Part shown: positions 1 to 36,936 of the stretch, piece after piece
Layout of the letters: every line of letters begins with the position of its first letter
Position numbering within the stretch: the first letter of the stretch is position 1
Origin: Bacillota bacterium
GTDB lineage: Bacteria > Bacillota > Clostridia > Lachnospirales > Bianqueaceae
Reading direction: 5' to 3'
Assembly (NCBI GenBank): GCA_017634575.1
Contig: JAGBND010000065.1
Span: forward strand, 1-36,936
DNA length: 36,936 nt
The notes under the pieces: model-generated
Told to the model about the DNA's origin: nothing
What the model saw: the letters and a program-made list of their open reading frames with translations, nothing else
Databases searched by the model: none
Position numbers and translations under genes: made by a program

Positions 1-1257
1 AGGCTTCCTTCCGGGATTTTCAGCCTTTAGCTTTCGTTCTGCAAGCGCGCGGGAAAGATCGATCTCCGGCTCACTGGATAGGACGGCTGTCTCAAGGAAT
101 TCTTTCTGTACATGATCGACCCTTTGAAGAATTTCTCTGCTTTTTGGAGCAATATAGCCGGGATGCAGCTGCTCCAGATGCATATCCATCTCCAGGGCAA
201 ACCCCAGGTTCTCCAGTCCCTCATCGAGATCCTGCTGGTTTAAGCCGGTCAAATCGGAGTTATAGATATCGGACATGATTTCATAATTGGTCACCTGCCG
301 ATAGCCGGAACGGCGACCCAAAAAGTCAGGCATTGTAGAGAGCGTTTCCAGGCTTTCTTTGGCTTTCTGGCTGTCGAGACTGGACGTGGTCAGTGTATCC
401 AGCGCTTTTGAATATTCTTCCAGCTGCTGCGCTACATTCAAAAAATCTTTACGATCCTTCGGATGAGAAACGATACCCTGGTTTTCACCATTTGAGCGGG
501 CATCTGTGCCAACCATCCTCCTGAGCTGAGAGGCGACTGCTCGGAATCTAAGCGATTGATGCGTAGCCCAGCTCCTTGTCTCAAGCCGGCCTGCCTTGTC
601 AACGCCAAGGTTTTTCAGCTTTTCCGGGGAAACAATCTGGGCCTTCTCAAGAGGTTCTTCCTCAGCCTCTTCCTCCGGCCCTTCCTCCGGCTTCTCTCCA
701 GCCATCTCATTCTCTATTTCAAAGCCCCGTCTCAGGCGCAGCCGGTCGTTCTGGTTTTCTTGCTCTTTCCGGGCATTCAACTGAGCGCTCAGCTTGGACT
801 GAGTCAAATAAGACCGATGTAAGATTCCCACGGCCCTGCCTACATCGTCACTGGTCAGGCTGGGATATTTTTTAGAAAGCTGCGCAAACGCCTGGCCGAA
901 TTTTTTCGCCGTTTCCGCTGCTTTTTCCGAAGCCTTCTGCTGCGCTTCTTTCGCTTTTTTCAGATCTTCCTGAACCTTTCCTGAGACGATGTCAGCGGTT
1001 TTTGCATCTGCCTTCGCCACATCGGTGATATTTTCCACCATTTCGCGGATCAGCAAGGACAGACCGCCGGCCTGATTCGCTTCAGCGGCGACCTCTTCCG
1101 GCACCTGTTTGCTTCCATCTGCGCCCATCAGGTTGTAATAATGCCTGCTTAAGGCTGCAGAAAAATCCAACAGATTCTGAAGATCCTGTCCAACCTTTTC
1201 ATTCTGAAAATCTATCTGACCGGCTAATCGCTGTATAAATTGCGCTTCTCTTGGCAT
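1..1257 (-). CDS. Uncharacterised coiled-coil protein, 3' part outside window
   Basis: The frame is open from ATG at 1257 to the window edge (419 residues seen, no stop), so the C-terminus is missing. The start follows AGAGGA with 7-nt spacing. I do not recognise the family. The first ~100 residues look globular and helical. Residues ~85-130 are rich in Ala, Lys, Glu and Gln, as in a coiled coil. Residues ~180-205 form a very acidic Glu/Pro linker, followed by more charged helical sequence. No signal peptide or membrane segment is visible, so it is probably cytoplasmic. It has its own promoter (1360-1388) and is separated from the upstream gene by a terminator, so it is transcribed independently of the nucleotidase operon. 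It could be a structural or filament-type protein, but nothing here proves that. Confidence 0.75.
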   Translation of the reverse strand, partial: MPREAQFIQRLAGQIDFQNEKVGQDLQNLLDFSAALSRHYYNLMGADGSKQVPEEVAAEANQAGGLSLLIREMVENITDVAKADAKTADIVSGKVQEDLKKAKEAQQKASEKAAETAKKFGQAFAQLSKKYPSLTSDDVGRAVGILHRSYLTQSKLSAQLNARKEQENQNDRLRLRRGFEIENEMAGEKPEEGPEEEAEEEPLEKAQIVSPEKLKNLGVDKAGRLETRSWATHQSLRFRAVASQLRRMVGTDARSNGENQGIVSHPKDRKDFLNVAQQLEEYSKALDTLTTSSLDSQKAKESLETLSTMPDFLGRRSGYRQVTNYEIMSDIYNSDLTGLNQQDLDEGLENLGFALEMDMHLEQLHPGYIAPKSREILQRVDHVQKEFLETAVLSSEPEIDLSRALAERKLKAENPGRKP

Positions 1258-1359
1258 TGTTTAATCCTCTATCCTAAAATCCCTTACATTCAACTATCCT
1301 GTACCAGGGTTATTTTTCTCATCCACACATCACGAATTGCTGTTTTTTCTTACCTTCTA

Positions 1360-1388
1360 TTTATACCCCATATGGACGAGAAAATCAA
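1360..1388 (-). promoter_or_regulatory. Sigma-A-like promoter of the coiled-coil gene
   Basis: On the minus strand, TTGATT (1388-1383) and TATAAA (1365-1360) are 17 bp apart. The predicted transcript start lies about 100 nt before the ATG at 1257. Confidence 0.65.
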
Positions 1389-1445
1389 CTATTACGGCCT
1401 TTCAGCATAAAATCGGCATAAATGCAGATGGGTGAAGAACGAAAA

Positions 1446-1509
1446 GGCCGCCATATGGTTAAACCGCAGGCAGTGAAGCATCAGCCTGAGATGTAACCAT
1501 ATGGCGGCC
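1446..1509 (-). terminator. Rho-independent terminator ending the nucleotidase operon
   Basis: A perfect 16-bp inverted repeat (1446-1461 and 1494-1509, core GGCCGCCATATGGTTA) encloses a 32-nt loop that holds a second small repeat (CAGGC/GCCTG). On the minus strand it is followed directly by TTTTCGTTCTT. It lies between the stop at 1534 and the promoter of the next gene. Confidence 0.8.
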
Positions 1510-1533
1510 ATCCGTTTTTCTTAAAGGGCCGAC

Positions 1534-2394
1534 CTATTTCCCATCACCGAAGGCGGCCTGATCCTGAACAGGGCTGGATCGTTTTTCCAGATCCGGGAAC
1601 CGGTGTTCAATGGCGGCCATGGAAATTTCAATATCTTCCTCCGCCTCGTCGGCCGTAAAGGCGCCGACCGTGATCATATCCTGCGGCCGGATCACATTCC
1701 AGTTGAAGGTCAGTCCAACGAAGGGCGACACCCTGCCGGCTGCCATGGGTTTGATGGTCATAACCGGCTTTTTGGCGTTCTGAATGATGGAAGCCACGGT
1801 TTCGATCTCCACCTGCATCAAAAAGCCCATGCAGTTAAAGATCTGGATATAGGTCTGAACATCATAGCCGTTCTGATCGGAATAAACAATCAGCTCGGGC
1901 ATATGCGCCGACAGTCCGGGAACCATGCCTGCATCGCGGATCATTTTGGTGTAATCATCCAGCCGCACAATCTGGCCAAGTCCCTTGTTGACGAGCCGTT
2001 CCGCAAAAGCGTGATGAATCAGGCAGATCTTGGCTCCCCGCTCAGCGGATGCTTTGATGGTAGCCTCAGCCTTGCGCCTTCCCTCAGCGGAATCTTCCGT
2101 TTCCACCCAGGGCGTATCCACCATAATAATCTCACGGCCGCACTTTTGTTCCGTTTCCTTGATCGCCCGCACCAGATCCGGGGAGGCTTCAAAAGGCGCC
2201 ATGATCGTATCTACGCCATGGGCCAGATAGGTTTCCAGAATCGGTTTGAATTTCTCGCAGCTGTCATAGCGCTGTTTGATCATCTCATCGGCGGACACGC
2301 TGGTATGGCTCCATCCGAGAAGCCAGTTCGTCCCGATAATCATGCGGGAAAGAGAAATGCCGTCGACCTCGGTTCTTGGGAATTGTTTTAGCAT
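1534..2394 (-). CDS. Uncharacterised TIM-barrel-like protein (aldo/keto reductase-like)
   Basis: This is a 286-residue soluble protein with no signal peptide. Alternating hydrophobic strands and helices (for example GVDTIMAP near residue 60, REIIMVDTP near 90, KICLIHH near 122, PVMTIKPMAAGR near 210) suggest a TIM barrel, and the last motif resembles aldo/keto reductase C-terminal strands. I cannot identify a cofactor site or a substrate. The ATG at 2394 has a strong RBS (AAAGGAG), and that RBS overlaps the stop codon of the small membrane protein gene upstream, so the two are co-transcribed and probably translationally coupled. It is the last gene before the terminator at 1446-1509. The fold call is inference; the gene itself is well supported. 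Confidence 0.8.
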   Translation of the reverse strand: MLKQFPRTEVDGISLSRMIIGTNWLLGWSHTSVSADEMIKQRYDSCEKFKPILETYLAHGVDTIMAPFEASPDLVRAIKETEQKCGREIIMVDTPWVETEDSAEGRRKAEATIKASAERGAKICLIHHAFAERLVNKGLGQIVRLDDYTKMIRDAGMVPGLSAHMPELIVYSDQNGYDVQTYIQIFNCMGFLMQVEIETVASIIQNAKKPVMTIKPMAAGRVSPFVGLTFNWNVIRPQDMITVGAFTADEAEEDIEISMAAIEHRFPDLEKRSSPVQDQAAFGDGK

Positions 2395-2406
2395 GGTCAG
2401 TCTCCT

Positions 2407-2613
2407 TTATTCGTGATCTTTCTCATCTGTTATGCCACTTTTAGAATCGTCCCCCGAATCATCTTCCCTGTTCTTCATGGCCTGATAAATCCCCTTTGAT
2501 ATGGGATCGGAAATCTTCTGCATAAGGATCATCAGGACGGGAACCAGCGCAAGGGCAAGCACGACAATGGCAGCTATTACATAAATACTAACGTGGAAAT
2601 TAAAGATCTGCAC
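2407..2613 (-). CDS. Small single-pass membrane protein
   Basis: This small protein has one strong membrane segment (IYVIAAIVVLALALVPVLMI) and a charged tail ending in Asp/Glu/Lys-rich sequence. I placed the start at GTG 2613, only 4 nt after the stop of the nucleotidase gene, which would give 68 residues and translational coupling. An in-frame ATG at 2694 would give 95 residues but would overlap the end of the nucleotidase gene by 77 nt, which is less likely. Its stop codon is part of the RBS of the next gene. It may help anchor or assemble the surface nucleotidase, but this rests only on position. Confidence 0.6.
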   Translation of the reverse strand: MQIFNFHVSIYVIAAIVVLALALVPVLMILMQKISDPISKGIYQAMKNREDDSGDDSKSGITDEKDHE

Positions 2614-2617
2614 CTTC

Positions 2618-4507
2618 TTACTGGGCCTCTTCCACTGCAACAATACGACCCTGGCCATAGGGCTCGGCGTATTCTTCACCAATGACACCCTCAAGGGTTC
2701 CGGTAATATAGTCGATCAGAACCTGGTTGTCCAGCTTCACTGCATTCTGCAGCACGTTGCAGCCATCGAACATCGTATAGCCGTCGCCATTGTTCAGCAG
2801 AATGTAGTCGATGGAAGCCAGCGTATAGGTTTTGGAAAGATCCAGCGGCTCGTCTCCCACCATGACATTCTTCACGCGGTACTCGCCTGCCACGCCGGTG
2901 AACATGCCTTCTTCATCCTGCGTAACGGAGCTGTCCAGATAGGTATGAATCTCATAGGTCATGCCGGCAACCTGCGGGAAGCCGCCGCTCTCAGAGGGAA
3001 CCGCCCGGGTGCCCCACTCCAGCGCATCCAGCAGCTGCTGTCCGGTGACCTCGATCACGGTCATGCTGTTGCCGAAGGGATGAACCTTCAGGATATTGTT
3101 CAGGGTAATATCGCCGCTGGCAATGCTGGCGCGGATGCCGCCGCCGTTAATCATGGCCACATCGGCTCCGGACTGATCCAGATATGCATCGGCGCAAAGA
3201 TCGCCCAGGTTGGTTTCCGCGCGGCGGATAATACGGATGGGCGTACCGGAATCGTCGGTAGCGGTGGGATCGGTAATGGTCAGGTCCACAGCGGTTTTTG
3301 CTACCACTTCATTCAGTTTTGCATTCAGCTGATCGACGGCATCGGAAACTGCGGCGGTCATTTCGTTTTCAAGACCAAACATCTCAGAAGCTGAAATGTC
3401 GTTGTTCCATGAATAAAGTCCGGTGTCCAGGCTTCCGTCTTCTGCGCTGATTCTCAGCCAGCCGATGCCGTTCATCTTGGTGCCGCAGGCCTGACGCACC
3501 ACCTCCTGGCCGTCTTTGTTCTGCATAACGACCTTGTCCGTGTCGTGACTGTGACCATCCAGGAAGGCATCGATGCCGGTGGTGTTGGCAATGATGTCCA
3601 CATAGGTCCATGGCTGACATTCCGCTTCGTTGCCGCAGTGAGCCATGACAATTACATAGTCGGCGCCTTCCGCCCGGGCATCATCGGCAGCCTTCTGAAC
3701 CGCATTGTAGAGAGCTTCGCCGGTTTCATCCTGCAAAAAGCCGTAAATGAAGTTACCGTTTTCGTCCTGGAAATACCGTGGGGTAGAAGAGGTCAGGGTC
3801 TTGGGCGTGGTAACGCCTACAAAACCAATTTTCACACCGCCGAATTCCTTGATAATATAAGGATCGAAGACCGGCTCGCCCTCTTTGTTGAAGTTGCAGC
3901 TGATATAGGGGAAGTCAGCCATCTGAGTCAGTTCCAGGAAGCGGTCCATGCCATAGTCGAACTCATGGTTTCCGGGAATGGCAATTTCATAGCCCATAGC
4001 GTTCATCAGCTGGATGTCAGCTTCGCCCCTGGTCATGGTGCCGATGGGCTCTCCCTGAATGGAATCGCCATTATCCACCAGCAGCACATAGTTGCCGGCC
4101 TTTTCCATCGCCTCTTTCACAGCAGCCAGACCTACATAGCCGTAGTTCTGATCCACGCCGCAGTGAACGTCACTGGTAAAGAGCACCACAATATCCTTGG
4201 GGCCCTCTTCGGCTGTGGCCTCTTCCGCCGGGGTTTCGCTTTCCTCGGCCGACGCGCTTTCTTCGGCAGCCGCTTCCGAGCTTTCCGCCGTTTGAGCCTC
4301 CGAGCTTTCCGCGGCCGCTTCAGAAGCGGCGCTTTCGGCAGCTGAAGCTTCCGATGCAGCGCTCTCCTCACTCTTGGCAGCATCCGAGGAATCCGCGGCG
4401 GAACTCGCTTCCGGCTGCGCATCCTGTGTTCCGGATCCGGAGCTGCAGCCATATAGCCCGGTAAGCACCAGAACAAGCATCATGATCAGTGCAAGCACTT
4501 TTTTCAT
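2618..4507 (-). CDS. Surface lipoprotein 5'-nucleotidase / metallophosphoesterase (UshA-like)
   Basis: Family members release phosphate from nucleotides or nucleotide sugars outside the cell. The 629-residue protein begins with a lipoprotein signal (lipobox LYGC, Cys21). A low-complexity linker of Ala, Ser and Glu follows (~residues 24-103) and would hold the enzyme away from the membrane. The calcineurin-like domain shows its metal ligands in order: SDVH (D113, H115), NGD (~146-148), GNHEFD (179-184), MAHCG (~285) and DGHSHD (~316). The C-terminal 5'-nucleotidase domain has NLGDLCADA and INGGGIRAS (~430-460), which form the substrate pocket. The ATG at 4507 has AAAGGAG upstream. It is the first gene of a three-gene operon with its own promoter. 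Exact substrate cannot be told from sequence. Confidence 0.92.
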   Translation of the reverse strand: MKKVLALIMMLVLVLTGLYGCSSGSGTQDAQPEASSAADSSDAAKSEESAASEASAAESAASEAAAESSEAQTAESSEAAAEESASAEESETPAEEATAEEGPKDIVVLFTSDVHCGVDQNYGYVGLAAVKEAMEKAGNYVLLVDNGDSIQGEPIGTMTRGEADIQLMNAMGYEIAIPGNHEFDYGMDRFLELTQMADFPYISCNFNKEGEPVFDPYIIKEFGGVKIGFVGVTTPKTLTSSTPRYFQDENGNFIYGFLQDETGEALYNAVQKAADDARAEGADYVIVMAHCGNEAECQPWTYVDIIANTTGIDAFLDGHSHDTDKVVMQNKDGQEVVRQACGTKMNGIGWLRISAEDGSLDTGLYSWNNDISASEMFGLENEMTAAVSDAVDQLNAKLNEVVAKTAVDLTITDPTATDDSGTPIRIIRRAETNLGDLCADAYLDQSGADVAMINGGGIRASIASGDITLNNILKVHPFGNSMTVIEVTGQQLLDALEWGTRAVPSESGGFPQVAGMTYEIHTYLDSSVTQDEEGMFTGVAGEYRVKNVMVGDEPLDLSKTYTLASIDYILLNNGDGYTMFDGCNVLQNAVKLDNQVLIDYITGTLEGVIGEEYAEPYGQGRIVAVEEAQ

Positions 4508-4622
4508 GACAGGTATCTCCTTTCTTTTAAGACCAGCCTTCCTGTCAGCTGGTCATGCCAACAGATTTATTTGTCGTGTCTTCTCCGAAAATAACGGAAA
4601 AATACACGTTCTTTACATTTGG

Positions 4623-4651
4623 ATTATGCCTTAATTTGCCTGTCAGGTCAA
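4623..4651 (-). promoter_or_regulatory. Sigma-A-like promoter of the nucleotidase operon
   Basis: On the minus strand, TTGACC (4651-4646) and CATAAT (4628-4623) are separated by exactly 17 bp. The 313-bp gap 4508-4820 holds this promoter, the divergent promoter at 4683-4711 and a leader hairpin. I see no gene in it. Confidence 0.7.
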
Positions 4652-4682
4652 TGGGTATTTTAGCAAATCACCCAAAAGTTGA

Positions 4683-4711
4683 TTGCGAGATTCCTTTAAT
4701 TAATCTATACT
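4683..4711 (+). promoter_or_regulatory. Sigma-A-like promoter of the zinc-ribbon/TPM operon
   Basis: TTGCGA (4683-4688) and TATACT (4706-4711) are 17 bp apart. The predicted start lies just before the leader hairpin at 4724-4746. Confidence 0.55.
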
Positions 4712-4723
4712 AATAAGTAAATA

Positions 4724-4746
4724 CGGCGGACTTTCTCTGTCCGCCG
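4724..4746 (+). other. 5' leader hairpin
   Basis: Perfect 7-bp inverted repeat CGGCGGA / TCCGCCG with a 9-nt loop. It begins about 6 nt after the predicted transcript start. There is no T-tract, so it is more likely an mRNA-stabilising or regulatory hairpin than a terminator. Confidence 0.45.
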
Positions 4747-4820
4747 GAACCGTTATTCTATTTAAATATATGCCCTGATCCTGAAAGATAGTAATCCCTG
4801 GATGATAGGAGAAATTTGCC

Positions 4821-5894
4821 ATGATTGCTGAACAAAAATGTCCAAATTGCGGCGGAGCCATTGCCTTCGACCCGGCAATCGGTAAAATGCATTGCCCCTA
4901 CTGCGAAAGTATTTTTGATATTGAGCAGTTTCAGACGCCTCAGCCGGCGAAGCCTGTAGGTATGAATCAGCGGGACGAGGCCATGAAGGCGGCTGCGTCT
5001 CCGGCCTCCATGCCGGTTTATGTCTGCCGCTCCTGCGGCGCCGAAGTGGTGACCCCCTCTCAGACAACCGGTTCGTTGACCTGCCCTTACTGCAGCAATA
5101 ACATCGTATTAACGGAGCAGTTCTCCGGCGCCCTGGTGCCGGACGGCATCATTCCTTTTCGGATTATGCCGGATAAGCTTTCTGATGAGGTCCGCTCTTA
5201 CTACAAGAAAAAGATGTTTCTTCCCAAGGGTTTCTTTTCCAGAAACAGCATCGGCCCGGTAACCGGCGTCTATGTCCCCTTCTGGATTTTCGACTGCGAT
5301 GTCACCGGAGACATCGCTTTCAGCGCTGAAAAACGCGGCGCCACCTATCGGCGCGGAGACACGGAATATACCGAATATGAACGGTACCGTCTGGAAAGAA
5401 AGGTCAGCATGAGCTTTGCAGGCATCAGCCTGGATGCCAGCAAAAAGATGCCCAACGATCTGATGGATTCGGTCCAGCCTTACGATCTTAGCCAGCTGCA
5501 GCCCTTTGATATCCGCTATCTGGCCGGATTTGTGGCGGACCGTTTCGATGAATCCTCCCAGGAATCCAGACAACGGGCTACCGAACGCATGAAGAACACC
5601 GGCGCCAATGTGGCCATGTCAAGAGCAACTCAAGGATTCCATTCTGTTTCCATCATCTCCAGCAGCCTGCAGACGGTGGTAAAAAGAGCTGCTTATATCC
5701 TGCTTCCGGTCTATCTGCTGAATCTGACCTATGAAGGCCAGCCCTATCAGTTTGCCGTCAACGGGCAAAGCGGAAAGGTGATCGGCAAGCTTCCCTACAG
5801 CAAGCTGGAAGAAAGAAAATATTTCTGGAAGCGCTTTGCCGTGGGCGCAGGGATTGTTGCCGCCTTCATCGGGCTGATCGCTATAGCAGGGTAA
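4821..5894 (+). CDS. Double zinc-ribbon protein with C-terminal membrane anchor
   Basis: This 357-residue protein has two CxxC-type zinc ribbons at its N-terminus: CPNCGG and CPYCES (residues ~7-33), and CRSCGA and CPYCSN (~70-95). A ~200-residue domain of unknown function follows, and a hydrophobic segment (~335-356) with almost no tail ends the protein. That suggests a tail-anchored protein with the zinc ribbons in the cytoplasm. The RBS (AGGAGA) is 8 nt before the ATG. The next gene starts 13 nt after its stop and encodes an exported TPM-domain protein, so the two probably work at the membrane together. Relatives are sometimes annotated as helicase- or TFIIB-like because of the zinc ribbon; I see no helicase motif. 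Confidence 0.85.
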   Translation: MIAEQKCPNCGGAIAFDPAIGKMHCPYCESIFDIEQFQTPQPAKPVGMNQRDEAMKAAASPASMPVYVCRSCGAEVVTPSQTTGSLTCPYCSNNIVLTEQFSGALVPDGIIPFRIMPDKLSDEVRSYYKKKMFLPKGFFSRNSIGPVTGVYVPFWIFDCDVTGDIAFSAEKRGATYRRGDTEYTEYERYRLERKVSMSFAGISLDASKKMPNDLMDSVQPYDLSQLQPFDIRYLAGFVADRFDESSQESRQRATERMKNTGANVAMSRATQGFHSVSIISSSLQTVVKRAAYILLPVYLLNLTYEGQPYQFAVNGQSGKVIGKLPYSKLEERKYFWKRFAVGAGIVAAFIGLIAIAG

Positions 5895-5907
5895 GGAGGT
5901 AAATCAC

Positions 5908-7353
5908 ATGAAAAAAACATGGTTATGCCTGCTGATTACGCTGCTGGTGCTGTTTTGCCTTCCTCTTTCCGCCGGGGCGGACGATTCCTCCGGCGATACC
6001 GGTTCCGGAGAGCTTCCGGACTGGTATGTCACCGACCCAAACAGCTTTGAAGATTTTCATAACGACATCAACGACCCGCGTCTGATTGACCAGGCGGATC
6101 TGCTGACCCCCGAGCAGGAAGCGCAGATCGAAGCGCGCCTTGACCAGGTAAGAGAAGCGACCCAGCAGGATATTGTCATTTTCACGGACACCACTTCCTA
6201 TGGCATGGACAACGAGCTCTACGAGATGGACTTCTATGTCTACAACGGCTATGGGCTCGGGCCCAACTTTGACGGCTTAATTCTGTTCATTAACATGGAT
6301 CCGGACAACCGGGAAATGGTATCCACCGCCTTCGGTAAAACAAGGGATGTTTTTGACGCCGCAAACTCCAACATGCTGGACGATATATTATATGATCATC
6401 TGGTGGAGCAGGAATACTTTGAAGCGTTCCTGAGCTGGTCCTTCGGCGTGGAAAACATGCTGAAATACGGCATTGTGGATCTGCCTGCCTGGTGCGGCGC
6501 CTATCTCTCTTCCGGACAGGTCCTCTACCCGTCTGGCGTCAGGCTGATCAATGAAGTGGGCGGCATTTCCGAATCTGACACCCAGCGCATCCTGGAGAGG
6601 CTAAGCGATCTGAGCGTTAAATATCAGACGGAAGTCGTTGTTTATCTGACGGACAAATATTATGATCTAAGTCATGTGGGATCTGATGCGCTGCCTGTCG
6701 CTGAAGGGGGGCCCCGCGGAGAAGATTCCGAAGAAATCGAGGCCAACCGTTATCTGGATACCTTCTGGGCCGTCGAGGGCTACGGCTATAGCGAAGATCA
6801 TCGCGGCATCCTGCTTGGCATTTTTGTGGATGAATCGTCTCTGTACAACATTCAGGTGCGCATGTACGGTTCCGGCGCCGCCGGCAAGGCGAAGGAGCTT
6901 TCCGATAGCTCCGAAAAAAGGCTGGAGTCGGTTACGCTGCTCAATCTGGGTGAAGGAAACTATGCCTATAACGTGAACCGTTATCTGGACTTTCTAGGAA
7001 GCTATATGAAAACAGGCCATGTCCCCCACAGCTGGTTTGTCCGGGGACTGTGGGCGCTGGCCTGCGCTTTTGTTGGTCTTTTAACCGGCAGATTCTCTAC
7101 CGAACGGGCGATTCGTAAAAACAATGTGGTTCGTGAAGAAACCCGGGCCGACGTCAACCTGATCTCAGACAGCTTCCGGGTGCTTTGGAGCCGCAATGTG
7201 CTGCTGGGAACCCGCGTGGAGAAACGGTATATACCCAAACCATCCGAGTCCTCCTCCAGTACCAGGAGCTCTTCCGGAAGCCGCAGCCACTACTCCAGCA
7301 ACTCCCGTTCCAGTTCGGGAAGATCCGGATCTACATCCAGAAGAAAATTTTAG
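5908..7353 (+). CDS. Exported membrane protein with two TPM (YgcG-type) domains
   Basis: The 481-residue protein starts with a signal peptide (cleavage probably after ~residue 24, ...PLSAGA). Two TPM-like domains follow: residues ~45-190 (LIDQADLLTPEQEAQIE and DGLILFINMD are typical) and ~210-370 (RGILLGIFVDES is the matching strand of the second). A membrane segment near residues 373-393 leads to a basic cytoplasmic region and a Ser/Arg-rich tail (~446-481). TPM domains occur in envelope proteins linked to photosystem repair in plants and to poorly defined envelope roles in bacteria. The RBS is AAGGAGG. The tandem duplication with a Ser-rich tail is distinctive. Its stop codon overlaps that of the convergent protease gene. 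Confidence 0.85.
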   Translation: MKKTWLCLLITLLVLFCLPLSAGADDSSGDTGSGELPDWYVTDPNSFEDFHNDINDPRLIDQADLLTPEQEAQIEARLDQVREATQQDIVIFTDTTSYGMDNELYEMDFYVYNGYGLGPNFDGLILFINMDPDNREMVSTAFGKTRDVFDAANSNMLDDILYDHLVEQEYFEAFLSWSFGVENMLKYGIVDLPAWCGAYLSSGQVLYPSGVRLINEVGGISESDTQRILERLSDLSVKYQTEVVVYLTDKYYDLSHVGSDALPVAEGGPRGEDSEEIEANRYLDTFWAVEGYGYSEDHRGILLGIFVDESSLYNIQVRMYGSGAAGKAKELSDSSEKRLESVTLLNLGEGNYAYNVNRYLDFLGSYMKTGHVPHSWFVRGLWALACAFVGLLTGRFSTERAIRKNNVVREETRADVNLISDSFRVLWSRNVLLGTRVEKRYIPKPSESSSSTRSSSGSRSHYSSNSRSSSGRSGSTSRRKF

Positions 7354-8063
7354 TCTCTGTTCCGGATGGCGATCAGCCGAAAGAGCTGGACGGCAGCTGC
7401 CGCTGCGGATGCCACGTAGGTCAGGGCCGCGATGATCAGCACCTTCCTGGCTCCTGTCATTTCTTCACCATACAGGATTCCTGTCTGCGTCAGCGCCTGG
7501 AGTCCTCTTCTGGAAGCATTAAACTCCACCGGAAGAGTGATGATGTGAAAGATAACGGTGGCTGCAAAAAGCAAAATTCCCAGATCCATCAGAATCTGCG
7601 TTCTGGCAATGGCAAGGCCAATAAAGAAAATGAAAAAGCCGGCGCGGGACCCCAGGTTGGCGACAGGAACAATCGCCGTGCGGATCCGAAGCGGCAGATA
7701 AGCCTGCGCGTGCTGAATGGCGTGGCCGCATTCATGAGCCGCTACGGCAACCGAGGCCACCGAGGGCTTGCTGAAAACCTCCTCCGACAGATTCAGTGTT
7801 TTCGCATTCGGACTGTAATGATCCGTCAAGGTGCCGCCCACCTGTCCGATCTGCACATCGTAAACGCCGTTTTGTTCCAGAATAAACTGGGCAGCCTGGG
7901 CGCCGGTAATTCCCCTGGCGTTCTTCACCTGGGCGTATTTCTTAAAGACGCTTTTCACCGCAATGGAAAGCCCTACGGATACAAGCACCAGCAGAATGGA
8001 AACAAAATACAAAATCGTCGACCAGTCCAGTCCGCTGTAAGCAATGGGCGTATATGTATTCAT
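7350..8063 (-). CDS. yugP: Membrane zinc metallopeptidase, YugP family
   Basis: This integral membrane protease of the neutral zinc metallopeptidase-2 family has 237 residues. The zinc motif HECGH is at residues 110-114. It follows a first membrane segment (~17-38) and precedes three more hydrophobic segments (~130-235). A downstream glutamate within LPVEFNASRR (~178) is the likely third ligand. I chose ATG 8063 because GAGGAGG lies 8 nt upstream. An in-frame ATG at 8087 is upstream of that RBS and unlikely. The gene ends in a 4-bp stop-codon overlap with the TPM gene, so the two converge with no room for a terminator between them. Physiological substrate unknown. Confidence 0.9.
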   Translation of the reverse strand: MNTYTPIAYSGLDWSTILYFVSILLVLVSVGLSIAVKSVFKKYAQVKNARGITGAQAAQFILEQNGVYDVQIGQVGGTLTDHYSPNAKTLNLSEEVFSKPSVASVAVAAHECGHAIQHAQAYLPLRIRTAIVPVANLGSRAGFFIFFIGLAIARTQILMDLGILLFAATVIFHIITLPVEFNASRRGLQALTQTGILYGEEMTGARKVLIIAALTYVASAAAAAVQLFRLIAIRNRD

Positions 8064-8104
8064 GCATGAATCCTCCTCGCATTCCAATTTTCGTTTTGAC
8101 GATC

Positions 8105-8122
8105 CGTAACGGAATCGTTACG
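8105..8122. promoter_or_regulatory. Palindromic operator candidate in the yugP leader
   Basis: A perfect inverted repeat CGTAACG-GAAT-CGTTACG spans the predicted yugP transcript start. Its position at about +1 to +18 suits a repressor site, or a 4-nt-loop hairpin at the 5' end of the mRNA. I cannot name the regulator. Confidence 0.4.
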
Positions 8123-8129
8123 TTGATAC

Positions 8130-8158
8130 AGTCTATCACAGTCTCCTCGATTTTTCAA
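8130..8158 (-). promoter_or_regulatory. Promoter of yugP
   Basis: On the minus strand, TTGAAA (8158-8153) and TAGACT (8135-8130) are 17 bp apart, followed directly by the palindrome at 8105-8122. Confidence 0.5.
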
Positions 8159-8171
8159 CCTTCCCTGTTTC

Positions 8172-8229
8172 AGCATAAAACGAAGAGCCGTCTGCGGGTC
8201 AGCCCCGGGACGGCTCTTCGTTTTATGCT
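8172..8229 (-). terminator. Strong terminator after the uxaC-uxaA-pyk operon
   Basis: Perfect 21-bp inverted repeat (8172-8192 and 8209-8229) with a 16-nt loop. The GC-rich inner stem runs into a CGTTTTA outer stem, so the T-tract is part of the arm on both strands. It is 21 nt past the pyruvate kinase stop codon. Confidence 0.85.
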
Positions 8230-8250
8230 AAAACACGGACGGTTCTTTGA

Positions 8251-9666
8251 TTATTTAACCGTCTCCACTTTGATCAGGTTTGTGTTTCCGCCGCCGATGC
8301 CGATCTGTCCGCCGGTCATGACGACGTTGTCGCCTTTCTGAAGATGGAAAATCTCTTTTGCCGCTGCCATGGTCTGGAAGAAAACCACATCCAGGGAATT
8401 ATATTCCTCAGACAGCACCGGGGTAACGCCCCATGACAGGTTCAGCTTGCGCCAGGCCTTGGGATCGGTGGTGCTTCCCAGAATATCCATGGGACATCTG
8501 AAACGGCTGACCATCCGGGCGGTGCGGCCGCTGAGGGAGTTCACGCCGATGCATTTGGCTTTCACATCGATGGCCATGGCGCAGGTCGCATGGGAGATCG
8601 CATCCAGATTGTTCTTAATTTTATAATCCGTATTCTTAAACCAGAGCTTGTAATCAATATGCTGCTCGGTATATTCCGCAATCTCGGCCATATTTTTAAC
8701 CGCAGCCACCGGATATTTGCCGGCGGCTGTTTCGCCTGAAAGCATAACGGCAGAAGATCCGTCATAGACCGCGTTGGCCACATCGGATATTTCAGCCCTG
8801 GTAGGTCTGGGATTCTGGATCATGGATTCCAGCATTTCCGTGGCGGTAACCACCCGTTTTCCCAGCAGCCGGCAGGTGTGAATCAGATACTTCTGGATGG
8901 AGGGCACCTCAATAAAGGGAATCTCCACGCCCAGATCGCCCCTGGCTACCATAATGCCATCGGCAATCTCGCAGATTTCTTCGATATTGTCAACGCCTGA
9001 CCGGTTTTCAATCTTGGCGATGATATCAATATTCTTTCCGCCGTTCTGATCCAGAAATTCCCGCATGGCCAGCATATCGGATTTGTTGGACACGAAAGAA
9101 GCAGCCACAAAATCCACATCGTTTTGAATGCCAAACAGAAGATCCGACTTGTCCTGCTCGGACAGATAATCCCCCTGCAGCACCTTGCCGGGGAAGCTCA
9201 TGCTTTTTCTGTCAGAAAGCACGCCGCCGGCGATGGTTTTGCACAGGGTTTTAGGCCCGTCAAAGCCGGTGACCTCAAAAACCACCAGACCGTTGTTGAC
9301 CAGAATCCTGTCCCCAACAGAGAGCTCCTGCGAAAGCGTCTGATAGGTGACAGCCACGCCGGACTGATCGCCTTCGATCTCTTCGGATGTAAAATAGAAA
9401 GGATCTCCATCCGCAAGCTCGATTTTCCCATTTTTGAAGGTTTTGATCCGGTACTCCGGTCCCTTGGTGTCGAGCATAATCGCGATCGGAAGATTCAGCT
9501 CTTCCCGCACCGCTTTGATTGTCTGGATTTTCTGAAGATGCTCCTCGTGAGTGCCGTGGGAAAAGTTCAATCTCGCCACGTTCATGCCGGCCTCACACAT
9601 CTTTTTCAGAACTTCCCTGCTTTCAGACGCCGGACCAATTGTACAGATAATTTTTGTCTTGCGCAT
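8251..9666 (-). CDS. pyk: Pyruvate kinase, last gene of the hexuronate operon
   Basis: Pyruvate kinase converts phosphoenolpyruvate and ADP to pyruvate and ATP. The 471-residue protein has the N-terminal TKIICTIGPAS and MNVARLNFSHG motifs, LDTKGPE (~83-89), the catalytic-lysine region IIAKIENRSGVDN (~215-227), ARGDLGVEI and the signature TATEMLESM with NPRPTRAE (~272-293). It ends after the allosteric C domain, without the extra PEP-utiliser domain found in longer Bacillus enzymes. LDTKGPEYRI replaces the more usual LDTKGPEIRT. Its RBS (GAGGAG) begins in the stop codon of uxaA (TAGAGGAG), so it is co-transcribed with uxaC and uxaA. This suggests a dedicated isozyme that captures ATP from KDPG-derived triose phosphate; whether a second pyk exists is not visible here. 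Confidence 0.95.
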   Translation of the reverse strand: MRKTKIICTIGPASESREVLKKMCEAGMNVARLNFSHGTHEEHLQKIQTIKAVREELNLPIAIMLDTKGPEYRIKTFKNGKIELADGDPFYFTSEEIEGDQSGVAVTYQTLSQELSVGDRILVNNGLVVFEVTGFDGPKTLCKTIAGGVLSDRKSMSFPGKVLQGDYLSEQDKSDLLFGIQNDVDFVAASFVSNKSDMLAMREFLDQNGGKNIDIIAKIENRSGVDNIEEICEIADGIMVARGDLGVEIPFIEVPSIQKYLIHTCRLLGKRVVTATEMLESMIQNPRPTRAEISDVANAVYDGSSAVMLSGETAAGKYPVAAVKNMAEIAEYTEQHIDYKLWFKNTDYKIKNNLDAISHATCAMAIDVKAKCIGVNSLSGRTARMVSRFRCPMDILGSTTDPKAWRKLNLSWGVTPVLSEEYNSLDVVFFQTMAAAKEIFHLQKGDNVVMTGGQIGIGGGNTNLIKVETVK

Positions 9667-9678
9667 GATAAGTCTCCT

Positions 9679-11157
9679 CTACAGTGTTACACCATCCTTG
9701 AAGATAGCAATTTCTTTTGCGCCATGAGCTTCCGCCTTGGTCTTTTCACCGGAGGCAACCCGAAGGACATAGTCCATCAGGCGCTTTCCTGCCTCGTCCA
9801 GGGGCTCGCCCTCAGCAACGGAGCCGGCGTTAAAGTCGATCCAGTTGTTTTTATTCTCATAAAGAGCCGTATTGGTAGAGATTTTTACCGTAGGAGCGGG
9901 GGCGCCAAAGGGGGTTCCTCTTCCGGTGGTGAACAGAATCAGGTGCGCGCCGGCTGCTGTCAGGTCCGTAGCGGAAACCAGATCATTTCCGGGACCGGAA
10001 AGCAGATTCAGTCCTTTCTTCGTGACCGGCTCGGCATATTCCAGCACATCCACAATCTGCGCACTGCCGCCCTTCTGGACGCATCCACAGGATTTATCCT
10101 CCAATGTGGTGATGCCGCCGGCTTTGTTTCCGGGACTGGGATTTTCATAGACCACCTGTCCGTGAGAAACAAAGTAGTCCTTGAAACGGTTAACCATCAG
10201 AACCGCCTTATCGAAAACGGCTTCATTTTCACAACGGGAGAAAAGAATATTCTCGGCGCCGAACATCTCCGGCACTTCGGTCAGCACGGTGGTGCCGCCC
10301 ATGGCCGTCAGCCGGTCAGAGAAACGTCCGACCGTCGGATTGGCGGTGATGCCGGAAAGGCCATCGGATCCGCCGCATTTCATGCCGACCACCAGCTCGC
10401 TGGCAGGAATCTCTTCTCTTTGGAAGCTGCCGGCATATTCAGCCAGCTCCTTCAGCAGTTTTCTTCCCTCGGCAATCTCGTCTTCCACCTGCTGGCAGAC
10501 AAGGAATTTAACCCGTTTATCGTCCCAGCTGCCCAGCTCTTCTTTAAACTGGTCCTGGGTCAGGTTTTCGCAGCCAAGGCTCAGCACCAGCACGCCGCCG
10601 GCGTTGGGATGGCGCACCAGCGCGGCCAGCAGCTTCCTGGTCTGGGCATGATCGTCTCCCATCTGGCTGCAGCCATAGGGATGCGGGAAGGTGTAGATGC
10701 CTTCCACGCTCCCCTTCACCAGATCCTGGTTTTCTCTGACCAGCACCTGGGCGATGTTGTTCACGCATCCAACGGTCGGCACGATCCAAAGCTCGTTGCG
10801 GATGGCCGCGCGGCCGTCTTCCCGCCTGAAGCCCATGAAGGTTTTCATCTCCACATCAGGCTTGGGATATACCATATGGTTATACGCATAGGAAGCGGTT
10901 TCAGACAGACCGGTCTTTACATTATGAACATGCACCCAGCTGCCTTTGGCGATCGGTTCCTTTGCAAGGCCGATGGGATTGCCGTATTTGACAATCGGCT
11001 CTCCCTCGGCAATATTTGTTAATGCGATTTTGTGTCCCCGGATAATGGTTGAAAGAGCGGTGACCGATTCATTTTCTACCTGAACCTGCTCACCCTCTTT
11101 GATCTCTTCCAGGGCAACAGCCACGTTATCGTCCGGATGAATTTTAATCAGTCTCAT
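9679..11157 (-). CDS. uxaA: Altronate dehydratase
   Basis: UxaA dehydrates D-altronate to 2-keto-3-deoxygluconate, the third step from galacturonate. The 492-residue length fits the family. The N-terminal SAF-like domain (~1-95) is followed by the large dehydratase domain, with GCVNNIAQ (~132), PHPYGCSQMGDDHAQT (~160), the iron-binding type motif KCGGSDGLSGITANP (~255-270) and a late CGC motif. The ATG overlaps the uxaC stop as ATGA, and no strong separate RBS is visible, so translation is probably coupled to uxaC. Pyruvate kinase follows 12 nt downstream. Confidence 0.95.
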   Translation of the reverse strand: MRLIKIHPDDNVAVALEEIKEGEQVQVENESVTALSTIIRGHKIALTNIAEGEPIVKYGNPIGLAKEPIAKGSWVHVHNVKTGLSETASYAYNHMVYPKPDVEMKTFMGFRREDGRAAIRNELWIVPTVGCVNNIAQVLVRENQDLVKGSVEGIYTFPHPYGCSQMGDDHAQTRKLLAALVRHPNAGGVLVLSLGCENLTQDQFKEELGSWDDKRVKFLVCQQVEDEIAEGRKLLKELAEYAGSFQREEIPASELVVGMKCGGSDGLSGITANPTVGRFSDRLTAMGGTTVLTEVPEMFGAENILFSRCENEAVFDKAVLMVNRFKDYFVSHGQVVYENPSPGNKAGGITTLEDKSCGCVQKGGSAQIVDVLEYAEPVTKKGLNLLSGPGNDLVSATDLTAAGAHLILFTTGRGTPFGAPAPTVKISTNTALYENKNNWIDFNAGSVAEGEPLDEAGKRLMDYVLRVASGEKTKAEAHGAKEIAIFKDGVTL

Positions 11158-12587
11158 AATCCGAAGTACCTGGCTGCGTTGGTGTAGCTGACCCCTTCCA
11201 CAATTCTCTTCAGATTGCCTTCCAGATTCGGGTATTCACCGTTCTCCACCCAGTTTCCGATCAGATTGCACAGAATGCGGCGGAAATAGTCGTGACGGGC
11301 ATAGGACAGGAAGGAACGGGAGTCGGTAAGCATGCCGACGAAGTTTCCAAGAAGTCCCAGGTTGGCCAGAGATTTCATCTGAGCCTCCATGCCGGATTTG
11401 GTATCGTTAAACCACCAGGCGCTGCCGTGCTGGATCTTTCCGGGCACTTCGGTTCCCTGGAATGCGCCGATAATGGTGCCGATCTGCTCGTTGTCGGCAG
11501 GATTCAGGGAATAGATAATGGTCTTCGGGCACTCACCGTTTTCATCAAGCGCGCTGAGCAGCTGCGCAATCGCGCCGCCGCAGGTATTCTGGGAAATAAC
11601 ATCAAAACCGGTATCCGGTCCCAGCAGCTCATACATGCGCTTGTTTACATTGCGCAGGCAGGAATAGTGAAGCTGCATGGCAATGTCAAGACGATGATAG
11701 GATTTGCCAAGGCAAAGCAGAATCGCCGTCTGATATTTTTCGGCTTCCTCTACAGTAAGGACTTCGCCGGCCATGGCCTTCTGGTAAATCTGATTGACTT
11801 CATCAAGACCAGCAGGACGATAAGGAATATAATCCAGGCCATGATCGCTGGCGCGGCAGCCCATCTCGGCGAAGAATTCAAGACGTTCCACCAGGGCCTT
11901 CATTACATCTTCCGCGCTGTCCAGGGAATCCTTGCCTACGCTCTTGGCCAGCTTGGCGATATACTCGGCAAATCCGGGCTTGCTGATATTGATAGCCTTG
12001 TCGGGACGGAAGGAGGGGCAAACCTTTACGGTAAAGGTGGGATCCTCTGCAATCTTCTTGTGCCATTCCAGGCTGTCTACGGGATCGTCGGTGGTGCCGA
12101 TAAAGGCAACATTCGCTTTTTTAATAATGCCGCGCACGGTCATTTCCGGATCATTCTGCAGCTTGTCGTTGCAGATATCCCAGATTTCTTTGGCGTTTTC
12201 CACTGTCAGCGGTTTCTCGATTCCAAAGAACTGCTTCAGCTCCAGGTTGCACCAGTGAACCATGGGATTGCCGATGGCAAGCTGAAGCGCTTCCACGAAT
12301 TTAATGTATCTGTCATAGGCAGGCTTGTCTCCGGTGACATAGTCTTCAGAAACGCCGTTCGCGCGCATAACTCTCCATTTGTAATGATCTCCAAAGTAGG
12401 AGCCGTCCGGGTTCTTGCCGCCCAGCCATACCTGGGTCAAGTTTTCAAAACGGCGGTCTTCATAGATCTCCTGAGGAGAGATATGACAATGGTAATCTAC
12501 CAGAGGCTGGTTTTCGGAATAATCGTGAAACAGATGTCTGGCGGTTTCCGTATCCAGTAAAAAGTCCTTATCAATAAAAGCTTTCAT
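11154..12587 (-). CDS. uxaC: Uronate (glucuronate/galacturonate) isomerase
   Basis: UxaC converts D-galacturonate to D-tagaturonate (and glucuronate to fructuronate). The 477 residues match the family's usual ~470. The metal-binding HxH is in VDYHCHIS (H33, H35). Other family blocks are FFGIEKPLTVENAKEIW, CRASDHGLDYIP, LHYSCLRNVN and GMLTDSRSFLSYARHDYFRR near the C-terminus. I chose ATG 12587, with AAAGGAG 11 nt upstream. An in-frame ATG at 12665 would add 26 residues, but it would start inside the promoter and leader. It is the first gene of a uxaC-uxaA-pyk unit with its own promoter. Confidence 0.95.
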   Translation of the reverse strand: MKAFIDKDFLLDTETARHLFHDYSENQPLVDYHCHISPQEIYEDRRFENLTQVWLGGKNPDGSYFGDHYKWRVMRANGVSEDYVTGDKPAYDRYIKFVEALQLAIGNPMVHWCNLELKQFFGIEKPLTVENAKEIWDICNDKLQNDPEMTVRGIIKKANVAFIGTTDDPVDSLEWHKKIAEDPTFTVKVCPSFRPDKAINISKPGFAEYIAKLAKSVGKDSLDSAEDVMKALVERLEFFAEMGCRASDHGLDYIPYRPAGLDEVNQIYQKAMAGEVLTVEEAEKYQTAILLCLGKSYHRLDIAMQLHYSCLRNVNKRMYELLGPDTGFDVISQNTCGGAIAQLLSALDENGECPKTIIYSLNPADNEQIGTIIGAFQGTEVPGKIQHGSAWWFNDTKSGMEAQMKSLANLGLLGNFVGMLTDSRSFLSYARHDYFRRILCNLIGNWVENGEYPNLEGNLKRIVEGVSYTNAARYFGL

Positions 12588-12668
12588 CGTACTATACACT
12601 CCTTTAACAATCCAGAATGCCCGGGTCAGCGCTTCTGTACCGATAACGCGCCTGGGGTCGTCCATATA

Positions 12669-12697
12669 ATCTTAAAACTATTAGCACCCTTTGTCAA
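12669..12697 (-). promoter_or_regulatory. Promoter of the uxaC-uxaA-pyk operon
   Basis: Consensus TTGACA (12697-12692) and TAAGAT (12674-12669) are 17 bp apart, only 6 bp beyond the kdgK stop. The same -35/-10 pair (TTGACA, TAAGAT) is found upstream of uxaB, where the spacer is 18 bp. The ~80-nt leader contains GC-rich repeats (GGCGCG... GCGC) but no clear riboswitch. Confidence 0.75.
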
Positions 12698-12702
12698 TGT
12701 AA

Positions 12703-13788
12703 TTAGCGCTTGATATCGTAACTCATATTCATCAGGGCCTGGATGCTTTCCGCGTCATCCGTGATGTTGGCGTCGCCCCTGATGGTATGCTTGATAACGC
12801 TGCTGGCCACGGCGAAATTGATCATGTCCATGGGCTTGTAGCCTTTCATCATGGCGTAGATCAGGCCGCTGGCAAAGGCGTCTCCGGCGCCGACGCGGTC
12901 CAGAATATTGAAGGTGAACCGGCGGCTTTCAAAGGTATGGTTCTGATACCACATAAAGGCCATCAGCGAGTTTTCCGAACCGGTATGGGCGAAACGCACG
13001 TGTCTGGCAATGCATTGGATATTCGGATACCGCTCGGCGAAAACCTGGAAAATCTCGTCTTGCTGCTCGTAGGTTGGCTGAAGAGGCACGCCGTCCTTCC
13101 AGTCGCTCTTGCTGTGATCATTTTCGTCCCGCCACAGATGGTAAGGCTCGATGCCCAGCAGCACATTCACATAGGGAAGCGCCTTTGTGCAGAAGTCTCT
13201 GGCCTCCTCCCAGGTCCACAGGGTGGAACGGAAGTTTCCGTCGAAGCTGACAGTCAGTCCTTTTTCATTGGCTTTCTTCAGGCATGCCAGAATAAACTCG
13301 GCGCAGCTGGCGGAAAGGGCCGGCGTGATGCCGCTCAGGTGAAGCCAGTCAAAGCCATCCAACAGCTGGTCCAGATCCACCTTGCTGAAATCGTATTCGG
13401 TAATGGCGCTGTGGCGGCGGTCATAGGTCACTTTGCTTGGTCTGATTCCATAACCGGTTTCCAGATAATAGGTTCCCAGACGATGCGTCGGCGCGTCCTG
13501 ATGAGAAGCCAGAATGACCGGCGTGCAGTGCACATCATTGCTGCGGAGCATTCTAATGGCACTCTTTCCCAGAGAATTGTTGGGAACAACGGTGAAGAAG
13601 GTACTGTCAATTCCCAGATTGGCAAGCCCCAAAGCTACGTTTGCTTCGCTGCCGCCATAACTTGCCTCAAAACTGGTCGCCACACGGATTTTATCATAGT
13701 TCGGCGGGGTGAGCCGAAGCATGATCTCTCCAAACGTAATAAATTTTGGCGATCCGACGCTGTCTTTAATCGGATTGGAATGCTCCAT
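12703..13788 (-). CDS. kdgK: 2-keto-3-deoxygluconate kinase (PfkB family)
   Basis: KdgK phosphorylates 2-keto-3-deoxygluconate to KDPG, the point where the galacturonate and unsaturated-uronate branches meet. The 361-residue PfkB-family protein shows the substrate motif YGGSEANVALGLA (~44-56) and the ATP and catalytic motif DRVGAGDAFASGL (~297-309), with D303 as catalytic base. ATG 13788 has AAGGAG 7 nt upstream. It follows kduD after a 166-bp gap carrying two inverted repeats, so its expression may be set partly by RNA structure. Substrate is assigned from context plus resemblance to KdgK; other PfkB sugar kinases share the same motifs. No KDPG aldolase gene is adjacent. Confidence 0.9.
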   Translation of the reverse strand: MEHSNPIKDSVGSPKFITFGEIMLRLTPPNYDKIRVATSFEASYGGSEANVALGLANLGIDSTFFTVVPNNSLGKSAIRMLRSNDVHCTPVILASHQDAPTHRLGTYYLETGYGIRPSKVTYDRRHSAITEYDFSKVDLDQLLDGFDWLHLSGITPALSASCAEFILACLKKANEKGLTVSFDGNFRSTLWTWEEARDFCTKALPYVNVLLGIEPYHLWRDENDHSKSDWKDGVPLQPTYEQQDEIFQVFAERYPNIQCIARHVRFAHTGSENSLMAFMWYQNHTFESRRFTFNILDRVGAGDAFASGLIYAMMKGYKPMDMINFAVASSVIKHTIRGDANITDDAESIQALMNMSYDIKR

Positions 13789-13829
13789 GTTATTCTCCTT
13801 CTGTTACTTATGTTTCTATCATTTGCAGA

Positions 13830-13872
13830 TATAGACAGAGATCAGAAGGAAACCGATCGATCTCTGTCTATA
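13830..13872. repeat. 14-bp perfect inverted repeat upstream of kdgK
   Basis: TATAGACAGAGATC at 13830-13843 is mirrored by its complement at 13859-13872 around a 15-nt loop. No T-tract follows on the minus strand, so it is not a standard terminator. It may be an operator or an mRNA-stabilising hairpin in the kduD-kdgK gap. Confidence 0.55.
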
Positions 13873-13905
13873 ACTTAATCTTGCATATCTGTTATTCTTT
13901 TGAAC

Positions 13906-13940
13906 AATGAGACAATCGCCTCTGACCCCTTTGTCTCATT
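13906..13940. repeat. 10-bp inverted repeat just after kduD
   Basis: AATGAGACAA (13906-13915) and TTGTCTCATT (13931-13940) form a perfect stem with a 15-nt loop that reads AGGGGTCAGAGGCGA on the minus strand. There is no good T-tract. It might be a weak terminator, or a copy of a dispersed palindromic element. Confidence 0.5.
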
Positions 13941-13964
13941 ACGGCTGCGAGCAGTTACGGCTGC
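13939..13964. repeat. Short tandem repeat across the kduD stop codon
   Basis: TTACGGCTGC occurs at 13939-13948 and again at 13955-13964, the second copy including the kduD stop codon. The period is 16 bp. It directly abuts the inverted repeat at 13906-13940. Confidence 0.5.
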
Positions 13965-14755
13965 TTGCCGATGTAGGCCAGAATACCGCCATCGACATAG
14001 AGAATATGGCCGTTGACGAAATCAGATGCCTCGGATGCCAGGAACACGGCGGGACCCATCAGATCTTCCGGGGTTCCCCAGCGGCCGGCAGGCGTTTTCG
14101 CTACGATAAACTGATCAAAGGGATGACGGCTGCCATCTGCCTGACGTTCCCGTAAAGGCGCCGTCTGCGGGGTAGCGATATAGCCGGGGCCGATGCCGTT
14201 GCACTGAATATTGGCTTCGCCAAATTCAGAGCAGATGTTCTTGGTAAGCATCTTCAGGCCGCCCTTTGCGGCAGCGTATGCGGAAACCGTCTCGCGGCCA
14301 AGCTCGCTCATCATGGAGCAGATGTTGATAATCTTTCCATGACCCTTTTCGATCATGCCGGGAATAACCGCCTTTGAGCAGATAAAAGGTCCGTTCAGGT
14401 CAATATCCACGACCTTTCTGAAATCCTCGACGCTCATTTCAGTCATGGGGATCCGCTTGATAATACCGGCGTTGTTGACCAGAATATCAATGGTTCCAAG
14501 CTGCTCGTTCACGGTTTTAACGAGCTCGGCAACCTGCTGCTCGTCGGTTACATCGGCGATAAATCCATAGGCCTTGATGCCCTTTTCCTCGTAGCTTTTC
14601 AGTCCGCGTTCCTTGTCGACTTCTGTCCGGCAGTTAAACACGATGGTAGCGCCGGCCTGAGCCAGAGCTTCGGCAATGGCAAAGCCAATACCGTAAACGC
14701 CGCCGGTAACCCAGGCGATCTTTCCATCAAGGCGAAAGCTGTTTAATACATCCAT
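13955..14755 (-). CDS. kduD: 2-keto-3-deoxygluconate 5-dehydrogenase (SDR family)
   Basis: KduD reduces 2,5-diketo-3-deoxygluconate (from KduI) to 2-keto-3-deoxygluconate with NAD(P)H. The 266-residue short-chain dehydrogenase has the cofactor loop TGGVYGIG (17-24), NNAG (94-97), a catalytic Ser near 147 and the YAAAK pair (Y160, K164), plus the C-terminal VDGG. The gene starts 14 nt after the kduI stop, with an AAAGGAG RBS. The assignment against gluconate 5-dehydrogenase, a close relative, rests mainly on the kduI neighbour. Confidence 0.92.
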   Translation of the reverse strand: MDVLNSFRLDGKIAWVTGGVYGIGFAIAEALAQAGATIVFNCRTEVDKERGLKSYEEKGIKAYGFIADVTDEQQVAELVKTVNEQLGTIDILVNNAGIIKRIPMTEMSVEDFRKVVDIDLNGPFICSKAVIPGMIEKGHGKIINICSMMSELGRETVSAYAAAKGGLKMLTKNICSEFGEANIQCNGIGPGYIATPQTAPLRERQADGSRHPFDQFIVAKTPAGRWGTPEDLMGPAVFLASEASDFVNGHILYVDGGILAYIGKQP

Positions 14756-14769
14756 CGCTGCATCTCCTT

Positions 14770-15612
14770 TTATCTAAGTTCGTTAGTCGGAATTTCGTCC
14801 ATATCGTCGAATTCCTGATTTTCTCCGCCCATGGCCCAGATGAAGGTATAGTTGCTGGTGCCTGCGCCGGAATGAATGGACCAGGAAGGTGAAATCACCG
14901 CCTGCTCATTCTGCATAACGATATGCCTGGTTTCCTGTCCCTGCCCCATCATGTGGAAGACAACCTGATCTTCCGGCACTTCAAAGTACATATAGATTTC
15001 CATACGGCGCTCATGAGTATGGGACGGCATGGTATTCCATACGCTTCCGACATCAAGCGCTGTCATGCCCATGGAAAGCTGGCAGGTAGGCAGCACAGCC
15101 GGGTGAATAAACTGATTGATGACGCGCTTATTGGCTGTGGCGACATCGCCCAGAGGACGCTTGTTGGCATCCGCGATTTTCAAAAGTCTGGTCTCATAGC
15201 TTCTGTGAGCCGGCGCGGAAACCATATAGAATTTTGCCGGTTTTTCCGCATCATCAGAGCTGAAAAGAACTTCTTTGGCTCCCATGGTGATATACAGGCA
15301 GTCTTTGTAATCCAGCGCATATTCCTTGCCGTCCACAAAGATTTTGCCGGAGCCGCCGATGTTAAAGATACCGATTTCTCGGCGCTCCAAAAAGAATTTG
15401 GTGCCAAAATTTGCCCAGATATCAATTCCCTTGTCAATAGAAACCGTTTCCTTTACAGGCATGCAGCCAAGGGTTACCATGCGGTCTACATGGCTGTAAA
15501 CACAGTTTACTTCATCCGGTTTGTAAAGGTCGGTAATCAGAAACTCTTTGCGAAGCTCTTCGGTCGTATAGCGTTTCACATCATTCGGACTGGCGGAATA
15601 ACGAACATCCAT
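14770..15612 (-). CDS. kduI: 5-keto-4-deoxyuronate isomerase
   Basis: KduI isomerises 4-deoxy-5-keto-uronate, formed from unsaturated galacturonate, to 2,5-diketo-3-deoxygluconate. The 280-residue cupin-fold protein keeps the zinc site: PSHTHERRME gives H198, H200 and E205, and SWSIHSG gives H247, the same spacing as the E. coli enzyme's ligands. The RBS AAAGGAG precedes the ATG. It lies 51 nt downstream of the ABC ATPase gene without a terminator, so the ATPase, kduI and kduD probably form one transcript. Its presence means the cell handles lyase-type unsaturated products as well as galacturonate. Confidence 0.95.
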   Translation of the reverse strand: MDVRYSASPNDVKRYTTEELRKEFLITDLYKPDEVNCVYSHVDRMVTLGCMPVKETVSIDKGIDIWANFGTKFFLERREIGIFNIGGSGKIFVDGKEYALDYKDCLYITMGAKEVLFSSDDAEKPAKFYMVSAPAHRSYETRLLKIADANKRPLGDVATANKRVINQFIHPAVLPTCQLSMGMTALDVGSVWNTMPSHTHERRMEIYMYFEVPEDQVVFHMMGQGQETRHIVMQNEQAVISPSWSIHSGAGTSNYTFIWAMGGENQEFDDMDEIPTNELR

Positions 15613-15663
15613 CTAAGGTTTCTCCTTTTTATTAGGTAAAATTATCACATGCGCACAGGCTTT

Positions 15664-16743
15664 TTATTTGATGACTTCTTCGGTTTCTCCATCAAACAGA
15701 TAGACGTTTTCGAAAGGAATCGAGAAATTGATCCGGCTGTCCACGGCAGGCGTATCATGGGGATCCACCTTCAGAATAGAAGACACATCGCCAACTTTGA
15801 TATATACGTTGGTATTGTCGCCCAGCATCTCGGTCAGCTCCACATCGGCAGGGATTACAAAGGCATTCTTCTGCTCCCCAAGGACAATGGATTCAGGTCT
15901 GAAGCCGAATACGATTTCTTTTCCTTCGTATTTTGCAGCGTTCTTGCCCAGCATCTCCTTCAGATCCAGGACTTCCTCTCCATAACGGATCGTGCCGTTT
16001 TCCAGCTTGGAGCGGACAAAGTTCATGGGAGGCTCACCAATAAAGCCTGCAACAAATACATTCACCGGATCAAAGTACAACTCTCTGGGGGTACCAACCT
16101 GCTGTACATAACCATCCTTCATGACCACAATCCGGTCGGCCATGGTCATGGCTTCGGTCTGGTCGTGGGTAACATAGATGGTGGTGGCGCCGGTGTCTCT
16201 GTGGATCGTGGTAATTTCGGAACGCATGGTAACACGCTGCTTGGCGTCAAGGTTGGAAAGAGGCTCATCCATCAGGAAAATGCCTACTTTACGAATCAGT
16301 GCACGGCCGATGGCAACACGCTGTCTTTGTCCGCCGGAAAGCGCTCTCGGAAGGCGGTCAAGGTAATCCGTCAGACCCAGAATTCTGGCTGTATTACGGA
16401 CCTTTTCGTCAATATAGTCTTCATCGGCGCCCTGAAGCTCCAGACCGAAGGCGATATTGTCATATACCGTCATCTGAGGATAAAGCGCATAGCTCTGGAA
16501 TACCATTGCCACACCGCGTTCCCTGGGTCCCATTTCATTGGCTCGTTTCCCGTCAATCAGAAACTCACCATTTGAAATATCTTCGAGTCCCGCAATCATG
16601 CGCAGCGTTGTGGATTTTCCGCAGCCCGACGGTCCGACGAATACGATAAACTCGCCCTTTTCCATGTCCAGATTGAAATTATGGACTGCATGGAACCCGT
16701 TTGGATAAATCTTGTTGATGTTTTTCAACGATAAATAGGCCAT
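15664..16743 (-). CDS. Sugar ABC importer ATP-binding protein (UgpC/MsmX type), copy 1
   Basis: This 359-residue ATPase has Walker A GPSGCGKST (~37-45), Q-loop MVFQSYALYP (~80-89), signature LSGGQRQR (~135-142), Walker B IFLMDEP (~154-160) and H-loop VTHDQTEA (~189-196). A C-terminal OB/TOBE-like regulatory domain (~240-359) is typical of importers that use shared MalK-like ATPases. The start follows AAGGGGG. It is the first gene of the kdu operon and diverges from the AraC-type regulator, away from any permease. A second, similar ATPase lies in the importer operon (21729-22805), so this one may power the same importer or another one. Confidence 0.92.
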   Translation of the reverse strand: MAYLSLKNINKIYPNGFHAVHNFNLDMEKGEFIVFVGPSGCGKSTTLRMIAGLEDISNGEFLIDGKRANEMGPRERGVAMVFQSYALYPQMTVYDNIAFGLELQGADEDYIDEKVRNTARILGLTDYLDRLPRALSGGQRQRVAIGRALIRKVGIFLMDEPLSNLDAKQRVTMRSEITTIHRDTGATTIYVTHDQTEAMTMADRIVVMKDGYVQQVGTPRELYFDPVNVFVAGFIGEPPMNFVRSKLENGTIRYGEEVLDLKEMLGKNAAKYEGKEIVFGFRPESIVLGEQKNAFVIPADVELTEMLGDNTNVYIKVGDVSSILKVDPHDTPAVDSRINFSIPFENVYLFDGETEEVIK

Positions 16744-16782
16744 TTTATGTCCCCCTTGAACTAATGAATTACCGTTTTGATA

Positions 16783-16812
16783 TAGACAATACGGATATTC
16801 TTTTGCTATAAT
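16783..16812 (+). promoter_or_regulatory. Promoter of the AraC-type regulator gene
   Basis: TAGACA (16783-16788) and a perfect TATAAT (16807-16812) are 18 bp apart. The shared motif at 16786-16801 overlaps the -35 and spacer, so its occupancy could block this promoter. No convincing sigma-A promoter is visible for the divergent ATPase gene, as expected if that side depends on an activator. Confidence 0.65.
16786..16801. promoter_or_regulatory. Candidate pectin-regulon operator, site 1
   Basis: The 16-mer ACAATACGGATATTCT differs by one base from the 16-mer at 28944-28959. Both lie in short divergent promoter regions of the locus. The likely binder is the adjacent AraC-family protein, by inference. 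Confidence 0.55.
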
Positions 16813-16834
16813 CGGGCTGAAAGGAGTTAAGATT

Positions 16835-17623
16835 ATGCCTCAGATTATTTATGCCGGCAAGCATCTGCTTACCTTCAATGTTTCAAAGCACGCGCATTCC
16901 AGCTGGGAGCTTATTTACTGCACCAGCGGCAGCGGCGTTCTTCGCCTTGAGAACGAATCTTTGCCTTACAAAAGCCATGATCTTTTGATCATTCCGCCCT
17001 TCTACCCTCATCAGAACGAAAGCGCTGACGGTTTCACGAATATTCATCTGAACCTTCACAGCTCTTTGCTTATGATGGACAAACCCTGTCTGATTCACGA
17101 CGATCCCGGACATTTTATTCAGGATGCGTTTCAGGCTGTTTTCTATCACTTTTCCCAGGCTCCGGGAAGCCAGACGCCGCTTCTTGGCGCCTATGCCAAT
17201 CTGATTGTCCATCAGATTCTGGACAAGCTGAACGCTCCGTCATTGAGCCCGGTTGTCCAGGAAATTACCAATACGATCATCAGCAGCTATCCAAACGAAG
17301 GCTTTGAGCTGGACAGCTACCTGCATTCACTTCCCTTCAGCTATGACTATCTGAGGAAGCTGTTTCGAAAAGAACGCGGCATCACCCCTCACCAGCTTCT
17401 GATGAACACCCGGCTTCAATCAGCCGCGGAACGTCTCAGCTCCGATGAATCAAAAACGGTGAGTATATCGGAAGTCTGCCATCTCTGCGGTTTTCACGAT
17501 CCCTTGTACTTCTCCAGGGTCTTCAGCCGCAAATATGGCATTTCCCCTCTTCACTACCAGGAGCAGAAGCAGAACGAAAAACCCAAGGCGATGGACAGCG
17601 AGAGCATCAAGATCCCCCTGTAA
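16835..17623 (+). CDS. AraC-family transcriptional regulator with cupin sensor domain
   Basis: This 262-residue regulator has an N-terminal cupin-like ligand domain (~1-110; HAHSSWELIYCTSGSG and HDLLIIPPFYPHQNES are typical). Two helix-turn-helix motifs follow in the C-terminal ~100 residues (LPFSYDYLRKLFRKERGITPHQLL and ISEVCHLCGFHDPLYFSRVFSRKYGISPLHY regions). The RBS AAGGAG precedes the ATG. It sits between the ATPase-kdu operon (divergent) and the importer operon (convergent), so it probably senses a pectin-derived sugar and controls both. Ligand and direction of control are not visible in the sequence. Confidence 0.92.
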   Translation: MPQIIYAGKHLLTFNVSKHAHSSWELIYCTSGSGVLRLENESLPYKSHDLLIIPPFYPHQNESADGFTNIHLNLHSSLLMMDKPCLIHDDPGHFIQDAFQAVFYHFSQAPGSQTPLLGAYANLIVHQILDKLNAPSLSPVVQEITNTIISSYPNEGFELDSYLHSLPFSYDYLRKLFRKERGITPHQLLMNTRLQSAAERLSSDESKTVSISEVCHLCGFHDPLYFSRVFSRKYGISPLHYQEQKQNEKPKAMDSESIKIPL

Positions 17624-17667
17624 ATGCATTCCGGGATTCCGGTTCCTCTATCCTGCCGTTTTACTGC

Positions 17668-18795
17668 TTAGCCGTTCTCCCGCAGAATTTCCGTATAGCA
17701 CAGAATGAAAGGCGCGACGCCCTTTGCATCCCCCTGAACGACAGGCTCGGAAATATAATAAGCATAGGTTCCGTCCCGTCTTCTGTTGTTCTCCGGTCCA
17801 AGGCCGGCCACCAGACAGATTCCGCCAAGGTTCAGCTGTCCATCCTCAAAGGACAGATATTTCTTCACAATGCCGTCGAAGGCTTTATGGCCTTTTGCGG
17901 CATATTCTTTTGGAAGAACGCCAAGTCTGGACCCCTTCAGCATAGCGTAGGCCAGCATGCTGCTGCCGCTGGTTTCCAGGTAGTTGCCCTCCCGTCCCGG
18001 CTGATCCGGCACCTGATAATACATGCCGGTATCCGGATCCTGATAGGCGCTGACGCCTTCCATCAGTTCGGTAAAAATGCGGCTGATTGTATCTCTGGTC
18101 CCGGATTCGGAAAGAATGTCCAGAAGATCCGCCATGGCAACCGCAAACCAGCCGATGCTTCTGAGCCAGAAGCTTGCTGAACGGCCGGTTTCGGGATCCG
18201 CCCAGAAGGCTTTTTTGCTCTGGTCATATCCGTGGTAATACAGCTTCTTTTCTTCATCAAACATCCGCTCTCTCACGGTTTCAATCTGATGAAGCAGATC
18301 GCTGTAATCACCCTTGCCAAAGTTTTTCTCGTAAAGCGCATAGAAGGGCTGCGCCATATAAATGCCGTCCAGCCAGACCTGGTTCGGATAAATCAGCTTG
18401 TGCCAGAAGTTTCCTTCCCCTGTTCTGGGCTGTTTTTCCAGCTGATCGTATAAAAGCTCAGCTGCTTTTTTGTATTTTTCTTTTCCCGTGCGCCGGTAAA
18501 GCTCAAACAGCACACGTCCTTCATTGATATCATCGAGATTGAACTTTTCCTGAGAATAAGTCCGGATGGTTCCATCTTCCTGCACGAAGGAATCGATGAA
18601 ATGCTCCACAAAGCCAAAATATCCGTCGTCAGGGAAAAGCTCATCCATGGACAGCAGCGCTGTCATCATGCATCCGTCGATATAGTTCCACGAGGTTTTC
18701 TTGCCCTGACGGATCGTTTCAATATTCCAGATCGTTTTCTCAGGCGTCGACTCCTTAATGAGCCGTTTCACATATGCATCAATCTGTTCGTACAT
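17668..18795 (-). CDS. Unsaturated galacturonyl/rhamnogalacturonyl hydrolase (GH105)
   Basis: GH105 enzymes remove the unsaturated uronic acid left at the non-reducing end of pectin fragments by lyases. The 375-residue protein is close to the B. subtilis YteR size, and the key aspartate in VWLDGIYM falls at residue 143, the same number as the YteR catalytic Asp. D88 in NLDDINEG also fits, and RSIGWFAVAM (~212) and ETSGSSMLAYAM (~273) are family blocks. There is no signal peptide, so it acts in the cytoplasm. It starts 2 nt after the GH28 stop and is the last gene of the importer operon. Its product feeds KduI. Only ~44 bp separate it from the convergent regulator, with no good terminator seen. 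Confidence 0.93.
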   Translation of the reverse strand: MYEQIDAYVKRLIKESTPEKTIWNIETIRQGKKTSWNYIDGCMMTALLSMDELFPDDGYFGFVEHFIDSFVQEDGTIRTYSQEKFNLDDINEGRVLFELYRRTGKEKYKKAAELLYDQLEKQPRTGEGNFWHKLIYPNQVWLDGIYMAQPFYALYEKNFGKGDYSDLLHQIETVRERMFDEEKKLYYHGYDQSKKAFWADPETGRSASFWLRSIGWFAVAMADLLDILSESGTRDTISRIFTELMEGVSAYQDPDTGMYYQVPDQPGREGNYLETSGSSMLAYAMLKGSRLGVLPKEYAAKGHKAFDGIVKKYLSFEDGQLNLGGICLVAGLGPENNRRRDGTYAYYISEPVVQGDAKGVAPFILCYTEILRENG

Positions 18796-18797
18796 GA

Positions 18798-20363
18798 TCA
18801 GCCCTTTCGGATATCTTCCGTTTCCAGTGTCTCACAGTGCTGCGTCAGAAGCGCTTCTCCTTCCACGCCCTGCAGGGATACATCTTTTACCGAGATATGC
18901 CGTACATTATCCAGATAAAGGCCCAGCCGGCACCGCTTTTTCGCAAAGTTTTCCATAATGGGAACGCCCGGCTTTGCATCCTCGGCAAAAGAAATGCTTA
19001 CATGCTCGATCACCACTTTTTCAATCGGCGATTCCGGAAGACCGTCAATGTAGCAGGCGGCAACTTCCGCATCGGTACAGACAAGATTTCTGAAGCAGAA
19101 GGATCCCATCCTGGGCGTTCTTTCGTCCACCGGCAAAGCTTTGCGGGACCAGACATATTCGCTTTCGCTGTCCGGATCGCAGGCGTTGTACCACATATTC
19201 ACTGCAATGGGGGTCAGCACGCCATCCATACGGATGTTCTCAAACAGCACGTCATTCAGATAGCAGTTCTTTCCCCGTCCCCGGCGGCTTTTAATGCGAA
19301 GACCGCGGTCCGTCTTTTTGAAATAGCATTGAGAGACAGACAAATTGGTCACGCCAGCGCCGATTTCGCTTCCCAGGGTGACAGCCCCATGGCCAAATTC
19401 CATCAGGCAGTTGCGGATGGTATGATGATCAGCCGGCTTGTTAAGCTTTTGTCCCAGTTCGATTTTGCTGGACTTGATGGCAATGCAGTCATCTCCAACC
19501 GAGAAACGGCAGCCGATGATGTCCACATAATCACAGGATTCAGGATCGATGGCATCCGTATTGGGACTGACCTTCGGCGCCTGAACCTTCACGTCCAGAA
19601 TCCTAACATTTTCTGAATAATAGGGATGCAGATTCCAGGAAGGCGAATTGCAGGCCAGTACGCCATGAAGGGTGACATCTTTGCAGCGGTTAAAAAACAT
19701 CAGTCTCGGTCTGGCTGCAGGGAACTCGCGAAATCCCTTCCAGAAACCGCCCTCTTCGCCGCTGCCGTTCACGGCGCCTTTACCGACGATCGCCACATCT
19801 TCGATGTATTGACCGGTAATCAGGGACTCGTACATGGGAATGGCATAACCCTCGAAACCGCCGAAATAGACCTCCCGGCCAAATTCGTCCTGCAGAACGC
19901 CGGGACAGATCGGATAATCCTCCCGGTTCCGCCAGCCAAGGATCGTTGCATTCTCCTGAAGATCCAGGGTCATGTGGCTTTTCAGCACAATAGGCCTGGT
20001 CAGATACGTGCCTTCGGGGAAAAGCAGTCTCCCCTTCGGCGGCATGTAGGATACAGCCATGCGAATGGCGGAAGTGTCATCATGAACGCCATCGCCGCAG
20101 GCACCGAAATCCTTGACATTCAGGCAGCAGCTCTCGTATGCGGTTTCAAATTCAAGCTCTTCCACCCGATCGGAAAAGACAGCCTTCAAAAGATAACGCT
20201 GCTGCGGTTTCAGATCGAAGAGAGAAAAGACATTCGTATCACATTCAAATTTCAAGTCCTCGTTCAGGAAGACCTGAAAAGGTTCCGGCGCGTAATAGGG
20301 ATTACTGCCGGCAAGTTCAAAGCACGCGCTGCTTGAACCGATATAAACTACTGATATACTCAT
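18798..20363 (-). CDS. Cytoplasmic GH28 polygalacturonase (probably exo-acting)
   Basis: GH28 enzymes hydrolyse alpha-1,4 galacturonan. The 521-residue protein has an N-terminal beta-sandwich-like domain (~1-78), seen in exo-polygalacturonases, then the beta-helix with all catalytic blocks: NTDAID (268-273), GDD (290-292), GHG (324-326) and RIK (356-358). There is no signal peptide. I chose ATG 20363, with AAGGTGG 12 nt upstream. A TTG at 20375 would overlap the RBS and the upstream stop. The gene follows the 4-TM protein D by 8 nt. Cytoplasmic location and domain order suggest it trims imported oligogalacturonides from the end. Endo activity or rhamnogalacturonan specificity cannot be excluded. 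Confidence 0.93.
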   Translation of the reverse strand: MSISVVYIGSSSACFELAGSNPYYAPEPFQVFLNEDLKFECDTNVFSLFDLKPQQRYLLKAVFSDRVEELEFETAYESCCLNVKDFGACGDGVHDDTSAIRMAVSYMPPKGRLLFPEGTYLTRPIVLKSHMTLDLQENATILGWRNREDYPICPGVLQDEFGREVYFGGFEGYAIPMYESLITGQYIEDVAIVGKGAVNGSGEEGGFWKGFREFPAARPRLMFFNRCKDVTLHGVLACNSPSWNLHPYYSENVRILDVKVQAPKVSPNTDAIDPESCDYVDIIGCRFSVGDDCIAIKSSKIELGQKLNKPADHHTIRNCLMEFGHGAVTLGSEIGAGVTNLSVSQCYFKKTDRGLRIKSRRGRGKNCYLNDVLFENIRMDGVLTPIAVNMWYNACDPDSESEYVWSRKALPVDERTPRMGSFCFRNLVCTDAEVAACYIDGLPESPIEKVVIEHVSISFAEDAKPGVPIMENFAKKRCRLGLYLDNVRHISVKDVSLQGVEGEALLTQHCETLETEDIRKG

Positions 20364-20371
20364 ATGGAAAG

Positions 20372-21019
20372 TCAACCACCTTCTTCAGTCTTTCGCTTGG
20401 CATCCTGCACAAGATGAATCATGGTACGTTTCATTAAGATGAAAAGCAGATCAAATCCCGTATAGAAAACACCAAACAGGATAGGGCCGACACCCAGCAC
20501 CTGCCTTCCATCAGCAGACAGAGGTGCTAACACGATATTGATCAGGTTGTATAGAACATCCACACAAACCAGCAGCAGCATCGCGTAAAAGATATTCCAG
20601 ATAAAGGTCAGGTACCGTTTTTTGGGGAACATCATAAAACGGTCATTGTCCGCACGGCCCTTGGCCATAAATCGGAGAATGTTATTGGTAAGAATATCCG
20701 TGACGACACCGAGCGCAATGGCAAAGACCAGCATCAGATCGAGGTGAGCCGTGAGATACGTACTCAGTCCCCAGAAGATAAAAAAGCAGACGGAACCGGC
20801 AAACCACATCTTCACCAGCACTGCTTTGATCCATCCCGGAATACGCAGCTTTGGACCGGATTGGTATTTTCTAAGTTCCTCCTCGGAAACCTCCGGTGAA
20901 TTTTCTTCGTTGGCTTCCACCAGATCTTTGACGGCATCCGTGTGGAGTTCATAATACTCCGAAGCCGCCTTGCTTTCCTCAGGAGCCAGTCTTTTTTTCT
21001 TTTTCTCGGATGATGCCAT
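20372..21019 (-). CDS. Uncharacterised 4-TM membrane protein (D) in importer operon
   Basis: This 215-residue protein has a charged cytoplasmic N-terminus (~70 residues, Lys- and Glu-rich) and four hydrophobic segments (~WIKAVLVKMWFAGSVCFFIF, LDLMLVFAIALGVV, FIWNIFYAMLLLVCV, ILFGVFYTGFDLLFIL). I chose ATG 21019, preceded by AAAGAGAGA. In-frame ATGs at 21043 and 21067 lie nearer the intercistronic hairpin and lack an RBS. It does not clearly resemble the DUF624/YesL proteins found beside Bacillus pectin transporters. It lies between the 4-TM protein C gene and the GH28 gene. Function unknown; likely linked to the importer by operon position. Confidence 0.8.
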   Translation of the reverse strand: MASSEKKKKRLAPEESKAASEYYELHTDAVKDLVEANEENSPEVSEEELRKYQSGPKLRIPGWIKAVLVKMWFAGSVCFFIFWGLSTYLTAHLDLMLVFAIALGVVTDILTNNILRFMAKGRADNDRFMMFPKKRYLTFIWNIFYAMLLLVCVDVLYNLINIVLAPLSADGRQVLGVGPILFGVFYTGFDLLFILMKRTMIHLVQDAKRKTEEGG

Positions 21020-21061
21020 GGAATATCTCTCTTTTTTTAGGTTCATCGCATAAGACCGCCC

Positions 21062-21126
21062 CCGCACGCACCCTGTTCATCCTGCGCCAGAAGGTACAGG
21101 CTGAAGGCGGGGCGGGTGCGGTGCGG
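21062..21126 (-). other. GC-rich intercistronic hairpin between membrane proteins C and D
   Basis: CCGCACGCACCC (21062-21073) pairs with GGGTGCGGTGCGG (21114-21126) with one bulged G, around a 40-nt loop that contains a smaller CGCC/GGCG stem. There is no T-tract, so it is more likely an RNA-processing or stability element than a terminator. Confidence 0.5.
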
Positions 21127-21147
21127 TCCTTAATGCTTTATGATCGA

Positions 21148-21732
21148 TCAATCATCTTCGCCGGAGATGTCAATTGCATCCAGCTTGCCGTAATCCTCCA
21201 CCACAACAGAGGTTTTGATCTTACGAAGAAGCTTGGTGTAAAGAGGCATCAGGGCGATCAGTACAACACCGATTACTTCAATCACAATATGATCCTGAAG
21301 CACGTTGTAGGCCTGCGCAATATATACCGTGGAAGCATCCAGCTTGATGGGATTTTCCGCACGAGTCAGCGCTGTAGTAATCAGATTGGAATAGTAGACA
21401 TCGCAGAAAATAATCACTGCGAACATCACGCACATCAGCACGACCATCGCGATGACCGGCTTCTTTCTGCGGGGAAACGCATTCAGGAAGCAGACCAATG
21501 AAAGCATGGAGAAAAGCATGGTGGCAAATGCACACAGGCCCATTCCGCTTCCCTGGATTTTTGCGGTGGTATCGGAGATGTGAGTCAGGTTAAGTGAATA
21601 ATAGAAGAAAGCAATCAGAAGAACCAGCAGAGGAATGATCGAGGGTTTCCGTTTGAGCCCAACGATCAGTTTGCGCAAAAATTCCGGCATATGGCTGGCG
21701 TTTTTCACGCCGTTTTCTACTTTTGCACTCAT
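21148..21732 (-). CDS. Uncharacterised 4-TM membrane protein (C) in importer operon
   Basis: 194 residues with four hydrophobic segments: ~SIIPLLVLLIAFFYYS (32-47), GLCAFATMLFSMLSLVCF (~65-82), AIAMV-type segment PVIAMVVLMCVMFAVIIF (~91-108) and IVIEVIGVVLIALMPL (~148-163). A basic loop (PRRKK) lies between the second and third, and the C-terminus is acidic. The ATG overlaps the ATPase stop as ATGA, so translation is coupled. The segment layout and basic loop resemble proteins A and B of the same operon, which suggests distant paralogy. Function unknown. Confidence 0.82.
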   Translation of the reverse strand: MSAKVENGVKNASHMPEFLRKLIVGLKRKPSIIPLLVLLIAFFYYSLNLTHISDTTAKIQGSGMGLCAFATMLFSMLSLVCFLNAFPRRKKPVIAMVVLMCVMFAVIIFCDVYYSNLITTALTRAENPIKLDASTVYIAQAYNVLQDHIVIEVIGVVLIALMPLYTKLLRKIKTSVVVEDYGKLDAIDISGEDD

Positions 21733-22805
21733 GCGTTTATCCTCCTTCCGATAGCATCTCCGGTTTCTTTATCAAAGAAATGTTTCTGAGCAAAGGTAAC
21801 GCCCACGTCATCGCCTTCGTGATAGTCAAACCATCCGCGAAGCTTGGCGGAAATACGGTTGCCGTCGCCGATATGTCCGTTTACCAGGGTGTTCATGCCG
21901 AGGTTCTCGTTGGAGAATACATTCAGCTTCAGATCATCGCCCTTCAGGACGTTCTCAGGTCTGACGCCCAGCTCGATCTCTTTGCCTGCATAGGCGGAGA
22001 GGATCTTCTTGTCTTCCTCGGAAAGAGCAAGGGTAAAGCCTTTTCCTTCCAGTTTGTTCTCGCGCACGGTCACGTCGAAGAAGTTCATGGGCGGAAGACC
22101 GATGAAGCTGGCTACGAAGTGGTTGCGGGGCGCATCGTACAGTTCCAGAGGCGTGCCTACCTGCTGCACATGACCCATGGACATACAGACAATGCGGTCC
22201 GCCAGGGTCAGGGCTTCCGTCTGATCGTGGGTAACGTAAAGCATGGTAGCCTTCAGCCGCTTATGAAGCAGCAAAATCTCACGTCTGGTGGCGCCGCGCA
22301 GCTTGGCATCCAGGTTGGACAAAGGTTCGTCAAAAAGGAAAACCTTGGGATTTCTGACAATGGAACGGCCCATGGCAACCCTCTGACGCTGTCCGCCTGA
22401 AAGCTGGGCAGGCTTCTTGTTGAGCTGAGAGGTCAGTCCAAGAATCTCTGCAGCTGCCAGCACCTTTTTGTGAATGACATTGGGATTTTCTTTTCTAAGC
22501 GTCAGGGAAAAGGCCATGTTTTCATAAATGGTCATATGGCCGTACAGCGCATAGTTCTGGAAAACCATTGCCATATCACGGTCTTTGGCAGGGGTCTGGG
22601 TAATCTCTTTGTCATCCAGAAAGACATGACCGGCTGAGATATCCTCAAGACCTGCGATCATGCGCAGCGAGGTGGATTTGCCGCATCCGGAAGGGCCGAC
22701 CAGAACGATCAGCTCTCCGTCCTGCACATCCAGGTTAAAGTCGTAAACCGCCTGCACATTGTTGTCATATATTTTGTCGATATGCTGAATATCAAGATGT
22801 GCCAT
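21729..22805 (-). CDS. Sugar ABC importer ATP-binding protein (UgpC/MsmX type), copy 2
   Basis: 358 residues with Walker A GPSGCGKST (~37-45), Q-loop MVFQNYALYG (~80), signature LSGGQRQR (~135), Walker B VFLFDEP (~154) and H-loop VTHDQTEA (~189), plus the C-terminal MalK-like regulatory domain. The RBS is GGGGGAGG. It lies in the importer operon, so it should energise the two permeases encoded upstream. It is placed between two pairs of small membrane proteins (A and B before, C and D after), an unusual position. It differs clearly in sequence from copy 1 at 15664-16743, so the two are not a recent duplication. Confidence 0.92.
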   Translation of the reverse strand: MAHLDIQHIDKIYDNNVQAVYDFNLDVQDGELIVLVGPSGCGKSTSLRMIAGLEDISAGHVFLDDKEITQTPAKDRDMAMVFQNYALYGHMTIYENMAFSLTLRKENPNVIHKKVLAAAEILGLTSQLNKKPAQLSGGQRQRVAMGRSIVRNPKVFLFDEPLSNLDAKLRGATRREILLLHKRLKATMLYVTHDQTEALTLADRIVCMSMGHVQQVGTPLELYDAPRNHFVASFIGLPPMNFFDVTVRENKLEGKGFTLALSEEDKKILSAYAGKEIELGVRPENVLKGDDLKLNVFSNENLGMNTLVNGHIGDGNRISAKLRGWFDYHEGDDVGVTFAQKHFFDKETGDAIGRRINA

Positions 22806-22819
22806 TGTTAACCTCCCCC

Positions 22820-23308
22820 TTAAGCTGACTGAATGTTCAGAGTTTCGAGGTGCTGTTTAAGGGCGCGGCTTCTTATGTAGCCAACCACAGCACTGGCTAT
22901 CAGGCAGATGGCCGACAGCAGAAGGTACAAAACACATCTGACAAACTGGGCTGTTTCCATGACAATCACAGCCTGATCCTGAATGGTCACACTGGAGCTG
23001 TGCGCCCGGACAGGATAAATGAAAATCCGGATAATCTGGATCACGCCAAGGACTACCAGCACATAGGCATAAGGAATCTTGTAATTCTTGATACCTTCGG
23101 AGCTTAAAAACGCAGCCAACATGAAGATCAGGTTGTAAAGAATAGAGGCGCCCATCAGGATGTTGTAGTACCAGGATCCTACATTGGATTCATAGATGCT
23201 GATAAAATAGAAGACATCAAACAGGATAGCAGCGATCGCCAGGGTTGAGGCCAACGAGTTTTTGGTATAGCGCATGCGGTCCAGGCGGATCTGTTTTTCT
23301 TCACTCAT
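22820..23308 (-). CDS. Uncharacterised 4-TM membrane protein (B) in importer operon
   Basis: 162 residues with four hydrophobic segments (~LASTLAIAAILFDVFYFIS, ILMGASILYNLIFMLAAF, YAYVLVVLGVIQIIRIFI, VLYLLLSAICLIASAVVG). A GSWYYN motif before the second segment matches GSIVYYN in protein A, and a basic stretch (IKNYKI) occupies the same place as IRRKYY in A. These shared features suggest A and B are paralogues that may pair. Its ATG overlaps the stop of A as ATGA. It ends 14 nt before the ATPase gene. Function unknown. Confidence 0.82.
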   Translation of the reverse strand: MSEEKQIRLDRMRYTKNSLASTLAIAAILFDVFYFISIYESNVGSWYYNILMGASILYNLIFMLAAFLSSEGIKNYKIPYAYVLVVLGVIQIIRIFIYPVRAHSSSVTIQDQAVIVMETAQFVRCVLYLLLSAICLIASAVVGYIRSRALKQHLETLNIQSA

Positions 23309-23895
23309 GCCGCTTCCTCCTTTCCTGTCTCGATCAGGTTCTTTTCTTCCTTCATCAGACGGACCTTCCAGATGGTGCAGCAGACCAGAGCAATCGCGGT
23401 CAGGATGGAGATGGCAAATACCAGGTAGTGAATGTCAAACCAGAAGGTAGACTCCGTGTATATCGTTTTCCACATCTCTGCATGCTCCTTAAGGGCTGCA
23501 AAATCCACTCTCAGGAAACGTTCTTTATAGGCTTCGATATATCCATGGGCTTCGATGGCCACATAGATATTGCTTACCGCAAAAAGACCCACCGCAATAT
23601 AGTTGCCGATGTAGTACTTCCTGCGGATATGGGAATTGGTCAGGAACAGAAGACACGAAATCAGAATCAGAACAATAGCCTCCTTCAGAAAGTAGGCGTT
23701 GAACACCTGCATGTTGTAATACACAATCGAACCGGGAACATCGGTCTCTTCCAGATTGGCAGGGTTCTTCATTGTCGAGTACAGCGTGTCATAAAGGTCG
23801 GTCATTATTCCGAGCGAGTAAAGGAAAATCACCGCGCTCGACGCAATTGCCAGAAAGCAAAGGATCTTCTGCAATGTTAGCTGTTTTTTATACAT
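23305..23895 (-). CDS. Uncharacterised 4-TM membrane protein (A) in importer operon
   Basis: 196 residues with four hydrophobic segments (~ILCFLAIASSAVIFLYSLG, AIVLILISCLLFLT, YIAVGLFAVSNIYVAI, YLVFAISILTAIALVCC). Two extramembrane stretches (~35-60 and ~118-148) are long enough to contact other subunits. A strong RBS (AAGGAGGAG) precedes ATG 23895. It is the first gene after the solute-binding protein, separated from it by a stem-loop at 23929-23975. It shares the YYN motif and basic loop with protein B. Function unknown; an accessory subunit or regulator of the importer is the simplest idea from position. Confidence 0.82.
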   Translation of the reverse strand: MYKKQLTLQKILCFLAIASSAVIFLYSLGIMTDLYDTLYSTMKNPANLEETDVPGSIVYYNMQVFNAYFLKEAIVLILISCLLFLTNSHIRRKYYIGNYIAVGLFAVSNIYVAIEAHGYIEAYKERFLRVDFAALKEHAEMWKTIYTESTFWFDIHYLVFAISILTAIALVCCTIWKVRLMKEEKNLIETGKEEAA

Positions 23896-23928
23896 GTTAA
23901 CCTTTTACTCCTCCTTGCTGAAGAATCC

Positions 23929-23975
23929 GGCAAAGAGGAAGAGAACCATTTACAGGCTTCTCTTCCCGCTTTGCC
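23929..23975 (-). other. Intercistronic stem-loop after the solute-binding protein gene
   Basis: GGCAAAG/CTTTGCC (7 bp) stacked on GGAAGAGAA/TTCTCTTCC (9 bp) with a small internal loop and a 12-nt apical loop. There is no T-tract. Such hairpins after binding-protein genes often protect the upstream mRNA so that more binding protein than permease is made; that role is inferred here. Confidence 0.65.
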
Positions 23976-24023
23976 AATGCCCTCATCAGCTGACGAAGGG
24001 CAGTTTCACTTTACTGATAGTAA

Positions 24024-26246
24024 TTAGTTCAGTGTGCTGTAGTAGGCGCTCAGACGGTTCCAGGCATCCTGCTTCAGAGCCAGATACTGTTTGCCGCCCC
24101 ACTCTTCAGAGACCTTGGCGACAGAAGCTTCTTCGCTTCCCATGCCTTCCTCAGTATAACCGGCAACGATCTGGTTAACGAACAGATTCTCGCCGTCTTT
24201 GGCAGAGTTGAATTTACCCTTAGAGGTCAGCTGCGTGTAGGTGTTGAGCATATCGTTTTCGGACTTGGTGTTCGGAAGAACGGTAGGAACGGACATGTAC
24301 CACGGATTCTCGGTAATCGCCAACTCCGGATGTTTGATGGTTCCAAGGGCGATAGCCTTGGAAATGTAGCCTGCGCCTTCACGGCCGACATCAGAGGTGC
24401 ACTGATATTCGAAAGCCTGGCTCTTTGCAAAGCTCAGGGTAGAACCAAGGTACTGACGGGCATAGTTGGTGTAGTTGCCGCTTGCCTTCTCCCAAAGCTC
24501 GGCACGGGTAGCGTCAGCAATCTCGGGCATCTGCTTTCCGTTGAATTCAAATGTGACATAGCTTCCATCAGCATTAGTCTTGATGAATGCATCGGGACCA
24601 TAGCTCATGAGAATCATGCCTTCGGGTGAGTATGCATAGTCGATCAGTTTAAGGGCAGCATTCAGCTTGTCAGGATTGCCCTGTACGCCGGCTGCAGAGA
24701 TTCCCCATCCATCGGTCTTAACAGATCTCCAGGACTCGGTGAAGCGCATATAGTTGCCGCCGTTGGTTCCATCAAACCAGCAGGCAACGGGAACCATGAC
24801 TGCCATGTACTTTTCGCCATCCTGGAAAACGCCCTGGCTGGGATCGTTGTACAGGGTCTGGGTCTGGTTGTAGTCGTAGTGCATAAAGCCGGAATCGTTC
24901 TCCAGATACTGTTTCGTCTTGCCTTCGGCGGTGTTCATGAAGTTTTCGGAGATCAGGCCTTCCTTTGCCATGGCATTCATTCTTTCCATTGCAAGGTAAG
25001 CATCAACACTCTGACGAGCATCTTTCAGGGTTCCATCAACATCGAAGTACAGATAGTCCTGACGGGATTCAAGTCCGCGGACACCAAACAGATGGCCGGC
25101 AAAACGGACCATGTCGACGCGGCGCTGGTTGTTGTCATCTTCACGGGCGAACAGTCCCTGAATGGAATCGGTGCCGTTGAGGGTCTGGGGGTTAGCAACG
25201 ACGCAGCGAAGCAGCGCAACCAGCTCATCTGCATCCCAGCAGGCGTTCTGTCCAACGAACAGATCGGAACGTTTGGTTCCATAGTATCCGCCGTAGCACT
25301 CGTCGATATAGGTACGAAGCATATTAACGGCAGCTACACCGTCCATGGAACCGGCTTCGTTCATCTTTACGATGATGTTGCCGGAAGCATCATAGTCTTT
25401 GGTAACCATTTCGGTTCCGGATCCATCGGCCTTCACGGTCTCGATTTCAATCTTTCCGGAAGCGGGCATATAGTTGGTGTAAACCGGTTCAGCTGTCTTG
25501 TTGCTGGCAGAAGCAGTAAATTCGCCTTCGCCGTCCAGCAGCTTCTCGACCATGTCCACACGCATCAGAGGCATACGCTCGATATCGTTAACACCATCAA
25601 AGTAGGGAGAGAAATAGATCGCACCGGTATCGGTGTTGCCGGTAATGGAAAGACGGACAATGGGGTTGGCTTCCAGATAAGCCTTGAAGTTGGGCATCTG
25701 ATCCAGATACTGGGCGATATTAACGATGACGCCCTGTTCGCCGTACTCGGTCAGCTTGCTGGCGTTACCGGAAAGCATATCCACATCACCCATACGCTCT
25801 TTCCAGTAGTCGAATTCATCAGAAGCACTGTTGCCCTGATACTTGTCTTCGATCTTGATGCCCAGAACATTCTGAACCTCTACCCAGGTGGGTTTCAGAT
25901 CGCCGGCATGATAGGTGATGCCATCGGCCAGAGTAATACCCTCGCCTGCAACTTCGGCATCCATGGAAAGACCGGTCTTGGTGGAGTTGTAACCGGTAGC
26001 CATGCGAAGAACGGTGCCATCCGCATAGGTCAGCTCACCGGCAGCGGCTGTTTCGGTAGGAGCTGCAGCATCTTCGGTGGAAGTGCTGGTATTTGTATCG
26101 GCAGCCTGGGAAGCCTGGGAAGTTTCCTGGCTGGCCTGGCTTTGCTGATACTGGTCAACATCAATTTTGCTGCTGCAGCCGGCAAGCAGGCCAAGGGCCA
26201 GAACAGCTACGAGCATAAGAGCAATGACTGAACTTTTTCTTTTCAT
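24024..26246 (-). CDS. Very long ABC solute-binding lipoprotein
   Basis: Solute-binding lipoproteins capture sugars outside the cell and deliver them to the permeases. The 740-residue protein has a lipoprotein signal (LLAGC, Cys24) and a Ser/Thr/Gln/Ala-rich linker (~27-75). A periplasmic-binding fold follows, with DYWKERMGDVDMLSGNASKLTEYGEQG near 150 and WGISAAGVQGNPDKLNAALKLIDYAYSPEG near 570, the latter a typical binding-protein block. Usual family members have 430-560 residues; the extra ~200 lie in the middle (~250-400) and could form a subdomain for longer ligands. The RBS is AAAGGAG. The permeases lie upstream in the same operon. Ligand by context: pectin oligosaccharide. Confidence 0.9.
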   Translation of the reverse strand: MKRKSSVIALMLVAVLALGLLAGCSSKIDVDQYQQSQASQETSQASQAADTNTSTSTEDAAAPTETAAAGELTYADGTVLRMATGYNSTKTGLSMDAEVAGEGITLADGITYHAGDLKPTWVEVQNVLGIKIEDKYQGNSASDEFDYWKERMGDVDMLSGNASKLTEYGEQGVIVNIAQYLDQMPNFKAYLEANPIVRLSITGNTDTGAIYFSPYFDGVNDIERMPLMRVDMVEKLLDGEGEFTASASNKTAEPVYTNYMPASGKIEIETVKADGSGTEMVTKDYDASGNIIVKMNEAGSMDGVAAVNMLRTYIDECYGGYYGTKRSDLFVGQNACWDADELVALLRCVVANPQTLNGTDSIQGLFAREDDNNQRRVDMVRFAGHLFGVRGLESRQDYLYFDVDGTLKDARQSVDAYLAMERMNAMAKEGLISENFMNTAEGKTKQYLENDSGFMHYDYNQTQTLYNDPSQGVFQDGEKYMAVMVPVACWFDGTNGGNYMRFTESWRSVKTDGWGISAAGVQGNPDKLNAALKLIDYAYSPEGMILMSYGPDAFIKTNADGSYVTFEFNGKQMPEIADATRAELWEKASGNYTNYARQYLGSTLSFAKSQAFEYQCTSDVGREGAGYISKAIALGTIKHPELAITENPWYMSVPTVLPNTKSENDMLNTYTQLTSKGKFNSAKDGENLFVNQIVAGYTEEGMGSEEASVAKVSEEWGGKQYLALKQDAWNRLSAYYSTLN

Positions 26247-26300
26247 AATTTTCTCCTTTGTAAAATCTCTACACTATCTTAAATTGCAGCTGAATGAAGA

Positions 26301-27191
26301 TTACTCTTTCACACCGCCAACATTAGTGCCTTTTGCGAAGTACTTCTGAATAAAGGGATAAATAATCAGAATCGGTACGATGGAGCAGACGATCAAAGCA
26401 TAAATCACGGAGTCGGAAGCATAGGGCTGATTCCAGCCGGCCATGGCTTCCGCATCGGTGAACTCCTCCAGCCTGAGCCGGATGAATACCTGCAGCGGGT
26501 GTTCATTGGAGTTGGAGATCATCTGCCTCGCCCAGAAGTATCCATTCCAACGGGAGATACCGAAGAACAAAGCAACGGTTGCGATGGTGGACTTGCTCAT
26601 GGGCAGGTAAACCTTTGTCAGTACCTGGAATTCACTGGCGCCATCCACGATGGCAGCCTCTTCAATTTCACTGGGCACGCCTTCAAAGGCATTTCTCAGC
26701 AGGATGATGTTCATGGCCGCCATACCCATGGCAATGACAACCAGCCATTTATCATCCGTAATGCCGATGGCCTGAAACACCTTCTGGGTGTCCAGGTAGT
26801 TCAGGTACTGAGGAACGATACCAGCTGCAAACCACATGGTAAAGACCAGGAAGAAATTGAAGAACTTTCTGAACAAAAGACGTTTTTTGGAAAGCGCATA
26901 GGCGCCAAGGATCGAATACAGAAGCGCCCAGATGGTTCCATAGAACGTAATGAACAGGGTGTTGGAATAGGCGTTCCAGAACATATTGTCTGAGAACATT
27001 CTCTTGAAGGCGTCAAACTGGATCGCCTTCGGGAACAACACGATCTCACCGTATTCAACTGCGCTGCGTCCGCTGATGGCCGCGGAGATCGCATACACAA
27101 AAGGATAGAGGCACGCCAGCGCAAACACGGTAAGCAGCGTATAGCTGATAATTTTGAAAATCAGCTCTGATACCTCGAGTTTTCTTTTCAT
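26301..27191 (-). CDS. Sugar ABC importer permease (LplC/YtcP type)
   Basis: 296 residues with six membrane segments and the permease coupling loop EIEEAAIVDGASEFQVLTKV (~180-200), which contacts the ATPase. It is the MalG-like partner in the two-permease importer. It follows the first permease gene by 15 nt and precedes the binding-protein gene by 54 nt. The C-terminal KGTNVGGVKE motif is typical of this subgroup. The RBS is AAAGGGGAT. Confidence 0.93.
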   Translation of the reverse strand: MKRKLEVSELIFKIISYTLLTVFALACLYPFVYAISAAISGRSAVEYGEIVLFPKAIQFDAFKRMFSDNMFWNAYSNTLFITFYGTIWALLYSILGAYALSKKRLLFRKFFNFFLVFTMWFAAGIVPQYLNYLDTQKVFQAIGITDDKWLVVIAMGMAAMNIILLRNAFEGVPSEIEEAAIVDGASEFQVLTKVYLPMSKSTIATVALFFGISRWNGYFWARQMISNSNEHPLQVFIRLRLEEFTDAEAMAGWNQPYASDSVIYALIVCSIVPILIIYPFIQKYFAKGTNVGGVKE

Positions 27192-27206
27192 GACGATCCC
27201 CTTTCT

Positions 27207-28259
27207 TTAATAGAGCGATACATCCGAAGCCTTGCGGGCAATCGTGTTGGCGCCGATAACCAAAAGCATGCCAACGACGTTGTTCATCATTTCAGCTGCG
27301 GAAGCAATTCCCTTCGCGGCTCCGCCAAGGCCATACCTCTGGGCAAAGGTGGAAACTACATCAGCCGTGACATAGGTATTGGTATTATAAAGAAGAAGTA
27401 CCTTTTCATAACCGATGTTGAGAAGAGAACCGATTCTCGTGATCAGCATAATGACAATCGTAGCGAGAATGCTCGGCAATACAACATAGCGCATCTGCGC
27501 CCATTTTCCTGCACCGTCGATCTGTGCCGCTTCATAGCTGGTCGGAGAAATCGCGATGATGGCAGCAAAGAACACGATACTGTCGTAGCCTGCTCCCTCC
27601 CAGATACCGCTGATAATGTAGATCGGGCGGAAGAACGCGGGATTGTTCAGCATACCCGATTTGGCAACATCTGCGGAAATCCATCCAAGGGAAGACAGCG
27701 CCTGAGAAACAATACCCATGCCGGAGGTCAGAGAACCCTGCTTGACAAGCATGACCACCAGAGATGTCATGACAACGGTCGACATGAACTTCGGAAGGTA
27801 GGTCAGTACCTGGTAAACACTACGGGCGATGTTGGATTTGACTTCGTTAAAGAACAGAGCCAGAATGATCGGCATCGGGAAACCGAAACACAAACCATAG
27901 AAGCTGAGGATAAACGTGTTGCGCATCGCACGCCAGAATTCAGCAGAAAGATCGTCTCCGCCAACCAGCAGGCGCTTAAAGTACGAAAAGCCCGAAAACA
28001 GCTGCTCGGATACCGGAAGAACCTCATCCGATACCTTAAAGCATCCCAGGAGTTCATACATCGGGAAATAGCGCCAGAAAAGGAACACAAGGATCATCGG
28101 GATCAGCATGAGGTATAAACGCCAATCCTTCAGAATTGTCCGTCCGACATGGAGCCAATAGTGCTTCTCCACGTCATCGCGGACAGCTTGCTCCGGATTC
28201 TCTTTATAAGTACCCGAAGCCTCATCATAGATGAGAAAATCTGCTGCTTTTGATTTCAT
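27207..28259 (-). CDS. Sugar ABC importer permease (LplB/YteP type)
   Basis: 350 residues, longer than usual because of a ~45-residue charged cytoplasmic N-terminus before the first membrane segment (~LYLMLIPMILVFLFW). Further segments and the coupling loop SYEAAQIDGAGKWAQMRYVVLP (~240-260) follow, and the C-terminus ends in ...ARKASDVSLY, close to the conserved end of LplB-type proteins. Its start overlaps the upstream stop by one base (TGATG), so translation is coupled with the S-component-like gene. Confidence 0.93.
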   Translation of the reverse strand: MKSKAADFLIYDEASGTYKENPEQAVRDDVEKHYWLHVGRTILKDWRLYLMLIPMILVFLFWRYFPMYELLGCFKVSDEVLPVSEQLFSGFSYFKRLLVGGDDLSAEFWRAMRNTFILSFYGLCFGFPMPIILALFFNEVKSNIARSVYQVLTYLPKFMSTVVMTSLVVMLVKQGSLTSGMGIVSQALSSLGWISADVAKSGMLNNPAFFRPIYIISGIWEGAGYDSIVFFAAIIAISPTSYEAAQIDGAGKWAQMRYVVLPSILATIVIMLITRIGSLLNIGYEKVLLLYNTNTYVTADVVSTFAQRYGLGGAAKGIASAAEMMNNVVGMLLVIGANTIARKASDVSLY

Positions 28260-28840
28260 CAGTACCCTCCTTTTTCTTCTTCTGATTTATGTAATCGCAG
28301 TAGATAATGCTTTTGGTTTTCAAAAATGCCGTCCATGCGTCTTGCAACCCATATGACTACGCCTGTAAAAAGCAGGGACAGGGCATCGGTGGTAAAGAAA
28401 CCGCCCAGGTTTTGAAAGGGCGTGCCCAGAACAAATGCAACCGCTGCCCTTCCCAGCTGCATCAGGAGCAGCGTTCCGATGCCGAAAACGACACTTTTGA
28501 ACGCATCCTGACGTATTTTTTCCGAGCCGATGAGTTTCAGAGGGATCAGCATCAGCATGGAAAAAAGATTACCTATTATATAAACAGCGTACTGGGATGG
28601 CTGTGCGCCGGAGGCAAAGCACAGAACCAGTCCGCCGAGAGCAGCATGGATCGCTGCAAAGGGCTCCCACCTGATCAGCACAATCGCTGTCAGCGCGCCG
28701 ACAATGGAAACCGAGTAAAGCTGGTCGGCAAACCAATAGGAGGCTGCCTTTACCAGAAGCGTTTCCAGCACGCCTAATATCACTCCAAACAAAGTCAGGT
28801 CAATAGCCCTGTATTGCTTAAAACTAAACTGAGGGTTCAT
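28259..28840 (-). CDS. Uncharacterised 6-TM membrane protein, S-component-like
   Basis: 193 residues with about six hydrophobic segments (from ~LTLFGVILGVLETLLV to ~LLFTGVVIWVA) and a short charged C-terminus. Size and topology are those of substrate-binding S components of ECF vitamin importers, but no ECF T or A component is nearby, and I cannot show homology without a search. It is the first gene of the importer operon and is translationally coupled to the first permease. I chose ATG 28840; a TTG at 28852 is in frame but has a poorer position. It could help recruit substrate or assemble the permeases. Another possibility is a role analogous to YesL of Bacillus, which is not visibly similar. 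Confidence 0.8.
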   Translation of the reverse strand: MNPQFSFKQYRAIDLTLFGVILGVLETLLVKAASYWFADQLYSVSIVGALTAIVLIRWEPFAAIHAALGGLVLCFASGAQPSQYAVYIIGNLFSMLMLIPLKLIGSEKIRQDAFKSVVFGIGTLLLMQLGRAAVAFVLGTPFQNLGGFFTTDALSLLFTGVVIWVARRMDGIFENQKHYLLRLHKSEEEKGGY

Positions 28841-28889
28841 CGCATATCTCAATTCCTATAACCCAAGAATCACGAAAATCATTGTTCCC

Positions 28890-28918
28890 ATTGTAACATC
28901 TTCCGGATTCTCCTGACA
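28890..28918 (-). promoter_or_regulatory. Weak promoter of the importer operon
   Basis: A good -10 (TACAAT, 28895-28890) has no acceptable -35 17 bp upstream (TGTCAG). This fits a promoter that needs an activator. The shared motif at 28944-28959 is centred ~68 bp upstream of the predicted start, a usual activator distance. Confidence 0.45.
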
Positions 28919-28943
28919 TATCCAAAAGGGATGAGTTATATGC

Positions 28944-28959
28944 ACAAAACGGATATTCT
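28944..28959. promoter_or_regulatory. Candidate pectin-regulon operator, site 2
   Basis: ACAAAACGGATATTCT matches site 1 (16786-16801) in 15 of 16 bases. It lies between the importer operon and the pectinesterase gene, 12 bp upstream of the pectinesterase -35, so one site could serve both directions. Confidence 0.55.
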
Positions 28960-28971
28960 CGACCTTCAAAC

Positions 28972-29001
28972 TGGACAGCCGGAACGTGGGAATGCTATAA
29001 T
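28972..29001 (+). promoter_or_regulatory. Promoter of the pectinesterase gene
   Basis: TGGACA (28972-28977) and TATAAT (28996-29001) are 18 bp apart. The predicted transcript starts near 29008, which rules out the upstream in-frame ATG at 28931 as the normal start. Confidence 0.65.
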
Positions 29002-29071
29002 CAGCGAGGTTGAAGGCACTGTTTGCTGCCATATCCGATCCAAATCTGATCCGGGAAAGGAATCTGAATTT

Positions 29072-29965
29072 ATGGCTGATTATTATCTCTCGCCCGGGGA
29101 TAATCTTCAGGAAGCAGCCGACAAGGCTCTTCCGGGAGATACGCTGCATTTAAAGGAAGGTTGCTATCGCCAGAAAGTTGTCCTGCGCGCGCCTTCCATT
29201 ACCCTTGTAGGAGAAGGTCCGGAAAAAACAGTTCTGACCGGCTCCGACTATGCCCGAAAGCTGGACGAACAGGGCCGGGAATACAACACATTTCGGACCT
29301 ACACCCTGGCGGTCACGGCAGATGACATCACCCTTCGCTCTTTATCCATCCGCAACGATGCGCTGGATCCTGTATCAAAAGGTCAGGAGGTAGCGCTCAG
29401 TGTATACGGCGACAGATTCCATATGGAGAAATGCCATCTCTTCTCCACCCAGGATACCCTGTTCTTAGGGCCTCTTCCCCTGGATCTGGTCGCCCGGTAC
29501 AAGGATTTTCTTCCCGACGAGCTCAGAAAAAGCCATCCGCTGAAAATGGATATTTCCGATTGCCTCATCGAGGGAAGCGTGGATTATATATTCGGCTGCG
29601 GAAGCTGTCTGTTCAATGCGTGTGAAATCCGTCAGATCCCGGACGGAAGAACAAACGGTTTTATTGCCGCGCCGGCTCACTGGGAAGAGATGAGTGAAGG
29701 CTTCACCTTCCGATACTGCAGCTTCACCTGCGATCCTTCCGTCCCCGAAAAGAGCATCTATCTTGCCCGTCCCTGGAGAGACTTCGGCCTTTGCTCTTTT
29801 GAAAGCTGCGCCTACGGTCCTCACATAAAGCCGGAGGGCTTTGACAGCTGGAGAGGAAGCAGCCGGCATCTGACGGCCCGCTTTTTTGAAGCGCCGGCTG
29901 TTCCAGGCAGAGCAGCCTGGGTCAGACAGCCTGATAGATCTGCTCCAGAAGCCGTCTTGAGCTGA
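29072..29965 (+). CDS. Cytoplasmic pectinesterase (CE8)
   Basis: Pectinesterase removes methyl groups from galacturonan so that GH28 and later enzymes can act. From ATG 29072 (RBS AAAGGA) the protein has 297 residues. Family blocks are in order: GCYRQKV (30-36, usually GxYxE), STQDTLFLG with acid/base D128, GSVDYIFG with nucleophile D171, and LARPWRD with R233. There is no signal peptide, unlike plant and Dickeya secreted enzymes, so it should work on imported methylated oligomers. The upstream ATG at 28931 would add 47 residues without any export signal and lies before the promoter. Its 3' end overlaps the convergent TIM-barrel gene by 44 bp. Confidence 0.92.
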   Translation: MADYYLSPGDNLQEAADKALPGDTLHLKEGCYRQKVVLRAPSITLVGEGPEKTVLTGSDYARKLDEQGREYNTFRTYTLAVTADDITLRSLSIRNDALDPVSKGQEVALSVYGDRFHMEKCHLFSTQDTLFLGPLPLDLVARYKDFLPDELRKSHPLKMDISDCLIEGSVDYIFGCGSCLFNACEIRQIPDGRTNGFIAAPAHWEEMSEGFTFRYCSFTCDPSVPEKSIYLARPWRDFGLCSFESCAYGPHIKPEGFDSWRGSSRHLTARFFEAPAVPGRAAWVRQPDRSAPEAVLS

Positions 29966-30776
29966 CGGCGTTCTCGTTTGTGGTATTTTCCAGCGTAGCC
30001 TGAATATATGGCTTTCTGGCTTTCAGGAAACGAAGGATTTCCCTATAGTCCATCTCGCCTGTGCCGGCCGCCACGCTGATGAGCTGATCCGGTTTGCGGA
30101 TGTAATCCTTCAGATGAACCATGGCAATGTGATCGCAAAGCTTTTCCATGGCATCCTGAAGAACCGCGTCTTTCTGATCCACATTCTCCGGACCGAGAAG
30201 ATTGACCGGATCGAAAATGATGCGCAGATTCCGGCTGCCGATGCTTCGAATCACCTCAAGCGCTCTGTCTGCGTTATAGACAATATGGTTCACCACCGGT
30301 TCAATGGCAATGGCCACACCGTAGTGCTCGGCGCATTCCATCACCGGCTCCAGATTCCGGATGAAGGTTTCCAGCGCTTCTTTGGAGTGGGTGTTTTCAT
30401 CCCGCTTGTACGCAGCATTGGGCGCGCCGGTTTCGGTTCCAACCATGCTGCACCGGCAAAGGGAAGCTACCCTAAGATGAGCGTAGTACCTGGACTGAAA
30501 TTCCAGAATTTTCTGCGGATCAGGATGCGCCAGATTGAGATAGCAGCCCAAAACCGCCAGATCCAGTTCGTTCTTTCTGAAAAGGCGCGTTAGATAGGCC
30601 GCAAGGCCTTCATTCAGGGCCGCGTCATCAAAGGTGATCTGGCCTATGCACTTGGAAAGGGCCAGGTGAACGCAGGAAAACCCCTCTTCCCTTGCCTTTT
30701 CCAGACGCTTCTCAAGGGTCTGCTCTTCAGAGGATAAAGCATGGTTGACGTCATGCAATCGAATGCCCAGCTGCAT
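29922..30776 (-). CDS. Sugar isomerase/epimerase-like TIM barrel
   Basis: The 284-residue protein belongs to the xylose isomerase-like TIM-barrel group. Probable metal ligands are E in AIEPVVNH (~158), D in IIFDPVNL (~195), H in MVHLKDY (~225) and E in TLENTT (~265), with the family's GTGEMDYREIL loop. I chose ATG 30776 because GGGAGG is 5 nt upstream; a start at 30848 would be before that RBS. Substrate unknown: position among pectin genes suggests a uronate, a ketose or a methylated or acetylated side-chain sugar. It has its own promoter and overlaps the pectinesterase gene tail to tail by 44 bp. Confidence 0.87.
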   Translation of the reverse strand: MQLGIRLHDVNHALSSEEQTLEKRLEKAREEGFSCVHLALSKCIGQITFDDAALNEGLAAYLTRLFRKNELDLAVLGCYLNLAHPDPQKILEFQSRYYAHLRVASLCRCSMVGTETGAPNAAYKRDENTHSKEALETFIRNLEPVMECAEHYGVAIAIEPVVNHIVYNADRALEVIRSIGSRNLRIIFDPVNLLGPENVDQKDAVLQDAMEKLCDHIAMVHLKDYIRKPDQLISVAAGTGEMDYREILRFLKARKPYIQATLENTTNENAVSSRRLLEQIYQAV

Positions 30777-30846
30777 ATGAACCTCCCATTTCTTCATATG
30801 TGGAATATGAAATACCGCTTCGCAAAAGCCATTAGATATCTCATAC

Positions 30847-30875
30847 ATTATACAGCTTTTTGCCCAATTTCGCCA
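30847..30875 (-). promoter_or_regulatory. Promoter of the TIM-barrel gene
   Basis: A perfect TATAAT (30852-30847) has a weak -35 (TGGCGA, 30875-30870) at 17 bp. The -35 overlaps a small palindrome, GCCATTGGC (30872-30880), a possible regulator site. The 290-bp gap 30777-31066 also holds the uxaB promoter and no gene. Confidence 0.5.
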
Positions 30876-30946
30876 TTGGCAATTTCATGTTTTTTGTGAG
30901 GCTTTTTGGGTATAATTCACCTGTCATGGCTTCTTGCTCTGTTGCA

Positions 30947-30976
30947 TTGACAAAATACCCCCACGCGTTGTAAGAT
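30947..30976 (+). promoter_or_regulatory. Promoter of uxaB
   Basis: Consensus TTGACA (30947-30952) and TAAGAT (30971-30976), 18 bp apart, the same hexamers as in the uxaC promoter. The leader is about 85 nt and ends with AGGAGG 7 nt before the ATG. Confidence 0.7.
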
Positions 30977-31066
30977 ACTTACAATTATCTCTCTTTGCCT
31001 AAAAGAGCGGTTTTTGTCTGTCTTTTACTCATATTTTCAAGTCATCATGATACAGGAGGAAATAAA

Positions 31067-32560
31067 ATGGAACTGTTAAACTATGATGTCCTTAAAAAAT
31101 CCGGCTACCAGGGTTATATCCTGGAAAATGCCCCCGAAAAGGTGCTCCAGTTCGGCGAGGGCAACTTCCTTCGGGCTTTTGTGGACTACTTCTTCGATGT
31201 GGCCAACGAGAAGGCCGGATGGAACGGAAAAGAAGTCCTGGTTCAGCCGATTGCCCAGGGTCTTACCGACTACATCAACAAACAGGAAGGTCTGTACACC
31301 CTGTACCTGCGCGGCCGCGAGAACGGCGAAAAAATCGATGACAAACGGGTCATCTCTTCCGTCAGCCGCTGCCTGAACCCCTATGGTCAGTGGGACGAGG
31401 TCCTGAAAATCGCCAGCAGCGACGATCTGGAAATTATCGTATCCAATACCACCGAAGCGGGCATCGTGCACGATACCGAAAGCGCCTTCGATCAGAATCC
31501 TCCCATCAGCTTTCCTGCCAAGCTGACCCGTTTCCTGTATGAGCGTTTTATGGCAAAGAAACCGGGCATCGTCATGCTCTCCTGCGAGCTGATCGACAAC
31601 AACGGCAAAGAGCTGTTAAAGTGCGTCCATCAATATATCGACGACTGGAATCTTTCCTCAGATTTCAAAAAATGGATCGATGAAGAAAACATCTTCTGCT
31701 CCACCCTGGTAGACCGCATCGTTCCCGGCCGCATCCGCGATCAGGAAGAAGTGAAGCGTCTTGCCGAAGAAAACGGATACGATGATCCTCTGACCGATGT
31801 AGGCGAGGTTTTCGGCATCTGGGTTATCGAAGGTCCGGAGGGTCTGGAAGAGAGACTTCCCTTCAAGGCTGCCGGCGTGCCGGTTATTGTGGTTCCTGAT
31901 GTTACGCCTTACAAAAAGAGAAAGGTGCGCATCCTGAACGGCGCCCATACCGGATTCGTTCCCGGCGCCTATCTGGCCGGTTTTGATATTGTCCGCGACT
32001 GCATGCAGAACGAAACCATTCTTGGCTATATGAACAAAATGCTCTACGAAGAGGTTATCCCCACCCTTCCGCTGGACAAGGAGGACTGCAAGCAGTTTGC
32101 TTCAGCGGTGCAGGATCGTTTCAACAACCCCTTCGTCAATCACGAGCTGATGAGCATCACCCTGAACTCCACTTCCAAGTGGCGCGCCAGAAACATGCCT
32201 ACTTTCCTGGACTATGTGGAAACCTTTGGCAAGCTTCCGCCCTGCCTGACCACCTCCTTCGCAGCTTATGTCGCCTTCTATTCGAATGATATCCAGTCTC
32301 TGACGGATGCCGGCCTCATCTGCCGCCGTCCGAAAGGAAACGAGTACACCATTTCCGACGATCGGAAGGTGCTCGAATTCTTCTATGATCACAAAGACGA
32401 TTCCGCAGAAGATCTGGTTCATGCCGTCATGACTAACGAAGATTTCTGGGGCCAGGATCTGCGCCAGGTTAACGGTTTCGAAGAAGCGGTGATCCGCATT
32501 CTTAAGAAAATCCGTGCCGAGGGAACCCTTGCCGCCTACGAGGATGCCGTAAAGGGTTAA
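31067..32560 (+). CDS. uxaB: Tagaturonate reductase
   Basis: UxaB reduces D-tagaturonate (from UxaC) to D-altronate (for UxaA) with NADH. The 497-residue protein belongs to the long-chain mannitol dehydrogenase family: N-terminal Rossmann region with FGEGNFLRAFVDYF (~25-38), and the catalytic block KKRKVRILNGAHTG (~281-296), which holds the family's K, N and H residues. ATG 31067 has AGGAGG at ideal spacing. An in-frame ATG at 30995 lies before that RBS. It is transcribed separately from uxaC and uxaA, ~18 kb away, though its promoter hexamers are identical to theirs. UxuB (fructuronate reductase) is a close relative; context and fit favour UxaB. Confidence 0.92.
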   Translation: MELLNYDVLKKSGYQGYILENAPEKVLQFGEGNFLRAFVDYFFDVANEKAGWNGKEVLVQPIAQGLTDYINKQEGLYTLYLRGRENGEKIDDKRVISSVSRCLNPYGQWDEVLKIASSDDLEIIVSNTTEAGIVHDTESAFDQNPPISFPAKLTRFLYERFMAKKPGIVMLSCELIDNNGKELLKCVHQYIDDWNLSSDFKKWIDEENIFCSTLVDRIVPGRIRDQEEVKRLAEENGYDDPLTDVGEVFGIWVIEGPEGLEERLPFKAAGVPVIVVPDVTPYKKRKVRILNGAHTGFVPGAYLAGFDIVRDCMQNETILGYMNKMLYEEVIPTLPLDKEDCKQFASAVQDRFNNPFVNHELMSITLNSTSKWRARNMPTFLDYVETFGKLPPCLTTSFAAYVAFYSNDIQSLTDAGLICRRPKGNEYTISDDRKVLEFFYDHKDDSAEDLVHAVMTNEDFWGQDLRQVNGFEEAVIRILKKIRAEGTLAAYEDAVKG

Positions 32561-32604
32561 GCATTTCTTTGCTTTTCCTGCATCCATCTAAAGCTTTTCG
32601 TCCC

Positions 32605-32635
32605 GGTCTAAGCTGCACCGGATGCAGCTTAGACC
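32605..32635 (+). other. Perfect hairpin between uxaB and lysA
   Basis: A 13-bp perfect stem, GGTCTAAGCTGCA and its complement, closes a 5-nt loop (CCGGA). It is followed by AAAGCCCTAAAAGG, not T's, so it is not a normal terminator. It ends 11 nt before the lysA RBS region and may protect or process the mRNA. Confidence 0.6.
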
Positions 32636-32662
32636 AAAGCCCTAAAAGGAGATTATTCCCCT

Positions 32663-33910
32663 ATGAAAGACCCCCGTTTTTTTCAGAATATCCGGCCGGA
32701 AGAACTGGCGGATACCTACGCCACACCCCTTTATGTATACAATGAACGCGTTTTCAGAACCCGCTGCCGGGAAATGAAGAATCTGGTAACCTATCCGAAT
32801 TTTACGGTTCACTACTCTGTTAAGGCCAACAGCAACCTGACGCTGCTTAAAATCGCCCGGGAAGAAGGCCTGCACGTGGACGCCATGTCCCCCGGCGAGA
32901 TCTATGTGGAAGAAAAGGCGGGCTTTTTGCCGGAAGAAATCTTTTACATCAGCAATAATGTCAGCATAGAAGAAATGGCATATGCCGTCGAGCGCGGCAT
33001 TTGCGTCAGCCTGGACTCCATCAGCCAGCTTCGCCGGTTTGCGGCCCATTTTCCGGGAGCCAGCGTTTCTCTTCGGATCAATACCGGCATCGGCGCCGGC
33101 CACAGTGAAAAAGTGGTCACCGGCGGTAAGAAAACGAAGTTTGCCATTCCCGAAGATCAGCTGAACGAGGCAGTGAAAATCTGCCGGGAAGCCTCTCTCA
33201 GGCTAAAGGCCCTTAACCAGCATATCGGGTCCTTCTTCCTGGATGGGGAAATCTATCTGGAAGGCGTAAAAGCCCTGCTTGCAGCTGCCGAAAAGGTCCC
33301 CGGTCTGGAATTAATCGATCTGGGCGGCGGCTTCGGCATGCCATACGATGAAAAAACCCAGAAAAGACTGGATCTGTCTTCTCTGGGCCGTTCGCTGGAT
33401 CAACTTTTTGCAGATTTCTCCAAAAAGTATGCCGCGCTGTATCCTGAATCCAACGGGAAAGAAATCAGTTTTGCCATCGAGCCGGGCCGCTACATTTCAG
33501 CCGAAAGCTGCGTGCTTCTGGGCAGAGTCCATGCCATCAAGGAAAATGCCGGCCATCTTTACTGCGGCACCGACATCGGCTTTAATGTGCTGATGCGGCC
33601 TGTGCTGTATGATTCTTATCATAAAATCGAAACCTGGCCGGTAAGAGAAAATGCGCCCGTGCTTTCCTACACAGTAGTCGGCAACATCTGTGAGTCCGGC
33701 GATATCCTGGCGAAAGACCGGGAGCTTCCTCAGATGGAGGAAAACGATCTTGTCATCGTATGCGATGCCGGCGCCTATGGCTACAGCATGGCTTCCAATT
33801 ACAATAACCGGCTCCGTCCGGCGGAGGTTTTGATCGGCGAAGATGACCAGGTCCGGCTGATTCGAAGAAGAGATACCCTGGAGGATCTTGTCAGGGGATT
33901 TGAAAGCTGA
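32663..33910 (+). CDS. lysA: Diaminopimelate decarboxylase
   Basis: LysA makes L-lysine from meso-diaminopimelate, the last step of lysine synthesis. The 415-residue PLP enzyme shows the lysine that binds PLP in YSVKANSN (K54), HIGS (~187), the glycine loop LIDLGGGFG (~225), EPGRY (~272), the CESGD motif near 346 and AYGYSMASNYN near 375. HIGSFF replaces the usual HIGSQ. The RBS AAAGGAG precedes ATG 32663. It is 102 bp after uxaB and has no obvious promoter, so it may be read from the uxaB promoter; the link to pectin use is unclear. Confidence 0.93.
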   Translation: MKDPRFFQNIRPEELADTYATPLYVYNERVFRTRCREMKNLVTYPNFTVHYSVKANSNLTLLKIAREEGLHVDAMSPGEIYVEEKAGFLPEEIFYISNNVSIEEMAYAVERGICVSLDSISQLRRFAAHFPGASVSLRINTGIGAGHSEKVVTGGKKTKFAIPEDQLNEAVKICREASLRLKALNQHIGSFFLDGEIYLEGVKALLAAAEKVPGLELIDLGGGFGMPYDEKTQKRLDLSSLGRSLDQLFADFSKKYAALYPESNGKEISFAIEPGRYISAESCVLLGRVHAIKENAGHLYCGTDIGFNVLMRPVLYDSYHKIETWPVRENAPVLSYTVVGNICESGDILAKDRELPQMEENDLVIVCDAGAYGYSMASNYNNRLRPAEVLIGEDDQVRLIRRRDTLEDLVRGFES

Positions 33911-33954
33911 AAACAATTGTTGGCGCCGCCATATAGCTATCGTAATAAAACAAA

Positions 33955-33990
33955 TAAAAAAGGCGCAGCTTTCATGCTGCGTCTTTCTGT
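33955..33990. terminator. Bidirectional terminator after lysA
   Basis: GGCGCAGC (33962-33969) pairs with GCTGCGTC (33976-33983) with one G-T wobble and a 6-nt loop. T-rich sequence follows on both strands (TTTCTGTTT on plus; TTTTTTATTTGTTTT on minus). It serves lysA and the convergent small gene. Confidence 0.8.
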
Positions 33991-34002
33991 TTGTGATTTT
34001 TC

Positions 34003-34191
34003 TTATGTGTTGGTGTCAAATCCGATCTCCATGGCTGCGTCCCAGGAGGGTTCCGAGTCGTTATAGGCTTTTTGAAGGTATTCAATATTGCGAAGAACGA
34101 TCTCGGCAGCGCGGTCCGGGGTGTAATGCCAGTTGCTTTTAGTAAGTTCAGATCGAATGTTGCTTAAGTATTCAGTCAAGTTCTTTTCCAT
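34003..34191 (-). CDS. Small hypothetical protein, 62 residues
   Basis: I chose ATG 34191 because AGGAGG is 8 nt upstream and a good promoter lies before it; a start at 34266 would lie inside that promoter. The protein is soluble, charged and mainly helical (NLTEYLSNIRSELTKS, AAEIVLRNIEYLQKAY), with no known motif I can name. Strong translation signals and a terminator argue that it is a real gene. Function unknown. Confidence 0.65.
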   Translation of the reverse strand: MEKNLTEYLSNIRSELTKSNWHYTPDRAAEIVLRNIEYLQKAYNDSEPSWDAAMEIGFDTNT

Positions 34192-34237
34192 GCATGATAC
34201 CTCCTGATGTATTCTGTTGTAGTCTTTATCTGATTTC

Positions 34238-34266
34238 ATTGTACAACGCTTTTTAGAGAGAATCAA
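34238..34266 (-). promoter_or_regulatory. Promoter of the small hypothetical gene
   Basis: On the minus strand, TTGATT (34266-34261) and TACAAT (34243-34238) are separated by 17 bp. Confidence 0.65.
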
Positions 34267-34335
34267 GATGCTATCGGAAGAAATTCACAATCTGTTAATA
34301 GATTGCAACGGTTCGGTTACAACTTTTTTCCGGTA

Positions 34336-34364
34336 TTGAAAGATGCGTCTATTTCCATTATAAT
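34336..34364 (+). promoter_or_regulatory. Promoter of the hybrid sensor kinase
   Basis: TTGAAA (34336-34341) and a perfect TATAAT (34359-34364) are separated by 17 bp, about 45 nt before the kinase start codon. Confidence 0.75.
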
Positions 34365-34414
34365 CACAATTAATTTTACAGGTTCCTTATACTTGGAAGG
34401 GAGCACTCATCGTT

Positions 34415-36936
34415 ATGAATCGTGATAAACAAATGACTAATATCTCTCCGGAAAATGATCTGCACCAGAATTTTATGCGTGTCGTTTATCAGGTAAATAA
34501 CATTGCCTGTCTGTTCAGACGAAACGAAAACGGCAGACTCTGCGCCGAATATGTTACGCCGTCATTCGTCACGCTGATGGAATGCAAGACGCAGGAAGAA
34601 GCCCTGGACCTGATGGACGGTGATCATCTGTTTGAAAACACATGGCCGGAAGATCGCCAGATCCTCAGGGATATTCTGGACAATCATGGTAAATCAGATA
34701 ATGAACTGGATATCACCATCCGTCAAACCACACGGAAAGGGAATCTGATCTGGTGCACGATCCACTTTGCCTTTATCGAAGATTACGAAGCCCATTATAT
34801 CTACGCCACTTTTACAGACATCACCCGCTGGAAACGGTATGAGGAGCAGCTGCAGAGCGTCTATAACAGTCTGGGCGAAAGCTTTCATCAGACCAACGAC
34901 GATCTTCTGGCGCGGGTACGGGCCAACCTGACCGAAAACTATGTGGAAGAATCAAACGGCACCTCCGATTTTCTTCCGGAAAACGGGCAAAGCACCTACA
35001 CGGAATATCTGACTGTGCGCTCATCCTATTTGCCCATCGCCGAGGAAAGGCAGCTGTTCCTGGATACATTCAGCATCGATGCATTAACCAAATCCTACAT
35101 GGACGGTGTGGTGGCCGTAAACAAAGTGCTCTACTCCCGGCTTCCAAACAACGCGGTTTTCTATGTAAAGATTACTGCCAATGTCACCAGACACCCTATG
35201 TCCGGCAATCTGATTGCATTCATCACAGAAGAATCCAACAACCCGGAAAAGCTGGCCTCTACCATCAACGGTAAAATTCTGGCTAAACAGTTCGACCTGG
35301 TAGCCTATATCGCCCGTGATATTTATGATGTTGCCATCGGTGACGCCAGTATGATTGCCCATGGCAATATCTTCCCCAGGGTGAAACACGGATCCTACCG
35401 GGAATATCTGGAATCGCAGATCATTCCTGCTCTGCCGGAGGACGAAGTCTATCGTCAGCGGATCCGCGAAGCCATGGATTTAAAAACCGTATTTGAAATG
35501 TTTAAGATCAAAGAGCCTTATTCCGTAGATATTGAAGTGGACATGGAAGACGGGCACTTTTATAAACGTTTTGACTTCTACTCTGTCGATCCCGAATCAG
35601 AATACTGTATAGTTTTGAAAACAGATACCACCGAAGTCCGCCTCGAACAGCTGGAGCAGGAGGAACGCAAGCGTGAACTCGAATACAGCAAGCAGGAGCT
35701 GGCCGATACGGATGGTATCATGGCTGACGCCGGATTCGGCATGTGGCATATGACCCTGGAGGAAGGCAAAGCTTCCCGGCTTCGCGCGAACGACAAAATG
35801 AAGGAGCTCCTCGGTATAGCCGGAAAAGACCTGACCGAAGAGGAAATCTATGACGCCTGGTATTCTCATGTTCCCGAATCGGAAAGACCGGGGGTCATGA
35901 AACGAATTGAAGAGATGCTTTCGGGAAAACTTTCCGAGTGCATCAACCTCTGGATCCATCCCGATGGTCATGAAATGTATACACGCTTTGGCGGCACGGT
36001 TGTGGCCGATGAAAACGGAAGACAAAGCCTGCGCGGATACTATAGCGACGTAACAGAATCTGTCCGTGAAGACCGTATCCAGCGGGATGCGCTGGCCAAT
36101 GCGCTGGTTGCGGCAGAGCATGCCAACAAAGCCAAGACCACCTTCCTGAACAATATGTCTCATGATATCCGAACGCCTATGAACGCCATCGTCGGCTTTA
36201 CAGCTCTGGCCACATCCCATATAGATAACAAAGAAGAAGTAAAGGATTATCTGAGCAAGATTACAGTCTCTTCCCAGCACCTGCTGTCACTGATTAATGA
36301 TGTGCTGGATATGAGCCGGATCGAAAGCGGCAAAATGACCATGGACGAGACAGAGGTTCATCTGCCTGATCTGATCCATGATCTTCGAACCATTATTCAT
36401 GCGAATGTATCGGCCAAGCAGCTGAATCTCAATATTGAAACCCAGAATGTGGTCAACGAAGATATCATCGTCGACAAGCTGCGTATGAATCAGGTATTCC
36501 TGAACATTCTGTCCAATGCCATTAAGTTTACACCTAATGGCGGCACGATCAGCTTCTGCGTATCGGAAAAGAATTCTCCGATTCCTGAGCATGCCGTATT
36601 CGAATTCCGCATCAAGGATACCGGTATCGGTATGAGCCGGGATTTCCAAAAGACAATCTTTGAGGCTTTCACACGCGAGAAAACCAGCACGGTCAGCGGT
36701 ATTCAGGGTACCGGTCTGGGAATGGCCATCACCAAGAGCATCGTCGATATGATGGGCGGCACCATTTCCGTCATCAGCGAAGAAGGCAATGGCACTGAAT
36801 TTATTGTAACGATTCCCTGCCGTCTTTCCAATCATACCGTCAAAAATGAAAACACGCCTGAGCTTCAGGGCATCCGGGCACTGGTTGTAGACGATGATAC
36901 AGACAGCTGCCTGTCCGTATGCTCCATGCTCCGAAA
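34415..36936 (+). CDS. Soluble hybrid sensor histidine kinase (3' end outside window)
   Basis: 840 codons are visible. No membrane segment or signal peptide is seen, so it senses a cytoplasmic cue. The N-terminal half holds sensory regions of PAS type (around 25-145 and 430-545, with TFTDITRWKRYEEQL ending the first) around a long unassigned region. A short coiled coil leads to the phospho-acceptor domain: FLNNMSHDIRTPMN with H583. The ATP-binding domain has the N box around N692 (NQVFLNILSNAIKFTPNGG), DTGIGMS and GTGLGMAI. A receiver domain then starts (ALVVDDDTD, acidic residues ~826-828) and is cut by the window edge, so its phospho-acceptor aspartate is not seen. ATG 34415 follows AAGGGAG. 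A start at 34433 is also possible. Confidence 0.93.
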   Translation, partial: MNRDKQMTNISPENDLHQNFMRVVYQVNNIACLFRRNENGRLCAEYVTPSFVTLMECKTQEEALDLMDGDHLFENTWPEDRQILRDILDNHGKSDNELDITIRQTTRKGNLIWCTIHFAFIEDYEAHYIYATFTDITRWKRYEEQLQSVYNSLGESFHQTNDDLLARVRANLTENYVEESNGTSDFLPENGQSTYTEYLTVRSSYLPIAEERQLFLDTFSIDALTKSYMDGVVAVNKVLYSRLPNNAVFYVKITANVTRHPMSGNLIAFITEESNNPEKLASTINGKILAKQFDLVAYIARDIYDVAIGDASMIAHGNIFPRVKHGSYREYLESQIIPALPEDEVYRQRIREAMDLKTVFEMFKIKEPYSVDIEVDMEDGHFYKRFDFYSVDPESEYCIVLKTDTTEVRLEQLEQEERKRELEYSKQELADTDGIMADAGFGMWHMTLEEGKASRLRANDKMKELLGIAGKDLTEEEIYDAWYSHVPESERPGVMKRIEEMLSGKLSECINLWIHPDGHEMYTRFGGTVVADENGRQSLRGYYSDVTESVREDRIQRDALANALVAAEHANKAKTTFLNNMSHDIRTPMNAIVGFTALATSHIDNKEEVKDYLSKITVSSQHLLSLINDVLDMSRIESGKMTMDETEVHLPDLIHDLRTIIHANVSAKQLNLNIETQNVVNEDIIVDKLRMNQVFLNILSNAIKFTPNGGTISFCVSEKNSPIPEHAVFEFRIKDTGIGMSRDFQKTIFEAFTREKTSTVSGIQGTGLGMAITKSIVDMMGGTISVISEEGNGTEFIVTIPCRLSNHTVKNENTPELQGIRALVVDDDTDSCLSVCSMLR

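Follow-up and report, generated by a model that had tools for sequence, protein, structure and literature searches.

The window, meaning the whole stretch of 36,936 nucleotides analysed here, is a uronate/pectin locus. It carries genes for GH28 and GH88 enzymes, a pectinesterase, KduI, UxaC, UxaA, a PfkB kinase and two MalK-type ATPases, together with a short-chain dehydrogenase at the place of KduD and a mannitol-dehydrogenase-type (UxaB-like) enzyme. A gene for a small membrane protein, referred to here as S-like, heads a run of co-directional genes (Table 1). The junctions from S-like/permB through GH88 measure, in order, -1, 15, 54, 128, -4, 14, -4, 128, -4 and 2 nt, the TGA stop of S-like and the ATG of permB having one base in common. 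The original prediction had placed S-like at the lead of a type I importer operon, and it is indeed the first gene of the operon, a position that is conserved across loci.

Table 1. Genes of the importer operon and the divergent pectinesterase gene, with positions in the window.
Gene	Coordinates	Strand	Features
S-like	28259..28840	minus	193 aa; predicted ECF S-component fold, six helices; operon gene 1
permB	27207..28259	minus	AlgM1-type permease; PF00528; phmmer match to AlgM1 (4tqu_M), E 1.2e-66
permC	26301..27191	minus	AlgM2-type permease; PF00528; match to AlgM2 (4tqu_N), E 4e-76
Solute-binding lipoprotein, AlgQ-type	24024..26246	minus	740 aa; LAGCSS lipobox; match to AlgQ1 (1y3n), E 3.7e-9
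u196	23305..23895	minus	orphan membrane protein, four TM
u162	22820..23308	minus	orphan membrane protein, four TM
MalK/MsmX-type ATPase	21729..22805	minus	PF00005 and PF17912; MsmX, E 7.4e-102; AlgS, E 6.3e-94
u194	21148..21732	minus	orphan membrane protein, four TM
u231	20372..21019	minus	orphan membrane protein, four TM, hydrophilic N-terminal region; 215 aa from ATG
GH28 (polygalacturonase family)	18798..20375	minus	PF00295; no apparent N-terminal signal
GH88 family hydrolase	17668..18795	minus	PF07470; no apparent signal
Pectinesterase	28931..29965	plus	PF01095; divergent, upstream of S-like; no apparent signal

The core of the operon consists of two homologous permeases, a MalK-type ATPase and an AlgQ-like lipoprotein, the composition of an AlgM1M2S/AlgQ-type importer. 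The AlgQ1 match of the lipoprotein is strongest at residues 385-553, and a Pfam scan of this protein gave no match. The genomic context (GH28, GH88, pectinesterase, UxaC, UxaA and KduI) suggests a uronide oligosaccharide as the cargo of the core, in this locus probably pectin-derived oligogalacturonides. By hydropathy, no signal peptide is apparent in the pectinesterase, GH28 or GH88, and the binding protein has a lipobox; oligogalacturonides are therefore probably imported and then cut inside. The lack of apparent signals further suggests that the oligogalacturonides are long, and perhaps still methylated, when they are taken up.

The window proteins u196, u162, u194 and u231 gave no Pfam match above cut-off, and relatives of the four families showed scattered weak Pfam matches only. 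Neither u196 nor u231 had a convincing match among PDB sequences. A model of u231 (pLDDT 83.9) reached a best Z of 5.0 in a structural search, with no clear match. Note that the ORF list offers an alternative GTG start for u231 at 21067. Mutual homology of u196, u162 and u194 was unsupported in the three pairs compared.

The S-like ORF begins with ATG and has six hydropathy peaks, at residues 12-30, 38-56, 61-79, 86-104, 117-135 and 148-166. The ORF of about 193 residues with six membrane segments that had been called at this position was thus borne out, on the minus strand. A TTG at 28852 would add four residues; the spacing of an upstream AGGA favours the ATG. Relatives were found in 8 of 392 genomes of the order with a single-sequence search and in 10 of 392 with a profile search. 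In the GTDB contig collection, relatives of S-like turned up at 37 loci, mostly from gut and rumen Clostridia going by record titles, and none was found in the plasmid collection searched. A sample of the phylum gave matches in 2 of 348 genomes, namely the genome of the window and a false positive (G518), where the weakly matching protein is a glycerol-3-phosphate acyltransferase (PF02660) and was dropped. The 39 relatives aligned with S-like, with identities down to 17%, align over nearly the full length. S-like is therefore a conserved protein, and a chance ORF is excluded.

In the resulting alignment of 40 sequences, Y10, R57, W58 and G171 are invariant. Nearly invariant are E26, N91 and Y87 (39/40 each), R131 (36/40), G130, E174, Q176, Y179, L180 and R182, and the C-terminal helix 176-189 is conserved. 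S-like and 40 relatives gave no match above cut-off in Pfam or NCBIfam. At E 0.5, none of the 40 members matched the S-component families of Pfam (PF12822, PF07155 and others) or the MreD family PF04093; one member reached the NCBIfam model folT at E 0.29. As a positive control, all five S components scanned from the same genome matched Pfam S-component families above cut-off. Compared as a profile with seven S components of its own genome, S-like aligned colinearly over 145 columns, a weak match (probability 8.4, E 0.004). In the control comparison, the four orphan families aligned with the S-like profile over only 16-61 columns (probability <=2.6), and homology of S-like with u196, u162, u194 or u231 is unsupported. 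A profile search of the PDB also matched two EMC4 sequences (E 0.005) across positions 43-98 of the profile, and a transporter (E 5.7); these hits were short and partial and were discarded.

An AlphaFold2 model of S-like, built from the 40-member alignment, reached a pLDDT of 91.1 and a pTM of 0.88 and has six membrane helices and one short C-terminal helix. Foldseek gave no match in the PDB at E <= 0.001; its top match, ThiT, was weak (E 0.76, probability 0.87, TM 0.47/0.51). We ran VIA-align over 927 Foldseek candidates and considered the best 50 rows. Rows 1-15 were all ECF S-component chains, including 4rfs (PanT; Z 13.8, rmsd 2.9 over 160 residues), 3rlb (ThiT; 13.4), 5edl (10.8), 5kbw (10.6), 4dve (10.3) and 4z7f (8.9). 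Most of their titles name a pantothenate, thiamin, riboflavin, biotin, cobalt or folate ECF component; we take 5edl to be of the YkoE type and 4m5b, titled a transition metal transporter, to be a NikM-type S component. Because helical bundles can reach a Z of ~13 through common arrangement alone, we put the weight on the uniform, full-length top rows (Z 13.8 to 7.9, 151-175 residues aligned) and on the drop in Z that follows them, the first row of another kind being row 16 (pMMO, Z 6.6). These results support the S-component fold of S-like as a prediction. The S-component-like size and topology first noted from the sequence hold up to that extent, through the confident model (pLDDT 91) and the first 15 VIA-align rows, Foldseek alone being weak. 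Note that structures of MreD and of 5TMR kinases are absent among the VIA-align matches listed, which excludes neither.

The usual description gives a type I sugar importer two permeases, two ATPases and one binding protein, and places ECF importers in a class of their own. Could S-like nevertheless be a true ECF S component, with a sugar or a vitamin as substrate, that uses an EcfAAT module of the cell? The predicted fold would match. No EcfT or EcfA gene is present among the scanned window genes around S-like, and a search of the rest of the genome (77.7% complete) recovered two EcfT loci, both on other contigs beside ATPases of their own. At the first (L001, G000:C101), EcfT is accompanied by a fused double EcfA, with a riboflavin-type S component ~500 bp upstream; the second lies within a CbiM-type cluster. 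The genome thus has EcfT on other contigs, and none was found near the S-like operon.

Helix 1 of S components carries an AxxxA motif that binds EcfT, as described in passages of PMC11109136. We compared equal 28-residue helix-1 segments of the 40 S-like members with those of eight PF12822 matches from the same genome, four of which score under the PF12822 cut-off. AxxxA was present in 10 of 40 S-like members and in 6 of the 8 S components. The relaxed form [AGS]xxxA occurred in 13/40 as against 8/8, always at the same place in the S components; the best column pair in the S-like family accounted for 6/40. The EcfT-docking motif is therefore unconserved in the S-like family. With this, with the absence of Pfam S-component matches from all 40 members where five of five controls match, and with its place in sugar-importer operons, S-like appears not to be a functional ECF S component, and we consider that reading highly improbable in spite of the fold and of the EcfT and double EcfA on contig C101.

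Two side observations concern the ECF complement of this genome. At L001 the genome has a separate, dedicated ECF module. L096 (G000:C146, minus strand) encodes a protein with an N-terminal match to PF07155 (ECF riboflavin S component) and a later match to MatE (PF01554); here an S-component-like domain is joined to a MATE-type transporter.

To describe the neighbourhood of S-like across genomes, we used profile-based gene calls at 43 loci with an S-like gene, duplicates having been removed before counting (L011, L012, L013 and L015, on the same contigs as L053, L039, L045 and L054). Many of these loci are close relatives, so that the counts are not independent. After S-like, permB is the first gene that the profiles detect on the strand at 40 of 40 loci where the contig continues; at the remaining three of the 43 the contig ends within 75 bp. 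The gap to permB is at most 88 bp in 36 loci and 103-440 bp in L024, L050, L051 and L052. Ten loci were scored as cut short, among them L037, where 1,875 bp remain past a binding-protein match covering about half of the profile and no u196 is seen. All 33 uncut loci keep one order of nine slots: S-like, permB, permC, binding protein, u196, u162, ATPase, u194 slot, u231. The u194 slot holds u194 by profile in 29 of these; in L016, L017, L082 and L083 it holds a shorter membrane protein that shows three to four hydrophobic peaks and is only marginally similar to u194. That four orphan four-TM proteins are locked in order with importer genes at the uncut loci arguably carries more weight than the finding of S-like. 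In L017, positions 1-2723 hold a second permB/permC/binding-protein set, next to which the five small membrane proteins went undetected; importers of the same kind thus occur also without them.

Among the 392 genomes of the order, u231 is present in 13 and S-like in 10, all of which lie within the 13; S-like without u231 was found in none. In one family, both occur in the same 4 of 22 genomes. This linkage, together with the overlap of the S-like stop with the permease start, weighs against S-like as a solitary transporter of a monosaccharide such as galacturonate, working independently of the ABC importer. Solitary transport without ECF is known for some BioY and BtuM proteins of this fold, as passages of PMC11109136 state, and for S-like we regard it as very unlikely. 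Three genomes have u231 and lack S-like. In G002 and G008 the contigs start inside the operon, and S-like was not found elsewhere in either genome. In G041 (L079) every other slot is present, the S-like gene is absent from the operon and the rest of the genome yielded no copy; immediately ahead of permB (upstream end near 13932 on G041:C34) there is a DUF4962/heparinase-type gene. Because this operon keeps the other slots, S-like is not a strict requirement.

A GH28, GH88 or pectinesterase gene was detected at 28 of 41 loci. A distant clade has other genes in its scanned flanks, namely a heparinase II/III-like gene and an IclR regulator (L016, L079) or DUF4962 (L082). From these flanking genes, the unit appears to be tied to acidic polysaccharides, pectin being one, and another acidic polysaccharide is the likely substrate in the distant clade. 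The layout of L017 and L083 is similar to that of the distant-clade loci L016, L079 and L082.

From the ORF, its family, the predicted fold, the unconserved docking motif and the fixed nine-slot operon, all of them computed, we infer the association of S-like with the importer and its function. We favour, with moderate confidence, the reading that an AlgM1M2S/AlgQ-like type I importer takes up acidic uronide oligosaccharides with S-like as its dedicated accessory subunit in the membrane, one that has the S-component fold without the EcfT-docking motif. S-like would sit beside permB and permC, along with the four other small membrane proteins. With residue faces and pocket deduced from helix ends and S-component topology, it may dock through a conserved, presumed cytosolic face formed by Y10, R11, D14, R57, W58, R110 and the tail residues G171, E174, Q176, Y179, L180 and R182. 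Conserved polar residues in the presumed outer half (E26, S45, Y87, N91, R131, T151, D152 and S155) may keep an S-component-like pocket that would bind or sense the acidic sugar and so tune or assist delivery from the lipoprotein to the permeases. S-like would probably not topple on EcfT. Its absence from G041, and the activity of a related importer whose purified tetramer shows substrate-stimulated ATPase without such subunits, in the part of PMC5430744 that describes it, suggest that S-like modifies rather than enables transport.

Four other readings compete with this one; in descending weight, S-like would be a scaffold, a receptor, a transporter working alone or a true S component of an ECF system. 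As a scaffold or assembly factor, S-like would hold together the membrane complex of importer and four small proteins and bind no sugar, as in the case of MreD, which has the S-component fold without AxxxA (passages of PMC11109136). The invariant Y10, R57, W58 and G171 and the conserved tail, all presumed cytosolic, would suit such a role, as would the joint occurrence of the five small membrane proteins. However, polar residues presumed to face outwards (E26, N91, Y87 and R131) are near-invariant too, as a ligand pocket would need, and L079 lost S-like yet kept the other slots; we regard a pure scaffold as unlikely. S-like might instead sense an extracellular uronide and signal to regulate the importer or the operon, like the 5TMR kinases, sensors of the same fold (passages of PMC11109136). 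Its conserved C-terminal helix 176-189 and its place as operon gene 1 would be in keeping with this, but at only 193 aa S-like has neither the extra N-terminal helix nor a signalling domain, and the nine window genes are tightly packed with no regulator gene between them. Such a receptor is improbable in our estimate.

The preferred reading of an accessory subunit stops short of the hybrid of ECF and type I importers proposed from the sequence. The importer-operon setting of that proposal is conserved; a working hybrid is no more than hypothetical, the docking motif being unconserved and the two EcfT genes recovered from the 77.7% complete genome lying on other contigs. A bolder version, in which an S-component-type receptor would be a second, membrane-embedded substrate-binding subunit bound directly to a type I permease pair and, with four more small membrane subunits, part of a nine-gene machine for uronide import, strikes us as conceivable and rather doubtful.

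The S-component fold, its reuse outside ECF transporters and the importer core are already known. Reuse of the fold as an assembly factor had been expected to be new; reuse outside ECF has precedents in MreD and the 5TMR histidine kinases, which share the fold (passages of PMC11109136). Like S-like, MreD and the membrane domains of 5TMR kinases combine the fold with a lack of the docking motif and a non-ECF role, according to the same passages. In contrast to them, S-like matches none of their Pfam families at the limits applied and is linked to an ABC importer, and it differs from the 5TMR kinases in having neither the extra N-terminal helix H0 nor a C-terminal signalling domain. With the ECF S components ThiT, PanT, RibU, BioY and FolT, S-like shares size, predicted six-helix fold and, presumably, membrane orientation; it differs from them in its unconserved docking motif, the lack of a sequence-family match, the conserved C-terminal tail and the type I importer operon.

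Among importers, permB, permC, the ATPase and the lipoprotein have their relatives in the alginate importer AlgM1M2SS/AlgQ1 (4tqu, 1y3n), to which the S-like unit adds five small membrane proteins in fixed order. To our knowledge, the Sphingomonas alginate cluster is without these five. The likeness to two further acidic-sugar ABC importers with a binding protein is by description, and by sequence for MsmX alone. These are YteP-YtcP-YtcQ/MsmX of Bacillus subtilis, for polygalacturonan/rhamnogalacturonan (in part of PMC11466899), and Smon0120-0123 of Streptobacillus, for GAG disaccharides and annotated as aldouronate-type (in part of PMC5430744). For the YtcQ system, that part of PMC11466899 lists nothing beyond an ATPase, two permeases and a binding protein. 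The passages on Smon0115-0128 in PMC5430744 name no small membrane proteins, list Smon0128 as a hypothetical protein and report the purified tetramer to be active. Searches of the open-access literature turned up neither a type I importer operon that includes an S-fold protein nor a fixed combination of an importer with five orphan membrane proteins.

In conclusion, an S-fold protein and four orphans beside an alginate-type importer would, if the association is true, mean that such importers can be larger assemblies, and the S-component fold would gain a further use outside ECF transporters. Testable functions are thereby suggested for five families of unannotated proteins in rumen and gut Clostridia that degrade polysaccharides.
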